This document shows positions 1 through 64,000 of a stretch of DNA of 64,000 nt, piece after piece (positions within the stretch are counted from its first letter, which is position 1; every line of letters starts with the position of its first letter). Source of the DNA: Melioribacteraceae bacterium (GTDB lineage Bacteria > Bacteroidota > Ignavibacteria > Ignavibacteriales > Melioribacteraceae). Below the pieces are notes generated by a model that was given only the letters and a program-made list of their open reading frames with translations, had not been told where the DNA came from and did not search any database. The DNA lies in the NCBI GenBank assembly GCA_027030245.1, contig JALVFE010000016.1:434001-498000 (forward strand), given 5' to 3'. The translations under genes and the position numbers were made by a program.

Positions 1-396
1 AACCTCGTGCAATTTCTTTTCATATTTAATTTTATGTGAATAAACAAATGATAGAGTGGCATTATCAAATCCTGTTTTATGATTTGCTCCGGAGAACAGA
101 GCTATAATCGAACTTCTGAAAGAACGGTGGGGAGAAAAAAGATATTCGTATTTTTGATTACGAAGACGTAAAGCAAATTTTATGGTGGAAATCAAAGATT
201 TATGTTTGTTTTTTTTATCCAACACAATTACCGATTCAACATAAGGCGAAAGCAAAAAAATCTCTTTTGTAGCCGGCGTACAAACAACATCAATCTTTGA
301 ATAACCGAATTTCCGTTTGATTTCCTGAATTTGAGGAAGGGTTAATATCGCATCCCCCAGAAAAGCTGTTTGAATTACTAACACGCGACTGTTCAT
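1..396 (-). CDS. Family 9 glycosyltransferase (heptosyltransferase-like), N-terminal part
   Basis: Reading the minus strand from an ATG at 394-396 gives 132 uninterrupted codons to the window edge, so the 3' part of the gene is missing. The protein opens MNSRVLVIQTAFLGDAILTL, the usual N-terminus of ADP-heptose:LPS heptosyltransferases (GT9, GT-B fold), in which the F-L-G-D turn contacts the donor. Family members add heptose or another sugar to the inner core of lipopolysaccharide at the cytoplasmic face of the inner membrane. The start codon overlaps the TGA stop of the LpxL-like acyltransferase by one base (TGATG), indicating translational coupling and a shared LPS operon. Donor and acceptor cannot be read from this fragment. 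Confidence 0.85.
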   Translation of the reverse strand, partial: MNSRVLVIQTAFLGDAILTLPQIQEIKRKFGYSKIDVVCTPATKEIFLLSPYVESVIVLDKKNKHKSLISTIKFALRLRNQKYEYLFSPHRSFRSSIIALFSGANHKTGFDNATLSFVYSHKIKYEKKLHEV

Positions 397-1274
397 CAGT
401 ATTTCCAAATATTATGCATCCAAAACCACTGTTCGGGGTATTGCCTTATATAGTTTTCCAGTTTACCCATATAAATTTGGTTAATTTGCTGAATTTTTTC
501 GTCAAGGTTACCTTCAATTTCTTTGTAATTTATTTCTTCAAAAAACATAGTATAACGACCCTTTTCATCTCTAACCGTTATCGTAAAAATAATTGGTGTT
601 TTGAGTTTTAGTGCAATTGCGGCTGTACCGGGATAAACCGCCGTATCACGGTTAAAAAATTTAATTCTTAATCCTTCTTTGGGACCTCTTTGATCGCCTA
701 CAACACCAACGACTTCTTTATCGGAAAGGGCTTTATAAATATTTCTCACCGAAGCGCCGAGAGGAATTGCGGTATTGCCAAACCTTGTTCGCATTTTGTT
801 TAACCATTTAGTAACATAAGGATTACGCTGCTGTTTAACAAGAACATTTAAATTTTTATTTTTTAATGATAAACCTACAGCCAAAGCGGCTAATTCCCAA
901 TTGCCAAAATGTGCGGTCAATAATATAATACCTTTATCTTCTTTTAGTTTTTCCTCTACAATATTAAAGTTTCTAAACTCTATTAAATTCCAGACGTCAC
1001 TTTCTTTATATTTTCTTAAAAATATTACTTCCGTTAATGTTTTGGCGGAACTCCGGTATACTTCTTTTAACAGTTTATTTATTTTTTCTTGGGAATAATC
1101 CGGGAAAGCTATTTTAAGATTCTTTAATATTACATCTTTTCTTAATGGGATAAAATAAATTAAAAGGAAGCTTAAAAATTTTGAAGGAAGTCGAGTATTA
1201 AATTTTCTCAAAACAAAAAATAAATTGGAAAGACCTAACAGTAACCAATACTCGACTTTGTTCTGAAAATCCAT
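396..1274 (-). CDS. LpxL/HtrB-family lipid A acyltransferase
   Basis: This 292-residue protein has the length and layout of the lysophospholipid acyltransferases that add secondary acyl chains to lipid A. A hydrophobic segment near residues 10-45 would anchor it to the inner membrane. The family's catalytic HX4D/E motif is present as H122-F-G-N-W-E127, followed by the typical V-K-Q-Q-R-N-P stretch and by GDQRGPKEG. The gene begins 5 bp after the GWxTD-type gene and overlaps the downstream family 9 glycosyltransferase start by one base, so it fits a lipid A/core oligosaccharide operon. The acyl chain and the acceptor position cannot be predicted. Family assignment is secure. Confidence 0.92.
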   Translation of the reverse strand: MDFQNKVEYWLLLGLSNLFFVLRKFNTRLPSKFLSFLLIYFIPLRKDVILKNLKIAFPDYSQEKINKLLKEVYRSSAKTLTEVIFLRKYKESDVWNLIEFRNFNIVEEKLKEDKGIILLTAHFGNWELAALAVGLSLKNKNLNVLVKQQRNPYVTKWLNKMRTRFGNTAIPLGASVRNIYKALSDKEVVGVVGDQRGPKEGLRIKFFNRDTAVYPGTAAIALKLKTPIIFTITVRDEKGRYTMFFEEINYKEIEGNLDEKIQQINQIYMGKLENYIRQYPEQWFWMHNIWKY

Positions 1275-1279
1275 AATAA

Positions 1280-2647
1280 TTATCTGGATCTAATTCTTCG
1301 TTCCCAATTATCATCTCTCAGCTCGCCTCTTTTTGTCGAATGAAGCAATTCATAATCAGAGTATCCGGTAATATCCCCGAAAACAAAAACAACGCCACCT
1401 TCAATCGCTTGGTATTGCCATATTTCGTAAGGTTTTAAATCGATTTCATTGGGATGCCTGTCAATTTGGTCGGGAGGTCCATATTGCAAATAAATTCTTC
1501 CGCGGTCAGTTTTATATCCTTCTTTATTAAACGCTTTGAAATGCGAATTAACGTAATTAATTCTTTTTATATATTCGTTCTTAAATTCGTTTACTTCCGT
1601 TTCCGGAATCGGATCTCTTTTTTTCCAAAATTTATATAAAAAATCCCTTTTTGCATTCAATGAATTCAACTTTTTGTAATGTCCTATTTCACTATCCGTT
1701 GCAATATATTTCGATTCGTCGAACAGTCTATCGCATTCTTTTTCTGTATAAACTCCAAATTCGCTTCCGATATATTTTTCTTCTGCGGAATATTTCCCGG
1801 AATCGGGTTTTACACCAGGATTATAAAAAAAGAATTTTTTAGAAGATATAAATTGTCTATTCTCCACTGAATCCCTAAGTGCTAAAGCCAATATGTAAGC
1901 ATCCGTTGGCAAATGACTCATATTAACTAAACCAACTTCAACTATTGAGTTATTTTTACATGGGATTGCTTTATTTTTTTTATAAACTACTTCACCAATA
2001 CTATTAATAACTTCACTAACCAGTTCTATATTATCATTTTTTTCATTTTTCAGATTATATAATTCGGCATAATAGAATACAACCGGAGAAGCGTTGGAAT
2101 ATAAAATTGCCGGATTTGGAATAACCTCGAACGTATTTTTATAAAAAAGGGATGTTGTATCTTCAGAATGGACAATAATATTACTAGCCAATTGAATATC
2201 ACTTATTTTGAATTTTTTACCGACGAATGGCGTGCATGTTAATTTTTCCGAGCTAAAGGATTTGATGCTATCGTTTTCAGCATCAGTAATTGAAACCGAT
2301 AGGTCATAAATACCGGCGGGAATAATGAATCCAAGAACACCAAGCGTACTTTTTGGTTTTTCATTATCCGTACTATCATTTACAATATCTTTGAATCTCC
2401 AATTTTTATCAAGTAAATTTTCACCATTATCGATATTCTTTACAGTAACATGAAGCAGAGCTGATACATAAAACATACCGTTCGCTTTGAACCGAGAAAG
2501 TTTATTCTTGTCGAATGAGTAATATAATTCAACATAATTTGATGTTGAGTCGTAACTAAATTGCGCATAGTCAAAATTAAAGCTTAAATCATCTTGAGCA
2601 TAAATATTAAGAGCTAGACCCAATATAAAAATTAATAAGACTCTCAT
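1280..2647 (-). CDS. GWxTD-domain-type exported protein
   Basis: The 455-residue protein starts with a signal peptide (about residues 1-17, ending in A-Q-D-D). The C-terminal ~130 residues match the GWxTD domain of Bacteroidota/Chlorobi-group exported proteins: an F-W-K-K-R-D-P segment, then the signature G-Y-K-T-D-R-G-R-I-Y-L-Q-Y-G-P-P-D and an E-I-W-Q-Y strand. The name-giving Trp is replaced by Tyr (GYKTD). The middle part is beta-rich and resembles periplasmic or surface domains without known function. The start has a GAGG-type ribosome-binding site about 6 nt upstream. It sits 50 bp after the alpha/beta hydrolase gene and 5 bp before the lipid A acyltransferase gene. No activity is known for the domain. 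Confidence 0.8.
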   Translation of the reverse strand: MRVLLIFILGLALNIYAQDDLSFNFDYAQFSYDSTSNYVELYYSFDKNKLSRFKANGMFYVSALLHVTVKNIDNGENLLDKNWRFKDIVNDSTDNEKPKSTLGVLGFIIPAGIYDLSVSITDAENDSIKSFSSEKLTCTPFVGKKFKISDIQLASNIIVHSEDTTSLFYKNTFEVIPNPAILYSNASPVVFYYAELYNLKNEKNDNIELVSEVINSIGEVVYKKNKAIPCKNNSIVEVGLVNMSHLPTDAYILALALRDSVENRQFISSKKFFFYNPGVKPDSGKYSAEEKYIGSEFGVYTEKECDRLFDESKYIATDSEIGHYKKLNSLNAKRDFLYKFWKKRDPIPETEVNEFKNEYIKRINYVNSHFKAFNKEGYKTDRGRIYLQYGPPDQIDRHPNEIDLKPYEIWQYQAIEGGVVFVFGDITGYSDYELLHSTKRGELRDDNWERRIRSR

Positions 2648-2697
2648 TTTTGCCTCACAAACCTTTTTATAAATAACAAAGATAAATGTATAGATTT

Positions 2698-4170
2698 TTA
2701 AACATTTTCATAACTTGAATCCAGGGTTTGATTCAACCAATCCAGAATAATTTTAAGTGCTTCCTTTGAAAAAGTTTGTTTGTTTTTTTTATATTCAGCA
2801 GGTAAACCAGTATTACTTTCTTGAAATAAATGATTCATTTCTTTTAATATAATATTTTTAACATTCTTATTCCCGGCTTGTTTCAATATTTCATTCAACA
2901 AATTTTTATTGGAAACGGGATCAATTTGAAAATCGTTTTCGCCGTAAAGTGCAAGAACTGGGCATCTTACTTTAGCGTAATAATCACGCGGGTCTTCTTT
3001 TAGGTATGCCAAAAACCATGGCGTTAACATATAATCCAATTGTTTGTTAAATGCTCTTAAATTAAACCGCCTACGTGCACGTTCTTTTTCCGGCATTTCT
3101 TTCATTTGTTTATTAAAAAGTGCAATTAGTTTTTTACGCATAACAGACGTATCTTTTACGGTAGTTATAACATCCAACATCTTTTTATTAAATTCCAGGT
3201 CCTTCCTAATTTCTTTTGGTGGAATATTTAGTTTTTCCCCCATTCTTTTAGTTTGATTTACCAAAATACTGTCCCCCGGTTTTGCGGGAGCCGAAAGCAT
3301 AATTAAAAATTTTACATTTTTGTCCATATCCGAAAGTTTTGCGCCTATTATCGAACCTTCGCTAAAACCCAAAATTCCTGTTCTAGTAGAATCTACAAAG
3401 CTTTGTTTTTTCAAAAATTCAAGCGCAGCATAGGCGTCTTCAATTAAATCTTCACGTTTAGCAGCATTAAAATCACCGGAAGACTTTCCAACTCCCCGTT
3501 CATCGAATCTAAACACAGCGAAACCGTTCCGTGTTAAAAAATCGGAAATAACGAGAAAAGGTTTATGAAAATACATCGTGGCATCTCTATCATGAGGTCC
3601 TAAACCACTTAAAAGTAAAACTGCCGGGAATTTCCTGCTTTCGTTTTTCGGATATGTTATGGTTCCGGCTAAAAGAGTACTATCCGAAGTATTATAAAAT
3701 TCCACTGAATCACTAGCATACGGGAAAGGTTTGAAGGGATGTTGGGGTCTGTTTACTCTGTACAATTCATCATTCGGAAAAAAAACAAACCTCCTTTTAA
3801 ATCCAGGTTGTTGCCATAAACCTACAATTTTATTGCTATCTTCAAGAAATTTACCGCGGAAATGTACCTTGTATTTTTTTACAAAAAATTCCAATGAGTC
3901 ATCGTTAACAATCAAGCTATCGATATCCGAAAACAGATCGTATTTTTTGGGATGAGATATTTTTCCTGTTATTTTACCCGTACTATCTTTTTTTATGATT
4001 GTGAAAACCATAACATTGTGAGTACGCCCGTTGAGCAATCCGCCCCATTTACCTAATAATTTGTCTTGACTTGTAAATTTAAAAATAGAGGTATTTTGCG
4101 AAATCAGATAGAGTAATGCAGCTAATATTACTAAAATTAAAATAGATATTTTTACTTTATTATAATTCAC
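2698..4170 (-). CDS. Membrane-anchored or exported alpha/beta hydrolase
   Basis: This 490-residue protein has one hydrophobic N-terminal segment (about residues 8-24), a beta-rich lipocalin-like stretch (about 35-135) and a COG1073-type alpha/beta-hydrolase domain from about residue 150 to the end. The catalytic triad can be read directly: nucleophile S270 in GFSEGS, D413 in the YGENDF turn, and H447 in EMNH. The oxyanion-side motif L-S-G-L-G-P-H-D-R-D is also present. Such enzymes act as esterases, peptidases or acyl-amino-acid hydrolases, and the substrate cannot be inferred. The gene lies between the last T9SS cargo gene and the GWxTD-type gene with gaps of 85 and 50 bp. The domain architecture argues for action in the periplasm. 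Confidence 0.85.
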   Translation of the reverse strand: MNYNKVKISILILVILAALLYLISQNTSIFKFTSQDKLLGKWGGLLNGRTHNVMVFTIIKKDSTGKITGKISHPKKYDLFSDIDSLIVNDDSLEFFVKKYKVHFRGKFLEDSNKIVGLWQQPGFKRRFVFFPNDELYRVNRPQHPFKPFPYASDSVEFYNTSDSTLLAGTITYPKNESRKFPAVLLLSGLGPHDRDATMYFHKPFLVISDFLTRNGFAVFRFDERGVGKSSGDFNAAKREDLIEDAYAALEFLKKQSFVDSTRTGILGFSEGSIIGAKLSDMDKNVKFLIMLSAPAKPGDSILVNQTKRMGEKLNIPPKEIRKDLEFNKKMLDVITTVKDTSVMRKKLIALFNKQMKEMPEKERARRRFNLRAFNKQLDYMLTPWFLAYLKEDPRDYYAKVRCPVLALYGENDFQIDPVSNKNLLNEILKQAGNKNVKNIILKEMNHLFQESNTGLPAEYKKNKQTFSKEALKIILDWLNQTLDSSYENV

Positions 4171-4255
4171 TTGAACACTGTAAATTTATTAAATCGAATA
4201 ATAAGTATTGCCATATTTTACGAGAAAATCAACTGGAAGGTTAAACAAATATGCA

Positions 4256-7200
4256 TTATTGAGCAACAGCTAATTTTAGAAGTTTACTTTTTTGCAAAGA
4301 AGGCATATCTATAAGGACTATATAAATTCCGCTTGCCACTTTCAGTCCGTTTTCATTCCGTAAATCCCAATTTTCAAACTGTCCGGCTTTATTATGATAA
4401 ATCGTTTTTATAATTACACCGCTTAAATCGAAAATACGTATTATCGCTTTTTCAGGCAGGTGTGAAATGATTACGTAATTATTCCTTTCCCCGGCAAATT
4501 CTTGTTCTCCGGCAATGTAAGGATTCGGAAAAATATTTATTTTCTCCACGTCTTTTTTTGCCAACTCAGGATCAATAATTTTTCCGGGCGAAGTATATTC
4601 GAATTTATCGCCGGGCAAATTGATTTTATTAGGAATTATCTTCAGAGTGAATTTGGAATTTAAATAAGGTACACCACCCCGTTTTTTGGGCCAAAGAAAA
4701 TACATACTTCCGTTTTTAATTGCGCTGTTAACATCATTATAAAAAAGCGGATCATATTTTGAGTTGCTGATCAATAAAAATTCATTACCTCCTTGTAAAG
4801 CAAATTGTTGACCATCCCAGCCCAAATCCCAAATCATATTATTATTTCCGTTTATTGAGTCCTCGACGAAAGAAACATTTAACTGAACCGGATTCAATTC
4901 GTCGCTCACATCCCAAGCCGTAAGCGGCAACCAACCGGTACCTGCGTACATATAATTTTTATCTTTTCTGTAAACTGCTCCTTTCGACCACCCGTTTTCT
5001 TCGGAAGGTGTTTGGGAACCTTGGCCACCGGTAAACCTCAATTCTACGGGAATGTAATTGTACATCACTTTCGATGAAGTCCAGAATTTACCGCCTATAT
5101 CCAGTCCGCCGTAAAATTGGGAACCACCCCAGTCATAACCTGAAATCCAACGTATTCCATGGCTTTCAACTTCTTTAATTCCCTTGGGCGGACTAATTAC
5201 TTTGGGTAAAATTCCCCTGACGATGGGATAATTATTATCGCCGGTTTGATTTTTCTGTTTTTCAACCAAAATATTTCCACTATATTTTTCTTTTAAATTC
5301 CAAACCACGTTATTATTTAAGGTATCGAAAGTAATAACAAAAGTTTTCCCGTCGGTTGCGTTGGGATCAATTACAATTGGAAGAACCCTGCCCTCGCTTC
5401 TTCCGGTGTGAATGGTAAAGAGCGTATCACCAAACGATGCGTTTAATCTTTCTCCGGGCGGTTCTGTCTGCGGAATAACAGCTTTGGATTTGTAAGCGGA
5501 TCGAATTATGTGAAAGGGAAAAAGCGGATTATCATTATAAGCATAGGACACTATTGCAAAATAATATTCTTTGCCGTTATATAATTTCTTGTGATTAAGG
5601 GAATCCCGTTCGACTAAAAGGAACCTCGAAATTCCGTTATCTTTACCGCTTAACCTGAGTTTGGGAATTTCATGGAAATTTTTATCCCTTACGGTATCGT
5701 AAACCGCTGTTATGCCATTTATTAAATCGAAGTTAGCAATTTTAATTCCTTCTTCAAGTGTGGAATTAGCGGACGGAAGTTGATAAACCTCGTAACCTTC
5801 AAATTTATACCCGTCTTCAGAGAAATTTTCTATTGCGTTTCTTTCTTTGTTTGACAATCCCCATTTCAAAATAATTTTTCGATTAAGAGGGCCTAATTCT
5901 AAAGATGGCTCGGGAATTTCCGGCAGTTTGAATTCGCTATTTATCAATTCACGAATTTTTTTTACGTTACCTTTCAACACGGTTATACTATTTAACGGGG
6001 ATAACCCTTGCCCAACTACAAGTGCAATAGTAGTTTCAACCGTATCGCCAATATTTAATTGAAATGGTCCGCTAACAGCATGGAAACGTCTATCAGACGG
6101 AGATTCCATCACACCATCGATAATTCCACTTCCGGAAACCGGATCGCCCGGGAAAAGATAAACGCCGTATGGAGTGGTAACCCCGTAACTTCCGGGAAAT
6201 TTAATTTCTTTGGGATATGCCGGATCCGGCATCCTTCCACGTAAAATGTTGTAATATTCGAGAGCTCCTTCATAAGTAAACGGAGGAACAACAATGACAT
6301 CATTTGCTGCATCGGAAACGAATGTAGTCATGGGTTTAGGCGAAACATATTTATACCCTTTTCTCCAACGCAAATTAACAAATGCACTATCGAGAGGGTT
6401 ACCCGAATATTTTGCGACTCCGCTTAAAAACGCATATCCCACAGCAGGCGGCGCCATATTAAACTGCGAATAAACTTCATCGTTATCATTACCGTTGTAA
6501 ACATATCCCAAATTAAGCGTTGTATCGCACCCTGCCAAATCATCCGCCCAATGCCCCAAATCAATATCTGTCCATTGGCAAATATACATACTATCAATAA
6601 AGGAGTTTTCCCGGGATTTAGACGTTCCCGTATAAGTGATATCCACTTTTTTAAAAATCACGTTACCCAGCACACCGTAGTAATCATATCCCCAATAAGT
6701 TTCCATTATCTGTAAACCAACCGGAATGGATTCATAAAGCGATTCGGAATAGGAATCATCGTATTTAATAAAGATTGTTTGAGTTGCACCGGGTACTCCT
6801 GGTATATCAATCTCCGGATTATATTTTCCGTCTTTATCCACATCTTCGAAAATTGCACCTTCTTCCCACGGCCATTCATTCCAATCAGTTTCATACATTT
6901 TTTTAAGTTGCCGGAGATCTTCACTTGTTATTTTTTCTATGGGTTTCATAAAATAATCGGATGCGTCCAACTCGAGATTAGCGGTTTTGTAATCACTCCT
7001 TACCCTGAATATTCTTGTAACAGGTCTACAACCGGTACTGTATATATTACCGTTTACCCTTACTTTTTGTTCTTGTCCGTCGTAAACCAAACAGCCCCAA
7101 ATAATCCCTTCGCTAAAAACAACCCCCGCATTTTGCCCGTTAGGATAATTTCCGTTCCAAGAGCCGTTGTTTACTTTTGAATCATGAAATCCGTTACTGC

Positions 7201-7369
7201 CTACCCAGGAAGTAATATTGCCCACATCAATTATACTTTCTTCCACGTTACCGGTATCTTTTTTAGGTATTAGTTTATTATACTTGGCTAAATACTGAGG
7301 AATGACTGTGCTGTTGAAAATGATTTGAAAAAAAATAAAGATGCAAAGTAAGGGAAATTTTTTTATCAT
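4256..7369 (-). CDS. T9SS-sorted giant secreted protein B (function unknown)
   Basis: This 1,037-residue protein has a signal peptide (about 1-24) and ends in a type A T9SS C-terminal sorting domain. That domain starts at an I-F-P-N-P-Y segment about 85 residues from the end, followed by the R-I-F-D-L-S-G strand and a G-I-Y-I-V strand. Family knowledge says such domains carry cargo through the outer membrane for surface anchoring or release. The body is similar along its whole length to the protein at 8663-11815, so the two are tandem paralogs. Both carry a Gly/Trp-rich N-terminal block and a calcium-type D-x-D-x-D-G loop (here residues 176-188). No enzymatic motif is recognised. The start has a GGGGG ribosome-binding site and its own upstream promoter (7417-7445). 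Confidence 0.88.
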   Translation of the reverse strand: MIKKFPLLCIFIFFQIIFNSTVIPQYLAKYNKLIPKKDTGNVEESIIDVGNITSWVGSNGFHDSKVNNGSWNGNYPNGQNAGVVFSEGIIWGCLVYDGQEQKVRVNGNIYSTGCRPVTRIFRVRSDYKTANLELDASDYFMKPIEKITSEDLRQLKKMYETDWNEWPWEEGAIFEDVDKDGKYNPEIDIPGVPGATQTIFIKYDDSYSESLYESIPVGLQIMETYWGYDYYGVLGNVIFKKVDITYTGTSKSRENSFIDSMYICQWTDIDLGHWADDLAGCDTTLNLGYVYNGNDNDEVYSQFNMAPPAVGYAFLSGVAKYSGNPLDSAFVNLRWRKGYKYVSPKPMTTFVSDAANDVIVVPPFTYEGALEYYNILRGRMPDPAYPKEIKFPGSYGVTTPYGVYLFPGDPVSGSGIIDGVMESPSDRRFHAVSGPFQLNIGDTVETTIALVVGQGLSPLNSITVLKGNVKKIRELINSEFKLPEIPEPSLELGPLNRKIILKWGLSNKERNAIENFSEDGYKFEGYEVYQLPSANSTLEEGIKIANFDLINGITAVYDTVRDKNFHEIPKLRLSGKDNGISRFLLVERDSLNHKKLYNGKEYYFAIVSYAYNDNPLFPFHIIRSAYKSKAVIPQTEPPGERLNASFGDTLFTIHTGRSEGRVLPIVIDPNATDGKTFVITFDTLNNNVVWNLKEKYSGNILVEKQKNQTGDNNYPIVRGILPKVISPPKGIKEVESHGIRWISGYDWGGSQFYGGLDIGGKFWTSSKVMYNYIPVELRFTGGQGSQTPSEENGWSKGAVYRKDKNYMYAGTGWLPLTAWDVSDELNPVQLNVSFVEDSINGNNNMIWDLGWDGQQFALQGGNEFLLISNSKYDPLFYNDVNSAIKNGSMYFLWPKKRGGVPYLNSKFTLKIIPNKINLPGDKFEYTSPGKIIDPELAKKDVEKINIFPNPYIAGEQEFAGERNNYVIISHLPEKAIIRIFDLSGVIIKTIYHNKAGQFENWDLRNENGLKVASGIYIVLIDMPSLQKSKLLKLAVAQ

Positions 7370-7416
7370 TTTTCCCCCAAAACCATATCATTTACAATAA
7401 GTTAAATATTAAAATT

Positions 7417-7445
7417 AATATACAATTTAATATAATTATATTCAA
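7417..7445 (-). promoter_or_regulatory. Sigma70-like promoter for cargo gene B
   Basis: On the minus strand TTGAAT (7440-7445) and TATATT (7417-7422) are separated by exactly 17 nt. The element lies just downstream of the terminator at 7493-7523 and about 48 bp before the ATG at 7369. The cargo B gene could therefore be transcribed independently of the operon before it. The surroundings are very AT-rich, which raises the chance of a random match. Confidence 0.5.
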
Positions 7446-7492
7446 TAAAATAATCGGGAAATTAAAACAGACAAAAACATGTAAAAAAACAA

Positions 7493-7523
7493 AACGGTTT
7501 TACCCGTTCAGGGTAAAACCGTT
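7493..7523 (-). terminator. Rho-independent terminator after the PorV/PorQ-like gene
   Basis: A perfect 13-bp stem (AACGGTTTTACCC and its complement) closes a 5-nt loop. On the minus strand it is followed at once by a T-rich run (TTTGTTTTTTTAC). It begins 37 bp past the stop of the barrel gene at 7560. This looks like a strong terminator ending the five-part surface operon before cargo gene B. Confidence 0.88.
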
Positions 7524-7559
7524 ATTAGAAAGAATAGAGGAGAGGAATCAACTATTATT

Positions 7560-8600
7560 TTAGAAACCTACATTTAAAGAAAATACATGGTTCGAATCGA
7601 AGTATTTTACCGGAACATAGGCATAATCCACGGATAAATCAATACCGGTAATTTCTTTGAAGTTCAAACCAGCACCTAAAGAATAATCTTCGAAAATGTT
7701 AGGTGCATTTTCCGAAGCTTGAGGCGAGAAAATATATCCTCCTCTTACATAGAAAATTGAATTATATGAGTATTCCATTCCAAATTTATAGTCATCATAA
7801 GTATAGTTGTTATTGAAATAAGCTGTAGAGAATGTAATATCATTTAATTCATCAATTTGCGCCTTATAGGAAAGTCCGATTGAGAGTTCGGAAGGCAAAG
7901 GATTTTCTGCAGTAGCAAATTGATAAAAAGTAGTTCCCCTTGAGCTGTTCGGGTCGGTTGCTTCAACCCATGTAGCATTTCCTTCGTATTTCATAGAACC
8001 GCCTAGGTTTTTATAAACTATACCCAAATCTAAGCCTTTAGTATCAAAAAGGTCACGATATTGTACACCGAAATCGAAACTGAAACCAGTTGCTTCGGCT
8101 CGATGGAAGCTTTCGTTAATCACATTAAAGTTCAAGCCAATTGCAATTCTGTCAGTTAAAGTTTTCGAGTAGGTAAGTCCAACAACAAAAAAGTTAGGGT
8201 TAATAACTTGGCCGGTTCCATCTGGTTGATCCATGGTTGTCACATTAATCTCACCAATATTAAGATATTTAAAAGAGAAACCAACACTACCTAAGTCACC
8301 GAATTTTCCACTAACGGCAACATAATTAATGTTCATATCTGCGATATAAGAACGATATGAAAACATTGCGTTAGCAGCATTTTGGTTGAAGTCGACACCA
8401 GAGGGGTTCCAAAATATTGCATCTAACCCACTAACATTTGCTACTTGCGAACCACCCATAGCTAAATACCGGGCACCGATGGGAATCCTTAACTGTGCTG
8501 CTGCCGAAGTACCAGCACGATTCTGACCGCTACCGAAGGTAACCACAGTAGATGCGCCAAGTAGAAGAAAAATAAGCAACAACTTGTTTAATTTCGTCAT
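7560..8600 (-). CDS. PorV/PorQ-family outer-membrane barrel protein
   Basis: With the start at 8600 the product has 346 residues. That start is chosen because GGAGG lies 6 nt upstream, whereas an in-frame ATG at 8612 overlaps the ribosome-binding site itself. A signal peptide (about 1-24) is followed by the family hallmark A-R-Y-L-A-M-G-G and W-N-P-S-G. The rest is alternating beta strands typical of a FadL-like barrel, with a C-terminal aromatic residue (N-V-G-F). PorV shuttles T9SS cargo from the Sov translocon to the attachment complex, and PorQ and PorP belong to the same superfamily. Its position between two T9SS cargo genes suggests a dedicated cargo adaptor. Whether it is the general PorV or a locus-specific paralog cannot be told from this window. 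Confidence 0.88.
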   Translation of the reverse strand: MTKLNKLLLIFLLLGASTVVTFGSGQNRAGTSAAAQLRIPIGARYLAMGGSQVANVSGLDAIFWNPSGVDFNQNAANAMFSYRSYIADMNINYVAVSGKFGDLGSVGFSFKYLNIGEINVTTMDQPDGTGQVINPNFFVVGLTYSKTLTDRIAIGLNFNVINESFHRAEATGFSFDFGVQYRDLFDTKGLDLGIVYKNLGGSMKYEGNATWVEATDPNSSRGTTFYQFATAENPLPSELSIGLSYKAQIDELNDITFSTAYFNNNYTYDDYKFGMEYSYNSIFYVRGGYIFSPQASENAPNIFEDYSLGAGLNFKEITGIDLSVDYAYVPVKYFDSNHVFSLNVGF

Positions 8601-8627
8601 AGTTTCCTCCATAATAAAATTTTAATA

Positions 8628-8649
8628 GCGCCGGTTATTTTCCCGGCGC
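8628..8649 (-). other. GC-rich intercistronic hairpin
   Basis: GCGCCGG (8628-8634) and CCGGCGC (8643-8649) form a perfect 7-bp, all-GC stem around an 8-nt A/T-rich loop in otherwise AT-rich DNA. It lies between the stop of cargo gene A (8663) and the start of the barrel gene (8600). On the minus strand the 3' side is TATTAAAATTTTATT, so it could act as a partial terminator. It could equally be a 3'-end stabiliser that sets different transcript levels for the two genes. Confidence 0.6.
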
Positions 8650-8662
8650 CAATTTATTAAAA

Positions 8663-11600
8663 TTAATAGACTTTCAATATTTGTTGTTCTTGAACAACAG
8701 CCAATTTCAGAATTTTGGTTTTACCGAGCTTAGGCATATCGATATGTACTATGTATATACCGCTAGCCACAGGATAACCACTTTCATTTTGTAAATCCCA
8801 TGTATCAAATTGGCCTTTTGTTGCATCATGTTTAATCATTTTAACCATAACACCACTTAAGTCGAATATTCTGATAGTTGCTTCTTCCGGCAAATGATTG
8901 AACGTAACATAATGTTCATCTCTGGAATTTTCCCTGCTATGGAATCCATAATAAGGATTCGGGAAAACATTGATTTTTTCAACGTCTGCTTTTTCTAAAG
9001 CCAGACTTGATTCTACCTTTGGAGCAGTAAACTCGAAAACATCCGAAGGAAGATTGACAAAATTAGGTATAATATCCATAGTAAAGGGTGCTTCCAAATA
9101 CGGATGGTTTCCTCTAGCACTAGGCCAAATTGCATATAATACATTAGTAATCGGAGCCCAATTATTGTCGTCGTAAAAAGTACCAGGGCTATAAGAAGTA
9201 TTATGTATAAATATATACTCTCTACCGCCAAGGTCTGCGAATGATGTGCCATTCCAACCCATATCCCAGAGATGGTTTGCGTTTCCATTAGCAGAATCTT
9301 CTATAAAGCTTATGTCTAATTGTCGCGGATTATCAGGATCACTCATATCCCACGCTGTGAATGGCAACCAACCTAATCCGGCATAAACATAACCTAAATC
9401 GCGTCTATAAGTTGCACCTCTTGACCATCCATTAGCTTCAGAAGTATCTGCAACCGTTCCACCAACAAATCGTAATTGAACTGGTACGTAATCTGCTGCT
9501 GTTAAATTGGAGCCAAAGAAATTGATACCGAGATCCATTCCACCAAAGAATTGAGATCCACCCCAATTTGTTCCGCTGACCCATCTTTGACCAGCGTAAT
9601 CCCAGCTTTTAATTGCAACAGGGGGACCGACAACTTTTACCATTAAACCGTCAACGATTGAGTAAGAGTTATCACCACTTTGGTTGGTTTGATTTTCAAG
9701 TACCGTTTTTTGAATAGTTACGTCAGTTAGATTCCAAACATAACCGCCGGCAAGTGTATCAAAAGTAACTTGATATTTATGTCCAGTTGTTTTACTAGGA
9801 TCGATTACTAAGGGGATAACCGAACCGTCACTTTTTCCTGAAATATGTTTTGCTTCTAATGTATCGCCCGGCATAGAAGAATACTTTACACCCGGCTTAG
9901 GATATTGAGGAGTTACCTGCAAAGTAACGGGCGAAGATAATAATGCATGGAAAGGTAGAAGCGGGTTAGGATTGTAAGCATAAGAAATTACGGTAAAGTA
10001 ATAAGATTGCCCATCTTTTAATGATGTTTTATGTACAGCATCTTTATCAATTACGAGGAACCGTTGAAGCCCATTATCCTTTCCACTTGCTACTAAAGTA
10101 GGAATATCGGTACCATTTACATCTTTTACGGTATCGTAAATCGCTGTTATCCCATTTTCGATATCCCATGTACCTAATAATACTCCGTCTTTAAGCTTTG
10201 ATGAAGGACCTGGCAATTGATAAACCATGTATCCTTCAAAATTATATCCTTGATCAGAAAAGTTTTCTATTTTCTTTACGCTGTTTTCATCGCTTCCCCA
10301 ATTAAGAACAATTTTATTATGCAAAGGAGTTACGGAAACTGATGGAGGATCAATTGACGGTAGCTTAAACAATTGATCAAATACTATCTGTGCCGTATTG
10401 TCGTTAGATTTCAACTTGGCAACACTATTCAAGTTATCCGTTCCTAATCCACCTACAAGAGCCAATACAACTTGCGCTGTATCGCCTAAATTCATAGTAA
10501 TCGGTCCGTTTATAACCATTATTCTTCTATCACTCGGTCCTTCGTAAACACCGTCAATCTTACCCGTACCGGCAACCGGATCGCCATCCAACAAATAAGT
10601 TCCGTAAGGAGTAAAAGTGGCTACATCATCGGGGAAAGGTTTTGCATCCGGGTAAGGCGGATCGGGTAATTTACCTCTCATCAAATTATAAAATTCGAGA
10701 GTTCCATTATAATCAAAACCCGGATCGCTCCATGCACCACCGGCTGAGAAGTAAATAAAAGAACTCATCGGTTTCGGGTTTACATATTTATAACCTTTTC
10801 TCCATTTCAAATCAAATATTGCGCTGTCCGCGGGATTTCCGGTATAAACAGAAACACCTTGCAAGAAATCATATCCAACTGCAGGTGGAGCCAAACCTAA
10901 CGGGGTAAAAACAGCGTCATCTGGTGAAGAGCTATAAGCATAGCCCATATTCAATACTGTATCGCAGCCTGCAAAGTCGTCTCCGTAATTACCAACGTCC
11001 GGATCAACCCACTGAACAATATACATACTGTCGATTCTCGAATTTGCCGCCGAGGTCGGTAATCCTTTGTAAACCATATCCATTTTTTTGTAAATAACGT
11101 TTCCGAGAGCGCCGGTATAAGCATAAGCCCAATAGGTTTCGGAAACTTCCAAACCGATTGGAGGCGAACCGTATAACGAAGCAGAATACGCATCATTATA
11201 TTTAATAAACATGGTTTGGGCTGCGCCCGGGACACCTGGAATATCAACGTCAGGATCATATTGACCGTCTCCATCAACATCTTTATAAATTGCGCCCTCA
11301 TCCGCAGGCCATTCCATCCAGTCTTTTTCGTACTGATCCCTTAATTGTTGAATATCACTTTCAGTTACGGCACCCAAACTCTTACCAAAGAAGGTAGCCG
11401 CATCCCTTGTTAAATCACCGGTTTTGTAATCCGGTCTTACTCTGTATACTCTATCTAATAATGCTTTACATCCGGTGTCGTAAGTATTTCCGTTAACACG
11501 GACAAGGGGAGTAGATCCATCATTAACTTTACCTCCCCAAACAACACCTTCAGCAAAAACCGCTCCAACGTTCAATCCGTTGGGGAATGCACCGTTCCAC

Positions 11601-11815
11601 GATTGAGCAACAACCCAATCATGAAAACCATCTTTTCTGACCCATGTAGAAATATTGTTGATATTTATAAGACTTAAATCAGGGTCAATTGTACTGACTT
11701 TGCCTAATTTGTTATTCCCACTTTTCCTTTTCCCTTTATATTTTGCAGGGGATTCGGTTAGAAAAGCGAACAATAACATTAGTACGATTAATCCATAAAC
11801 TTTTATTTTTTTCAT
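8663..11815 (-). CDS. T9SS-sorted giant secreted protein A (function unknown)
   Basis: The start at 11815 gives 1,050 residues. It follows GGAGG by 9 nt, while the longer TTG-initiated frame at 11833 would place translation over that ribosome-binding site. A signal peptide (about 1-24) leads into a Gly/Trp-rich block, then a calcium-type D-x-D-x-D-G-x-Y-x-P-x-x-D loop at 179-191. The C-terminus is a T9SS sorting domain (F-P-N-P-Y, R-I-F-D-L-S-G, A-S-G-I-Y-I-V), extended by a short tail E-Q-Q-I-L-K-V-Y that paralog B lacks. The body is beta-rich with no known enzyme motif. The gene follows the TonB-dependent receptor by 49 bp and precedes the PorV/PorQ-like barrel by 62 bp. A structural or adhesive surface role is an inference only. 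Confidence 0.88.
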   Translation of the reverse strand: MKKIKVYGLIVLMLLFAFLTESPAKYKGKRKSGNNKLGKVSTIDPDLSLININNISTWVRKDGFHDWVVAQSWNGAFPNGLNVGAVFAEGVVWGGKVNDGSTPLVRVNGNTYDTGCKALLDRVYRVRPDYKTGDLTRDAATFFGKSLGAVTESDIQQLRDQYEKDWMEWPADEGAIYKDVDGDGQYDPDVDIPGVPGAAQTMFIKYNDAYSASLYGSPPIGLEVSETYWAYAYTGALGNVIYKKMDMVYKGLPTSAANSRIDSMYIVQWVDPDVGNYGDDFAGCDTVLNMGYAYSSSPDDAVFTPLGLAPPAVGYDFLQGVSVYTGNPADSAIFDLKWRKGYKYVNPKPMSSFIYFSAGGAWSDPGFDYNGTLEFYNLMRGKLPDPPYPDAKPFPDDVATFTPYGTYLLDGDPVAGTGKIDGVYEGPSDRRIMVINGPITMNLGDTAQVVLALVGGLGTDNLNSVAKLKSNDNTAQIVFDQLFKLPSIDPPSVSVTPLHNKIVLNWGSDENSVKKIENFSDQGYNFEGYMVYQLPGPSSKLKDGVLLGTWDIENGITAIYDTVKDVNGTDIPTLVASGKDNGLQRFLVIDKDAVHKTSLKDGQSYYFTVISYAYNPNPLLPFHALLSSPVTLQVTPQYPKPGVKYSSMPGDTLEAKHISGKSDGSVIPLVIDPSKTTGHKYQVTFDTLAGGYVWNLTDVTIQKTVLENQTNQSGDNSYSIVDGLMVKVVGPPVAIKSWDYAGQRWVSGTNWGGSQFFGGMDLGINFFGSNLTAADYVPVQLRFVGGTVADTSEANGWSRGATYRRDLGYVYAGLGWLPFTAWDMSDPDNPRQLDISFIEDSANGNANHLWDMGWNGTSFADLGGREYIFIHNTSYSPGTFYDDNNWAPITNVLYAIWPSARGNHPYLEAPFTMDIIPNFVNLPSDVFEFTAPKVESSLALEKADVEKINVFPNPYYGFHSRENSRDEHYVTFNHLPEEATIRIFDLSGVMVKMIKHDATKGQFDTWDLQNESGYPVASGIYIVHIDMPKLGKTKILKLAVVQEQQILKVY

Positions 11816-11864
11816 ATACAAAAACCTCCACAAGTTTAAATTTATGAGGTAATATTATTCTTAA

Positions 11865-14855
11865 TTAAAAATTAACCAGAACACCTAAACGAATTTGCCT
11901 TGGACTGCCGAATAAGTCATAACCATAAGTCGAAAATACATGTTGTCTATTTCCTAAATTAATAGCTTCATACAAATCAGCAAATCTTTCAGTAAACCTT
12001 TTACTTGCCAATATTTTTTCGGCATCGGGAGAATGCAAGAAACCATCGTCGTATGCATTACCCGTTTTTTGATAAACGTTTATTACATTCTTTGTATTGA
12101 ATAAATTTTGAACATAGAAATAAAAATTGAAATCGAATCCACCGATATTAACTGTTTTATCGACTCTTAAATCTACGTTAAATTGCCATGGTGTAGTGGA
12201 AGAATTAGGCGGACCAATCGGACGTCTGCCTCTTGTATCCGATGAAGGAATCAAACCACCCGTCCATGCTTGAGCTTGTCCAAGTCCTAATTGCTTTGCC
12301 ACAGTATATGGGTGACCACTATTGAAATTAATTAAGACGTTAAATCCAAGTCTTTCTAAAATCGGTCCTCCGTCGTTCTCTCCAAATCTGTAATCGAAGA
12401 AAATACTTCCGGAATGTGTGAAATTATAAGTCAATGGAAGTAGAATAGTCGGAACTTCATTATTCACATTAACAGAACCAACGCCACTACCAATAAAAGA
12501 GTTAGTTCCTTTTGCATCCGAGTAAGTATAGTTTACTTGAGCGGATACTCTTTCGACTCTTCTTAATTTAAGGCTTACTTCTAAACCTTTTGTAGTTGCA
12601 AAGTCTTGGTTAATATAAGCAACATATCTACTTGTAAAAGCACCCGGATCGGTTACAATACTTGCATACTGAATTTGTCCTTTAATATCCTTATAAAATG
12701 CTGTTATATCAACCGCTGCATAGTCACTGAATTGTTGGGCAAATCCAACTTCGTAAGAAGTGGTTCTTATCGGTTGAGGATCGTATGCAACGGGATCGGG
12801 GAACATATTAGCTCCTTGTAATATTTCTACCGCCCTGTACATTCCTTTGTATGCAATATCAAGACTCGGTGATTGAACAAATTTTCCGTATTGCAAATGG
12901 AAAACCGTTCTGTCGGTAACAGGGAAAGATAAACCAAGACGCGGTGAAATATAACTATATGTACTTGATTCACTTAATGCCGAATCCGGTAAAATATGTT
13001 TCTCCTCATCAATAACAGGTCTCTTAGGATTAGCTAGTGCGTAACTGTCCATATTAATATAATCATATCTTAAACCTAAATTCAAAATGAGATCTTTTAC
13101 TTCCAATCTATCCTCGATATAAGCAGAAGCCAAAACCGGGTGTTTTGGAGCAAACAAACCGTCATCGACTTCATTGCCAAAAACATCGTAACCATAATTA
13201 TTAAATGAACGATACATTTTATTACCAATTAAAAATTCCAACGAATCTCTATTCGATGCTAGTTCGGGATTATCCCGTATTGTTCTAACCACACTGTTTA
13301 ATCTTCCAACGAAATAACTTCTAACCGTCCAACGTTGATAAGAAGCCCCAGCTTTAAGAGCATGTTTTTTCAATTGCGTAGTATACGCAATTGAACCACC
13401 AATATAACTATTATCAAATTTGGAATAATTACTTAATCTAGTACCAGGCCTATTGAATGGAAATCCGTAAAAATCAAATGTAGCAGGCCCGTTTGTATAT
13501 GTTCTGTATTGGAATCCGTATTTCGAATTTTCCAAACTATCGCTGTATGCCATTACATCATCTTTGAACACCGGATCATAACTTTTGCCTCTGCCGTTAT
13601 AGTAATTGACATGAGCATCCAAATATGAATTCGAACCTAATAAGTATGTAAGTTTAAGATTAAGCAATAAGTTCGAGTTATCAGCTAAACCAATTCGTTC
13701 TTGATTAAACAAATTAAACAAATTTGGGCCACCTCTTTGACGCCTTTGCCAAGTAAAAGCAGCTGCCAATCTAATTAGCAAAGGATTTCCGTCATAAAGC
13801 AAGGTACCATTTAAAGTATATCTATTTCTCATTCTTCCTGGAATATTACCGGGTTGCCATTTTAATATTCTATAATCCTCTTTGTTTCCACCAAGAGCAC
13901 CGGTATCATATACTTTAGTAGTATCGAAAAGTGCTCCGTCGGAATAGGCAACAGGATTTCCGTAAAAGAAATGAGGGTTAAAATCCCGTGTAAAATTATT
14001 TTCACCTGATACGAAAAGTTTCAATTTGTTTTTAATAATGGGTCCGCTTGCGGTAACTACATAATCCGAGTATCCGTAAGAATAAGTTCCCAAAAATTCC
14101 TCTCCCGGATAATTACCGAAATTATCGGTTTCGGCTCTTAACGAAAAGTGATATTCATCCGTTCCGGTTCTAAAATCTTGCGAAACAATACCTGCATTAG
14201 CGTTTCCATATTGTGCTGTATATCCACCCGCTTGAACTAAAACTTCTTGCAATGCATCGGGGGTAACGGTTACCAACGAACCACCGCTGCTATTTAAAAT
14301 GTTTTTTACATCTGCGCCTTCCAATGTATAACCTGTTTCATCCGCCCTACTACCCCGGATATAAGTAACACCGTTCAATTGAACGACACCGGGCTGCAGA
14401 GCAACAATAGCGTCTATACTTCTGGTAGGCAATGAATTAATATCTTCAGAACTTATAATTCTAATAGCATTGGTAGCAGTTTTTTCAACCAATGGTTTTT
14501 GAGCAACAATAACAACGGTTTTGGTTGCCACCTCTTGAGAGGGTAGTTCAAAATTAACCTCGGAAGTTAATCCGGAAACAACCCTAACATTATCAACAAC
14601 AACATCTTGATACCCAATATACGAGGCTCGTACAGAATACGTACCCGGGGGCAAATGTGTAATTAGGAATTCCCCGTTAGCATCCGTAGCGGCACCGAAA
14701 TTAGTACCTTTCACAATCACATTTGCGCCTATTAAAGCTTCTCCCGTCTGTTTATCGATAACTTTCCCGGCAATTCTACCAGAACCGGTTTGTGCCAAAG
14801 AAAGTGAGAAGCTGATTAGCGCAAAAAATAATATGGTATAGAATTTTCGGATCAT
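11865..14855 (-). CDS. TonB-dependent receptor with CarboxypepD_reg-like domain
   Basis: From the start at 14855 (GGAGG 7 nt upstream) the product has 996 residues; an upstream in-frame ATG at 14894 lacks such a site and overlaps the lipoprotein gene. Domains in order are a signal peptide (about 1-21), a carboxypeptidase-regulatory-like beta-sandwich (about 25-110, with G-x-V-x-D-x-x-T-G-E-A-L and G-E-F), a plug (about 115-230) and a 22-strand-type barrel ending in phenylalanine. This is the SusC/RagA-like arrangement for TonB-driven import, although no SusD partner is next to it. It lies between the lipoprotein gene (32 bp upstream) and cargo gene A. The ligand is unknown. Some Bacteroidota receptors of this layout interact with secreted surface proteins, which would fit the neighbours. 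Confidence 0.9.
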   Translation of the reverse strand: MIRKFYTILFFALISFSLSLAQTGSGRIAGKVIDKQTGEALIGANVIVKGTNFGAATDANGEFLITHLPPGTYSVRASYIGYQDVVVDNVRVVSGLTSEVNFELPSQEVATKTVVIVAQKPLVEKTATNAIRIISSEDINSLPTRSIDAIVALQPGVVQLNGVTYIRGSRADETGYTLEGADVKNILNSSGGSLVTVTPDALQEVLVQAGGYTAQYGNANAGIVSQDFRTGTDEYHFSLRAETDNFGNYPGEEFLGTYSYGYSDYVVTASGPIIKNKLKLFVSGENNFTRDFNPHFFYGNPVAYSDGALFDTTKVYDTGALGGNKEDYRILKWQPGNIPGRMRNRYTLNGTLLYDGNPLLIRLAAAFTWQRRQRGGPNLFNLFNQERIGLADNSNLLLNLKLTYLLGSNSYLDAHVNYYNGRGKSYDPVFKDDVMAYSDSLENSKYGFQYRTYTNGPATFDFYGFPFNRPGTRLSNYSKFDNSYIGGSIAYTTQLKKHALKAGASYQRWTVRSYFVGRLNSVVRTIRDNPELASNRDSLEFLIGNKMYRSFNNYGYDVFGNEVDDGLFAPKHPVLASAYIEDRLEVKDLILNLGLRYDYINMDSYALANPKRPVIDEEKHILPDSALSESSTYSYISPRLGLSFPVTDRTVFHLQYGKFVQSPSLDIAYKGMYRAVEILQGANMFPDPVAYDPQPIRTTSYEVGFAQQFSDYAAVDITAFYKDIKGQIQYASIVTDPGAFTSRYVAYINQDFATTKGLEVSLKLRRVERVSAQVNYTYSDAKGTNSFIGSGVGSVNVNNEVPTILLPLTYNFTHSGSIFFDYRFGENDGGPILERLGFNVLINFNSGHPYTVAKQLGLGQAQAWTGGLIPSSDTRGRRPIGPPNSSTTPWQFNVDLRVDKTVNIGGFDFNFYFYVQNLFNTKNVINVYQKTGNAYDDGFLHSPDAEKILASKRFTERFADLYEAINLGNRQHVFSTYGYDLFGSPRQIRLGVLVNF

Positions 14856-14886
14856 AATTTTTCCTCCAAAATAATTAAACTTTTTT

Positions 14887-15621
14887 TTAGTCATCTGTAA
14901 AGACCTTGCTTTTTATGTTTGCAGTAGCATCATAAATTACCGCAGTATATCTTTTTTGCTGATCCAATTTAGCAGTAAAAGTAGTTAAAGTATCGGAACC
15001 CGATATAACATAAAACCTATAATCAGCTGCTTTAATTTGAGAATAAGCTGCGCCTTTTCCCATGCCTATAGTTTTAGGGAATGCAACGGTAGTATCGATA
15101 CCCGAAGCTACAGCGATAAATCCATCAATAGTAGCATCGGACGAACCGTTGAAGAAAGCAATTTGGCATGAATCTTTCGGGAAAAACTTCTCACTGTTTG
15201 GAGAACCCTTGGTTTGAAAAGTATATCTCTGAACAAAATTAAAAACATCTCGCTCCCCAGCGGGTCCGAAAACAAAATATCTGATTTTTCTGTCTGTATC
15301 GGCAGTAATTTTAAATTCCTCGGTTCCGCCACTGTGTTTGAAAATCATAGTCTTTGAGCCAGCAGCTACTTCGGTGAAAGACCCAGCGGGTGATTCTGCA
15401 CCGAACGCTATGTTCCCAAAAGACACTGTGCTACCGTCTTTAGAGACTAAAGAAACCTCGGCTTGAGAAACTCCTTCGGCTACATTGACTATATTAACCT
15501 GGCTCCGAAAATCGAAATGATCCGGAATCGGTTGAACACTTGTATCAACGCACCCGGTTAAATATAGTACAATACCGACGCCGAGAGTAAACAAGATTCG
15601 TACTTTCCTATTTTTTAGCAT
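14887..15621 (-). CDS. DUF4397-like surface/periplasmic lipoprotein
   Basis: The start at 15621 follows an AAGGAGGG ribosome-binding site and gives 244 residues. An in-frame ATG at 15669 has no ribosome-binding site. The N-terminus is a lipoprotein signal with lipobox L-T-G-C and lipidated C24. Two related beta-rich halves follow (about 35-125 and 140-244). The second, with F-F-N-G-S-S-D-A-T-I-D-G-F and Y-T-A-V-I-Y-D, matches the DUF4397 fold seen in exported proteins. No catalytic residues are evident. It is the first full gene of the surface operon, immediately before the TonB-dependent receptor, so it may be an accessory lipoprotein of that receptor in the way SusD-type proteins are, although it is not SusD-like in sequence. 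Confidence 0.78.
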   Translation of the reverse strand: MLKNRKVRILFTLGVGIVLYLTGCVDTSVQPIPDHFDFRSQVNIVNVAEGVSQAEVSLVSKDGSTVSFGNIAFGAESPAGSFTEVAAGSKTMIFKHSGGTEEFKITADTDRKIRYFVFGPAGERDVFNFVQRYTFQTKGSPNSEKFFPKDSCQIAFFNGSSDATIDGFIAVASGIDTTVAFPKTIGMGKGAAYSQIKAADYRFYVISGSDTLTTFTAKLDQQKRYTAVIYDATANIKSKVFTDD

Positions 15622-15707
15622 AATCCCTCCTTGAGTATTGGATTTAATTAATTTTTCTGATAAGCCCATATTTCACGAACAATCAGATTCAGGAAATCGT
15701 TGTTCAA

Positions 15708-15767
15708 CTAATGGGTATAACTTTTGAATTTTAATAATTTAGATGTGAATAGTAAATATTTTATCAT
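15708..15767 (-). CDS. Possible 19-residue leader peptide
   Basis: ATG at 15765-15767 follows AAGGAGAGG at good spacing, and the frame runs 19 codons to a TAG at 15708-15710 (peptide MIKYLLFTSKLLKFKSYTH). It ends 86 bp before the lipoprotein start and begins just after the hairpin at 15802-15823. It could be a regulatory leader peptide or a tiny membrane-associated peptide. It has no run of one amino acid of the kind used in classical attenuation. Chance occurrence is possible; the ribosome-binding site is the main support. Confidence 0.35.
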   Translation of the reverse strand: MIKYLLFTSKLLKFKSYTH

Positions 15768-15801
15768 AAATCCTCTCCTTTTGAATGTATAAAAAATTAA
15801 A

Positions 15802-15823
15802 CTTCCTAATCTTAACTAGGAAG
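15802..15823 (-). terminator. Hairpin with T-rich tail in the operon leader (candidate attenuator)
   Basis: CTTCCTA (15802-15808) pairs with TAGGAAG (15817-15823) across an 8-nt loop. On the minus strand the 3' side reads TTTAATTTTTTATAC. The hairpin lies between the promoter at 15992-16020 and the first gene, so it may attenuate the surface operon. Alternatively it ends read-through from trxA. The stem is short with only three G/C pairs, so strength is uncertain. Confidence 0.45.
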
Positions 15824-15857
15824 CATTATCAAACCCACCTCTTTCAGATGCTAATAA

Positions 15858-15876
15858 TATCAATTTTTTATTGATA
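15858..15876. repeat. Short AT-rich inverted repeat
   Basis: TATCAAT and ATTGATA form a perfect 7-bp inverted repeat around five T residues. It lies in the transcribed leader of the surface operon. It could be an operator half-site pair or a weak hairpin. In such AT-rich DNA a chance origin is likely. Confidence 0.3.
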
Positions 15877-15991
15877 ATTCAACTAATTTTTTAAAACCCA
15901 CACTATACTCTGATAATCAAAAATTTATTTGAATCACTTGAATTCCAGGTAAGAACTGTAAAATTATATTGATAAATATAAATCCTTATCG

Positions 15992-16020
15992 AATTTAACA
16001 TAACCATTTTTTTTTGTCAA
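15992..16020 (-). promoter_or_regulatory. Sigma70-like promoter of the surface operon
   Basis: On the minus strand a perfect TTGACA (16015-16020) is followed after exactly 17 nt by TAAATT (15992-15997). The predicted start is near 15985, about 365 nt before the lipoprotein ATG, implying a long leader. It is the best promoter match seen in the window. Confidence 0.7.
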
Positions 16021-16113
16021 GGGATATTTTAGTATAGAGAAAAATTTTATTTAACCGGCTATTTCCCTAAAATATTTTTATGCAAATTTTAATTAGTTAA
16101 CCACTACGAAAAA

Positions 16114-16434
16114 TCAGATTAGCTTTTCTATTTTTTCCACAAACATTGCTTTGGGAACTGCGCCGATTATCACATCTTTCACCTCACCGTCTTTAAACAT
16201 TAGAACGGTCGGGATGCTTCTAACCCCGTATTTTATTGCAGTTTGTTGATTAACGTCAACATCGAGTTTACCCACTTTAATTTTGCCTTCGTAATCGTTA
16301 GCCAGTTCTTCAATTATCGGTGCGATAAGCCGGCACGGGCTGCACCATTCCGCCCAAAAATCTATTATTACGGGCAAATCCGATTTTAATACTTCTGTTT
16401 CGAAATTATCATCGGTAATCGTAATAGGTTTCAT
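16114..16434 (-). CDS. trxA: Thioredoxin
   Basis: The 106-residue protein is a single thioredoxin fold of standard length. The redox site reads W30-C-S-P-C34 rather than the usual WCGPC; the cis-Pro loop (S-I-P-T) and the buried Asp in I-D-F-W are present. Thioredoxin reduces protein disulfides in the cytosol and is recycled by thioredoxin reductase. The second active-site position tunes redox potential and partner choice, so a Ser there may shift its properties slightly. It is followed downstream by a large intergenic region and preceded by the acyl-CoA dehydrogenase gene at 42 bp. Confidence 0.95.
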   Translation of the reverse strand: MKPITITDDNFETEVLKSDLPVIIDFWAEWCSPCRLIAPIIEELANDYEGKIKVGKLDVDVNQQTAIKYGVRSIPTVLMFKDGEVKDVIIGAVPKAMFVEKIEKLI

Positions 16435-16476
16435 GTCTTCTCCTTTTTTTCATTTTGTCTGAATTTTCGAGTAAAA

Positions 16477-17619
16477 TTACATTACTCCATTCTTCTTTAA
16501 AATATCTTTTGCGATGATTATTCTTTGTATTTCGTTTGTACCTTCAAAAATTCTGTTTATTCTGGAATCCCTGTAAAATCTTTCAATTGGCAATTCCTTC
16601 GAGTAACCCATTCCACCATGGATTTGAACCGCATAATCGGCTATTTTATCCAGCGCTTCCGAACAATAATATTTCACCATCGCTGCTTGCCTTGAAATAT
16701 TTTTTCCTTTATCGTAATCAACGGCAGTACGGTACACAATCGATTCCATATTAAAAATCATTGTTGCCATATCCGCAAGCATAAACTGAATAGCTTGAAA
16801 GTGGCTGATTGTTTGATTAAACTGCTCACGTTGTTTTGCATAACGCGTTGACATTTCGAGCAATTCTTTTGCCGCACCCAAGCATGCAGCACCCAAACCC
16901 AAACGTCCGGCATCAAGAGTTTTCATAGCGATAATGAAACCTCTACCATCCCGTCCTATCAAGTTCTCTTTCGGGATTCTAACGTTATCGAACGTAATTG
17001 CATTTGTTTTGCTTCCTCTAATTCCCATTTTCTTTTCGTGCGGTCCCGGTTGAAATCCTTCATTGTCGGTTTCGACTATAAATCCGCTTATACCTTTTTC
17101 CGTCCGTGCAAAAACGGATGCAATATCGGCAATTTCACCGTTTGTAATCCAAAGTTTTTCTCCGTTAAGAACCCACTCGTCCCCGTCAAGCGTGGCGCGT
17201 GTTTTAAGATGAAAAGAATCGGAACCGGCTTGAGCTTCGGTTAAACAGAAAGCCGCAATTTTTTCACCGGAAGCCAACGGCACTAAATATTTTTCTTTTT
17301 GTTCTTCGGTTCCGCCGATATAAATTGCATTAGCGCCGATTGATTGATGGGCTCCGATAAAGGTTGCTGTGGACATACAACCACGAGCAATTTCTTCTTG
17401 GGTAATGCAATACCCTACTTCCCCGAAACCGCCGCCTCCATACTTTTCGGGAAAGGCGACACCTAAAATTCCCAACTCGCCTATCTGTTTTATCAATTCC
17501 GGGGGTATGGCTTCTTGCTCGTCAATCTGTGCAGCGATCGGTTTAATTTCATTGTTGGTAAAATCCCTTACCATATCGCGCAACATTTGTTGCTCTTCGG
17601 TAAAACCAAATTCGAACAT
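16477..17619 (-). CDS. Acyl-CoA dehydrogenase (short-chain/butyryl type)
   Basis: At 380 residues this is a full-length FAD-dependent acyl-CoA dehydrogenase. The alpha-helical N domain, the middle beta domain (with C-L-T-E-A-Q-A-G-S-D, the FAD/substrate loop) and the C-terminal helical domain are all present. The catalytic base is E359 in F-E-G-T-N-E-I-Q-R, the position used by short- and medium-chain enzymes. It introduces the alpha-beta double bond of acyl-CoA and passes electrons to electron-transfer flavoprotein. Neighbours are thioredoxin and the FabL-like enoyl reductase, so a lipid-metabolism setting is plausible. Chain-length preference is inferred only from overall similarity to the butyryl group. 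Confidence 0.93.
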   Translation of the reverse strand: MFEFGFTEEQQMLRDMVRDFTNNEIKPIAAQIDEQEAIPPELIKQIGELGILGVAFPEKYGGGGFGEVGYCITQEEIARGCMSTATFIGAHQSIGANAIYIGGTEEQKEKYLVPLASGEKIAAFCLTEAQAGSDSFHLKTRATLDGDEWVLNGEKLWITNGEIADIASVFARTEKGISGFIVETDNEGFQPGPHEKKMGIRGSKTNAITFDNVRIPKENLIGRDGRGFIIAMKTLDAGRLGLGAACLGAAKELLEMSTRYAKQREQFNQTISHFQAIQFMLADMATMIFNMESIVYRTAVDYDKGKNISRQAAMVKYYCSEALDKIADYAVQIHGGMGYSKELPIERFYRDSRINRIFEGTNEIQRIIIAKDILKKNGVM

Positions 17620-17670
17620 TTTTACACCTATATTTATATGATTAGAAAGTAATCTAATCCTGACCGCAAG

Positions 17671-18495
17671 TTATTTTATAGGCTTGCAAACTACTTCGCC
17701 CGTAAAATTAACATTATATTCGCCGCCGTCCACACCAATCACGTTTCCGGAAATCCAATCGGCTTCTTTTCTGCATAAAAGAACAATAGCTCGCGCAACT
17801 TCTTCAGGAGTGGTTAATTTCCCCATCGGGTTTTTCTTTTTAGCAGCTTCAATCATTCTTTCGTTACCCGGAATTTTTCTTAAAGCCGGGGTATCGGTAA
17901 CGCCAGCCATAATTGCATTGGCAGTAATTTTCATCGAGCCGAGCTCAACGGAAAGTTGTCTGATATGAGCTTCCAAAGCAGCTTTAGCGGCAGAGACCGC
18001 TCCGTAATACGGAATAACGGTATGCGAGCCTGCACTGGTCAAAGCAAATATCCTTCCGTTTTTAGCGAACAAATCGCGTTGAATTAATCCTTGAGTCCAG
18101 TATACCAACGAGTGAGCCATAACATCCAATGTCATTTCCATTTGAGCTTTGGTTATAGCATCGTTAGCTGATTTTGCAATGAAAGGTTTCAACGTTCCGA
18201 ACGCTAAAGAATGAACCAACACATGAACAAAGGGATGATCTTTTGTAGCAAATCTTTCTTTAATTTCGTCAAGTGTATCGTTCCGTTTTATTTGGTCGGC
18301 GGCATTCATATTGAAAAACACCGCTTTGTGACCGGTATGTTGAATTTTCTTTATTACATTTTTCACTTTCGGCATAGTGCTTTGCCTATCCAAATGAATG
18401 CCGAAGATGTTGTAACCTTCTTTAGCCAATGCAATTGCAGTTGCGCCTCCGAAACCGCTGGATGCGCCTAAAATTAATGCCCATTTGTCTGCCAT
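17671..18495 (-). CDS. Enoyl-ACP reductase of the FabL-like SDR group
   Basis: This 274-residue Rossmann protein opens with the NAD(P)-binding G-A-S-S-G-F-G turn at residues 10-16. It carries Tyr164-x6-Lys171, the wider spacing of enoyl-ACP reductases (FabI, FabL) and not the Tyr-x3-Lys of ordinary short-chain dehydrogenases. The region after it (A-A-L-E-A-H-I-R-Q-L-S-V-E-L) and the glycine-rich C-terminus (G-V-D-G-G-E-Y) also fit. It would reduce trans-2-enoyl-ACP in the last step of each fatty-acid elongation cycle. The gene lies between dnaE (85 bp) and the acyl-CoA dehydrogenase (51 bp). If FabL-like, it may have altered triclosan response, but this cannot be judged here. Confidence 0.82.
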   Translation of the reverse strand: MADKWALILGASSGFGGATAIALAKEGYNIFGIHLDRQSTMPKVKNVIKKIQHTGHKAVFFNMNAADQIKRNDTLDEIKERFATKDHPFVHVLVHSLAFGTLKPFIAKSANDAITKAQMEMTLDVMAHSLVYWTQGLIQRDLFAKNGRIFALTSAGSHTVIPYYGAVSAAKAALEAHIRQLSVELGSMKITANAIMAGVTDTPALRKIPGNERMIEAAKKKNPMGKLTTPEEVARAIVLLCRKEADWISGNVIGVDGGEYNVNFTGEVVCKPIK

Positions 18496-18580
18496 TTATC
18501 AACCTCTTTTTTATAAATTGGGATACAAATTAAAAAATATTAGCGGTTTTATCAATATCCGGTTTATTATTAGGGGATTT

Positions 18581-21500
18581 CTAATACGTTATAAACCGTA
18601 AAGAATTTTCGCCGAGTAAATCATTTAATTTTTCAATCAGTTCATCTGAAAGTTTTACTTTCATCTCCGTAAGAAAATTTCTGCGTGTACCGTTTTCCGC
18701 CAGCAAAATGTAGAACGGAATATTGCCGGGATGTTCCGCTACAATTTCATATAGTTTGCCTACTATTTCTTTCCCATGCAATTCTTTATGAATAATTGCA
18801 ACAAGTTTTTTGGTTAACTGCTCCCTTGCTTCTCTCAGGCTCATTACATCTTCGGCGTTAAGTTTAATACTATCGCCGCTGCTTTCTATTTTTCCCCGCA
18901 CCAGTACGGTCGCTTCTGTTTTGAGCAAATCTTCTTTATCTTGAAAAGCCCTCGCGAACATTATGCATTCGCACGAACCGGAGAAATCATCCAATTTAAA
19001 AAACGCCATTTTTCTTCCGGATTTGTCAATCCGTGTACGGACTTCGGTAACCACACCGCATGCACGTACATTATCGGAATTTCCGAATGTTTCGGGTTCG
19101 CCCAAATGAACCGAAGAGAACGACGTATATTCGTTTATGTATTTCCTTAAAGGATGATCCGACAAGTAAAAACCTAGAACCTCCCGTTCTTTTGCAAGTC
19201 TTTCGTTGGTTTCCCATGCTGGAATATCCGGAAGTTCCGGCTCTTCGATTTCGAAAGATTCATCCACGGCACCGAACAAACTGGAAGAATGATTTGCCAA
19301 GGCAGTGCGTGCTTTACTTCCGAAGGATAAGGCTGTTTCAATCGCTTTGAATTGTTGTGCCCTGTTTCCTTCCAAAGAATCGAGAGCGCCGGCTAAAACC
19401 AAACTTTCCAGCGCCCGCTTGTTTACAATGCGGGTATCCACATGTCTGCAGAAATCAAAAATTGTTTTAAAATCACGTCCCAGTTCTTTGTGCGCACGTT
19501 GAATTTCTTTCACGGCATTAACTCCAACATTTTTAATCGCAGACATACCGAAAATAATTTCATTGTTTTTAACCGTAAAGGAAACGGAAGGACGGTTTAC
19601 ATCGGGAGTTAATACTTTAACCTTTAATTTTCTGCAATCTTCCAACAAGGTTGTTACTTTTTCCGGTTTCCCGAATTCAACGGTAAGGTTAGCCGCTAGA
19701 AATTCCGGTAAATAATGCGCTTTAAGATAAGCCGTCTGATATGCAACAATACTGTATGCGACAGCATGACTTTTGTTAAACCCGTAATTAGCAAACTTAT
19801 CAATATTTTCAAAAATTGCGACGGCTACTTTTTTGGGAATCTTATTTTTAACCGCTCCGTCAATAAATTTTTTCCTCTGCTCTTTCATAGCAACGGGATC
19901 TTTTTTACCCATCGCGCGCCTTAAAATATCTGCTTCGGCAAGAGACATACCGGCAATCTTGTTTGCAATTTGAATAACCTGCTCCTGGTAAACCATAATA
20001 CCGTACGTTTCTTTCAGAATAGGTTCGAGCGAAGGATGTAAATATTCGAAAGTTTTTCTACCGTGTTTCCTTGCAATAAATTCGTCGATATATTCCATTG
20101 GTCCCGGGCGGTAAAGAGCATTCATCGCAGCCAAATCTTTAATACTGGTCGGTTTCAATTTTTTCAAATACTCTCTCATCGGCGCGGATTCAAATTGGAA
20201 TACCGCAGTAGTTTGACCTTTCGCAAAAAGCTGGTATGTTTTTTTATCGTCGAGCGGAATATTTTCAATATCTATTTCAATGCCGCGATTTTCTTTTACG
20301 AGTTGAATCGTATTTCTAATAACGGATAAAGTACTTAATCCGAGAAAATCCATTTTAAGCAGACCGGCGGAATCGAGTTCCTTCATGTTGTATTGGGTTA
20401 CAAGGTCTCCATTGTTTCCGGCAACGGCAAGCGGAACGTAATCGCTAACGGGACCGGGCGTAATAACAACACCCGCCGCATGCTTGGATGCATTGCGGTT
20501 CATTCCTTCGAGAAGTTTGGAGTATTTAATTAAATCTTGAATTTGCGGATCGTTAGAATCACGTACCCATTTTAGTTCGGGCACTTCATTCAATGCTTTT
20601 TCTATTGAATATACTTTTCCGAATTTCGAAGGAATCCATTTGGTAATATTGTTTACCGTCGGGATTGGAATTTTCAAAACGCGAGCAACATCCCGGATAA
20701 CAGCCTTGGAAGATAAGCGGTTAAACGTAATAATTTGAGTAACAGATTCTTCACCGTATTTTTCTTTTACATAATCGATAACAACGCTTCGTTGATCATC
20801 GGCAAAATCCACATCGATATCGGGCATTGATTTTCTTTCGGGATTCAAAAATCTTTCGAAGAGCAAACCGTAATCGAGCGGATTAACATTTGTAATTCCC
20901 AAAGCATAAGCGACCAAACTTCCGGCAGCGCTACCGCGACCGGGACCGACGGGAACGCCCCGTTTCTTTGCGGCGTTTATAAAATCTTGCGTGATTAAAA
21001 AATATCCCGAATATCCCATGCTCTTGATTATTTCAACTTCGTACTTAAACCGCTCTTCAACTTCACTTGTAATTTTATCAATCTTTTTTTCCAGACCTTC
21101 GCGCGCCAATAATTCAAAGTACTCGTCTAAATTTTTTGCTTTGGAATCTTCCGGAATCGGGAAAACGGGATAATGGAATTTTTCGAAATCGAGATTAAGA
21201 TCTATCTTCTCCGCGATTTCCAATGTGCTATCTATTGCATTTTTATATTTCCCGAAAAGCTTTTTCATTTCATCGGCGGATTTGAAATAAATCTGATCCG
21301 TTTGATAACGGAGATCGCGGTAATCCCTTCCTGTTTTATCGGAAAGCAGAAGCAAAATATTGTGCGCAACGGAATGCTCTCTATCGATATAATGAATATC
21401 GTTTGTAGCAACAATCGGTGTTCCTATTTCCTTGGCAAGTTTGGGAATCCCTTCCAAAATCGGCAAGTCTTTTTCCAAGCCGTGATCTTGTATTTCCAAA

Positions 21501-22036
21501 TAAAAGTCTTTGTCAAAAATTTCTTTTAAGATTATCGCATTTTCTTTGGCTTTATCATAATCGCCGTTCAACAGATGTGCCGAAACCGGTCCCGCCAAGC
21601 AAGCGCTTGTACAAATCAAACCTTCGCTTAATTCTTTAAGTATTTCGAGATCGATTCTCGGTTTGTAATAGAATCCTTCGGTAAATCCAATCGTTGAAAG
21701 CTTCACCAAGTTTTTGTAACCGGTTTTATTTTTTGCAAGCAAAACGAGATGGTTATAATCGCGTTGCTTTTTATTACCGGTTTTAGCGTTACCGTTTCCT
21801 CTATCGAAACGGCTGCCTTCCATTACGATATACGCTTCCATTCCGACAATCGGTTTAATGCCGGCTTTTTTGGCTTTTTTGTAAAATTCGGAGATACCAT
21901 ACATTACACCGTGATCGGTCAGCGCAAGCGCGTTCATCTCATTCTTCTTAGCCGCTTCTATTAAAGCATCTATTGTACAAGCAGCATCTTGCAAACTGTA
22001 ATGCGAATGATTGTGTAAATGAATAAAATCGCTCAT
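18581..22036 (-). CDS. dnaE: DNA polymerase III alpha subunit
   Basis: The 1,151-residue protein is a complete DnaE-type replicative polymerase. The N-terminal PHP domain keeps a full metal-site set by inspection: H8, H10, D17, H42, E67, H96, C146, D213 and H215. The polymerase core has G-P-G-R-G-S-A-A-G and the catalytic P-D-I-D-V-D-F aspartates (406, 408, 410). Finger, helix-hairpin-helix and an OB-fold region (V-R-A-C-G-V-V-T-E-V-R, about residue 985) follow. An intact PHP site is associated in other bacteria with built-in 3'-5' proofreading. It is followed on the minus strand by the FabL-like gene and preceded by dut at 23 bp, so nucleotide-pool quality and replication genes are adjacent. 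Confidence 0.97.
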   Translation of the reverse strand: MSDFIHLHNHSHYSLQDAACTIDALIEAAKKNEMNALALTDHGVMYGISEFYKKAKKAGIKPIVGMEAYIVMEGSRFDRGNGNAKTGNKKQRDYNHLVLLAKNKTGYKNLVKLSTIGFTEGFYYKPRIDLEILKELSEGLICTSACLAGPVSAHLLNGDYDKAKENAIILKEIFDKDFYLEIQDHGLEKDLPILEGIPKLAKEIGTPIVATNDIHYIDREHSVAHNILLLLSDKTGRDYRDLRYQTDQIYFKSADEMKKLFGKYKNAIDSTLEIAEKIDLNLDFEKFHYPVFPIPEDSKAKNLDEYFELLAREGLEKKIDKITSEVEERFKYEVEIIKSMGYSGYFLITQDFINAAKKRGVPVGPGRGSAAGSLVAYALGITNVNPLDYGLLFERFLNPERKSMPDIDVDFADDQRSVVIDYVKEKYGEESVTQIITFNRLSSKAVIRDVARVLKIPIPTVNNITKWIPSKFGKVYSIEKALNEVPELKWVRDSNDPQIQDLIKYSKLLEGMNRNASKHAAGVVITPGPVSDYVPLAVAGNNGDLVTQYNMKELDSAGLLKMDFLGLSTLSVIRNTIQLVKENRGIEIDIENIPLDDKKTYQLFAKGQTTAVFQFESAPMREYLKKLKPTSIKDLAAMNALYRPGPMEYIDEFIARKHGRKTFEYLHPSLEPILKETYGIMVYQEQVIQIANKIAGMSLAEADILRRAMGKKDPVAMKEQRKKFIDGAVKNKIPKKVAVAIFENIDKFANYGFNKSHAVAYSIVAYQTAYLKAHYLPEFLAANLTVEFGKPEKVTTLLEDCRKLKVKVLTPDVNRPSVSFTVKNNEIIFGMSAIKNVGVNAVKEIQRAHKELGRDFKTIFDFCRHVDTRIVNKRALESLVLAGALDSLEGNRAQQFKAIETALSFGSKARTALANHSSSLFGAVDESFEIEEPELPDIPAWETNERLAKEREVLGFYLSDHPLRKYINEYTSFSSVHLGEPETFGNSDNVRACGVVTEVRTRIDKSGRKMAFFKLDDFSGSCECIMFARAFQDKEDLLKTEATVLVRGKIESSGDSIKLNAEDVMSLREAREQLTKKLVAIIHKELHGKEIVGKLYEIVAEHPGNIPFYILLAENGTRRNFLTEMKVKLSDELIEKLNDLLGENSLRFITY

Positions 22037-22059
22037 AATTCTTTATATTAAAATTTCAA

Positions 22060-22515
22060 TTATTTAATTCCGGTATGGCCGAATCCCCCGCTGCCGCGTT
22101 TTGTGTCTTCAAGTTCATCTGTTTCGATTAATTCGGCGCGGTAAACTTTACTTAAAATCAATTGTGCTATCCGGTCGCCACGTTTAATTATAAAATCACT
22201 TTTGCCAAAGTTAAAGAGAATTATTTTAACTTCCCCGCGGTAATCCGAATCGATTGTTCCCGGAGAATTCAATATCCCGATTCCGTGTTTTATAGCCAGT
22301 CCGCTTCTGGGTCTTACTTGAATTTCATATCCTTCGGGAATTTCGATGCTTAGGTTTGTGGGAACAAGAACAATCCCGCCGGGTTTTACAATCATCTCGT
22401 CTTCCAATGCTGCACGAATATCCATTCCGGCGCTGTGTTCGGTCGAGTAAGACGGAACCGGAATGTCGTTGAATTGTTTATCAAGCCTTTTAAATTTTAC
22501 AATAATTTTTTCCAC
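22060..22515 (-). CDS. dut: dUTP pyrophosphatase
   Basis: All five motifs of the trimeric dUTPase family are present in 151 residues: A-G-M-D-I-R-A (motif I), P-R-S-G-L-A (II), G-I-G-I-L-N-S-P-G-T-I-D-S-D-Y-R-G-E (III, with the catalytic Asp), R-G-D-R-I-A-Q-L-I (IV) and the glycine-rich R-G-S-G-G-F-G-H-T-G (V) that closes over the substrate. It hydrolyses dUTP to dUMP and pyrophosphate, limiting uracil incorporation and feeding thymidylate synthesis. It lies 23 bp upstream of dnaE, so co-transcription is likely. Confidence 0.97.
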   Translation of the reverse strand: MEKIIVKFKRLDKQFNDIPVPSYSTEHSAGMDIRAALEDEMIVKPGGIVLVPTNLSIEIPEGYEIQVRPRSGLAIKHGIGILNSPGTIDSDYRGEVKIILFNFGKSDFIIKRGDRIAQLILSKVYRAELIETDELEDTKRGSGGFGHTGIK

Positions 22516-22575
22516 TTGAGCGGTTTGGTTTTAATGAATAGAAAACTATCGGCGTCCCAAAAATAAGCGTAATTT

Positions 22576-24039
22576 TTATCTTTTGCTTTGAATTATCAGG
22601 AATGCCCGTAAAATTTCTTTTTTTCTCAATATACCTAAAGCAAATGCAAGCACTAAAAACGATACAAGCATTAATATTTTAACTCCAAAGGTAAGAAAAC
22701 CTTCGAAATAAAGATAATAATAAACAACTAAAATCGCCGAAATTAAAATAAGATTCGGTATAACCCTGTTAAATTCGTATTTAATTTTATAGAATTTCTG
22801 TGAAACGAAATATATAAATATTGCCATTGCAAAATAACTTACGAAGGTCGCCATTGCGGCTCCGAACATTCCCCAAACCGGGATTAATAAAAAATTGGTC
22901 GCAACGTTTAACAAAGCACCGGTTCCGGTGATATACGGAAAATATTTTGTTTTTTCCTCGATATAAATTCCCGCTTGGAAGTTCACATACATTCCGTGAA
23001 ATATGTATGCGAACAAAATCAGCGGAACAATGTAAATTCCGCTCAAATAACTTTTCCCGATAAGCGATTTACCGTTGAAAAATTCTATTGCCGCCAAATT
23101 ATCTATAAATAAACTTACCACAATCCAGATGATTGAAGCAACAAGAACAAATAAAGTTAATACTTTCGAAAAAATTTCCTTCGCGTTTTTCTCTTTAGCG
23201 TTATTTAAAAAGAAAGGCTGCCACGCATACTGGAACATCGAAACGAAAAGAAGCATGAAAATTCCTAATTTGTAATTTGCACGGTAGACCCCAACCGTGG
23301 AATCGTTAGTTAATTCGCGTAAGATTGGAACGTCTATCATCTGCACCATTATTGCAGCCATGCTTGCCGGCAGATACGGGATTCCGAATTTTATCATTCT
23401 TTTTAAAATACCGGTCTGCAAAGTAATTTTCATCTTTTCTTTTATTTCCGGGAGTAACGCAATCAGTGAAAAACCGGAAGCGATAATGTTACTGATGAAT
23501 ATAGCCTCAATCCCCATTTTATAATACAGAATCAATAAAATATTCAAGGAAAGATTAATTATGATATTTATAATTTTAATAGTTGCAAATTTAACTGCTT
23601 TTCTTTCCAATCTTAAACTTGCAAACGGAATTAATGCGAGAGTGTCTAAAACCAAAATTCCCAAAATGTAATAGAGCAAAAACGAATAACGTTCCGGAAC
23701 ATTCAGAAAATGAATAACCGGATCGCGGAAAATTAAAATCACGCTGCTGATTAAAAACGAAGTGACCGTAAGAAAAATCAACGGGGTTGAAAAAACATTC
23801 TTTTTACCTTCGTTTTCGCTTAACGAAGCATATTTCATATAAGCCGCATCCATGCCGTAAATGTAAACGACATTAAGAAAAGCTATAATTGTATAAAGGT
23901 AAGTATAAATTCCGTATTCGGCGGTGGGAAAAATGTTAGTGTAAAACGGAACAAGCAAAAAACCCAAGAACCTTCCGAGAATTGTACTGATACCGTAAAT
24001 AACGGTATCTTTAGAAAGTTCTTTAAGTTTTTCTATCAT
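22576..24039 (-). CDS. Oligosaccharide flippase of the MVF/Wzx type
   Basis: A 487-residue polytopic membrane protein with about 12-14 hydrophobic segments and a conserved N-terminal L-S-K-D-T-V-I-Y-G-I-S-T-I-L-G-R-F, the usual opening of polysaccharide-biosynthesis flippases in the MATE/MVF superfamily. Such proteins move undecaprenyl-diphosphate-linked sugars across the inner membrane. Its start overlaps the thioesterase stop by 4 bp (ATGA). It is separate from the main polysaccharide flippase at 36858-38309, so the cell carries at least two in this window. Its substrate is unknown. Confidence 0.9.
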   Translation of the reverse strand: MIEKLKELSKDTVIYGISTILGRFLGFLLVPFYTNIFPTAEYGIYTYLYTIIAFLNVVYIYGMDAAYMKYASLSENEGKKNVFSTPLIFLTVTSFLISSVILIFRDPVIHFLNVPERYSFLLYYILGILVLDTLALIPFASLRLERKAVKFATIKIINIIINLSLNILLILYYKMGIEAIFISNIIASGFSLIALLPEIKEKMKITLQTGILKRMIKFGIPYLPASMAAIMVQMIDVPILRELTNDSTVGVYRANYKLGIFMLLFVSMFQYAWQPFFLNNAKEKNAKEIFSKVLTLFVLVASIIWIVVSLFIDNLAAIEFFNGKSLIGKSYLSGIYIVPLILFAYIFHGMYVNFQAGIYIEEKTKYFPYITGTGALLNVATNFLLIPVWGMFGAAMATFVSYFAMAIFIYFVSQKFYKIKYEFNRVIPNLILISAILVVYYYLYFEGFLTFGVKILMLVSFLVLAFALGILRKKEILRAFLIIQSKR

Positions 24040-24467
24040 TCTGCAGTGTTTACGGATTTATTAAAATAAGGTTCCAAAGCCTTAATATATTTTGCCGGGG
24101 GTTTAACGGGTTTTTTATTACTTGCGTTTATAAACATGTGTTCCGTAAATCCGGTTGCAATTAACTCGCCCGAACCGTTATGCGTTAATTCGTAATCTAT
24201 ATGAACTTTAGCGGAATATAATTCCGTTACAACAGCTTTGATATCGATCAAATCGTCATACAGAGCAGGTTTTTTGTAATTAACATGGGCTTGAATTAAC
24301 GGTAATTGATATCCGGCTTTCTCCAATTCGCTGTATGGCAAACCTGTGCTTCTTAACAATTCGGTTCTGCCCACTTCAAAATATTCGAGATATTTTCCGT
24401 TGTAAACAATTCCCATTTTATCGGTATCCGCATAGCGCACTCTGATTGTAGTTGTGTGGGTTATCAT
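24036..24467 (-). CDS. YbgC/FadM-type acyl-CoA thioesterase
   Basis: A 143-residue single hotdog domain. The family signature R-Y-A-D-T-D-K-M-G-I-V-Y-N-G-K-Y-L-E-Y-F-E carries the catalytic Asp and the conserved Y-x-x-Y-F-E. These enzymes hydrolyse acyl-CoA or acyl-ACP thioesters; some members are linked to the Tol-Pal envelope system. Here the gene follows accA by 17 bp and overlaps the flippase start by 4 bp, so it is part of a mixed lipid/envelope transcript. Chain-length preference is not readable from sequence. Confidence 0.9.
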   Translation of the reverse strand: MITHTTTIRVRYADTDKMGIVYNGKYLEYFEVGRTELLRSTGLPYSELEKAGYQLPLIQAHVNYKKPALYDDLIDIKAVVTELYSAKVHIDYELTHNGSGELIATGFTEHMFINASNKKPVKPPAKYIKALEPYFNKSVNTAE

Positions 24468-24484
24468 TATATTTTTAATTTAAA

Positions 24485-25435
24485 CTATTCGATATAAACA
24501 CCCATTGCGCCGAATTTTTCAATTCTGTCTTCAACGAGTTTTTCCGGTTTCATTTTTTTCAAAGCTGCTAGTTCTTCCAACAAAACTTCTTTCAGAATTT
24601 TAGCCATTTCCTCTTGGTTTTTATGTGCGCCGCCGAGCGGTTCGGGAATAATTCTATCGATAATTTTAAGTTCCAATAAATCCTTAGCAGTGAGTTTTAA
24701 GGCTTCGGCAGCTTGCTCTTTGTATTCCCAACTTCTCCAAAGGATACTCGAACACGATTCCGGACTGATAACCGAATACCAAGTGTTTTCCAACATCAAA
24801 ACCCTGTTGCCCACGCCGATACCGAGAGCGCCGCCGCTGGCACCTTCACCGATGATAACAACGATAATGGGAACACGCATCTTACTCATTTCGAAAAGGT
24901 TACGCGCTATTGCTTCGGCTTGCCCGCGTTCTTCCGCTTCCAATCCGGGATAAGCGCCCGGAGTATCGAGCATCGTAATTATCGGGATATTAAATTTCTC
25001 TGCCATTTTCATCAACCGTAAAGCTTTACGGTAGCCTTCGGGATTGGGCATTCCGAAATTTCTGTACAGGTTTGATTTTGTATCCCTACCTTTTTGATGA
25101 CCGATAATCATTACTTTCTCGTTACCTAATTTTGCCAATCCGCCCACAATTGCTTTATCATCGCGGAATAATCTATCGCCATGAAGTTCAACGAAATCTT
25201 CCGTCATATTGTAAATATAATCAAGCGTGTAAGGTCTTTGCGGATGCCTTGCCAGTTGAACCCTTTGCCATCTAGTAAGGTTTTCGTAAACGCTTTTTTT
25301 CAAATGGTTGATTTTTTCTTCGAGTGTTTTAATTTCTTCTTTAATATCGAGGTTATCATCGAGTTTTTTCATTTCCTCGATTTTTTGTTCGAGTTCAACA
25401 ATCGGTTTTTCGAAATCAAGAATATTGTTAATCAT
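24485..25435 (-). CDS. accA: Acetyl-CoA carboxylase carboxyltransferase subunit alpha
   Basis: The 316-residue protein matches AccA along its whole length: an N-terminal coiled-coil (about 10-50), the [15 protein letters not shown] hallmark, and the crotonase-like core with [10 protein letters not shown]. With AccD it transfers the carboxyl group from biotin carboxyl carrier protein to acetyl-CoA, the first committed step of fatty-acid synthesis. The ATG at 25433-25435 is chosen because GGAG precedes it and because it overlaps the stop of the upstream gene by 4 bp (ATGA). A longer in-frame extension to 25498 would run into the upstream reading frame. Confidence 0.96.
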
Positions 25436-27420
25436 TTTTTCTCCTTGCTGTAAAACATTTTTCCGAAAGTTCTGCCGAGTATTTCCAAATCGAGCCAAAG
25501 ATTTTGATTTTTTGCATAATATAAATCCAGTTTAATTGCTTCCGGTTCATCTTCAACATTTTCCAAATACCATAAACCCGTTAGCCCCGGTTTGCCCAAA
25601 TATAATTCTTCATAATAACTTTTTGATTTGGGCCCGACAAAACTCTTCTTACCGGAAAATACTTTGGGTGTTCCGAGCACAAATTTAACAAAATCGGAAT
25701 TACTCCCGCTCACTTTCCGGATGAAATATACCAAAGGATAAAGTAAAAGCAAAATTACGGAAGAAAAGATTAAATCGAAAATGCGTTTTATAAATTTGTG
25801 AGTCGGAGCAGAAATATTGTAAAACACTTTTAACAGCGGAACATCGTCAATTTTTCCCGCCATTGATTTACCCACAAGATAATCGACTTCGCTGCCTGAA
25901 ACGAGAAAATCCACGTTTTCATCCTGGCACATGGAAACGACCTTGAACATTTTTTCGAACGACATATCTTGAGCTGAAAAAATAACTTTATCCACTTTGT
26001 ACGAAGAAATTATTTTCTCGATATTTTCAACACTTCCGATTACTTTGAATCCATTAATCTCTTCCCCCAATTGGCGCATATCCGGTGAAATCAATCCCAA
26101 CACATTGTTTATCGAACGGAAATCGGATTTTAACTTTGCGGCAAGCTCGGTTGCCTTGTTTCCGGTCCCAACTATTAAAGTTTTAACGCTTTCCGCTCCT
26201 TCGCCGAGACCTTGCCTTGTAATAAATTTATAAATGATGCGCCAGAAAGGATAAGCGACAAAAAGCATTAAATATGTAATTAAAACAACAGCCCGGCTGA
26301 ACGCAAATTGTTTAAGGAAAAAAGTAAGAGCGCTGAGAATTATTAGACCGAACAAAAGTGAAAGCCAGCTTTTAAGCACCGATATGGAATTCTTCCGGTA
26401 AGCACCGAACGAAGCGGAAATTACAACTTGCAGAATTGCGGGAAGGATATAAATCCACGGCTTCACAAAATCCGGGAAACCGAGCCAGTGTTCCGATTTA
26501 TAAATCTGTTCCGCAAGAATGATGGCACCGGTAAAAAACAAAAAATCGAACAAAACAGCAAGAAGTACCAAACGGTAAACACTTGCAAAGGCAACAATTT
26601 TCCTAAGAATAATAGCAAATTGAAGAATCACTCCGACCAAAAAAGAAGAAGACAAATGTTTTTTTACAAACAAGTGCATTGCGTCGTAAAATATTTTTGT
26701 TTCGTCTATTTTACTTCTTTTGGTACTTTCACCTTTGAAATGAATTACTTCCGTTTCATGAAAATAAAAGACTTTGAAACCTGCTTGCTGTGTGCGGTAA
26801 CAAAAATCGAGGTCTTCGCCATACATAAAGAATGCCGGATCGAAACCGCCGATTTTTTTGTATACTTCAGCTCTCATCATCATAAAAGCGCCGGAAATTG
26901 CGTCCACCTCATAAGTTTGGTTTTCGTCGAGATAAGTCAAATTATACTTTGCAAAAAGTTTACTTTTCGGGAACAATGCGCTTAAACCGAAAACTTTGGT
27001 AAACGACGTCCACGGACCCGGGAAACTTCTTCTGCAAGCCAATTGTAGTGAACCATCGGGGTTTAATATTTTGCATCCCACCAAACCGGCTAGAGGAGTC
27101 CGGTTGAAAAAATCAACAAGTTTAACAAAAGTATCCTCTTTTACTATCGTGTCCGGGTTAATTAAAACTATAAATTTTCCTTTTGCAATTTTCAAAGCTT
27201 GATTATTAGCTTTGCCAAAACCGAGATTCTCTTTATTTTCGATAAGAATAACTTGGGGGAATCTTTTTTTAATAATTTCCGGACTTCCGTCGTCCGATGC
27301 ATTATCGACAACTATAATTTCCGTTGAAAAATTTTGTGTAGCTTTAAAGATAGATTCGAGAAGATTCTGTAAGAATTCCTTTACGTTATAATTTACGATG
27401 ATAATTGATATGTCGATCAT
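25432..27420 (-). CDS. Fusion of GT2 glycosyltransferase with a core-deleted sugar phosphotransferase
   Basis: The 662-residue protein combines two enzymes. Residues 1-245 are a GT2 domain (I-I-I-V-N-Y-N, I-N-P-D at 87-90 in the nucleotide site, M-Y-G-E-D-L-D-F at 199-206). Residues about 260-400 hold several transmembrane segments. Residues 410-530 are a Rossmann-like CoA-binding region (L-I-V-G-T-G-N-K), and 541-662 resemble the C-terminal part of polyprenyl-phosphate sugar-1-phosphate transferases ([14 protein letters not shown]). Only about 20 residues lie between the membrane helix and the V-G-P motif, where active enzymes carry the F-R-S-M and catalytic Asp-Glu segments. The transferase half is probably inactive, while the GT2 half looks intact. 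Overlaps accA by 4 bp; 4 bp after the Dpm1-like gene. Confidence 0.85.
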
Positions 27421-27424
27421 TTAT

Positions 27425-28150
27425 TTAATCAAGAATTCCTAAAATACTTCTTATACGCAACTCCCATACCCGGAAGATAGCTTCCCGCACAATTTTTTTC
27501 GACATTTTGGAAGTTCCTTCAACTCTATCCAGAAAAATTATTGGGATTTCACCAAGCTTAAAACCTTTTTTCCAAGCTTTAAAGTTCATCTCAATTTGGA
27601 AAGCGTAACCGTTTGATTTTATGGCATCCAAATTAATAGCTTGCAGTACTTCGCGCCTAAAACATTTATAGCCTCCGGTGCAATCGTGTATGGGAAGACC
27701 CGTGATAAACTTAGTATACTTGTTCGCAAAGTAAGAAAGTAATAATCTTTGCATCGGCCAGTTGATTACGTTTACCCCGTTTAGATAACGGCTTCCGATT
27801 ATCAAATCGTACTTGTCAATTAATTTCAGAAAGTTTTTAATTTCCCGGGGGTCGTGCGAATAATCGGCATCCATCTGAAATGCAATATCGTAATTATGCT
27901 CGAGCATATATTTATACCCGGCAACATAAGCCGTACCCAAGCCTAACTTCCCTTCCCTTTCTATGATATGAATCTTCTCATCTTTCTTACCCAGCTCTTT
28001 TATATAGTCGCCGGTACCGTCCGGAGAATTATCATCCACGATTAGTATATCCAAATCGGGATAAAGTTCACGCAGTTCAGGAACCAGTTTCTGAACATTA
28101 TTTAATTCATTATACGTCGGAATAATTACAATTGCTTTAATATCTTTCAT
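27425..28150 (-). CDS. Polyprenol-phosphate mannosyltransferase-like GT2 (Dpm1 type)
   Basis: The 241-residue protein is a soluble or peripheral GT2 enzyme of the Dpm1/Ppm1 group, with I-V-I-I-P-T-Y-N-E at the N-terminus, D-D-N-S-P-D-G-T, D-A-D-Y-S-H-D-P (metal and donor site) and the late R-x-x-G-T-S-K-M-S motif. Family members transfer mannose or glucose from a nucleotide sugar to polyprenyl phosphate, making lipid-linked donors used outside the cytoplasm. No transmembrane domain is appended. The ATG at 28150 is preferred; a TTG at 28174 inside the preceding gene has an A/G-rich stretch upstream and remains possible. It lies between the intact phosphotransferase gene and the GT2 fusion gene. 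Confidence 0.88.
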   Translation of the reverse strand: MKDIKAIVIIPTYNELNNVQKLVPELRELYPDLDILIVDDNSPDGTGDYIKELGKKDEKIHIIEREGKLGLGTAYVAGYKYMLEHNYDIAFQMDADYSHDPREIKNFLKLIDKYDLIIGSRYLNGVNVINWPMQRLLLSYFANKYTKFITGLPIHDCTGGYKCFRREVLQAINLDAIKSNGYAFQIEMNFKAWKKGFKLGEIPIIFLDRVEGTSKMSKKIVREAIFRVWELRIRSILGILD

Positions 28151-28166
28151 ATAAGTGGGTTCAATA

Positions 28167-29573
28167 TTATTCAAAATGACCTCTTCCGGTTATTACTACA
28201 AAAATTGTTCGGAAAAGTATTTTTAAATCCATACGTAAAGACATATTTTCGATATAAAATAAATCGTATCTTAATTTTGTTTTAACATCCTCGATTGTTT
28301 CATCGTATTTATGTTTTACTTGCGCCCAACCTGTAACTCCCGGGCGAACTTTTAATCTTCTTTTGTAGAGGGGAATTTCCTTTGAAAGTTTTTCAACGAA
28401 ATACGGTCTTTCCGGTCGGGGTCCGACCAAACTCATTTCACCTTTAAGAACATTAATCATCTGTGGAATTTCATCTATTCTGGTTTTACGTATAAATTTA
28501 CCGACACGGGTAATTCTCGGATCATCTTTCGTCGACCACATCGGTCCCGTATAAGCTTCGGCGTTATCTATCATTGAACGAAATTTAATAACTTTAAATA
28601 TTTTTCCGTTTTGCCCCATTCTTTCTTGAAGGAAAAAAACCGGTCCTTTACTGTCGAACTTTATTGCTATTGCCACAAGTAAAGTAACGGGCAAAGTTAA
28701 TGTTAAAATTAAAAAAGAAATTACAATATCCATTAACCTTTTTATTTTCTTTTCCCATTCGGGCATAAGCTGGGGCATAATATCTATAAGCGGGAAACCG
28801 TATATTTGATTTGTTCTGGCTTGACCGCTTATTATTTCGTAAAGGTCGGGGACAATTTTAATACTTACTTCCTCGCCTTCACATTTACTAAGCACTTCCA
28901 TAACAATATTATCTTCGTTTTTTTCCAATGCTATTATTATTTCGGATATCTCAAATTCATTAATAACCGACCTGATATTCTCAACCGTATCAACAACTTT
29001 AACCCCTTCATATTCTTTTCCTATATTTTCTTTGTTCACGGCAACGTAAGCAATTATATCTATTCCGAGTCCCCGCGCTTTATTAACCGTTTGATGGATA
29101 TTGTGAGCTTTGGGATTATAACCAACAATTAATGCATTTTTCCTTCCGATTCCCCTGATTAACAAATTTCTCTGAAAACTTCGAACAAAAAGTCTTCCGC
29201 TTCCGACAATAAAAAGAAACAACCCCCAATAAATAAAAATCAAATACCTTCCGGTTGTTGCCGATTCACCTTTTACCATATCATCATAAAAAATCAAGAA
29301 GAAAAGAATAAAAATTCCTACGAAGGAAGCTTTAAATAAAGAAGTTAATTCATCGAATCTCGAGCGGGCAAACCACGTGCGGTACAACCCGATAAACGTA
29401 AAAATGAGAAGCCAATAAATGTAAATTACAATTGCCGTTAATAAAAAATCGGGACTGGAAAAAATTTCGAACAAGCCGGATTTTACACGCAAAAAATAAT
29501 ACACCAACCACGTAAGGTTGATGGTAATAAAATCGACAACGAGAACAAAAATTTTTTCTACTTTTTTATTCAA
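28167..29573 (-). CDS. Polyprenyl-phosphate sugar-1-phosphate transferase (WbaP/EpsE type)
   Basis: The 468-residue protein has four N-terminal transmembrane segments (about 5-130), a CoA-binding-like domain (145-250), a membrane re-entrant helix (about 275-305) and a complete catalytic domain. All key motifs are visible: F-F-L-Q-E-R, K-F-R-S-M, the R-I-D-E-I-P-Q segment with the catalytic D367-E368 pair, S-L-V-G-P-R-P-E-R-P and R-P-G-V-T-G-W-A-Q. It would transfer a sugar-1-phosphate from a UDP-sugar to undecaprenyl phosphate, the initiating step of polysaccharide repeat assembly. The sugar is not predictable. It heads a short run with the Dpm1-like and GT2-fusion genes and is an intact counterpart to the degenerate domain in the latter. 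Confidence 0.94.
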   Translation of the reverse strand: MNKKVEKIFVLVVDFITINLTWLVYYFLRVKSGLFEIFSSPDFLLTAIVIYIYWLLIFTFIGLYRTWFARSRFDELTSLFKASFVGIFILFFLIFYDDMVKGESATTGRYLIFIYWGLFLFIVGSGRLFVRSFQRNLLIRGIGRKNALIVGYNPKAHNIHQTVNKARGLGIDIIAYVAVNKENIGKEYEGVKVVDTVENIRSVINEFEISEIIIALEKNEDNIVMEVLSKCEGEEVSIKIVPDLYEIISGQARTNQIYGFPLIDIMPQLMPEWEKKIKRLMDIVISFLILTLTLPVTLLVAIAIKFDSKGPVFFLQERMGQNGKIFKVIKFRSMIDNAEAYTGPMWSTKDDPRITRVGKFIRKTRIDEIPQMINVLKGEMSLVGPRPERPYFVEKLSKEIPLYKRRLKVRPGVTGWAQVKHKYDETIEDVKTKLRYDLFYIENMSLRMDLKILFRTIFVVITGRGHFE

Positions 29574-29631
29574 TTAACGTTTCTTTATAATTTTGAAATA
29601 AACCAATGAATTGAAAATGCAATATACAAAT

Positions 29632-30837
29632 TTACGCTTTTGCCGATAATATTTTTTTCGCCAGAAAATCTCCTATTGCCAAGGAAGCCGTTGCGGCAGG
29701 TGAAGGAGCATTTAAAACATGAATCACATTCTGATTTTCTATAATGTAAAAATCATCTATCAGACCGCCGGTTTTACTACACGCTTGAGCCCTTACGCCG
29801 GCGCCCCCTTTTTCCAAATCTTCTTCGTCAATAACCGGAACTAATTTTTGTAATTCTTTCACAAACGCTTTTTTATTAAAAGAACGATAAAATTCACCAA
29901 TTCCCATTCGCCAATATTTTCTAACGACTTTATAAAATCCGGGCCAAGTAATTGTTTCTATAAAATCCATAAAATTAAAACTCAATTTTGAATATCCTTC
30001 CCGTTTGAATGACAAGACCGCATTCGGTCCCACTTCAATACCGCCGTCAATTTGCTTTGTAAAATGAACTCCGAGAAAAGGGAATCGAATATCGGGAACC
30101 GGATAGATTAACCCTTTTATTAAATTTCCTCTGGAAGGTTTTAGCTTGTAATATTCACCGCGGAATGGAATTATTCTTATTTCTACTGCGGGATTGGTCA
30201 TTTTAGCAATTCTATCGGAAAACAAACCGGCACACGAAATTAATTTTGCCGATGAAAATTTATCGTTTACGGTAGATACTTCTACAGAACTCCCCGAAAT
30301 ATTAATTGCTTTCACCTCTTGACCGAATTTTATTTCACCGCCATATTTCTCAATGAGTTGAGCATATTTCGAAGCAACATTTTTGAAATCAATTATTCCC
30401 GTCTGGGGTACATAGATTGCTTTGTAACCGGTTGCGTTTGTTTCGAAGTTTTTTATTTCTTCTTGACCGATTAATTCCAAACCTTCCAATCCGTTTTCTT
30501 TTCCTCGTCCGTAAATTTCATTTAACGATGCTTCTTCACCCGGATTTTTTGCAATAATCAGTTTTCCGCAAATTTCGTAATTGATTTTATGTTCGGTACA
30601 GAAGTCCAAAAGCATTTTATAACCTTTTCTGCAATTTTTCGCTTTCAGACTTCCGGGTTTATAATAAATTCCCGAATGTATAACACCGCTGTTGTTTCCC
30701 GTTTGGTGTTTCGCAATATTGTCTTCTTTTTCGAGAATTAAAATTTTTAAGGAAGGATTGTGTTCTAATATACGCAAGCCGGTTGCCAATCCAACAATCC
30801 CCGCGCCAATTATTGTAATGTCGAAAGTGCTTTTCAA
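29632..30837 (-). CDS. lhgO: L-2-hydroxyglutarate oxidase/dehydrogenase
   Basis: A 401-residue FAD-dependent DAO-family enzyme: N-terminal dinucleotide fold G-A-G-I-V-G-L-A-T-G, then the LhgO-specific T-G-N-N-S-G-V-I-H-S-G-I-Y-Y-K-P-G-S-L-K stretch and a C-terminal G-G-A-G-V-R-A-Q. It oxidises L-2-hydroxyglutarate to 2-oxoglutarate, passing electrons to a quinone or oxygen, and clears a metabolic by-product. It overlaps the preceding GT2 gene by 4 bp (ATGA), so it is translationally coupled to a glycosyltransferase. That is an unexpected place for it. A role in the polysaccharide pathway is not supported by sequence. Confidence 0.9.
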   Translation of the reverse strand: MKSTFDITIIGAGIVGLATGLRILEHNPSLKILILEKEDNIAKHQTGNNSGVIHSGIYYKPGSLKAKNCRKGYKMLLDFCTEHKINYEICGKLIIAKNPGEEASLNEIYGRGKENGLEGLELIGQEEIKNFETNATGYKAIYVPQTGIIDFKNVASKYAQLIEKYGGEIKFGQEVKAINISGSSVEVSTVNDKFSSAKLISCAGLFSDRIAKMTNPAVEIRIIPFRGEYYKLKPSRGNLIKGLIYPVPDIRFPFLGVHFTKQIDGGIEVGPNAVLSFKREGYSKLSFNFMDFIETITWPGFYKVVRKYWRMGIGEFYRSFNKKAFVKELQKLVPVIDEEDLEKGGAGVRAQACSKTGGLIDDFYIIENQNVIHVLNAPSPAATASLAIGDFLAKKILSAKA

Positions 30838-31832
30838 TTTCGTTTAATAAAATGATTAATAAGCCCAATTAAAAATCCCAAACCCCAGCTAACATGCATT
30901 AAAAAAACCAAAATGGGTAACAACGGGAAATATTTTAACTTTTTTGGAAATGTGTGCAATAAGGATGAAATTATATTTACGGCAAAATACACCGCAAGAA
31001 AAAATAAAGTTATTTTCGTCCAAAATTCTGAAAAAATACTCAGAATCAATAAAGTTATTAATGTAATAACAAATAGTGGCGGAATAAAATGTAATAATTT
31101 CAATGCGTTTTTATGTTTCAATAATACATTCACTCTCAATATGCCATATCTAAAAATCTGATAAATAAAATCTTTAATTGATGAACGCGGAAAATAGTAT
31201 GTTTTTATTTTGGGTGAGAAATAAATTTTATAGCCGGCTTTACGTATTCGCCAGTTAAATTCGGCATCTTCCGAAATAATTTGATTTTCTTCAAATAGAC
31301 CAAGTTCGTCGAAAAGTTCTTTCCTGTAAGCAGCATAAACAACGGTATCAACAAATTGATCGGATTTACTCCAGCGGTATTTCGCGCTTGCCATAGCAAA
31401 CGGCATTTCCATTGCCAGTCCAATCAGATTTTGGGTATACGTCTTACCAATATTTAGCTGTGTACCTCCTGTAACCTTAACATTTTTTTCTTGCAAAAAT
31501 TTATTGTTGTAAAAGAGGAAATTTTCATCAACTTTTGTATGAGCCCCAAGAATAACTATGACTTCACCGGTAGAATTTTTAACACCTATATTTAATGCGT
31601 GCGGGGTTTTTTTTGCAGGATTATCAAGAAGTTTTATATTCTTATAAGTATCAATATATTTTTTAACAATTGTTCTGGTTTTATCAGTTGATTCTCCATC
31701 CACAATCAGAATTTCTATTAAGCTTTGATCATAGTTTTGATTTAAAATAGAATCGATACACTGACCGATATAATTTTCCTCGTTTCTGCAAGGAATTACG
31801 ATTGAAAAACTTAATTTTTCTTTTGCGTTCAA
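30834..31832 (-). CDS. ExoA-like GT2 glycosyltransferase with C-terminal membrane segments
   Basis: The GT2 domain reads S-I-V-I-P-C-R-N-E-E near the N-terminus, I-V-D-G-E-S-T-D, and I-S-E-D-A-E-F-N-W-R; three to four hydrophobic segments follow in the last ~110 residues, as in succinoglycan-type ExoA enzymes. It adds a sugar to a lipid-linked intermediate at the inner membrane. The start is uncertain. No ATG lies near the conserved N-terminus. A TTG-initiated frame could begin at 31898 but would run through the terminator at 31867-31894. The TTG at 31830-31832 (332 residues) is the best choice without a clear ribosome-binding site. The gene overlaps lhgO by 4 bp. Confidence 0.82.
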   Translation of the reverse strand: MNAKEKLSFSIVIPCRNEENYIGQCIDSILNQNYDQSLIEILIVDGESTDKTRTIVKKYIDTYKNIKLLDNPAKKTPHALNIGVKNSTGEVIVILGAHTKVDENFLFYNNKFLQEKNVKVTGGTQLNIGKTYTQNLIGLAMEMPFAMASAKYRWSKSDQFVDTVVYAAYRKELFDELGLFEENQIISEDAEFNWRIRKAGYKIYFSPKIKTYYFPRSSIKDFIYQIFRYGILRVNVLLKHKNALKLLHFIPPLFVITLITLLILSIFSEFWTKITLFFLAVYFAVNIISSLLHTFPKKLKYFPLLPILVFLMHVSWGLGFLIGLINHFIKRN

Positions 31833-31866
31833 AATATCAGTGCTAATTTGAAATGATAAAAATAAA

Positions 31867-31894
31867 GGGTTGTTCCATATAAATAAAACAACCC
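31867..31894 (-). terminator. Rho-independent terminator after the amino-sugar cassette
   Basis: GGGTTGTT and AACAACCC form an 8-bp perfect stem around a 12-nt loop. On the minus strand it is followed by TTTATTTTTATC. It starts 27 bp past the stop of the hexapeptide acetyltransferase gene (31921) and so ends that transcript. It also argues against any start for the next gene upstream of it. Confidence 0.85.
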
Positions 31895-31920
31895 TCAAAT
31901 TTACTAAATATTTTACTTAC

Positions 31921-32409
31921 TTAAGAATTTTCAATCTTTTTAATTACTTTGGCGGGAACACCGGCAACCACTGTATTTGGCGGAACATCTTTCGTAACAA
32001 CCGCGCCGGCGCCAACTATGGCATTTTCTCCGATTGTAACCCCGGCAAGAATTGTAGCCGAAGAACCTATTGACGCACCTTTTTTTACGAAAGTTTCCAC
32101 TAACTCCCAATCGTCTTCGGTTTGCATCGAACCGTCGGGATTTGTTGCTCGAGGATATAAATCGTTTATAAAGGTTACGTTATGACCCACAAAAACATTA
32201 TCTTCTATATGAACGCCTTCGCAAATAAAAGTATGCGAGGATATTTTACAATTTTTACCGATGAATGCGCCTTTCTGAATTTCAACGAATGTCCCGACTT
32301 TCGTTCCGTCATCGATGGAACATCCGTATAAATTTACGAAATCGAAAATTTTTACGTCTTTGCCTAATTTTACATTGTTGATATTTTTCTTATCCATAGT
32401 TTTTTCCAT
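31921..32409 (-). CDS. WbpD/WlbB-like sugar N-acetyltransferase
   Basis: This 162-residue left-handed beta-helix protein is built of hexapeptide repeats (I-G-K-N-C-K-I, I-E-D-N-V-F-V, I-G-S-S-A-T-I, I-G-E-N-A-I-V). It has the acceptor-site signature H-N-V-T-F-I-N-D-L-Y-P-R-A and the C-terminal G-V-P-A-K-V. These match the acetyltransferase that acetylates the 3-amino group of UDP-2-acetamido-3-amino-2,3-dideoxy-glucuronate. It is directly downstream of the oxidoreductase and aminotransferase of the same pathway (5 bp gap), so all three form a cassette. The first enzyme (UDP-GlcNAc 6-dehydrogenase) is not in the window. Substrate assignment rests on context and family. Confidence 0.85.
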   Translation of the reverse strand: MEKTMDKKNINNVKLGKDVKIFDFVNLYGCSIDDGTKVGTFVEIQKGAFIGKNCKISSHTFICEGVHIEDNVFVGHNVTFINDLYPRATNPDGSMQTEDDWELVETFVKKGASIGSSATILAGVTIGENAIVGAGAVVTKDVPPNTVVAGVPAKVIKKIENS

Positions 32410-32414
32410 TTTAG

Positions 32415-33419
32415 TTAATCTTTTAGTGGAACGAATTTTCCTCTGTTTTTAATCGATTCGTCGCTAGCTTCCAATATTTTCACTACCTTGAGACCATCGT
32501 AACCGCTTGTAAGAGGTACTCTGTCTTCTTTAATTGCATTAATAAATTCTTTTGCTCCCAGGTTTAATGCTTCGGTTTGCACTACTTTCGGAGAGTACAT
32601 ATCGCCAATTCTGTATTGAATTAAAGCTTCATGTATCTTTTCTTTACTTTCCATCTCAATCCCGCTGTCGTAAACCTTAATTTTCTCAAAGTTTTCCATA
32701 TCATTAAACACCAACATTTTCTTATCGCCGCCAAGGATCATTCTTCGTATTTTAACCGGCGAAGTCCAATTTACATGAAAATGTGCAAAGCAATTATTTT
32801 CAAAATAAACCGATAAATGAGCTACGTTTTCCAAATCATAATAATTGGCTATTCCGTTTGCGGCAACGCCCACAACTTTTTCGTTTTCGAGCAAGTATTG
32901 CATAATCGAAAGATCGTGCGGGGCAAGATCCCAAATAACATTTACGTCGTGTTGAAATAATCCGAGATTTATTCTTACGGAATCAAAATATTTTATTTCC
33001 CCTAATTCGCCGGCACGAATTAAGTCTTTTATCTTTCTTACGGCTCCTGTATAAATAAAAGTGTGGTCGACAAATATTTTCAGATTTTTGGATTCGGCAA
33101 TATCAATCAACTCTTTTGCTTGATCGGATGTGGCAGTAAACGGTTTCTCAACCCAAATATGTTTACCGGCTTCTAGCGATTCCTTTGCGAATTTGTAATG
33201 AGTATCAACCGGTGTTGCTATAACAACCGCATCGATATCGGTTTTTAACATTGCTTTATAGTCGTTTGTGGTTTCCGCGCTCGGAAATCTTTTTTTAATC
33301 ATTTCAAGTCTGGATTCTTGCAGATCACAACCTATAACTTTTTCAACTTCAGGTTGGGTTAAAAAATTCCGCACGAGATTAGGTCCCCAATAACCTAATC
33401 CTATAACTCCTACTTTCAT
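32415..33419 (-). CDS. WbpB-like Gfo/Idh/MocA sugar-nucleotide 3-dehydrogenase
   Basis: The 334-residue protein has an N-terminal NAD-binding fold (V-G-V-I-G-L-G-Y-W-G-P-N) and the family's E-K-P-F motif with catalytic Lys, followed by the second-domain H-D-L-S segment. It matches enzymes that oxidise the C3 hydroxyl of UDP-GlcNAc or UDP-GlcNAc uronate to a ketone, supplying the aminotransferase step. It lies between the DegT-type aminotransferase gene (25 bp) and the acetyltransferase gene (5 bp), forming a diacetamido-sugar cassette. Whether the substrate is the uronate or the neutral sugar cannot be decided without the missing dehydrogenase gene. Confidence 0.88.
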   Translation of the reverse strand: MKVGVIGLGYWGPNLVRNFLTQPEVEKVIGCDLQESRLEMIKKRFPSAETTNDYKAMLKTDIDAVVIATPVDTHYKFAKESLEAGKHIWVEKPFTATSDQAKELIDIAESKNLKIFVDHTFIYTGAVRKIKDLIRAGELGEIKYFDSVRINLGLFQHDVNVIWDLAPHDLSIMQYLLENEKVVGVAANGIANYYDLENVAHLSVYFENNCFAHFHVNWTSPVKIRRMILGGDKKMLVFNDMENFEKIKVYDSGIEMESKEKIHEALIQYRIGDMYSPKVVQTEALNLGAKEFINAIKEDRVPLTSGYDGLKVVKILEASDESIKNRGKFVPLKD

Positions 33420-33444
33420 ATTAACCTCAAATTATATCGACAAA

Positions 33445-34578
33445 TTATTTCTTAAAAAATTCGTGAATTTTATCCGATACATATTTAATTTGTTCATCGG
33501 TCAGCTCAGGAAACATCGGCAATGACAAACCTTGTTCGGCTAATTCTTCCGTAACCGGGAAATCACCTTTATTATATCCCAAATCGGAGAAACAAGGTTG
33601 CAAATGTAACGGGATAGGATAATGTAACCCCGATGCGATTCCGTTTTCCCCAAGAAATTTCTGAAGTTCGTTTCTTTTTTCGCTTCTATTTTCAGAATTA
33701 TTGCTTTTAACTTGAATTACAAATAGATGATAAACATGTTTCGCATAATCCATTTCTTTCGGCAGACGGATTTCTTCCAAATCGGATAAGAGCTCATTAT
33801 ATTTTTTAGCAACTCTCCTTCTTCCTTCCGTCCATTTATCCAAATATTTTAATTTTACGCCCAAAACCGCTCCTTGAATTCCTTCCATTCTATAATTATG
33901 TCCGTAGATTTCATGATTATATTTTTCAACAGCGCCGTGATCACGTATCATTTTAAATTTTTTTGCTAATTCTTCGTCGTTGGTTGTAACCGCTCCACCT
34001 TCACCGTAAGCTCCCAGATTTTTACCCGGATAAAAACTGAACGAGGCAGCTTTTGCCAAACCTCCTATTTTTTGACCTTTGTATTCGGCTAAGTGAGCTT
34101 GTGCGGCATCTTCCACTAAGTAAATATTGTGCTCTTGGGCTATTTCTCTCAGAGGATCCATATCGGCCGGCTGACCGTAAAGATGCACGGCAACTATTGC
34201 TTTGGTTTTATCAGTAATTGCCGCTTCTACTTTATCCGGATCAATATTATAACTTTCCGGGTGACAATCAACAAAAACAGGTTTTGCACCGTTCAGGGTT
34301 GCACCCCAGGCAGTTGCAATAAACGTATTGGCGGGAATAATTACTTCGTCGCCCGGGCCAACATCCAAACCCCAAAGAACTATGTGATTCCCATCCGTGC
34401 CGGCGCTAACGCCGTGGCAAAATTTCACGTTATGTGTTTCGGCAAATGCTTTCTCAAAATCGAACACAGATTTTCCCAAAACAAAAGCAGTATTTTCAAT
34501 AACGTTATGAATTGCCGGCAGTACTTCGTCTTTAATCGATTGATATTGTGCTTTCAGGTCTAAAAAAGGGACTTTCAT
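33445..34578 (-). CDS. DegT/DnrJ/EryC1/StrS aminotransferase (WbpE-like)
   Basis: A 377-residue PLP enzyme of sugar-nucleotide aminotransferase length. The N-terminus V-P-F-L-D-L-K-A-Q-Y is characteristic of the group. The pyridoxal lysine is K186 in S-F-Y-P-G-K-N-L-G-A-Y-G-E-G-G-A, and E156-D157-A-A-Q supplies the Asp that pairs with the cofactor nitrogen. It would place an amino group at C3 of a UDP-3-keto sugar, after the downstream dehydrogenase and before the acetyltransferase. The start follows GGAGG by about 10 nt, the strongest ribosome-binding site in the polysaccharide region, consistent with it heading a separate transcription unit after the 130-bp gap. Confidence 0.93.
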   Translation of the reverse strand: MKVPFLDLKAQYQSIKDEVLPAIHNVIENTAFVLGKSVFDFEKAFAETHNVKFCHGVSAGTDGNHIVLWGLDVGPGDEVIIPANTFIATAWGATLNGAKPVFVDCHPESYNIDPDKVEAAITDKTKAIVAVHLYGQPADMDPLREIAQEHNIYLVEDAAQAHLAEYKGQKIGGLAKAASFSFYPGKNLGAYGEGGAVTTNDEELAKKFKMIRDHGAVEKYNHEIYGHNYRMEGIQGAVLGVKLKYLDKWTEGRRRVAKKYNELLSDLEEIRLPKEMDYAKHVYHLFVIQVKSNNSENRSEKRNELQKFLGENGIASGLHYPIPLHLQPCFSDLGYNKGDFPVTEELAEQGLSLPMFPELTDEQIKYVSDKIHEFFKK

Positions 34579-34669
34579 CTAATAATTTCCTCCATACAAT
34601 AAAAAAATTAATTTGTGTACCAAAAAGAAAAAGAATTTTTCATTTTGCAAGAAATATTTAAAATATTTT

Positions 34670-34687
34670 TACTACTAATGAGTAGTA
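34670..34687. other. Small hairpin in the gap before the amino-sugar cassette
   Basis: TACTACT and AGTAGTA form a perfect 7-bp inverted repeat around four nucleotides, 22 bp past the stop of the GT4 gene at 34709. On the minus strand it is followed by AAAAATATTTT, so it is a weak terminator candidate at best. It may alternatively be an operator. The gap also holds no clear promoter. Confidence 0.4.
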
Positions 34688-34708
34688 TCGAACCAAATTA
34701 ATTTTGAT

Positions 34709-35890
34709 TTAGCGCACTTTTTTTATTTCGAAATTTTCATACATTGATATTAAGTTTCTTCCATCATTTTCCCAATTATATTTTTTCTTGACAGCATCAT
34801 ATCCGTTTTTACCATAATCCATATGTGAATTTGCAATTTGCAGAACTTTATCGGCAAAATCTTTAGGATTTTCAGAAATGAAAGATAATCCCGCACTAGT
34901 TTCTTCTATTATTCTTTTTAAAGGAACGGCATCCGAAACAAGAATTGGTTTAGACAAAGCCATATACTCAAATAATTTATGCGGCACCGTCGTATTAATA
35001 AATTCATTATTGGGTTGAGGAATTATACAAATATCCGCTGCCATTATATAATGTCCTAAATTTTCATGACCTACCCAAGGTATTAATTTAACAAATTGCC
35101 GGATGTTTCTTTTTTTAATCAACTCCGTTAATTCAGGTACTGATTTCCCGTCACCGATAATCAACAACAAGATGTTCGGAATTTTTTCTTTTATTATTGT
35201 AATTGCTTCAACAGGTGTTTCCAAACCTCTCTCAGGACTTACCGTGCCGGTATAAAGTAGAATAAATTTATCCGGGAAATCATTAATCTTGTTTTGCGGT
35301 AAAAATTTAAAAGTTTTCAAATCAACCGTATTCGATACAATAACAATCTTATTCTCATTTACTTTTTCTTGTATTAACCGTTCCTTATTTTCTTCGACAA
35401 CTACAATAATTTGATCCGAATATTTTAAACTAAATTTTTCAATTCGATCGGCCAGCAAAGGATTTTTAAATAAAAAATTTATTACCCCCTTTTTCTTAAA
35501 AGCCCTTAAAGCTTGCGGATAATTTTCATGCATATCAAAAATTACCGGCTTATTAAAAATAAATTTTAAGATTAAAGCCAACGGCATCATCGGTAAATCA
35601 TGTGCATGAAGAAAGTCCGGTTTATATTTTACAAATGTAATAATTGTAGTAAATAAAAATCTCGGGTTAAAAAAAATTGGAAAATTTAAAATTTTATTTA
35701 ATTTAATTGATTTGAAATGTGCTTTTATACGAATAATTTTTGCGTGCGGAAATTGTGGAGCTTTTCCCTTTTCATATTGATTGCAAAGAACAATTACTTC
35801 GTAACCTGCGGCATGCAATGATCTAATCTCTTTTTCTAACCGGATATCAGGCGGGAATGGGGCTTGAAGAAGCATTAGGATTGTTTTCAT
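34709..35890 (-). CDS. GT4-family glycosyltransferase
   Basis: This 393-residue GT-B enzyme has an N-terminal P-F-P-P-D-I-R-L-E-K-E acceptor-side motif, a central hinge, and the GT4 C-terminal signature: Y-T-G-T-V-S-P-E-R-G-L, I-I-G-D-G-K-S-V, and an E-x7-E-like element near V-P-H-K-L-F-E-Y-M-A-L-S-K-P. It would transfer a sugar from a nucleotide donor with retention of configuration to the growing lipid-linked repeat. It follows the GT2 gene by 20 bp and is separated from the amino-sugar cassette by 130 bp. The sugar is not predictable from sequence. Confidence 0.92.
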   Translation of the reverse strand: MKTILMLLQAPFPPDIRLEKEIRSLHAAGYEVIVLCNQYEKGKAPQFPHAKIIRIKAHFKSIKLNKILNFPIFFNPRFLFTTIITFVKYKPDFLHAHDLPMMPLALILKFIFNKPVIFDMHENYPQALRAFKKKGVINFLFKNPLLADRIEKFSLKYSDQIIVVVEENKERLIQEKVNENKIVIVSNTVDLKTFKFLPQNKINDFPDKFILLYTGTVSPERGLETPVEAITIIKEKIPNILLLIIGDGKSVPELTELIKKRNIRQFVKLIPWVGHENLGHYIMAADICIIPQPNNEFINTTVPHKLFEYMALSKPILVSDAVPLKRIIEETSAGLSFISENPKDFADKVLQIANSHMDYGKNGYDAVKKKYNWENDGRNLISMYENFEIKKVR

Positions 35891-35910
35891 TTGATTCTAT
35901 AGGGATATAA

Positions 35911-36855
35911 TTATTTATTAAAGATAGGTAAAATAAAAATTTGTTTTATATAATAATACGACTTTTTTATCATCTTGAAATTCAGTGAGAAGACACCGCT
36001 AAAAAAATACAAAGGGACCCTAAAAAGTAAACCCGTATAATGTAAAGAAAGAGCAATAATTAATTTATAACCTTTGAATTGTTTACGGTACATTCTAAGT
36101 TTAGAAAGAGATTGATTTTTAAATTTGAACCAACTTATATCGCCGGTGCTTGCTCCTCCTGTATGGATTATACTGGTTTCCGGGAAATAAATTACTTTTC
36201 CACCTGATTTTTTAAATCTATAACATAATTCGGTTTCTTCGCCATAGAAGAAAAAAGATTCGTCAAAGCCGTTTAACTTTAAAAATTCATCTCTGGAAAT
36301 AAATAAAAAAGCCCCTTTCACATAATCCACCGGAGTTATTTTTTTAAGATCGATGTAATTATAAAAATACTTATTGATTTTTTCGTTCCTAGGGAACAAC
36401 TTGTACAGAAAAAAATTGGTGAAAAACAAATATGATAATGTATCAAATTTACCGACGGAAATTTGAACCGTCCCGTCTTCATTTAATAACTTGCAACCTA
36501 CAATCAATTTATCTTTTTGAGACTCAACATAATTATAAATGGCAAGTAAACTATTTTCCGTAAAAACCGTATCGTTATTTAGTAATAATATGTATTTCCC
36601 CCTGGCAATTCTTACACCTTGGTTGTTTGCCGCTGCGAAACCGGTATTATTGCGATTATTTAAAAATTTTATCTCCGAACGTTGTTTATATTTGTTCAGT
36701 AAACGGTTAATATCCTCTTCAGCAATTTCATTGTTTACCACAATAATTTCATAGTTTATATTTTGAGTATGTTCTGTTAAAGAATCTATACATTCGATTA
36801 ATTTGGAAATCCCTCCGTAATTTACGATAATTATTGAAACTTGTACGGAATTCAT
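35911..36855 (-). CDS. GT2-family glycosyltransferase (rhamnosyltransferase-like)
   Basis: The 314-residue protein is a GT-A type family 2 enzyme: V-S-I-I-I-V-N-Y-G-G near the N-terminus, L-L-N-N-D-T-V-F in the donor site, and F-F-F-Y-G-E-E-T-E-L-C-Y-R, the usual acid/metal segment. A hydrophobic stretch follows near residues 265-285. The layout matches rhamnosyl- or mannosyltransferases of O-antigen loci. The gene is 2 bp from the flippase gene and 20 bp before the GT4 gene, so it belongs to the polysaccharide transcript. Donor identity is not resolved. Confidence 0.92.
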   Translation of the reverse strand: MNSVQVSIIIVNYGGISKLIECIDSLTEHTQNINYEIIVVNNEIAEEDINRLLNKYKQRSEIKFLNNRNNTGFAAANNQGVRIARGKYILLLNNDTVFTENSLLAIYNYVESQKDKLIVGCKLLNEDGTVQISVGKFDTLSYLFFTNFFLYKLFPRNEKINKYFYNYIDLKKITPVDYVKGAFLFISRDEFLKLNGFDESFFFYGEETELCYRFKKSGGKVIYFPETSIIHTGGASTGDISWFKFKNQSLSKLRMYRKQFKGYKLIIALSLHYTGLLFRVPLYFFSGVFSLNFKMIKKSYYYIKQIFILPIFNK

Positions 36856-36857
36856 TT

Positions 36858-38309
36858 TTAGAAGAAACCTTTCAGTTTGCTAAAGAGTTTTTCTTGATTC
36901 ATAGCTTTAAATATCATTTCCCATTCTTCTTTTGATAGTAATTTGAATACCAAAATGGTGAAAAGAATGAAAATAAACTCGATGAATAAAGATAATATTA
37001 AATTCCCCGTGTCAAAAAGATAAAAGAATGCTAAATTGGCTAAAGCCCATCCCATAAATCTAAGTAGGCTGATTTTTAATTTGACAAATCTTAATAAGAA
37101 GAGAACCAAAAAGATTGTTCCCACAACAACTGAAATCAGTTTAACAGCCCCGGCACCAACATACGAATAAACAGGCAGAACAAAAATATAAGCAGGGAGG
37201 GAAATTAAATTCAGCAGAATACCATAAACGAAATTTAATTTCTGCTTTCCCACGGCAGTAAAAAGATCGATCAGAAAAAAATTTAAAAACGAAAAAATCA
37301 ACGATACAGATAAAAACCTCAATGCTTTGGAAGCAAATAAAAATTTACTGCCAAAAACAAGCAAAATAATTTCTTGGGAGTGAAAAAATAGGAAAATAAA
37401 TATTATGAAAGAAAGCATAATCAACAACGAAACAATGAAACTTATATTTGCATCAATATTCTGCCTATCTTCTTTTTTCTTCACTATTATAGGGAAAAAT
37501 GTTGAAGTGATTGCCGATGCAAAAATGATAAAAGGATTGGTAAGCCTTACAGCCGAGCTGTAAAGTCCTACTGCGTAATTGTTGTTTATGGTTCTTAACA
37601 AAATAATATCCGATTGCCCGAAAATAATCATTAAAATCACATAACCGTAAACGGGCAACGACATTTTTATTACTTTTAATAGAACGCCTGAATTAAAAAC
37701 GAATTTTATTTTTTGTTTGGCTTTCAATAAATACAACAAAATAAAAGTCGAAGGGATGTTCGAGGCTACATAGATAACGGTAAATTGAATAAGCGCATAT
37801 CGATTGGCTCGAAGTAATGCAGTGAATCCTAAGAGTAAAACGGAATCGAGCAAAATTAACAACATAGGGATATTCATGTTTATCGTGGCTTTATAAGGAG
37901 TTATAAGCAACTCTCTTATATTCGTATATTTCCCGGAAAAAAATATATTCAAAGTGAATAAATTAAAAAGAACTTTTTCTTCTATCCCAATGTTATCCAA
38001 CCATAAATATACATTAAGAATTACGAAAAACAATCCGATCAATGTGGTTTTCAGGTAAAAGGCAGAGCCTACATATTCATTATAATTTTTGTTTTTTGTC
38101 GTTTCCCTTAAAATTATGGGGTTCAAGCCAAGATCTATTATCTTAGCGGAAAACCCGATTATAGCCAACGCATAATTAAACTTACCGAAAGCTTCTACTT
38201 CCAATACACGCGCTACAATACCAAAAGTAATAATATTCAATAAGAATGAAATAACTTGTCCGAATGAAATAAAAAAGATATTATTGCGGATTTTTGTTTT
38301 ACTTACCAT
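36858..38309 (-). CDS. Wzx-type repeat-unit flippase
   Basis: A 483-residue polytopic membrane protein with about 12-14 segments. The N-terminal part resembles Wzx proteins (I-R-N-N-I-F-F-I-S-F-G-Q-V, A-R-V-L-E-V-E-A-F-G-K-F-N-Y-A). It would translocate undecaprenyl-diphosphate-linked repeats to the periplasmic side of the inner membrane. Its start overlaps the polymerase gene by 11 bp, and GT2 follows at 2 bp, a tight coupling typical of Wzx/Wzy systems. Together with the polymerase and Wzz-like neighbour it implies a Wzx/Wzy-dependent polysaccharide. Confidence 0.92.
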   Translation of the reverse strand: MVSKTKIRNNIFFISFGQVISFLLNIITFGIVARVLEVEAFGKFNYALAIIGFSAKIIDLGLNPIILRETTKNKNYNEYVGSAFYLKTTLIGLFFVILNVYLWLDNIGIEEKVLFNLFTLNIFFSGKYTNIRELLITPYKATINMNIPMLLILLDSVLLLGFTALLRANRYALIQFTVIYVASNIPSTFILLYLLKAKQKIKFVFNSGVLLKVIKMSLPVYGYVILMIIFGQSDIILLRTINNNYAVGLYSSAVRLTNPFIIFASAITSTFFPIIVKKKEDRQNIDANISFIVSLLIMLSFIIFIFLFFHSQEIILLVFGSKFLFASKALRFLSVSLIFSFLNFFLIDLFTAVGKQKLNFVYGILLNLISLPAYIFVLPVYSYVGAGAVKLISVVVGTIFLVLFLLRFVKLKISLLRFMGWALANLAFFYLFDTGNLILSLFIEFIFILFTILVFKLLSKEEWEMIFKAMNQEKLFSKLKGFF

Positions 38310-39630
38310 TGTAGCGGAGAACCAAATTATGGGAAGGATTTTCGAACTTTTGGATTATTTTGCAAATAATAATAATAAACAAAAAACTCATGTACCAGTT
38401 TGCCATTCTGGTAACTATCATTAAGAAAGAAAAAAAGATAATAAGAGTGAAGAAAACCAAAACAATAAGGTAAGTAATATTAAAAGCGGAAAAGTAATTA
38501 TACCAAGCCAATGAAATAAATATACCTAAAAAATACAGAAATAAAAGCAGACCGGACACACCGAAGTCGGCTAACAATTCCCTTATAAATGTTCCCGTAT
38601 TCATCCAAATCGGGATATAATATCCTTTTTGGTAAATTTTTGGTTTATAGGTCACACCGAATTTGCTGAGTATATTGTAAACTACTTGGAATGTACTTTC
38701 CCCGAATCTTTTTTCTTCGTTATTTTTCTCCAAAAATTTATTTAATACTCCAATATGCCCGCTTAAATAAAGGTAAATGGAGGGTGTTAAAAAAACGGAA
38801 TTCTCAAGTTTTTTCATACTCCGTGTTTTACCGGTAAAAAGATCGGTTGTACCTCTAAGATTTTTTATAAGCGTAACGGAAGTGACAAACAAACCGACTG
38901 CCAACAAAACGGAGATAGCTAACTTATAATTAAAGCGTGTCTTATCCTTTTTCTTTTTGGAAAGTATTAAAAAAAAGACCAATCCGTATTCTGCAAAACC
39001 GAATAAAATACCGGCTCGTCCGACCTCTGCAACTTCTTTAATTATCAAGGCTGCCAACGGTAAAACGGAAATAAGGGTAATTCTTCCTTTAACTCCGCTG
39101 TTTATGCCAGCAAAAAAAATTGAAATGTATAAAAAAACGGTGGTATAAGGAATGATGCCTTTCAATTCGCCGTGGACCCTCATCTGATATAATGCGCCTA
39201 AATTTAATAAAGCATTTACTACACTTCCGTAAATTGATAAAACAACCGACCAAGCTTGTAATGCCCCTAAAAGTCCTAAAACACCAAATCCCAAAGTCAA
39301 ATAAGCGGAAACGGAGGATTTCCTGAACAACAACGGTTCATTATTGAGTGAATTCTGTTCCGAAAGGATAAATTTTTTACCGGAAGATGCTTTGGCCAAA
39401 AAAAACGTTATAATTCCAAATAAAAACGAGAGATAGGAAATAGCAACAACATACCATGTTGTATAACTCAAATCGCTGTAATTAATTAATTTAATATGAT
39501 AAAAAGAAATGAGAAGATACCAAATGATAACATACAGCGAAAGCGGATTTATCCATTTTTTAAAAAAATATTTTCCAAGAAGAACGGACGGGATACTAAT
39601 AATATTAAGAATTAATATTGCCACTGTCAC
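38299..39630 (-). CDS. Wzy-type oligosaccharide repeat-unit polymerase
   Basis: This 443-residue membrane protein has about 10-12 hydrophobic segments and a long soluble loop (about 270-335, containing the T-P-S-I-Y-L-Y-L-S-G-H-I-G segment) typical of O-antigen polymerases. Sequence conservation in this family is low, so the call rests on topology and position: it sits between the chain-length regulator and the flippase genes, overlapping the former by 4 bp and the latter by 11 bp. It would join flipped repeat units in the periplasm. Confidence is good for role and low for the linkage formed. Confidence 0.82.
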   Translation of the reverse strand: MTVAILILNIISIPSVLLGKYFFKKWINPLSLYVIIWYLLISFYHIKLINYSDLSYTTWYVVAISYLSFLFGIITFFLAKASSGKKFILSEQNSLNNEPLLFRKSSVSAYLTLGFGVLGLLGALQAWSVVLSIYGSVVNALLNLGALYQMRVHGELKGIIPYTTVFLYISIFFAGINSGVKGRITLISVLPLAALIIKEVAEVGRAGILFGFAEYGLVFFLILSKKKKDKTRFNYKLAISVLLAVGLFVTSVTLIKNLRGTTDLFTGKTRSMKKLENSVFLTPSIYLYLSGHIGVLNKFLEKNNEEKRFGESTFQVVYNILSKFGVTYKPKIYQKGYYIPIWMNTGTFIRELLADFGVSGLLLFLYFLGIFISLAWYNYFSAFNITYLIVLVFFTLIIFFSFLMIVTRMANWYMSFLFIIIICKIIQKFENPSHNLVLRYNGK

Positions 39631-40829
39631 ACGGTTTTAATTTTGTAAATCCTTCTTATCAAGTCGAATATTTTAAATTCTATTTTTTCGAAATCGTTTT
39701 CCGGCGGATTGCTTAATATATAATGCGCCCTGAAAACAAAGGGGATATGAAAAAATAAAGCAAGAAAGAAAATAGAAAGCACTATAAAAGCTCTTTTGGG
39801 CGAGTATTTTATTTCCGGGGGAACCGCTTCATCGATAACAGTTATAGCAGGTAAAGTTTTTTGCTCTTCCATTACCGCTTGTTCATACATGGGCAAAGTA
39901 AATTCCAATAATTTAGTTTGAATTTCCAAATCCCGTTTTATTTCAAGAAATTTCTTTTGCATTAAAGGTAAACGCTTTATATCCAAAAAAACCAATTTCT
40001 TACTTTTTTCCGATTTCCCTCTCATCAAATCTTTAATTTTTTTATTTAGAAGATTCAATTGGTTTTCAATATTTTGATAATATGCGTTATCGGTTCCGTA
40101 TGTTTCCTTAATTAAATCTTTTTGAAGTTCCTTAACCGAAATTTCCTTCTCAAGTTCCGCATAGGCTTTGAAAGCAACTTCCAATTGTTCGGGGATTGCG
40201 TAGATACCATATTTTTTTTGGAATTTTTCCAAACTGTCTTGGGCAGCTTGTAAATCATCAAGATTTTTTAAATATCTTTTTTCAACAAATTCTCTGTATT
40301 TTTTTGCAAAAGCTACAGCGTATTTCAGATTCATGTTGTTCAGTTCTTCTATCGCATAATTAACAATCTCGGCGCTTATTTGGGGATTTTTATGAATCAT
40401 ACTGATTTCTATAAAACCATTGTCATCCAAATCGTATTGAAAATCATCCTTGAAAGCCTTTAGTGTTTTTTCCCTTTTATATTTTTTAAATTCGTAATAG
40501 TCATCGAGTTTGAATTTGGAAATTATTTTCTCTGCCAATTGATTGCTTCCTAAAAATCCGAATAGTTTATCCTCACTCGTTCCGCCGCCGCCGAATGCTT
40601 TTGAAAATACACCTCCCAAATCTTGAATCATGCCTCCAAACAATCCGCTACTCTGAGACTCTTGAATCATTAGAGTAGCAGTAGATTTAAATTTTTCCGG
40701 TATCAAAAATGTTATACCAATCGTAATTAAGCTGACTAAAATCAAATTAATAATCAGCATCTTCTTCCAATTCAACAAAATACTTAAATAGTCGGAAAGT
40801 TTTACATTTTCTTTTTGTTTTGATTCCAT
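39627..40829 (-). CDS. Wzz-family chain-length determinant
   Basis: A 400-residue protein with transmembrane segments near residues 33-52 and 350-370 flanking a large, charged and coiled-coil-rich periplasmic domain. The N-terminal D-Y-L-S-I-L-L-N-W-K-K and the A-T-L-M-I-Q-E strand are typical of Wzz/GumC proteins. No cytoplasmic tyrosine autokinase domain is appended. It regulates polymerisation length and works with the polymerase encoded just downstream (4-bp overlap). A glycine-rich stretch around residues 63-82 is a species-specific insert. The gene follows the SLBB export protein by 29 bp. Confidence 0.92.
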   Translation of the reverse strand: MESKQKENVKLSDYLSILLNWKKMLIINLILVSLITIGITFLIPEKFKSTATLMIQESQSSGLFGGMIQDLGGVFSKAFGGGGTSEDKLFGFLGSNQLAEKIISKFKLDDYYEFKKYKREKTLKAFKDDFQYDLDDNGFIEISMIHKNPQISAEIVNYAIEELNNMNLKYAVAFAKKYREFVEKRYLKNLDDLQAAQDSLEKFQKKYGIYAIPEQLEVAFKAYAELEKEISVKELQKDLIKETYGTDNAYYQNIENQLNLLNKKIKDLMRGKSEKSKKLVFLDIKRLPLMQKKFLEIKRDLEIQTKLLEFTLPMYEQAVMEEQKTLPAITVIDEAVPPEIKYSPKRAFIVLSIFFLALFFHIPFVFRAHYILSNPPENDFEKIEFKIFDLIRRIYKIKTV

Positions 40830-40858
40830 ATAAATCGTTTACTAATTTAATATTTTAA

Positions 40859-42346
40859 TTACTTAGTTAAATTTAGAATTAAAATTGCAACGGTTGCAAG
40901 AGCGCTTGCAATAGAAGTTATATAAGATGCCGTTCTTAAATAATACAGAAAAGATCTGCTGGGATCTTTAGGGACATAAATATAATCACCTGGCAAAATT
41001 TCGGTACTTTCTTCGGCAGTTATCCATGTTTTTGCTTTTCCACGAATGACTTTTATATTATCAAGGTAATCTTCTCCAAGACCACCGGCATGGTTTATGT
41101 AATAATGGAAATTTTTCCCTTTTTTGAAAGGTATATAGCCGGGCGAATTAACTTGACCGAATATGAAAACATCATTCGATTGTTGGGGTATTAAAATAAC
41201 ATCGCCGTCCTTTACCCGAAAAGAAACAGATAAAGAATCTTTTCCGGCAAAAACTTTTGTGAAATCGACTGCTCCGTAATCAAAAAATTGTTTCAATTTC
41301 ATATCTATAAGAAAATATAGGGAATCTTCTAATACTTCATCAGACATTCTCATGAAAGACAAATATTCGAATTGAGAAAGAAAATTATTTTCGTTAAATT
41401 TTTTAATATCAATATTCTTAGAATCTTTATATAGCTCTGTAAAGGCTTTAATCAAAAGCAGATTTTCTTTGTTAGTTCCCCTTAATACGGTACTCCTTTC
41501 CAATGAAGCCGATGAGGTAAATCCCCCCGAAAGTTTAATCACATCTTTAATGTCCATCCCATTTTTAGCTATATAAACGTAACCAGGTTGTTTTACTTCG
41601 CCCAAAACCAGAACTTTATAATCTTTCTTTTGATTTTCACCGGCTAAAATTCTAATTCTATCTCCTCTTTTTAAATATGGATTGTCTTTTATTAACACCC
41701 TTTCCACGGTTTGCTCATTACCTTTTTCGTCCAACCTATATATTTCAGCATATTCAACATTGCTGTATGCGGGATTAATTCCATTCGCCAACAAAATTGC
41801 ATCGGAGAGCCTGTCTCCTTCAACAAACTGGAATTTTTTGGCTTTGTTTACGGCTCCGCTTATATCAATAAAATTTCTCTCCAAATCCAAGACAGGAAAA
41901 ATTAATACGTCGTTATTTTTCAAATATGGATTGAACTTAAAATCCCCTGTCAACCTGAACTTTTCCAAATCGACAGTAATTTGGGACCCGTCGTATCTCT
42001 TAAGTAGTATTCCCCTTTTTGAATAATTATTCAATTCAGATTTTATAATTTTAAATAAATTTTGCTCAGTTGTTCTTTTTAATATTCGATTAGAGTATTC
42101 AGAGAATATTCTGGTAACAAATTGATCGACTGTTTCGGTTCCCGCAGCAATGAATGTTCCGTTTACAACGAAATCGCCGCCAAGCGTAACACTTATTGTA
42201 TTTAAATCAGTTGCATCGCCTTTATTTTGGTTCCCTACGAGAAAATCCATGGACTGTCCAACAATCTGTATCTGGACACAAATAAAAATCAAACTACTTA
42301 AAAATATTATTTCGATATAATTTGAAATATATTTAACCTTTTCCAT
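40859..42346 (-). CDS. SLBB-domain polysaccharide export protein
   Basis: The 495-residue protein has an N-terminal hydrophobic signal-like segment, then three SLBB-type beta-grasp units, recognisable by I-D-I-S-G-A-V-N, V-L-V-L-G-E-V-K-Q-P-G-Y and V-F-I-F-G-Q-V-N-S-P-G-Y. A C-terminal hydrophobic segment (about 472-493) follows. Wza-type proteins form the outer-membrane channel for polysaccharide export. Unlike classic Wza there is no lipobox cysteine and no obvious canonical export-protein domain, so it is a divergent member. It overlaps rfbB by 14 bp and precedes the Wzz-like gene by 29 bp. Confidence 0.86.
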   Translation of the reverse strand: MEKVKYISNYIEIIFLSSLIFICVQIQIVGQSMDFLVGNQNKGDATDLNTISVTLGGDFVVNGTFIAAGTETVDQFVTRIFSEYSNRILKRTTEQNLFKIIKSELNNYSKRGILLKRYDGSQITVDLEKFRLTGDFKFNPYLKNNDVLIFPVLDLERNFIDISGAVNKAKKFQFVEGDRLSDAILLANGINPAYSNVEYAEIYRLDEKGNEQTVERVLIKDNPYLKRGDRIRILAGENQKKDYKVLVLGEVKQPGYVYIAKNGMDIKDVIKLSGGFTSSASLERSTVLRGTNKENLLLIKAFTELYKDSKNIDIKKFNENNFLSQFEYLSFMRMSDEVLEDSLYFLIDMKLKQFFDYGAVDFTKVFAGKDSLSVSFRVKDGDVILIPQQSNDVFIFGQVNSPGYIPFKKGKNFHYYINHAGGLGEDYLDNIKVIRGKAKTWITAEESTEILPGDYIYVPKDPSRSFLYYLRTASYITSIASALATVAILILNLTK

Positions 42347-43346
42347 ATTGTTTCTCGTAATAATTTAAATATTCCTTGTTAATTATTTTCTCCCACCAGT
42401 TTTTATTTTCAATATACCAATTTATTGTTCTAACTATCGCTTCTTCAAAATCGAATTCTGGTTTCCAACCCAACTCGTTTTGTATTTTGGAAGAATCTAT
42501 GGCGTAACGTCTATCGTGGCCAGGTCTGTCTTTTACAAATTCTATCAGACTTTCATCTTTTTTCAATTCGGCAAGAATGAGTTTTACAATTTCTATGTTC
42601 GTCATCTCATGGTCTGCGCCGATATTATAAACTTCTCCAACTCTTCCTTCTTCAAACACTTTTTCAATTGCTTTGTTATGATCAATCACATAAATCCAAT
42701 CTCTCACATTTAAGCCGTCGCCGTATACCGGCAGTTTTTTATTGTTTAAAGTATTAATTATCATTAACGGGATTAATTTTTCGGGAAATTGGTAAGGTCC
42801 GTAATTATTGGAACAACGGGTAACTACCACGGGCGTTCCGTAAGTATGATGAAACGACAATGCCATCATATCGGCAGAAGCTTTGCTGGATGAATACGGA
42901 CTGTTAGGCGCTAGCGGTGTTTGTTCGGTGAACTTTCCGGTTTTGCCCAAACTACCGTAAACCTCGTCGGTTGAAACTTGTAAGAACTTTTTAATTTCAT
43001 AGCGCTTTGCGGCTTCCAACAATACGTTAGTTCCGATTACATTCGTGCGGAAAAAAACTTCGGAACCGAGAATACTTCTATCCACGTGGGATTCCGCGGC
43101 AAAATTAATAATGTACTCAATTTTATTTTCGCGGATTATGTAATCGACCAATTCGGAATTACAAATATCACCTTTCACAAATTTGTAATTCGGTAAAGAT
43201 TCCACATCTTTCAGGTTTTCCAAATTACCGGCATAAGTCAGCTTATCGAGATTGACGATAAATACGTCATCCCTCTCTTTAAGCATGTAGTTCACAAAAT
43301 TACTGCCGATAAAACCTGCCCCGCCGGTTACCAAAATATTTTTCAT
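42333..43346 (-). CDS. rfbB: dTDP-glucose 4,6-dehydratase
   Basis: The 337-residue extended SDR enzyme has the NAD site G-G-A-G-F-I-G, the catalytic triplet T126-D127-E128 in S-T-D-E-V-Y-G, and the Tyr151-x3-Lys155 pair. These are diagnostic for the dehydratase that makes dTDP-4-keto-6-deoxyglucose, precursor of L-rhamnose and other deoxysugars. The remaining rhamnose genes (rfbA, rfbC, rfbD) are not in the window, so the end product is unknown. It overlaps the export-protein gene by 14 bp and follows the barrel-like gene by 5 bp. Confidence 0.95.
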   Translation of the reverse strand: MKNILVTGGAGFIGSNFVNYMLKERDDVFIVNLDKLTYAGNLENLKDVESLPNYKFVKGDICNSELVDYIIRENKIEYIINFAAESHVDRSILGSEVFFRTNVIGTNVLLEAAKRYEIKKFLQVSTDEVYGSLGKTGKFTEQTPLAPNSPYSSSKASADMMALSFHHTYGTPVVVTRCSNNYGPYQFPEKLIPLMIINTLNNKKLPVYGDGLNVRDWIYVIDHNKAIEKVFEEGRVGEVYNIGADHEMTNIEIVKLILAELKKDESLIEFVKDRPGHDRRYAIDSSKIQNELGWKPEFDFEEAIVRTINWYIENKNWWEKIINKEYLNYYEKQYGKG

Positions 43347-43351
43347 ATTTC

Positions 43352-44086
43352 TTAAAAAGCGAATAATCCTATAAAAAGTCCGGTTTGAATAAAAAACGAA
43401 TTAGCATTCAAATTATCCGGAACGTTAATTAATGTTTGTCCGTTATCTGCTTCCCAATTGTTACCGAGAGAAAACAAATAACCAGCGCCCACCCTGAAAG
43501 CCAAGAATCTGTTAAACGGTATATCCACATTTAATGTAGGCGCAAATGTGAAATAATTATTTTTTAATTTATGCGATACTTTTCTACTTGGGGAGTTATT
43601 ATCATCAAGGTCTTTCCAGATTCCTTCCCAAGTAAATTCACCCTTATTTTTATACATTTCTATTTCCAATGCTCCGCCGCCAATAATTCCACCTACCGAA
43701 ACAGCAATATTTTTAATAAACGGGAAAGTATATTCAACCGTTAATCCACCGCCACCAATAAAATATTTTACTTCTTTTTGAGAGCCGTTAGAAACAAAGG
43801 ATTTTGTTCTTGAACCGCCGAAACCGATTCCGCCAATCCTCAAATTATCCACAAGCATAATGTAAGCGTATCCGCCGCCGCCCCACGTAATAACCGGACC
43901 CTCAAAAGCTTCGAACCCGTAAGCGCCCGTCATTTCGTTCAAAGTGCTGTAATCCGGAAACATTAAATTCGGAATAAATCCGCCCGCCGCACCGAATTTT
44001 GCAATCCATTTAATAGACTTGGAATCTTGAGCGGAAACTACCGTGAAAATTCCTATAAAAAACAGTACAAAAATTTTTGTTTTCAT
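43352..44086 (-). CDS. Small outer-membrane beta-barrel-like protein, function unknown
   Basis: A 244-residue protein with a signal peptide (about 1-19, ending V-S-A-Q-D). The mature part is rich in alternating aromatic/hydrophobic and polar residues with several Gly-rich turns (W-G-G-G-G-Y, F-I-G-G-G-G-L, G-G-I-I-G-G-G-A), and it ends in phenylalanine, as small outer-membrane barrels do. No specific family is recognised. It is the first gene after ftsZ and sits 5 bp upstream of rfbB, so it may be part of the polysaccharide export unit. That role is only inferred from position. Confidence 0.6.
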   Translation of the reverse strand: MKTKIFVLFFIGIFTVVSAQDSKSIKWIAKFGAAGGFIPNLMFPDYSTLNEMTGAYGFEAFEGPVITWGGGGYAYIMLVDNLRIGGIGFGGSRTKSFVSNGSQKEVKYFIGGGGLTVEYTFPFIKNIAVSVGGIIGGGALEIEMYKNKGEFTWEGIWKDLDDNNSPSRKVSHKLKNNYFTFAPTLNVDIPFNRFLAFRVGAGYLFSLGNNWEADNGQTLINVPDNLNANSFFIQTGLFIGLFAF

Positions 44087-44179
44087 AAAAAGTTATCTAT
44101 TTTAAAAAAAGAAAGTTAGTGAATATTGGGATAAGATAAAACTCAAATAAAATTTTATATTTGCGTTTCAGAATGAATA

Positions 44180-44241
44180 AAGGCTGGAAGATTTCGGTAT
44201 TTCCGCCGTACCACAACAAGGAAAGAAATCTTCGCAGCCTT
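44180..44241 (-). terminator. Long bulged hairpin after ftsZ
   Basis: Arms of 7 and 9 bp (44180-44195 against 44225-44241) pair perfectly except for one bulged base at 44234. A further TTTCC/GGAAA pairing in the loop extends the structure. It begins 18 bp past the ftsZ stop. On the minus strand the tail is TATTCATTC, without a strong T run. It probably ends the dcw transcript or stabilises its 3' end, and could also be a structured RNA element. Confidence 0.6.
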
Positions 44242-44258
44242 AAGTTTTATATAGATAA

Positions 44259-45533
44259 TTAATCCATCATCATTCGCAAGAACGACGAACCTTCGTCGTC
44301 ATCCCGTTTTTTTGTTTCATCCGATTTTTTTGTTTCCACCTTTTCAAACGCATCGAGTTGATCCAGTTTGAAACCGCTCGACGGGATCGGATCGTCGTTT
44401 GGTAAAATATTTTTAGAACCCTTTACTCTGAAAATAGTCGGTTCGTCCAAATCAATAGTTTCTTGTTGTTCCCTTACTTTATCAAAATTAAAACCGCTAA
44501 ATGTTTTTGAAGCTTTTGGTTCTGTTTTTTCGTGTTCATCTTCAATCTTTGCTCTCAATTTGGTTTCTTTCTCTCCAAAACCGGTTGCAATAACCGTATA
44601 GGAAACGTATTCGTTCATATCTTCTTTGCTAACCCAACCGAAAATAACGTTAGCTTCTTCTCCGGCGGCTTCGTAAATAATTCTATTGCCTTCGTCTATT
44701 TCTTGCATTGTCAGGTCATCCGAGCCGGTAACATTGAGCAAAATATTTTTTGCTCCTTTAATACTAACACCTTCCAGCAGAGGAGACGAAATTGCATTCT
44801 GTGCCGCTTCTATTGCACGGTTTTCACCCGAAGCCACGCCGCATCCCATAATAGCTTCTCCGCTTGAATTCATTACCGCCCGCACATCGGCAAAATCAAC
44901 ATTAATTATACCCGGTACAGTAATAATATCGGCAATGCCTCTGGTTGCTTCGTAAAGGACTTCGTTCGGTTTATCGAAAGCGGTTTTAGCAGAAACGGTA
45001 TCGTCTAAAATGTTCAAAAGGCGGTCGTTAGGGATAACAATTAAACTGTCCACGTTTCTTCTTAATTCGTGGATACCCTCTTCTGCATTCATCATTCTGC
45101 GTTTACCTTCCCATTTGAAAGGTTTCGTAACTATACCGATAACCAAAGCACCTACGCTTTTGGCTATTGATGCAACGATAGGCGCACCGCCCGTACCGGT
45201 TCCCCCGCCCATTCCGGCGGTCACGAATACCATATCGGTTCCTTCTAATATTTTGGCTATTTTATCTCTATCTTCTTCGATTGCTTTTCTTCCTACGTTT
45301 GGATCGGCACCGGCTCCTAAACCTCTTGTTACATTCAGACCAATTTGTATTTTATGATTTGCGTGACTAAGGTTAAGCACTTGTGCGTCGGTATTAATCG
45401 CGACATATTCCACTCCGCTTAAACCTCTTTTCATCATACTTTCTATGGCGTTGCATCCGCCTCCGCCAACACCAATTACTTTGAGTTTTGCTCTCAACGG
45501 CTCTTCTTTATCGAGCATGAAGAATTTTGACAT
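44259..45533 (-). CDS. ftsZ: Cell division protein FtsZ
   Basis: The 424-residue tubulin-like GTPase has the glycine-rich start V-G-G-G-G-C-N-A, the tubulin signature G-G-G-T-G-T-G at 109-115 and the T7-loop segment N-V-D-F-A-D-V that completes the next subunit's GTP site. A charged linker (about 325-405) leads to a C-terminal peptide G-S-S-F-L-R-M-M-M-D. This keeps the F-L-R core that binds FtsA but lacks the usual Pro two residues before it. FtsZ forms the division ring at midcell. AAGGAGG precedes the ATG, and ftsA lies 23 bp upstream, giving the classic ftsQ-ftsA-ftsZ end of the dcw cluster. Confidence 0.98.
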   Translation of the reverse strand: MSKFFMLDKEEPLRAKLKVIGVGGGGCNAIESMMKRGLSGVEYVAINTDAQVLNLSHANHKIQIGLNVTRGLGAGADPNVGRKAIEEDRDKIAKILEGTDMVFVTAGMGGGTGTGGAPIVASIAKSVGALVIGIVTKPFKWEGKRRMMNAEEGIHELRRNVDSLIVIPNDRLLNILDDTVSAKTAFDKPNEVLYEATRGIADIITVPGIINVDFADVRAVMNSSGEAIMGCGVASGENRAIEAAQNAISSPLLEGVSIKGAKNILLNVTGSDDLTMQEIDEGNRIIYEAAGEEANVIFGWVSKEDMNEYVSYTVIATGFGEKETKLRAKIEDEHEKTEPKASKTFSGFNFDKVREQQETIDLDEPTIFRVKGSKNILPNDDPIPSSGFKLDQLDAFEKVETKKSDETKKRDDDEGSSFLRMMMD

Positions 45534-45556
45534 TTTGTCCTCCTTGTTGTGGTATT

Positions 45557-46801
45557 TTATAATTCATCAAAAAATTCTTGTATTTTTTTAAATAGTACTG
45601 AAACTTTTAAATTCTTTTTTGCTTTAGAAGATTTCAACGAGATAACATTTTCGGACGAAGTAGAACCGGGAATGCCTTTGATTAAACCGGCAACGGTTGC
45701 AAATTCCGGACTTTCAATTTCATTGGAAAGTCCGTTCCCCAATTCCAACGGAACGCCTATTCTTGTAGGCAAACCGAAAACCTCTTCGGCAAGATCTACA
45801 ATGCCGCGTAACAACGAACCTCCGCCTGTTAATACAACTCCCGCTTTTATTTTATTTTTGAAATTCGTCTGTCTCAATTCATTATCAATTATTGTAAACA
45901 ATTCTTTCATTCTAACATGAATAATTTGAGTTAAAAGTGAAACGGGAATTTTAATTGTTCCGCGCGCGCCAACTCCCTTTATATAAATATCCTCGTCCTT
46001 GATAATCGCTTCTTCCGAAGCATAACCATATTCTTTTTTAAGTTTTTCGGCTTCTGCCGTTACAATTCCCAACGATTCTCTTATATCGTTTGTAACTTGA
46101 TTGCCTGCTACGCCTATTACTTTAGTGTGTTTTATGCTCTTATCATGATAAATTGCAATATCCGTAGTACCTCCGCCGATATCTATTAAAACAACGCCCA
46201 AATCTTGTTCATGTTCATCGAGAACCGAAACGCTTGATGCAATCGGTTGAAGAATATAATTTTCAACAGTGAAGCCGGCTCTTTCAACCGATTTACGGAT
46301 ATTCTGAATTGCGGGTATGGAAGCAAGCACAACATGATTTAATGCTTCCAGTCTGGAGCCGCTCATTCCGATCGGATTTTCTATTCCGCCTTGATGATCG
46401 ATATAAAATTCCTCGGGAATAATGTGCAATATTTGTCTATCTGAAGGAATTCTTATGGTTCTCACATCGGCTTTTAATCTGTCGATATCGGACTGGGTAA
46501 TTTCTCTATCCGGGTTATTAATTGTAACATAATTTCTATGCCTCAAACTTGTTATATGCTCTCCGGCAACCCCAACATTAACGCTGCGAACTTCGATATC
46601 TGCCCGGTTAGAAGCAATCTCCATAGCTCTTTTAATTGCTTCGGCAGTCTTTCCGATATTGGCTACAAGTCCCCTGTTCAAACCGTTTGAAGGCGCTACA
46701 CCGAAACCGAGAATGGTAATTTTGTCAGCTTGGCGTTCGGCAATTACCGCACCTACTTTAGTTGTACCCAAATCGAGACCGGCTAAAATATTTCTTCTCA
46801 T
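45557..46801 (-). CDS. ftsA: Cell division protein FtsA
   Basis: This 414-residue actin-fold ATPase opens with the phosphate-1 motif G-L-D-L-G-T-T-K and has phosphate-2 (I-D-I-G-G-G-T-T-D) and adenosine (V-L-T-G-G-G-S-L-L-R-G) motifs. The C-terminus V-S-V-L-F-K-K-I-Q-E-F-F is the amphipathic membrane-targeting helix that ties FtsZ filaments to the inner membrane. It overlaps ftsQ by 4 bp and is 23 bp upstream of ftsZ, so stoichiometry is probably set by coupled translation. Length and motifs are complete. Confidence 0.97.
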   Translation of the reverse strand: MRRNILAGLDLGTTKVGAVIAERQADKITILGFGVAPSNGLNRGLVANIGKTAEAIKRAMEIASNRADIEVRSVNVGVAGEHITSLRHRNYVTINNPDREITQSDIDRLKADVRTIRIPSDRQILHIIPEEFYIDHQGGIENPIGMSGSRLEALNHVVLASIPAIQNIRKSVERAGFTVENYILQPIASSVSVLDEHEQDLGVVLIDIGGGTTDIAIYHDKSIKHTKVIGVAGNQVTNDIRESLGIVTAEAEKLKKEYGYASEEAIIKDEDIYIKGVGARGTIKIPVSLLTQIIHVRMKELFTIIDNELRQTNFKNKIKAGVVLTGGGSLLRGIVDLAEEVFGLPTRIGVPLELGNGLSNEIESPEFATVAGLIKGIPGSTSSENVISLKSSKAKKNLKVSVLFKKIQEFFDEL

Positions 46802-47547
46802 AATAATTCTTTTACTCCCATTGCATTAACTTTTTGCGTTCCGATAAAAACATGATTGTTAAATCTTAAATCGATATATGTTATTGATTTATCTTCTTTA
46901 TTTTTAAGTGACGAATACAAATTGCAAAATGCTAAAACGTTATCGAGAATTTTATTTCTATCCAGAATTACGGGATAATCGGTATCCGACATAGTTAAAA
47001 TAACGCTCTCGCTCTTAGTTAAATCTATACTTGATATTTCACCGTACAATTCAGAATTATAAAGCTCCGAAGCTTTTAGAACTTTTAAAGCATCGGTCAA
47101 TTGTTTTTTCATCTTTTTCGGGTTCTTTGTATTTTCTACCAAAATAACCGGCAGATTTAAATATTTAGTTCCTTCTATTTTAGGCAACAGTTCTCCGTCT
47201 TCCGTAAGGATTTTTTCTTTCCCGTTTTGCATTAACAAAGCATAAAACGGAACTTCGAAAATCTCTACTTCAACAATACCTTTACCTTTATAAAGCACGT
47301 CGCATTTTTCGATGTACGGATGTTTTTCCAGCTTATCTTTGATTAGTAAAAGCGTAAGCCCTTCGTATTTTGTTTTGTCATCCAACATTGCAAAACTCAA
47401 ATAATTTTCGGCGTTTAAACGGATGTTATTTTTCAATACAATCTTCTCAATTTTCTTTTTTGAACTACCGCCAATTATTGCAGTAAGAGCAATAAGCGCA
47501 ATTAATAAAAAAATAAACCCTTTAACGTTTGAAATAATTTTCGTCAT
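46798..47547 (-). CDS. ftsQ: FtsQ/DivIB-like divisome protein
   Basis: The 249-residue protein has a short cytoplasmic N-terminus and a single transmembrane segment (about 10-26), then a POTRA-like domain (K-I-E-K-I-V-L-K-N-N through V-E-I-F-E-V-P-F) and a beta-domain typical of FtsQ/DivIB. It connects FtsL/FtsB and the septal synthase complex in the periplasm. Overall conservation in this family is low, so the strongest support is position between murC and ftsA, with 4-bp overlaps on both sides. The C-terminal beta-strand pattern and length (about 250) fit. Confidence 0.9.
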   Translation of the reverse strand: MTKIISNVKGFIFLLIALIALTAIIGGSSKKKIEKIVLKNNIRLNAENYLSFAMLDDKTKYEGLTLLLIKDKLEKHPYIEKCDVLYKGKGIVEVEIFEVPFYALLMQNGKEKILTEDGELLPKIEGTKYLNLPVILVENTKNPKKMKKQLTDALKVLKASELYNSELYGEISSIDLTKSESVILTMSDTDYPVILDRNKILDNVLAFCNLYSSLKNKEDKSITYIDLRFNNHVFIGTQKVNAMGVKELL

Positions 47548-48932
47548 GTTACACTTACTTTGTTTTTATACAGCTCAATAAATTTTTCACCGTACTTCCA
47601 AATATCCCCCGCACCCATAGTTACAATAATATCCCCGGGTTTAACTATTTTCATTAGCAATTCCGGAACGTCATTTTTATCCGGTTCGTAAATAACATTT
47701 TTATGTCCGTAATCTTTTGCCGCTTGAGCTATTAATTCTCCGGTCACTCCTTCAATCGGTTTTTCCCTTGCGGGATAAACATCCGTGCAAATGAAAACAT
47801 CGGAATCGAGAAACTCCCTACCGAATTCTTTATAAAAATCTCTTGTTCTTGAATATAAATGCGGTTGAAAAACAACCACAAGTCTTCTCTTCCAGCCTTT
47901 TCGCACACCTGAAAGCGTTGCATTAATTTCCGTAGGATGATGCGCGTAATCATCAATAACAAGAATGTCATTACTGTATTTGGTTTCGAATCTTCTGTAC
48001 ACACCGGAAAAAGATTCGAGCGCTTTTTTTATTATTTCGAAATTAATACCAAGTTCCACCCCAATTATGACGGCAACCAGCGAATTCTTCACATAGTGAA
48101 TTCCGGGAAGTTGCAGTGTTATGCGTCCGAGTTCTTCCCCCTTATACTCAACAGTGTAACTGCTATTATATTCGTTAAACTCTACATCAACGGCTCTCAC
48201 ATCGGCTTGCGATGTTAAACCGTATGTGATAATCTTTTTATTTATCAGCGGTATTATATCTTGCAGTGCGGGTTCATCAAGACATAAAACAACAAATCCG
48301 AAAAAAGGCACTTTATTGGCAAACTGCACAAAGGCATTTTTTATATCGTCCAAATCCTTATATGTATCGAGATGCTCTTGTTCCAAAGTGGTAATTGCCG
48401 CTATGGTGGGTGTAAGTTTCAAAAATGTCCTATCAAACTCATCGGCTTCAACAACAATATATTCGCTGTGTCCCAGCCGCGCATTGGTTCCTCCCAATCC
48501 GCTTAATTTTCCGCCCACGATTATGGTCGGATCTATTCCGCCTTCGGTTAGAACCAGTCCCACCATTGAAGTTGTGGTTGTCTTACCATGTGTTCCGGCA
48601 ATTCCTATTCCGTATTTCATTCTCATCGTTTCGGCAAGCATTTCGGCTCTTTTAATAACCGGTATTTTTCTTTCCAACGCAGCTTTAACTTCAGGATTGT
48701 CAGTATTAACCGCCGAAGAATAAACAACTACATCCGCGTCATTAAGGTTATCGGCTGAATGCCCGATTGAAATCTTACAACCCAAATCCCTAAGCCGTTT
48801 TGTTATTTCAGTTTCATTTAAATCCGAACCAGAAACTTCAAAACCTTCGCTCAGCATTATTTCCGCAAGTCCGCTCATTCCAATACCGCCGATACCTACA
48901 AAATGTATTTTTTTAATAATCTGTCTAAACAT
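47544..48932 (-). CDS. murC: UDP-N-acetylmuramate-L-alanine ligase
   Basis: A 462-residue Mur ligase. The N-terminal domain has H-F-V-G-I-G-G-I-G-M-S-G-L-A-E, the diagnostic MurC opening. The ATP loop is G-T-H-G-K-T-T-T (113-120), the His variant typical of MurC. The C-terminal domain ends with V-T-M-G-A-G-D-I-W. It adds L-alanine to UDP-MurNAc, the first amino acid of the peptidoglycan stem peptide. It overlaps murG by 8 bp and ftsQ by 4 bp. No murB is present next to it, although murB often is in other dcw clusters. Confidence 0.97.
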   Translation of the reverse strand: MFRQIIKKIHFVGIGGIGMSGLAEIMLSEGFEVSGSDLNETEITKRLRDLGCKISIGHSADNLNDADVVVYSSAVNTDNPEVKAALERKIPVIKRAEMLAETMRMKYGIGIAGTHGKTTTTSMVGLVLTEGGIDPTIIVGGKLSGLGGTNARLGHSEYIVVEADEFDRTFLKLTPTIAAITTLEQEHLDTYKDLDDIKNAFVQFANKVPFFGFVVLCLDEPALQDIIPLINKKIITYGLTSQADVRAVDVEFNEYNSSYTVEYKGEELGRITLQLPGIHYVKNSLVAVIIGVELGINFEIIKKALESFSGVYRRFETKYSNDILVIDDYAHHPTEINATLSGVRKGWKRRLVVVFQPHLYSRTRDFYKEFGREFLDSDVFICTDVYPAREKPIEGVTGELIAQAAKDYGHKNVIYEPDKNDVPELLMKIVKPGDIIVTMGAGDIWKYGEKFIELYKNKVSVT

Positions 48933-50031
48933 TATTTTCTTCCGCTAATTTTATCGCTTCTTGTGCAATTTCCACTGCAGCATTCGGTCTGGAAAATTTT
49001 TTTATATTTTGTTTTAGTTGAAGCAATTTGTTTTCGTCAAAAATCAATTCCGTTACCACACTGTAAAGTTTATCTTTTAATTCTTCGTCTTTTACTATTA
49101 CTGCAGCATCGTTTTCCACAAGTGCCTTGGCATTCATCAACTGGTGGTTAGCCGCAACGATAGTAGACGGAATAAAAATAACGGGCAAACCAAGGGCAGC
49201 AACCTCTGCAATTGTAGTAGCACCCGCGCGAGCCACAACCAAATCGGCAGCAGAATATGCTACATTCATATCTTCAATAAAAGGAAAAACTTTAACCGTA
49301 TCACTTAGATGTTTCTTATACTTTTCAAAATATTGTTTTCCCGTTTGCCAAATTATCTGTATCCCTTTATCCAGCAGACGGGTTAAGTTTTTTTCCAAAG
49401 CTTCATTAACGGTACCGGCACCGAGACTACCTCCGATGACAAGTAATGTTTTTTTAGTTTTATCCAACCCGAGTTTACTCAATGCCTCGTCTTTCGGTAT
49501 TAATTGCAAATCTATTCTTATCGGATTACCCGTTACTCTCAATTTGGATTTTTCCCTAAAGTATTTTTTCGTTTCTTCAAAACAAATATGAATTTGGTGC
49601 GCTTTTTTTTCCAAAAGTCTGTTTGTAATACCGGGATAACTGTTTTGTTCCAAAAGAATAATCTTTGCGCCCATCACCGAAGCTCCAATTGCAACAGGTC
49701 CGGATACATAAGCGCCGGCGCCAATCATCACCTTCGGTTTGAATTTGATATTTATTATTAAAGATTGTATCATCGCAATTAAAAGTTTAAAGGGAAATAT
49801 CAAATTTTCTAATTTAAATTTCCTCGAAAATCCGCTCACCCAAATTGTTTTAAAGTTAAATCCTTTTTCCGGGACAACTTTAGCTTCAATTTTATCTTTA
49901 GTACCAACGAACAAAATTTTAGCTTCCGGTTTTAGTTTTTTAATTTGTTCGGCAACCGCGATTGCCGGAAATAAATGTCCGCCCGTTCCTCCTCCTGCTA
50001 ATAAAAATCTATATTCCGTTTTGCTCATCAT
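48925..50031 (-). CDS. murG: Undecaprenyldiphospho-muramoylpentapeptide GlcNAc transferase
   Basis: The 368-residue GT28 enzyme has the G-G-G-T-G-G-H loop at 13-19, the V-I-G-G-S-L-G-A linker element and a C-terminal donor domain with A-R-A-G-A-T-T-I-A-E-V-A-A-L-G-L-P. It adds GlcNAc to lipid I to make lipid II at the cytoplasmic face of the inner membrane. It overlaps ftsW by 4 bp upstream and murC by 8 bp downstream, so all three are probably co-translated. Confidence 0.97.
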   Translation of the reverse strand: MMSKTEYRFLLAGGGTGGHLFPAIAVAEQIKKLKPEAKILFVGTKDKIEAKVVPEKGFNFKTIWVSGFSRKFKLENLIFPFKLLIAMIQSLIINIKFKPKVMIGAGAYVSGPVAIGASVMGAKIILLEQNSYPGITNRLLEKKAHQIHICFEETKKYFREKSKLRVTGNPIRIDLQLIPKDEALSKLGLDKTKKTLLVIGGSLGAGTVNEALEKNLTRLLDKGIQIIWQTGKQYFEKYKKHLSDTVKVFPFIEDMNVAYSAADLVVARAGATTIAEVAALGLPVIFIPSTIVAANHQLMNAKALVENDAAVIVKDEELKDKLYSVVTELIFDENKLLQLKQNIKKFSRPNAAVEIAQEAIKLAEENNV

Positions 50032-51107
50032 TTAATTTTCTTAAACCGCAGCTTTTTATCTTTGCTTTGCAACCCTATATTAATCAAGATACCCACCGAC
50101 GTACAAAAGACAATAATCGACGTACCGCCGAAGCTGATAAACGGTAAAGTAATTCCCGTAGTCGGAACTATTCCGATACCAACCGCTGCGTGTAAAAATG
50201 CGCTAATAACAATCATGAACGAAATACCAAAAGCCAATAGTTGACCGAATTCATCTTTGGTTTTTTTGGCAATTATCAATCCCAAAAAGAAAATCAACAA
50301 ATAAGCAACCAGGATAAGTAATGTGCCTAAAAATCCGAATTCCTCGCCTAATACCGAGAAAATAAAATCGTTGTGCGGTTCGGGTAAAAACAAATTACTC
50401 TGCCTGCTTTGCCCTAGTCCCAATCCCACAATTCCTCCGCTGCCAAGTGCAATCTTTGATTGTACCACTTGAAAATTTGCGCTTGTACCTTTTATCAATC
50501 CGTCAACGAATGTCAGCACTCTTTCTCTTGAGTGATGGAAACTCATCATAGCTGCAAGTCCGGCAAAGCCCGCCGTTCCGGTGATTGAAGCCAGATGTTT
50601 AATTCTCGCTCCCCCGACAAACAACATGGTAAACGAAGTAAACAACACAATCATGCTTGTGCTAACATTAGGTTGAACCAAAATCAAAACGCTGATTATA
50701 AAAATCCAAAACAACGGAAAGACCAAACCGTTTTTGTAATCTTCAATCTTTTTCCCTTTTACGGAAATCATAACCGCCAAATGTATTATCAGAAACAGTT
50801 TTGCCAACTCCGAAGGTTGAAAACGTATTACTTTTAAGTTAATCCATCGCGATGCTCCTTTTATATCCGGAGCAAATATTAAAGTGGCTATTAACAAAAC
50901 CGTCGCGATTATCATAAAAATTTTACTGTAATCCTTATAATATTTATACGGCACCGCCGAAGCTATAATCATTCCGACAAAAGCCGCAATTACTTTCCAC
51001 AAATGCGACATGAATACATTCAAGCCTTTAGCGCTGAATATCAGAAAGCTGCCCAATATAACCAACCCCAACGTAAGCGTAAAAAGCATTCTGATTACTG
51101 TTTTCAT
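50028..51107 (-). CDS. ftsW: Septal peptidoglycan glycosyltransferase FtsW (SEDS family)
   Basis: This 359-residue polytopic protein has about 10 hydrophobic segments and SEDS hallmarks: G-A-S-R-W-I-N, F-Q-P-S-E-L-A-K-L, the S-G-G-I-V-G-L-G-L-G-Q-S-R-Q loop, E-P-H-N-D-F-I-F-S-V-L-G-E-E-F-G and T-T-G-I-T-L-P-F-I-S-F-G-G-T-S. With its cognate transpeptidase FtsI it polymerises glycan strands at the septum. Position between murD and murG, with 4-bp overlaps on both sides, identifies it as FtsW and not RodA. Confidence 0.97.
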   Translation of the reverse strand: MKTVIRMLFTLTLGLVILGSFLIFSAKGLNVFMSHLWKVIAAFVGMIIASAVPYKYYKDYSKIFMIIATVLLIATLIFAPDIKGASRWINLKVIRFQPSELAKLFLIIHLAVMISVKGKKIEDYKNGLVFPLFWIFIISVLILVQPNVSTSMIVLFTSFTMLFVGGARIKHLASITGTAGFAGLAAMMSFHHSRERVLTFVDGLIKGTSANFQVVQSKIALGSGGIVGLGLGQSRQSNLFLPEPHNDFIFSVLGEEFGFLGTLLILVAYLLIFFLGLIIAKKTKDEFGQLLAFGISFMIVISAFLHAAVGIGIVPTTGITLPFISFGGTSIIVFCTSVGILINIGLQSKDKKLRFKKIK

Positions 51108-52456
51108 TTTAATCCGTTTACTGCTTGTTTGAAAATTTTTCCTCTTTCTTCAAAATTACGGAACATATCGAAACTGGCACAAGCGGGCGATAGCAAAACA
51201 ATGCTGCCGGGTTGCGCTTCCGTTCTTGCTTTAGCAACTGTTTCTTCAAGTGTTCCGGTAATTTCCACAGGAACAATATTTTTAAAAAATTCATTTATCT
51301 TTTGCGCAGAACTTCCTATCGCATAGATTTTCTTTACTTTGCTCTCAACTAAGTTTTTGATTTTATTATAATCGTTTCCCTTATCTTGACCGCCGAGTAT
51401 GAGATAAATATCCGAATCAAAACTACGCAACGCATACCAAACAGAATCAATATTTGTTGCTTTGGAATCGTTAATGTATTTCACACCGTTTAATTCTCTT
51501 ACAAATTCAAGTCTGTGTTCAACCCCCTCAAAATTCCCGAGAGAGTTTTTAATAGTTTCAGCGGAAATATCAAATACTTTTGCCGCAGCTATAACCGCCA
51601 TGGAGTTCATCAAATTATGTTCGCCTTTCAAACTCAAATCGCCAACAGCACAAATTTCAGTGGTTTCGTTGTTTCTCGCGTAAATTATATTCTCTCCATC
51701 CAAATACACACCGTTTTCCAATTTCTTTTCAAGCGAAAAAGGCAGTAATACCGTTTTGCTTGATGACACAACACGACTTACAACTGCATCATCCAAGTTA
51801 TATATCAAATAATCATCAACCGTTTGATTTTTGAAAATATTCATCTTCGATTCGACATATTGATTAAAATCATTATTATATCTATTTAAATGATCCGGAG
51901 TAATGTTAAGAATTACCGAAACCTCCGGTTTGAAATCTTTAATAAAATCAAGCTGAAAACTCGAAACCTCAAGCGCGACAAATTCATCGTCTCCCACTTC
52001 AAGAGCAATTTCGGAAAACGCACGCCCGATGTTACCAGCCAAATAACATTTTTTTCCCGCCGAGTTAAAAACATACGCGCACAAAGTAGTTGTTGTTGTT
52101 TTACCGTTAGTTCCGGTAATAGCAATTATTTTTCCATTGCAGAACCACGACGCAAACTCAATTTCGCTAATTACTTCCAGCCCTTTACTCTTGGCGTTTC
52201 TCAAAACTTCTGAATCCGACGGAATGCCCGGGCTTGTAACAATCAAATCGCAATCGTAAACTTTTGCGCTATGTCCTCCGGTTTCGAATTCAATATTTTC
52301 ATCTATCAATACGGAAAGAACATCTTTTAATTTTTCTTCGTCCGCAATATCGCTGACAAACGGAACAGCTCCAATTTTTTTAGCCAGCTTTGCAGCTCCA
52401 ATTCCACTTCTAACGGCACCTAAAATCGATATTTTCTTACCGCGTAAATTTTTCAT
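51104..52456 (-). CDS. murD: UDP-N-acetylmuramoyl-L-alanine-D-glutamate ligase
   Basis: The 450-residue Mur ligase shows the MurD-type N-terminus (I-S-I-L-G-A-V-R-S-G-I-G), P-loop G-T-N-G-K-T-T-T (115-122), the H-R-L-E-F-V motif and the Y-I-N-D-S-K-A-T-N signature diagnostic for MurD. It adds D-glutamate to UDP-MurNAc-L-Ala. It overlaps mraY and ftsW by 4 bp each. Confidence 0.97.
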   Translation of the reverse strand: MKNLRGKKISILGAVRSGIGAAKLAKKIGAVPFVSDIADEEKLKDVLSVLIDENIEFETGGHSAKVYDCDLIVTSPGIPSDSEVLRNAKSKGLEVISEIEFASWFCNGKIIAITGTNGKTTTTTLCAYVFNSAGKKCYLAGNIGRAFSEIALEVGDDEFVALEVSSFQLDFIKDFKPEVSVILNITPDHLNRYNNDFNQYVESKMNIFKNQTVDDYLIYNLDDAVVSRVVSSSKTVLLPFSLEKKLENGVYLDGENIIYARNNETTEICAVGDLSLKGEHNLMNSMAVIAAAKVFDISAETIKNSLGNFEGVEHRLEFVRELNGVKYINDSKATNIDSVWYALRSFDSDIYLILGGQDKGNDYNKIKNLVESKVKKIYAIGSSAQKINEFFKNIVPVEITGTLEETVAKARTEAQPGSIVLLSPACASFDMFRNFEERGKIFKQAVNGLK

Positions 52457-53565
52457 CTAATCTTGAACGACGCCAAACTGATAATTGCAAATATGATCGA
52501 GATAATATAGAACCTGACCACTATTTTCGGTTCCGCCCATCCGAGCAATTCAAAATGATGATGAATAGGTGCCATTTTGAAAACCCTTTTGCCTTCACCG
52601 AATTTTTTCTTTGTATACTTGAAGTACAGCCGCTGAATAATAACCGATAGGGCTTCGATGAAAAATATTCCGCCCAAAATAGGAATTAACAATTCCTTTT
52701 TAATTAAAATGGCAATTATTCCGAATGCTCCGCCGAGCGCCAGGGAACCGGTATCGCCCATAAATACTTCGGCGGGATAAAAATTAAACCACAAAAATCC
52801 CAAACCGGCGCCAATAAACGCCGCTATGTAAATTGTAAGTTCACCCGAACCGGGTAAATACATTACATTCAAATAATCCGCATAAATTTTATTTCCCGAA
52901 ACGTAACTGATAACCGCCAATGCAAGCATAACAATCAGCATAGAACCTATTGCCAAACCATCTAATCCGTCGGTTAAATTTACCGCGTTAGATGTTGCCG
53001 TTATAATGAAAATGACCGACGGGATATACAAATACGAAAAATCCCAATTCAGATTTTTAAAGAACGGCATTGTTGTTTGAGTGTTATACGGCGCAAATTC
53101 GGGGAAAGTATAAATTACCCATCCTACCGCAAGACCGATTAAAATTTGTCCTATAAGTTTATATCTTGCTATCAAACCCTTCGAGTACTTTTTGACCACC
53201 TTCAAATAATCATCCACAAACCCGACAAAGCCCAACCAAATTGTTCCGATTAAAACCAAGATTATATAAATACTTTTTATATCCCCCCACAATAATACCG
53301 GCACAACAACTGAAAGAATGATAATTATTCCGCCCATTGTAGGGGTTCCGGCTTTTGCTTTGTGAGTTTGCGGTCCTACTTCCCTTATTGTTTCGCCAAT
53401 TTGTTTTAATTTTAAATAGTTTATTATTTTCGGTCCAACATAAAATGCAATGAACAAAGCCGTAATCGCCGAAAGCGATGACCTAAACGATAAAAACCTG
53501 AACACATCGAAACCAGGCGGATTAAAAACTTTATTTATGTAATCGAACAAATAATAAAACATCAA
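52453..53565 (-). CDS. mraY: Phospho-N-acetylmuramoyl-pentapeptide transferase
   Basis: A 370-residue polytopic enzyme with about 10 membrane segments. Active-site Asp motifs are visible: V-D-D-Y (first), N-L-T-D-G-L-D-G-L (second), F-M-G-D-T-G-S-L-A-L-G (third), and the H-H-H-F-E-L motif near the C-terminus. It transfers phospho-MurNAc-pentapeptide to undecaprenyl phosphate, making lipid I. It overlaps murF and murD by 4 bp each. The C-terminal E-P-K-I-V-V-R-F is typical. Confidence 0.98.
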   Translation of the reverse strand: MMFYYLFDYINKVFNPPGFDVFRFLSFRSSLSAITALFIAFYVGPKIINYLKLKQIGETIREVGPQTHKAKAGTPTMGGIIIILSVVVPVLLWGDIKSIYIILVLIGTIWLGFVGFVDDYLKVVKKYSKGLIARYKLIGQILIGLAVGWVIYTFPEFAPYNTQTTMPFFKNLNWDFSYLYIPSVIFIITATSNAVNLTDGLDGLAIGSMLIVMLALAVISYVSGNKIYADYLNVMYLPGSGELTIYIAAFIGAGLGFLWFNFYPAEVFMGDTGSLALGGAFGIIAILIKKELLIPILGGIFFIEALSVIIQRLYFKYTKKKFGEGKRVFKMAPIHHHFELLGWAEPKIVVRFYIISIIFAIISLASFKIR

Positions 53566-54941
53566 GCTTCTCTCTCAATAAGTTTTCCGGCAAATTCTTC
53601 CATTCTCATTCCGCGGGAACCTTTAAATAGTATAATACTGTTGCTTACGTCCAGCTTTTCCAAATATTTTTCCAACGATTTTCTCATCCGGAAATGTTTT
53701 GCATTTATTCCGGTTTTAGTTAATTCGCCGTTCAAAAATTTCATATACTTACCAATTGTTAAAACTAATTCCGGTCGTAATTTTCTTATTTGGGTTTTTA
53801 TTTTTTTATGGAACTCAACGCTTTTTTCTCCTAATTCCAGCATATCGCCAAACACAACAATTTTATTTTTGTACAGTTTAATTCTTCCCAAAACATCCAA
53901 AGCTTCTTTAACGGATTGCGGATTGGAATTATAAGTATCGTCAATAATGGCGAAACCGTTTTTCAGAACCAAGTTCAACCTTCCCTTAACCGGTTCGATA
54001 CGTCTTGTTCCTGCTATTATTTCTTTTTTTGTTAAACCGAGTTTAAGAGCAATGGTTACTGCAGCCAAGTAATTCAAGGCATTCGAGTTCCCCAAAAGCG
54101 GTAAAACGGTCGATATATTCTTACCGAAACCTTTAACATTAATTTTACTTTTTCCATCTTTCCTAAAACCCACGATGCTTCCTTTAACATGCGGCGAACC
54201 TTCGAATCCATAACAAACAGCGTTAACATATTTATGTTTTTTAGAAGCTAAAAATTTATCGTCGGTATTAATAAATATTGTTCCACCCAAATTTTCGGTA
54301 ACATTCAACAAAGCCTCTTTTTCTTTGAATACGCCGCTTCTGTTCCGCAAATATTGAATATGGGAATCACCGATATTGGTAATAGCCGCATAATCCGGTT
54401 CGGCAATTTTAGCCGTATATTCAATTTCCCCGAAGTGGTTGGTGCCGTGCTCCAATACCAAAACCTCGGTTTTATCATTTGCGGATAATATTGTTAAAGG
54501 CACGCCTATTTGGTTATTGTTATTACCTTCGCTTTTTGTAACCTTAAACCGTTCGCTTAACAATGTTGCAAGTATTTCTTTGGTTGTAGTTTTACCGTTA
54601 CTGCCGGTAATCGATATAACCGTAGGATTTAATTTTCGTCTCCAAATTCGCGCAATACTTCCGTAAGCCGTAAGTGTATTTTTCACCGTAACGATTGGAA
54701 CATTTATATCATCGAAATATTTCAATTTTCTTCTGTTGATCACAACTATTCCGGCACCTTTATTTACGGCTTCTTTCACAAAATCGTGACCGTCAAAATT
54801 CTGTCCTTTAATAGCAACAAACATTGAATTTTTTGTAATTTTTCTTGAATCTATAAACACTTTTTTCACCGGTTTAAATTCATTGGGATTAAAAATCTCC
54901 GCAGTCTCAATCTCGAATATGTCTTTTAATGTTAATCTCAA
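53562..54941 (-). CDS. murF: UDP-MurNAc-tripeptide D-alanyl-D-alanine ligase
   Basis: The 459-residue Mur ligase has the MurF-type N-terminal domain (D-S-R-K-I-T-K-N-S-M-F-V-A-I-K-G), P-loop G-S-N-G-K-T-T-T-K-E (113-122) and I-D-D-T-Y-N-S-N-P. It adds D-Ala-D-Ala, completing the pentapeptide. The start is a TTG at 54939-54941, 4 bp after murE; no ATG exists until residue 40, which lies past conserved domain residues, so TTG is the best choice. Confidence 0.95.
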   Translation of the reverse strand: MRLTLKDIFEIETAEIFNPNEFKPVKKVFIDSRKITKNSMFVAIKGQNFDGHDFVKEAVNKGAGIVVINRRKLKYFDDINVPIVTVKNTLTAYGSIARIWRRKLNPTVISITGSNGKTTTKEILATLLSERFKVTKSEGNNNNQIGVPLTILSANDKTEVLVLEHGTNHFGEIEYTAKIAEPDYAAITNIGDSHIQYLRNRSGVFKEKEALLNVTENLGGTIFINTDDKFLASKKHKYVNAVCYGFEGSPHVKGSIVGFRKDGKSKINVKGFGKNISTVLPLLGNSNALNYLAAVTIALKLGLTKKEIIAGTRRIEPVKGRLNLVLKNGFAIIDDTYNSNPQSVKEALDVLGRIKLYKNKIVVFGDMLELGEKSVEFHKKIKTQIRKLRPELVLTIGKYMKFLNGELTKTGINAKHFRMRKSLEKYLEKLDVSNSIILFKGSRGMRMEEFAGKLIEREA

Positions 54942-54945
54942 TATT

Positions 54946-56409
54946 TTATTTCAAATATTTTAGTACCGTTTCTTTATCGGAGAAATATTTCCGTACTCCT
55001 TTTATTTCCTGATAATCTTCGTGACCTTTACCGGCAACCAATATAACCGCATCGGAAGGAGAATTTAGTATTGCTTCTTTAATTGCCGTTTCCCTGTCTT
55101 CTATCACTTTATAATTTTCACCCTTCATTCCATCGAGTATTTCGTTAATAATATCGAAAGGGTCTTCCGAACGCGGATTATCGGATGTAACGATTACCAT
55201 ATCACTCAACTCTTCGGCTATTTTGCCCATTACGGGTCTTTTTTCTTTATCCCTGTCTCCCCCGCAACCGAAGACCGTATAAATTTTTCTTTCGCCCTTA
55301 ACTATATGGTGAATTGCCAGAAGCGCTTCTTTAAGACTGTCAGCCGTGTGAGAATAATCGACAATAACTTTTTTCTTTCCTTCGCCCAGCACTTCGAATC
55401 TTCCGGGAACTTGCGGCGTTTGATTAATTCCTTCCACTATCTTCTCTGCATCCAATCCGGAAAGCGACAGCACAGAAAAAGCTGCGGTAGCATTATACGC
55501 ATTAAATTTTCCAATCAATTTTGTGTTAACCGAGTATGTCCGTTTTCCGTATTCAATTTCAAACCTTGTTCCGTCCAAGTCGTATTCAACATTTTTAATT
55601 TGGAAATCGGACGGTTCGTTTATTCCGTATGTGAAATATTTTGCTTTTGTTTCGTTTACAAGATTTTTCCAATTTTTATCATCCGCATTAACTATAGCCG
55701 TGGCATCGGGTTTTAAGAAATCGAAAAAAGTCTTTTTTGTTTGAAAATAATCTTCAAACGTTTTGTGAAAATCCATGTGATCGGAAGTAATATTTGTAAA
55801 CACTCCGAAATCAAAATCCAAGTAATCGATTCTATGCAGTGCAATCGAATGGGAAGAAACTTCCATAATGCAATATTCACATCCCTCTGTTACCATTTCT
55901 TTCATCAACCAATTGATTTTATTGGCTTCCGGCGTTGTTAATTTCGAAGGAAATTGTTTTTCCCCAACCAAATATTTATTTGTACCGATTAAACCGCTTT
56001 TAATATTCAGAAAATCCAATACGCTTCTAATAAAATAGGATGTGGTTGTTTTCCCTTTTGTGCCCGTAATCCCAATCAGTTTTAGTTTTTCGGACGGACG
56101 GCCGTAAAAGTAATGCGAAATTTCCGCCAAAGATAATCTTGAATTTTCAACAACAATCTCTGCCGATTTTTCCGGATCGATTAATCCCACGGGAACCGCA
56201 TCGGGATTTTCTACTACAATTACCGAAGCGCCTTTTGCCACTGCATCGTTGATAAATTTATGTCCGTCTACCTTAAATCCTTTAACGGCAACAAACATCG
56301 AGTTTTTCTTAACTTCCCTCGAATCTATCGTAATGTCGTCAACCTCAACATCGACTGCTCCGGTTACTTGTATTGTTTTAATATTATTTAACAATTCACT
56401 CATTTTCAT
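54946..56409 (-). CDS. murE: UDP-MurNAc-tripeptide synthetase (meso-DAP type)
   Basis: The 487-residue Mur ligase has P-loop G-T-K-G-K-T-T-T (116-123), the S-S-H-S-I-A-L-H-R motif, and D410-N-P-R413 in the amino-acid pocket. That tetrad is characteristic of enzymes adding meso-diaminopimelate rather than lysine. So the peptidoglycan is expected to be of the DAP type, as usual in Gram-negatives. The start overlaps the ftsI stop by one base; a second in-frame ATG lies two codons later. Confidence 0.96.
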   Translation of the reverse strand: MKMSELLNNIKTIQVTGAVDVEVDDITIDSREVKKNSMFVAVKGFKVDGHKFINDAVAKGASVIVVENPDAVPVGLIDPEKSAEIVVENSRLSLAEISHYFYGRPSEKLKLIGITGTKGKTTTSYFIRSVLDFLNIKSGLIGTNKYLVGEKQFPSKLTTPEANKINWLMKEMVTEGCEYCIMEVSSHSIALHRIDYLDFDFGVFTNITSDHMDFHKTFEDYFQTKKTFFDFLKPDATAIVNADDKNWKNLVNETKAKYFTYGINEPSDFQIKNVEYDLDGTRFEIEYGKRTYSVNTKLIGKFNAYNATAAFSVLSLSGLDAEKIVEGINQTPQVPGRFEVLGEGKKKVIVDYSHTADSLKEALLAIHHIVKGERKIYTVFGCGGDRDKEKRPVMGKIAEELSDMVIVTSDNPRSEDPFDIINEILDGMKGENYKVIEDRETAIKEAILNSPSDAVILVAGKGHEDYQEIKGVRKYFSDKETVLKYLK

Positions 56410-58427
56410 TAATTAACAGATACTCCTTCAGGTACGTTTATCATTTTGCATTTTATGACGCACGTTGTCTTTTCATTAATTCTAGCTCCGGGCTTAACAC
56501 TTTGACTAACAACTTTGCCGTTACCGACGATTTTATATTTTATTTTCAGCTTGCTTAAAATTGATATTGCTTCGCGCATAGATTTGTTTTTCAGTTCCGG
56601 CATAACACCTGCCGGCAGATTATCATACTTGCTGTTAACTATATTTTCTTTTTTCGAAGAAGGGTTAAAAAATCCTTCTTGATTATCGTTTTCGTTTTGT
56701 GTAATAAGTTTTGTTATTGGTGAATTATTTCTTCTGATTTCTTTTTTCTCAAGATCAAGATTCAAATCTATATCGATAATTCTTTGCATTACGTTTTTAA
56801 AAATCGGCGCTGCTACTTGTCCGCCGTACCTGCCAACTTCGGGTGAATCCACCAAAATAAAACACAAAAGTTTAGGATTGTCGGCAGGCAGAAATCCGAT
56901 GAAAGAAGAATTGTAATATTTATTAGAATACCTTCCGTTTATTAATTTTTGCGATGTTCCGGTTTTACCGCCCACCAATACATCTTTGAGTTGAGCCAAT
57001 TGGGCAGTTCCGTTTTCAACCACACCGATCATCATATTTCTAATTTGCTCGGAAGTTCTATCACTTATCACTCTTCTGATTTCTTTTTTTCCGTTTGACA
57101 AAATCGTTCTGTCTTCTTCGTCCACAATTTTCTTTACTGTATACGGGCGCAATAAATGTCCGCCGTTTACCAAAGCGGCATAAGCCATTGTAATTTGGAT
57201 AGGTGTAACCGAAATCTCGTATCCGTGCGAGATAAACGCTTTAGATATTGCGGAATAAGAAGACGGTTTTTTTAACATTCCCTTGGCTTCGCCGGGAAGA
57301 TCTATTTCGGTGTAATTACCGAATCCGAAATCGCGTAATCCTTTATAGAATATTCTGTCGTTTAATCTCCCGCTAAGCTTAACAATTCCGATGTTACTCG
57401 AATGTTCAATAATCTCGGAGACCGTAAGCTTTTTGTATTTATGCGTATCGTGAATTGTAGCGCCTTTAATTCTGTATTTTCCGTTTTCGGTATTAATAAC
57501 TTCATAAGGTTTTGCCAAGCCGTTTTCCAGAAGCATTGCAACAACAATGGATTTAATCGTGGAACCAGGTTCATAAGTATCACTAATAGCTCTGTTCCGT
57601 CTGTTCTTTTGCGGGTTCTTTCCGTATTTCTCCGGGGTGAAGTCGGGCAAGCTGACAAGCGAAAGAATCTCCCCGGTATTCGGATCGACAATTATTCCAA
57701 CTGCCGATTTACCTTTATATTTCGCCAATCCTTTTTCTAACTCTTCCCTCAATATTTTCTGGTAACTTTTATTGATTGTCAATACAATGTTATATCCCGG
57801 CATCGGATTCATTGATTGTTCGTATAAGACAGTTACCTTTTTTCCGCGAGCGTCTTGTTCGGCAACCAAAAATCCGTCTTTTCCTACCAGGTATTTATTA
57901 TAGACTTTCTCGATTCCGTCCAAACCCCGCAGTTGTCTATCGACCGCTCCGATAACATGAGCGGTAATTTTACCGTAAGGATAAATTCTGGTATAATCCT
58001 GGGTTTTATAATATCCGCTTGCCGTAAAGTCCTCCAACAACCGGGCTTTTTCCTGACTTATTTTTTTCTCTAAAATAATATTCCCTTTTCCGCGTTTAAT
58101 TTTGTTTATATAATAAGACGGTTTTTTATTAAATATCTTTGCCAACTTACGTGCGATTTTCGTCCTATCTTTTTTGTATTTTCCGTTCAACATTCTGCAA
58201 TCGGCATATAAAGTATTGTCTTGTTTCGTATATGCCAATATCTCACCGTTTCTATCCAGTATTAATCCCCTTTCGGCTTTAAGCGTAATTATTTTGTTTT
58301 GTTGTTTATCCGCTTGAGATTTATACTTTTCGTGACTTGAAATTTGAATAATGAAAAGCCGGATTACCAACAAACCGAAAAGAAAAATCACAAACGCACT
58401 TAACAATAATACGCGGGAATTACTCAT
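56409..58427 (-). CDS. ftsI: Septal transpeptidase FtsI/PBP2-type penicillin-binding protein
   Basis: From the ATG at 58425-58427 the product has 672 residues; a TTG at 58442 would only lengthen the overlap with ftsL. A transmembrane helix (about 5-30) leads to a pedestal domain and a transpeptidase domain with S289-T-I-K292 (nucleophile and Lys), S-S-N and K-T-G-T motifs, all intact. A C-terminal PASTA domain (about 610-670) is a feature seen in SpoVD-like and Bacteroidota-group homologues and absent in E. coli FtsI. It crosslinks septal peptidoglycan with FtsW as its glycosyltransferase partner. Confidence 0.96.
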   Translation of the reverse strand: MSNSRVLLLSAFVIFLFGLLVIRLFIIQISSHEKYKSQADKQQNKIITLKAERGLILDRNGEILAYTKQDNTLYADCRMLNGKYKKDRTKIARKLAKIFNKKPSYYINKIKRGKGNIILEKKISQEKARLLEDFTASGYYKTQDYTRIYPYGKITAHVIGAVDRQLRGLDGIEKVYNKYLVGKDGFLVAEQDARGKKVTVLYEQSMNPMPGYNIVLTINKSYQKILREELEKGLAKYKGKSAVGIIVDPNTGEILSLVSLPDFTPEKYGKNPQKNRRNRAISDTYEPGSTIKSIVVAMLLENGLAKPYEVINTENGKYRIKGATIHDTHKYKKLTVSEIIEHSSNIGIVKLSGRLNDRIFYKGLRDFGFGNYTEIDLPGEAKGMLKKPSSYSAISKAFISHGYEISVTPIQITMAYAALVNGGHLLRPYTVKKIVDEEDRTILSNGKKEIRRVISDRTSEQIRNMMIGVVENGTAQLAQLKDVLVGGKTGTSQKLINGRYSNKYYNSSFIGFLPADNPKLLCFILVDSPEVGRYGGQVAAPIFKNVMQRIIDIDLNLDLEKKEIRRNNSPITKLITQNENDNQEGFFNPSSKKENIVNSKYDNLPAGVMPELKNKSMREAISILSKLKIKYKIVGNGKVVSQSVKPGARINEKTTCVIKCKMINVPEGVSVN

Positions 58428-58743
58428 ATTTTTTTTCGACAATACTTTTAATTAAGTTGACCTTACTCTTATTTATATGAATTTTTTTCAGGTTGTTTAT
58501 TTTGATCAACCCGAGCTTGAAAGCTTTCGGAATAATTACTTCTTCCGATGAAAGTTTTTGTACTTCAACCCTACTGGCTTCCAAACGATCGTTCAAATCA
58601 TTTAATAACGAAAGCTTTTCGTTTTTTATCGAATTCAATTTTTCAATTTCGCTAATCGAGTATAAATGAATAAATAATAACGGAGTAATTGTCAGAATAG
58701 AAAAAAGTAGTTTTTTCAAAAAAGCTTTATTATTACCTTTCAC
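58420..58743 (-). CDS. ftsL: FtsL-like division protein
   Basis: The 107-residue protein has a short basic N-terminus, one transmembrane helix (about 10-29) and a following heptad-like coiled coil (about 30-65), the FtsL architecture. Sequence conservation is low, so identification relies on size, topology and position between rsmH and ftsI. FtsL bridges FtsQ/FtsB and the FtsW-FtsI synthase. It follows rsmH directly with no gap and overlaps ftsI by 8 bp. Confidence 0.85.
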   Translation of the reverse strand: MKGNNKAFLKKLLFSILTITPLLFIHLYSISEIEKLNSIKNEKLSLLNDLNDRLEASRVEVQKLSSEEVIIPKAFKLGLIKINNLKKIHINKSKVNLIKSIVEKKYE

Positions 58744-59664
58744 TTAAATTCTCTCCGCAACTCTTAATTTTGCGCTTCTGGCGCGCTTGTTAATTTTTAT
58801 TTCCTCCTCCGACGGCGTAACCGGTTTTTTAGTTAATATTTTCAACCTCTTTTGCTTGTCACAAACACACACGGGTGTTTCAGGCGGACAAACACATGAG
58901 AGAGTTTCGTATTTAAAGGTCTCTTTAACAATACGGTCTTCTAGTGAATGATAAGATATTACTACTAACCTTCCACCGGGTTTCAACATATCGACCGCAT
59001 CGGTTAAGAATTGTTTTAATTCGTCAAGCTCGTTATTCACGTATATTCTAAAAGCTTGAAATATTTTAGATAAAATTTTATATGATTTGTATTTAGGAAT
59101 TATTTCTTCGATAATTGCACGGAGTTGTAAAGTGGAAGTTATTTTTTTACTCGCTCTTGCTTCTACTATTTTTGCGGCTATTCTGTGTGCATTCCGGACT
59201 TCACCGAATTTCTTCAATATTTCGGTTAATTTTTCAAGGGGATAGTTATTTATGACGTATGATGCCGGTTTACCTTTGGTTTTGTCCATTCTTAAATCGA
59301 GCGGACTATCGGTTCTGTAAGAAAACCCGGAAAGCCCGTCATCGAGTTGAACCGATGAAACTCCGAGGTCGGCGAAAATACCATCGTAAGCATTAATAAA
59401 TTGGATCATGGATACTCTTTTAATTTCGGTAAAACCGGTATTGAAAATTTTTACTCTGGAATCATTCTTAAATTTTTCTTTGCAATGCTTATATGCTTTT
59501 TCATCCTTGTCGGTGCCGACCAAGGTAGCATTGCTATTTAATGTTTTGAGTATTTCTGCAGCGTGACCTCCATAACCTATTGTTGCGTCAAAATAAATTC
59601 CGGACTTATCGGTAATTAAATATTTCAAACTTTCATTCAGTAAGACCGGAACATGTAAGCTCAT
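58744..59664 (-). CDS. rsmH: 16S rRNA m4C1402 methyltransferase
   Basis: The 306-residue enzyme carries the RsmH/MraW N-terminus H-V-P-V-L-L-N-E, the SAM site D-A-T-I-G-Y-G-G-H at 26-34, F-A-D-L-G-V-S-S-V-Q-L-D and the C-terminal N-K-R-A-R-S-A-K-L-R. It methylates N4 of C1402 in the 16S rRNA decoding centre. It overlaps mraZ by 4 bp and is followed directly by ftsL. Confidence 0.97.
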   Translation of the reverse strand: MSLHVPVLLNESLKYLITDKSGIYFDATIGYGGHAAEILKTLNSNATLVGTDKDEKAYKHCKEKFKNDSRVKIFNTGFTEIKRVSMIQFINAYDGIFADLGVSSVQLDDGLSGFSYRTDSPLDLRMDKTKGKPASYVINNYPLEKLTEILKKFGEVRNAHRIAAKIVEARASKKITSTLQLRAIIEEIIPKYKSYKILSKIFQAFRIYVNNELDELKQFLTDAVDMLKPGGRLVVISYHSLEDRIVKETFKYETLSCVCPPETPVCVCDKQKRLKILTKKPVTPSEEEIKINKRARSAKLRVAERI

Positions 59665-60110
59665 TGTTCTCTTATTTTCATAACTTCGCGTGCAATTTCG
59701 GCATACGGAATTTCATTTTCCTGAATATACTTTTCGTAAATTTCGGGATTCCAAATTTCGATTTTCTTAATTGCTCCGAGAATCAAAACTTCTTTTTCGA
59801 TTCCGGCAAATTCAATCAAAGATTTTGGAATAAGAATTCTTGACTGAGAATCGAGCTTGTCTTCGGCTGCTTCTTGCAGAAACATTCGTAAGAACATTGC
59901 TTCCTTCGGATCGAACGTATTTAATTGATTTAACTTATGCGCTACCAATTCTTTCCACTGATCCAAAGGATAAAGGTCGATGCATTGTGCCGTACCCCTG
60001 GTCATAACAAAGGAATCGTTTGCTTCCGGATTAATAAATTTGCGTAATTTAGCCGGAATGCTAACTCTTCCTTTTGAATCGATCGAATATTTAAAACTTC
60101 CTATAAACAT
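59661..60110 (-). CDS. mraZ: Transcriptional regulator MraZ
   Basis: The ATG at 60108-60110 gives 149 residues starting M-F-I-G-S-F, the conserved MraZ opening. A frame extending to 60188 would cover the promoter, so it is rejected. Two SpoVT/AbrB-type beta domains are visible, each with the D-S-(K/Q)-x-R motif: D11-S-K-G-R15 and D87-S-Q-S-R91. MraZ binds DNA upstream of its own operon and represses the dcw cluster in other bacteria. The promoter at 60159-60188 lies just upstream. Confidence 0.96.
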   Translation of the reverse strand: MFIGSFKYSIDSKGRVSIPAKLRKFINPEANDSFVMTRGTAQCIDLYPLDQWKELVAHKLNQLNTFDPKEAMFLRMFLQEAAEDKLDSQSRILIPKSLIEFAGIEKEVLILGAIKKIEIWNPEIYEKYIQENEIPYAEIAREVMKIREQ

Positions 60111-60417
60111 ATTTTGACATTTTTTGGGATAATTCAACACAATTCCCCACGGGATAGCAAAATAACTGTTTTTTTGTGGGAAAGTCAAGTATTTTTTTGA
60201 AAATTATTTTATTTCATATAAAAGGTTACAAGATTTTAATGCGGGATATTTCCGGTATAATTTCCAAATCTTAGGATTTACTTATCTTTAAGTGGAAATG
60301 TATCGCATTTTCAAAAAATCCAGAAATATTTATGCGAAAAAAAAGAAAATAATTAAAAATGTTTCCTTTTTTCTCTATAAGAATTATAAAGCCCTTCCTC
60401 GTTAAAATTTGGGTAAA
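60111..60417. other. 307-bp divergent region between mraZ and the plus-strand TPR gene
   Basis: The minus-strand promoter for mraZ lies at 60159-60188. On the plus strand a TATAAT hexamer sits at 60256-60261, without a good -35 partner at the usual spacing, so it is only a possible promoter element for the TPR gene. Three GGGA-type pentamers (60125, 60150, 60177) resemble MraZ targets but are not in the phased direct-repeat array known from E. coli. Nothing else was recognised. Confidence 0.5.
60159..60188 (-). promoter_or_regulatory. Sigma70-like promoter of the dcw cluster
   Basis: On the minus strand TTGACT (60183-60188) is followed by TATTTT (60159-60164) after 18 nt, or TTATTT after 17 nt. 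The predicted start would leave a leader of about 40 nt before the mraZ ATG. It is the only clear promoter seen for the 16-kb division cluster. Confidence 0.6.
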
Positions 60418-61020
60418 ATGGATGGAATTGTATTAAAGATTTTTTCGGAGTTAATTGATGATTTATTAAAAGAAGGCAATTTATTGTCACAAGTAAATCA
60501 CTATAACAAAGCAATCGAGTTTTATTCCCGTGCAATTCAGTCAAACCCCCGAGATACGAAGGCACTATTTGAAAGAGGGAAAATATTATTGACGTCGGGT
60601 GAATACAAAGGTGCTTTGGCAGATTTTAATTTACTGATTTACATTGACGACAATGACTTCTTTTACTTTTGGAGAGGTTTAACCGAACTGCTACTCCAGC
60701 GATACAAAAGTGCCCGGGACGACTTTACTACAACCCTGACATCTGATATTATTTATAACTATCATTTTGATATTATTCCTTTGGCATACTTGCTAAGAGG
60801 CGTTACCAATTATATGCTAAATACTTTAGACGAGGCATTGAAAGATTATGATTTAGCAATTAAAAAATTTCCCGATTTTCCCGAGGCTTATCTTTTCAGA
60901 GGCTTTATTTATTGGGATAAAAACATGAAGGATAAAGCACTATCGGATTGGAGACAATCGATTCTCCTTGGTAATGATTCAGCAATCGACCTGGTTTTTC
61001 ATTTTTCAAATTTTACTTGA
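60418..61020 (+). CDS. TPR-repeat protein
   Basis: The only plus-strand protein gene. From the ATG at 60418 the product has 200 residues; a TTG three codons upstream (60409) is possible but has no better ribosome-binding site. Tetratricopeptide repeats follow one another from about residue 17, with A-I-E-F-Y-S-R-A-I, A-L-A-D-F-N, A-L-K-D-Y-D-L-A-I and A-L-S-D-W-R as helix-A/B signatures. There is no signal peptide or membrane segment, so a cytosolic scaffold is likely. The stop codon's last base is the 3' end of the convergent tRNA-Thr gene. Specific partner unknown. Confidence 0.88.
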   Translation: MDGIVLKIFSELIDDLLKEGNLLSQVNHYNKAIEFYSRAIQSNPRDTKALFERGKILLTSGEYKGALADFNLLIYIDDNDFFYFWRGLTELLLQRYKSARDDFTTTLTSDIIYNYHFDIIPLAYLLRGVTNYMLNTLDEALKDYDLAIKKFPDFPEAYLFRGFIYWDKNMKDKALSDWRQSILLGNDSAIDLVFHFSNFT

Positions 61021-61092
61021 GCCATCTAGCGGACTCGAACCGCTGACCTGCTCATTACGAGTGAGCTGCTCTACCAACTGAGCTAAGATGGC
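61020..61092 (-). tRNA. tRNA-Thr (anticodon CGT)
   Basis: The minus-strand sequence folds into a complete 73-nt cloverleaf: a 7-bp acceptor stem, GCTC/GAGC D-stem, anticodon stem GCTCA/TGAGC around loop CTCGTAA (anticodon CGT, reading ACG), and T-arm AGCGG-TTCGAGT-CCGCT. CCA is not encoded, so the 3' end is added by the tRNA nucleotidyltransferase. It lies 11 bp after the COX24-like gene and its last base is within the stop codon of the convergent TPR gene. Confidence 0.97.
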
Positions 61093-61103
61093 TTAAAAGA
61101 AAA

Positions 61104-61199
61104 TTATCTTAATTTCTTTTTGTGTCTGTTTTTTCTCAGTCGTTTTTTTCTTTTGTGGGTTGCCATTTTATGACGTTTTCTTTTTCTTCCGCAAGGCAT
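61104..61199 (-). CDS. AURKAIP1/COX24-domain small basic (ribosome-associated) protein
   Basis: An ATG at 61197-61199, preceded by GGAG at 8-nt spacing, opens a 31-codon frame ending in TAA at 61104-61106. The peptide is almost entirely Lys/Arg/His with M-P-C-G-R-K-R-K-R-H-K-M at the start and K-K-R-L-R-K-N-R-H-K-K at the end. This matches the short COX24-domain proteins of Bacteroidota-group genomes, which are related to the mitochondrial ribosomal protein mS38 and to small bacterial ribosomal proteins. A role in the small ribosomal subunit is inferred from family. It sits between the zinc-ribbon/TPR gene (11 bp) and tRNA-Thr (11 bp). Confidence 0.85.
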   Translation of the reverse strand: MPCGRKRKRHKMATHKRKKRLRKNRHKKKLR

Positions 61200-61210
61200 A
61201 AAAAGTTCTC

Positions 61211-61948
61211 CTAGTTATTATTTTCAAGTAATTCTTTTGCTTTTTGTCCTATTTTTGAATTAGGATCGATATCTATTGCTTTTTTCCACCAATATTTGGC
61301 TTTTTCCGTGTTACCGGCGGAATAATTAACTATTCCCAAATTAAAATTACCTATTTGATGTTCAGGGTTAATAGAAACCGCTTTTTCCATAGTTTGAATT
61401 GCTTTATCGTAATCTTCCAACTCAAAATAACACACTCCCATATCGATTAAAACATCCGCATCTTTAGGTCGCTTTGAAATATATTTTTGATAATACCCGA
61501 TAGCTTTTTTATAAAAACCGTTATCATTTAGAAGATGCGCAAGATTAACAAGAGATTCCAAATCGGCAGGATTTTTTTCCACAGCATCTTCTAGTTCTTT
61601 AATTCTTTGTAACGTTTTTAAATCCGCTCCGCCGTGACTTTCGGCGAAAGAATCGGTTTGATTAACTTGAGAATTATCGTTGTTAATTTGCACCGGTGCG
61701 GGAGAATCGAATTGCCCCGAAATTACCAATAAAAATCCGCTGAATGCCAATAATAAAATTATCAGTCCCATCAAAAAAGCGGTACTGACAACTTTTGTAT
61801 TCGCCGTTGTTTCTTTCTTGGTTCTTGCTGCTTTCTGTACCGGGGTATTTTCCTTTACCAACTTTGTTCCGCATTCGAAACAAAATTTACTGTTTGGATT
61901 GTTTTCTTTTCCGCAAGACGGGCAAATAATCGACTTATTTTTACTCAC
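61211..61948 (-). CDS. Zinc-ribbon and TPR membrane protein
   Basis: The 245-residue protein starts with a zinc ribbon (C9-x2-C12 and C23-x2-C26), has a linker, one transmembrane helix (about 53-76), and then tetratricopeptide repeats (about 110-240; Y-K-K-A-I-G-Y-Y-Q-K-Y-I, Y-D-K-A-I-Q-T-M-E-K-A-V, W-W-K-K-A-I). The topology suggests a cytoplasmic zinc ribbon with the TPRs on the outside, or the reverse. Start is GTG at 61946-61948. It follows the HU gene by 18 bp and precedes the COX24-like gene. Partners are unknown. Confidence 0.88.
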   Translation of the reverse strand: MSKNKSIICPSCGKENNPNSKFCFECGTKLVKENTPVQKAARTKKETTANTKVVSTAFLMGLIILLLAFSGFLLVISGQFDSPAPVQINNDNSQVNQTDSFAESHGGADLKTLQRIKELEDAVEKNPADLESLVNLAHLLNDNGFYKKAIGYYQKYISKRPKDADVLIDMGVCYFELEDYDKAIQTMEKAVSINPEHQIGNFNLGIVNYSAGNTEKAKYWWKKAIDIDPNSKIGQKAKELLENNN

Positions 61949-61966
61949 TAAATCTTAATCCTTATT

Positions 61967-62269
61967 TTACAGTTCGTTATTCTTTTCTTTCATTCCACGA
62001 TCGACGGTTGCTTTAAAATCTTTAGAAAATTTAAAAACCGGCACATAATGTTCGGGAACGTAAACTTTTTCTCCCGTTCTGGGATTACGCGCATAACGAG
62101 CATTTTTCTTCTTTACTTTATAACTTCCGAATCCTCTGATTTCAATTCCGTTTCCTTCTCTAAGAGCTTGAATAACAGTGTTAAGAAAACCTTCTATAAT
62201 TGCTTCCGTTTCGATTTTTGTTAATCCCGTACCGGAGGCAATTTTTTCAACTATGTCGGCTTTTGTCAT
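61967..62269 (-). CDS. HU/IHF-family DNA-binding protein
   Basis: From the ATG at 62267-62269, which follows AAGGAG at good spacing, the product is 100 residues, the HU/IHF standard. An extension to 62371 is in frame but would lie inside the inverted repeat and has no ribosome-binding site. Features are the N-terminal helices (T-K-A-D-I-V-E-K-I), the I-E-I-R-G-F-G-S-Y strand and the DNA-binding arm A-R-N-P-R-T-G-E-K-V. It bends or compacts DNA as a dimer. Whether it is HU or an IHF-like paralog cannot be told here. Confidence 0.95.
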   Translation of the reverse strand: MTKADIVEKIASGTGLTKIETEAIIEGFLNTVIQALREGNGIEIRGFGSYKVKKKNARYARNPRTGEKVYVPEHYVPVFKFSKDFKATVDRGMKEKNNEL

Positions 62270-62345
62270 TATAACTCCTTCATTGTATGAAAAATTTTTA
62301 TCAAAGCTGTAAAAGATAGGAATTTTTTTAAACAAATCAAACGTT

Positions 62346-62390
62346 AGAATTGATGTAACTTTAAGTTTCATAAAAAGTTACATCAATTCT
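62346..62390. repeat. 17-bp perfect inverted repeat with 11-nt loop
   Basis: AGAATTGATGTAACTTT (62346-62362) and its exact complement (62374-62390) surround an 11-nt loop, in the 143-bp gap between the large TPR gene and HU. On the minus strand no strong T-run follows, so a classic terminator is uncertain. It could be a terminator-like hairpin for the TPR gene, an operator for HU, or a remnant of a small mobile repeat. Confidence 0.85.
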
Positions 62391-62412
62391 TCGGTTTTCC
62401 GGGTATTAAAAT

Positions 62413-64000
62413 TCAGTTGTTCGATTCGGTTTTAGAAGAAGCGAATTCGTAAAGTTTCTTTATTTCTTCGCCGTAACTTTCGTCAATTTCTTTAATTTTA
62501 TTGAAATCTTCCAATGCACGTTTGTAGTTTTTAAGCCGTAAGCCGAGATATCCGTGTAACGCAATAGCATCTTTGAAATGATCGCTCAATTCAATTGCTT
62601 TTTCAAGATCGAACAATGCTTCCTGGTCTCTACCCAATTTATGCAATAAATTAGCCCGGATGAAATAATTTTTACTTTCTTCCGGTTTCAGTTGTATAGC
62701 TTGCGAAATATCTTCAAGTCCTTGTTCGAATTTACTCTCTTTGAATAACACAATTGCCCTTTTAACACGAGCATCGTAATACCTGTCATCAATCTCTATG
62801 GCTTTATTTAGATCGTCTATAATATTTTCATTCCCGTTAAATTTCTCCCGTGCAAGAGCTCTCAAATAATAACCTTGGGTATGTCGTGGATTAAGTTCAA
62901 TTAAACTGGTAAAACTGTTTATCGCTCTTTCGAATAAATCTAATTTCAGATTTATTATTCCACGGAGTAAATGGAATTTCTCAACTGCATCGTTAATTTC
63001 AATTGCTTTATTAATCAACGATAATGCTTCTTCGAGATTGTTATTGTTGTACTCATATACCGCCAAAATATACAATTGTTCATGAGTTTTATTATTTCTA
63101 CTCTTTAATTGATTCAAATCTTCTTTAGAGGCCGTTTCGTCTCCTAGTTTTAGTTTTAATCCGGCAGAAATCAGATAAATATCGTTAGCATCTTCCGTAA
63201 GTTCTTTAACCTTTTCCAATTGTTCTATTGCTTTTTCCAGTTCGTTTTGTTCTTTGTAAATCTCGGCAAGAAGAATATACGGTTTTACAAATTCTTTGTT
63301 TATTTCGGTAATTGCAACCAGAGCATCTATAGCATGTTGCAAATCTCCTTTTAAGTAATTGATATAAGCGATGTTATAGATTGCACTGGCATATTCGGGA
63401 TAAATTTCCACTGCTTTATTAAACATCTTTTCTGCTTCTTCGAAATTGCCTTGCTTGTATTTAATATATCCTAAAATGTTATAAACTTCGGGAGATTCCG
63501 GATTTTTTTCGAGAAGATTTGTTAAAATGCCGGAGGCTTCGTCAAATTCGTTATTTTTTATTTTAATGCGGGCAAGCAATATTAATGCATCTGTATTATC
63601 TGGAGAAATTTCAAGCGATTTTTTTACGAAGTTGAGCGCTTCGTCATATTTTTTTTCGATATATTTAATTTCACCTTTAATAAAAAATCCTTCGGCTCGG
63701 TCGGTACTTCCGGAAATGAATTTATCGATAAAATTATTTGCTTCGGTAAACTTTTTTTCAATAAGAGCAATATTGCTTAAAAAATAAAAGGTGTAAGGCG
63801 AAAATTGCGGGTCGATTTTTGCCACTTCCAAAAAATCTTGCTCCGCATTTGTATGGTTTCCCAAATAATATTCGGATATTCCTTTTCCGTAGAGGGCATT
63901 TATGTTTTTGGGAACGTATTTGAGAGCAGATGAATAGTTTGTTAACGCCGCAGCATATTCTTCTTTTTCAAGAGCATTGCTTCCTTTGTTAAGTAGTTCT
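62413..64000 (-). CDS. Large TPR-repeat protein (partial at the right edge)
   Basis: The frame is open from 64000 down to the stop at 62413-62415, so the 5' end lies outside the window; the visible part is 528 codons. Nothing in it is a clear start: the residue at 63862-63864 is an internal TTG. The protein is a continuous array of tetratricopeptide repeats (A-L-N-F-V-K-K-S-L, A-E-K-M-F-N-K-A-V, A-I-E-Q-L-E-K-V, A-L-S-L-I-N-K-A-I, A-L-E-D-F-N-K-I), which form superhelical protein-binding surfaces. No other domain is visible. Its partner is unknown. The inverted repeat at 62346-62390 follows its stop. Confidence 0.92.
   Translation of the reverse strand, partial: ELLNKGSNALEKEEYAAALTNYSSALKYVPKNINALYGKGISEYYLGNHTNAEQDFLEVAKIDPQFSPYTFYFLSNIALIEKKFTEANNFIDKFISGSTDRAEGFFIKGEIKYIEKKYDEALNFVKKSLEISPDNTDALILLARIKIKNNEFDEASGILTNLLEKNPESPEVYNILGYIKYKQGNFEEAEKMFNKAVEIYPEYASAIYNIAYINYLKGDLQHAIDALVAITEINKEFVKPYILLAEIYKEQNELEKAIEQLEKVKELTEDANDIYLISAGLKLKLGDETASKEDLNQLKSRNNKTHEQLYILAVYEYNNNNLEEALSLINKAIEINDAVEKFHLLRGIINLKLDLFERAINSFTSLIELNPRHTQGYYLRALAREKFNGNENIIDDLNKAIEIDDRYYDARVKRAIVLFKESKFEQGLEDISQAIQLKPEESKNYFIRANLLHKLGRDQEALFDLEKAIELSDHFKDAIALHGYLGLRLKNYKRALEDFNKIKEIDESYGEEIKKLYEFASSKTESNN

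Follow-up and report, generated by a model that had tools for sequence, protein, structure and literature searches.

Results

Five putatively exported proteins encoded side by side

Do the genes between positions 4,256 and 15,669 of a 64,000-nt stretch of a Melioribacteraceae genome (the window) encode a dedicated surface assembly, and if so, which of them belong to it and what might it do? An earlier note on this DNA had proposed a module of five genes in which a cargo-specific barrel serves two large secreted proteins. We recovered its five consecutive minus-strand open reading frames in the following layout:

15992-16020, minus strand: promoter-like site (TTGACA, 17 nt, TAAATT), a consensus match only
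15801-15824, minus strand: terminator-like hairpin in the leader, a possible attenuator
14887-15669, minus strand: lipoprotein, DUF4397-like; lineage-specific addition, overlaps the receptor gene by 8 nt
11865-14894, minus strand: TonB-dependent receptor (TBDR) with CarboxypepD-reg N-domain, plug and barrel; core gene 1
8663-11833, minus strand: cargo B, a large T9SS-type secreted protein; core gene 2
10367-11689, minus strand: N-terminal domain of cargo B, a modelled beta-supersandwich (model residues 43-483)
8690-9013, minus strand: NPY-type C-terminal domain (CTD) of cargo B, PorZ-like (profile, fold, alignment)
8628-8649, strand unassigned (.), listed on the plus strand: GC-rich hairpin of 7 pairs within the 50-nt gap between cargo B and barrel genes
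7560-8612, minus strand: PorV-family barrel (model with 14 main strands); core gene 3
7493-7523, minus strand: terminator-like hairpin, 13 pairs and a T-run, 3' of the barrel gene
4256-7369, minus strand: cargo A, a paralogue of cargo B; lineage-specific addition
4259-4567, minus strand: NPY-type CTD of cargo A

Judged by eye, each of the five proteins carries a hydrophobic N-terminal signal, and an LTGC in the lipoprotein resembles a lipobox, in agreement with the proposal that all five are exported. The lipoprotein scored 24.7 against DUF4397, below the Pfam cut-off of 30.6. The carboxypeptidase-regulatory-like domain ascribed to the receptor was likewise found, with CarboxypepD-reg, plug and barrel all matched. 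Cargo A and cargo B are 51% identical (531/1043 columns); the start codon of cargo B is uncertain (TTG is listed, with an ATG 18 nt downstream), and the 13-pair hairpin sets cargo A apart from the barrel gene. No Rfam family matched the leader at gathering scores. As noted before, none of the five proteins matched a SusD, glycoside hydrolase or peptidase family. The neighbouring genes are housekeeping-like, and no sugar gene lies beside the locus.

Three of the five genes form a recurrent unit

The conserved unit is made up of three genes: a TBDR, a large T9SS cargo and a PorV-family barrel. Nine copies occur in the home genome, one of them rearranged and the other eight strictly in this order; of 25 modules sampled in other genomes, 24 have the three genes next to one another. 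The cultured Stygiobacter electus also has a unit of the focal type (L087). The five-gene order, by contrast, is ruled out as a conserved unit: among 66 related loci, two have a lipoprotein homologue and two a second cargo behind the barrel, and a hairpin precedes cargo A. The lipoprotein, the second cargo and an esterase are lineage-specific. Gene order thus speaks for a putative dedicated surface assembly whose barrel is linked to the cargo, as had been suggested, but not for its five-gene scope.

A profile of the cargo CTD was trained on the home genome alone, where leave-one-out scores of the 11 CTDs were 81.8–131.5 and other open reading frames in the home stretches taken reached at most 58.3, and was then run on 11 other genomes. 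There it found 75 CTD domains of at least 75 bits: 58 are followed on the same strand, after 78–312 nt, by a PorV-family match, and for 73 such a match lies no more than 10 kb away on either strand. Of 102 ordinary T9SS tails in the home genome (PF18962), two have a PorV-family gene directly behind them: one is the PorU-PorV pair, and the second is in fact a module CTD. The 11 genomes gave 120 barrel matches, 61 of them without a CTD of the module type directly upstream, and 11 of these 61 are housekeeping-PorV-like by score. Homologues scattered over unrelated loci, which according to the earlier note would count against a module, are a minority: nine NPY-CTD cargo relatives at five loci (five at L116, the others at L089, L096, L102 and L125) adjoin neither barrel nor receptor, which implies that the need for a private barrel is not absolute.

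Across the nine modules the distances of CTD, barrel and TBDR correlate (r 0.83–0.93), which may reflect only joint duplication of whole units. SprA scored above its cut-off in 12/12 genomes. A scan in which at most two candidates were scored per genome gave a count of at least 88/395. A description of the TBDR-cargo-barrel unit was not found among the literature matches listed.

The barrel belongs to the PorV family

The assignment of the focal barrel to the PorV/PorQ type proved correct, with 177.3 bits against the family model NF033709 (cut-off 90). It falls below the equivalog cut-offs for PorV (NF033710, 91.3 bits, cut-off 250) and PorQ (NF033711, 90.2 bits, cut-off 220), and the cut-off-passing PorV (L043, 250.9 bits, adjoining PorU) and PorQ (L051, 249.3 bits) sit elsewhere in the genome; we therefore rejected it as the housekeeping PorV or PorQ. 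Grouping with a housekeeping PorV was the other outcome said to weigh against the proposal, and the PorV model score speaks against it; in the barrel tree the focal-type barrels group, in a topology that is mostly without resolution, gives no order of paralogues and has long branches meeting. PorP/SprF (TIGR03519, cut-off 90.55) did not match the focal barrel at E up to 0.1, and two sister barrels matched it weakly (31.5 and 28.4 bits). A fold search returned PorV first (1.9e-15), with FadL at 6.4e-10, BamG at 1.4e-7 and the toluene channels, like FadL, ranking behind PorV.

The cargo CTDs resemble those of PorZ and PorU

By standard models the two T9SS sorting domains claimed earlier are weak. 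Against TIGR04183 (cut-off 23) cargo B reached 25.3 bits and cargo A 20.7 bits; PF18962 (cut-off 27) gave 15.5 for cargo B and no match for cargo A; and the type B CTD model PF13585 (cut-off 27 bits) gave 14.4 bits for cargo A and no match for cargo B at E up to 0.1. Cargo B also matched a cleaved-type M36 model weakly (0.0052). The PorZ model NF052228, whose cut-off of 260 bits is for the whole protein, matched the C-terminal stretch only of both cargos (42.3 and 42.4 bits), and it matched 7 of 11 module cargos versus 0 of 5 ordinary tails. When the CTD profile was compared with the PDB, only PorZ (1.8e-6) and PorU (7.6e-4) appeared at E <0.2, aligned across their insert ahead of the last strands. 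The cargo model fits the PorZ CTD with Z 13.0 and an rmsd of 1.9 over 93 residues, so that the sorting domain of cargo B is backed by fold as well. The module CTD has the sequence and modelled fold of the PorZ/PorU class.

The CTDs of PorZ and PorU are reported to be unprocessed (PMC11285876), that of PorZ being bound to PorQ and that of PorU to PorV (PMC10202324). The W-to-G-Y insert also occurs in 5 of 11 distinct other tails listed and is not exclusive in itself, and PMC11285876 describes the PorU/PorZ hairpin as lacking functional relevance; we therefore regard the insert as a family mark rather than as proof of retention.

Cargo body, receptor and sugar context

In the model, the N-terminal half of the cargo folds as a beta-supersandwich of the kind found in GH94/GH116 enzymes but lacks their catalytic barrel. 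It matches the supersandwich domains found in glycoside hydrolases and phosphorylases with Z up to 18.9 (cargo B against 9ju0, rmsd 3.3 over 255 residues), in a match list that mostly concerns the N-terminal domain and scarcely covers residues 570-930. A sequence search of the PDB with cargo B returned nothing at E up to 0.1. Profile comparison gave no match between the cargo and the GH94 protein at the L046 sister module, so the supersandwich is assigned by predicted fold only, and as modelled it is not proof of sugar binding. Alignment of the focal cargo with four sister cargos extends over the greater part of their length (hhalign 1.7e-60, 871 columns), and the shorter cargos of L047 and L049 have the CTD alone in common with the focal one by profile comparison.

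Against the SusC/RagA model TIGR04056 (cut-off 368.25) the focal TBDR reached 61.7 bits and its eight sister receptors at most 104.9 bits, two having no match; all being far below the cut-off, the module receptors were rejected as SusC. SusD/RagB (PF07980) matched once in the home genome, elsewhere than at the focal locus. Three sister modules adjoin sugar-related genes, namely GH94, GH2 and LacI genes (L046), a glucoamylase and CBM9 (L048), and CBM20/48 (L050). Among the flanks, LacI-type and RpiR-type regulators each account for 3 of 98, in a comparison that covered the 25 most frequent families out of 111 and out of 130. That the module differs from a polysaccharide utilisation locus (SusC/SusD plus enzymes) holds for the focal locus and needs qualifying for these three sister modules, enzymes lying beside some sister modules only.

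Discussion

A possible capture unit and its alternatives

We give roughly even chances to the reading that the unit comprises a receptor, a large T9SS-delivered surface protein and a private barrel that holds this cargo for uptake. For export the cargo would use Sec and subsequently the SprA translocon, by means of its PorZ/PorU-type CTD. This CTD would probably stay uncut and bound to the module's own barrel, which would therefore act as a membrane anchor and not as a shared shuttle. The cargo body, in which further beta domains come after the beta-supersandwich, would be positioned beside the receptor in a physical complex. There it would probably capture a substrate from outside the cell, in several sister modules most likely a glycan, which the receptor would import with TonB energy. 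The cargo would thus play the role of SusD beside SusC without homology to it, T9SS-delivered and barrel-held instead of being a lipoprotein, and the unit may be an alternative to SusC/SusD nutrient capture. More tentatively, and a little short of an even chance, Ignavibacteria and neighbouring FCB phyla may have a separate class of TonB-linked capture systems, in which a T9SS-delivered partner keeping its signal domain, together with a private PorV-family barrel, replaces SusD as the general partner.

PMC10202324 hypothesizes that cognate PorV-like barrels shield CTDs from cleavage, an idea that becomes testable here on a large natural set of pairs. In the literature consulted, type A cargo shares one shuttle, PorV, and cognate barrels go with type B cargo; in the present case the PorV family has many cargo-linked members. 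If the uptake reading is true, it would help explain polymer capture by a genome that has nine units but a single SusD match.

Could the barrel instead be only a cargo-preferring PorV shuttle that passes the cargo on to PorU, with PorU cutting the CTD and attaching or releasing the protein, and the receptor functionally unrelated and merely co-transcribed? The barrel is PorV-family with PorV as best structural match, PorU is present and adjoins PorV, and cargo B both passes the type A model TIGR04183 and weakly matches the cleaved-type M36 model. We nevertheless consider this unlikely, since the CTD profile matches PorZ and PorU and not other solved CTDs, the PorZ model is found in most module cargos and in no ordinary tail, and the receptor is so consistently contiguous in the sampled modules.

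Alternatively, the receptor might be a PorF-like secretion or assembly helper; the unit would then serve not uptake but the export or assembly of a single surface protein by a private pathway. Cytophaga hutchinsonii PorV co-immunoprecipitated SprA and the TBDR CHU_1606, which is 32.8% identical to PorF (PMC8564354); the sugar-related genes beside three sister modules and the LacI- and RpiR-type regulators among the flanks nonetheless make this role quite doubtful. Very improbable, finally, is a barrel that acts as a FadL-type channel, with cargo and receptor serving the same hydrophobic compound: FadL and toluene channels do follow in the fold search, but PorV ranks ahead of them, and a PorV-family match directly behind a T9SS-type CTD, as in 58/75 cases, argues against it.

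Comparison with known systems

SusC/SusD is the nutrient-capture pair of gut bacteria. Like it, our unit has a TBDR gene beside the gene of a large surface protein and is repeated in the genome, with some copies in sugar loci; it differs in a receptor below the SusC cut-off, in having no SusD, and in a partner that would be T9SS-delivered and barrel-held, not lipid-anchored. BamG of the Bacteroidota BAM complex is a FadL-fold barrel that binds a surface protein via its extracellular loops (PMC12578637); it is part of a barrel-assembly machine, however, and it matches the fold of our barrel less well than PorV does. A further comparison is type B CTD cargo with PorP/SprF (PMC9143113), where the cargo gene is likewise clustered with its own FadL-fold barrel, reported as the surface anchor in that system; our unit has a PorV-family barrel and a CTD below the type B model, and includes a TBDR. 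PorZ-PorQ and PorU-PorV share the CTD sequence class and the barrel family with the unit, and the known partner reportedly keeps its CTD and stays bound (PMC10202324 and PMC11285876). Those pairs are parts of the secretion machine, whereas ours involve large substrate-type cargo, several per genome, together with a TBDR.

The focal unit and its repetition in the home genome

The focal region contains the five minus-strand genes as an earlier note had described them when it proposed a dedicated surface assembly, with a cargo-specific barrel serving two secreted proteins. Its features are:

4256-7369, minus strand, cargo A
7493-7523, terminator-like hairpin of 13 pairs with a T-run, between barrel and cargo A
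7560-8612, minus strand, PorV-family barrel
8663-11833, minus strand, cargo B
11865-14894, minus strand, TonB-dependent receptor (TBDR)
14887-15669, minus strand, lipoprotein
15801-15824, terminator-like hairpin, 3' of the promoter-like site and before the lipoprotein gene
15992-16020, promoter-like site, 5' of the leader hairpin and lipoprotein gene

The lipoprotein and TBDR genes overlap by 8 nt, and the spacing is 31 nt from TBDR to cargo B, 50 nt from cargo B to barrel and 190 nt from barrel to cargo A, which is 51% identical to cargo B. The hairpin that our scan placed in this last gap suggests that cargo A is transcribed either separately or by read-through; its weight comes from its length and position, not from the site count (8 terminator-like sites found in the region, 7.2 expected). 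The hairpin at 15801-15824 is, judging from sequence, a possible attenuator, and the leader of the lipoprotein gene gave no Rfam match at gathering scores.

When the home genome (3.8 Mb, 40 contigs) was searched with cargo B and the PorV/PorQ family model and 17 stretches were then read, nine units were seen, each made up of a TBDR, a cargo and a PorV-family barrel: the focal one, two in stretch L047, and one each in L044, L045, L046, L048, L049 and L050. The L044 unit is rearranged, with additional genes inserted between its members. Nine of the 13 PorV-family barrels above the family cut-off lie within these units; the other four are PorV adjoining PorU (L043), PorQ (L051), and one each in L052 and L053, the last being closest to PorV2 with a score under the PorV2 cut-off. 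The focal barrel itself was rejected as a housekeeping PorV or PorQ, scoring 91.3 (cut-off 250) and 90.2 (cut-off 220), respectively.

The cargo C-terminal domain

In the C-terminal domains (CTDs) of the 11 module cargos, the motif PNPY is invariant and a W is conserved. None reaches the cut-off of PF18962, which has 102 matches in the home genome. With a profile built from the 11, these domains score at least 126 bits in that genome, the next best match being 61.5. As the profile was trained on the same 11 domains, we omitted each in turn: they then scored 81.8 to 131.5 bits, and other ORFs in the fetched home stretches at most 58.3. A barrel gene lies directly 3' of 8 of the 11 module CTDs versus 2 of the 102 PF18962 tails (one at PorU-PorV, the other itself a module CTD).

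Against PDB sequences the profile matched PorZ (1.8e-6) and PorU (7.6e-4), then FlgD (0.22), and both PorZ and PorU align through an insert running from W to G-Y. This insert is not exclusive to module CTDs: it recurs in 5 of the 11 distinct other tails listed, including those of L058, L059 and L052. The runners-up to the module CTDs were the L058 protein, which is subtilase-like with a C-terminus resembling PorZ, and the PorU2-like protein of L059. The L058 protein (2382-6569) has 1395 aa, and several other genomes hold open frames of similar length with weak CTD matches resembling it. In L052 (7257-10735), two PorV-family-like genes, one slightly under the cut-off, stand in tandem directly 3' of the gene for the 527-aa protein that carries the insert; this is a further cargo-barrel pairing, different in kind from the modules.

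The 11 module cargos and five ordinary tails were compared by scanning them against family models, with E up to 0.1 allowed. PorZ was matched by 7/11 module cargos (6 at 0.01) versus 0/5 tails, and PorU by 5/11 versus 2/5; all five tails matched M36 and M6 models, M36 being matched among module cargos by cargo B alone, weakly.

Conservation of the module

Scanning the genome collection gave 66 loci with cargo A/B relatives and 91 cargo-family ORFs, 49 of which have a CTD scoring at least 75 bits. The order TBDR-cargo-barrel is found for 31 of the 49. Six of the other 18 border on the end of a contig (the one neighbour visible in L103, L105 and L112 is no module partner), two (L060, L091) are second cargos 3' of the barrel, one (L094) adjoins a TBDR with no barrel recognised there, and nine are in five loci without TBDR or barrel (L089, L096, L102, L125 and, with five, L116). 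These nine argue against a strict one-cargo-one-barrel rule. In L116 (7150-21505), L096, L102 and L125 the partnerless relatives, some in tandem, sit next to housekeeping-type genes; we take the gene beside them in all four to be HemW, and a second one in L102 and L125 to be NusA.

Triad-bearing records, mostly metagenome bins, are labelled as deposited Melioribacteraceae, Ignavibacteria, Bacteroidetes, Gemmatimonadetes, Latescibacterota, KSB1, Chlorobi and Neomarinimicrobiota. Cargo B has a match at 1e-30 in at least 88 of 395 genomes across the phylum; within the home family, 24 of 26 genomes have one. Recurrent neighbours among the 66 loci, many of them truncated, are GWxTD (16), acyltransferase (14), thioredoxin (12), SDR (12) and acyl-CoA dehydrogenase (10) genes; a GWxTD-domain gene also lies near the focal unit (1280-2647). 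Homologues of the focal lipoprotein, and likewise of the downstream alpha/beta-hydrolase, were seen among these loci in L060 and L061 only.

In 11 other genomes the CTD profile gave 82 matches with E no higher than 1e-12, and 75 of these reached at least 75 bits. Using 120 of 135 barrel matches, we found a same-strand barrel 78-312 nt downstream of 58/75 CTDs, and a barrel within 10 kb on either strand of 73/75. The 17 without an adjoining barrel comprise six spaced 6.6-7.1 kb from one, as in L044, one at 7.7 kb, two at about 1.1 kb, six extra cargos in two clusters of genome G302 where a different cargo adjoins the barrel (these six include the two CTDs with no barrel within 10 kb), and two in G124 with an opposite-strand barrel alone, at 6-10 kb. 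The L044-type variant (CTD to barrel about 6.6-7.2 kb) has similarly spaced counterparts in several other genomes. Of the seven weaker matches (below 75 bits), one is at a barrel and six are away. Viewed from the same 120 of 135 barrels, 59 have a CTD directly upstream and 61 have none in that position; 11 of these 61, one in each genome, score 310-335 bits and by that score look like housekeeping PorV. Removing ten cargo B matches and one near a contig start from the 58 pairs left 47, of which 25 were read: TBDR, cargo and barrel are contiguous on one strand in 24, with one intervening ORF in the 25th.

Predicted structures and proposed function

The barrel model (pLDDT 85.3, 29 rows) has PorV as its best fold match (8gl6_F 1.9e-15, 6h3i_F 7.8e-14), then FadL (6.4e-10). 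The cargo B model (pLDDT 81.5, 33 rows) has two recognisable ends. In the model, residues 43-483 resemble the dextran dextrinase beta-supersandwich (Z 18.9, rmsd 3.3, 255 residues) and also that of glucodextranase, GH116 and GH94-type enzymes; dextran dextrinase and glucodextranase are presumably GH15-type. After residue 483 the model consists mostly of strands and lacks an alpha/alpha barrel. Residues 938-1042 of the model are similar in fold to the PorZ CTD (Z 13.0, rmsd 1.9, 93 residues, 25% identity), and PorZ (2.1e-8) and PorU (4.2e-6) top the Foldseek ranking, with low whole-chain TM-scores.

The focal cargo group aligns with that of L045, L046, L048 and L050 over most of its length (hhalign 1.7e-60, 871 columns). 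Of these modules, that of L046 adjoins GH94, GH2 and LacI genes, that of L048 a glucoamylase and a CBM9 protein, and that of L050 a CBM20/48 protein. Of the 98 genes flanking the 25 sampled modules, 30 encode ordinary T9SS tails, versus 3 of 88 genes from 22 randomly placed controls (Fisher p 5e-7), and the flanks include three proteins with LacI domains and three of RpiR type, with none among the control families listed. Distances among the CTDs, among the barrels and among the receptors of the nine home units are correlated (r 0.83 to 0.93, permutation p at most 3e-4); this shows that the three were inherited together, but does not show that they touch. A single SusD match is present in the home genome, where SprA scores above cut-off. 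From these observations we infer a capture-and-import complex: the cargo would keep its CTD after secretion, and receptor, cargo and barrel would assemble to capture a putative substrate and import it.

Comparison with known systems

Among the open-access matches listed, no title or opening of an abstract describes a TBDR-cargo-PorV unit, which is weak evidence of absence. In the literature, an operon with SusC, SusD and SusE is described in Melioribacter roseus (PMC3534657); PorV is reported to carry type A substrates away from the translocon, and alternative carriers to do so for type B substrates, which they anchor (PMC10994853, PMC9143113). PorU and PorZ are reported to retain their CTDs and to have an additional hairpin following the fifth strand, said there to be functionally not relevant (PMC11285876). 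The PorU CTD is described as remaining on PorV and that of PorZ on PorQ, with the proposal that cognate PorV-like barrels shield CTDs (PMC10202324), and in C. hutchinsonii PorV reportedly co-purified a TBDR (PMC8564354).
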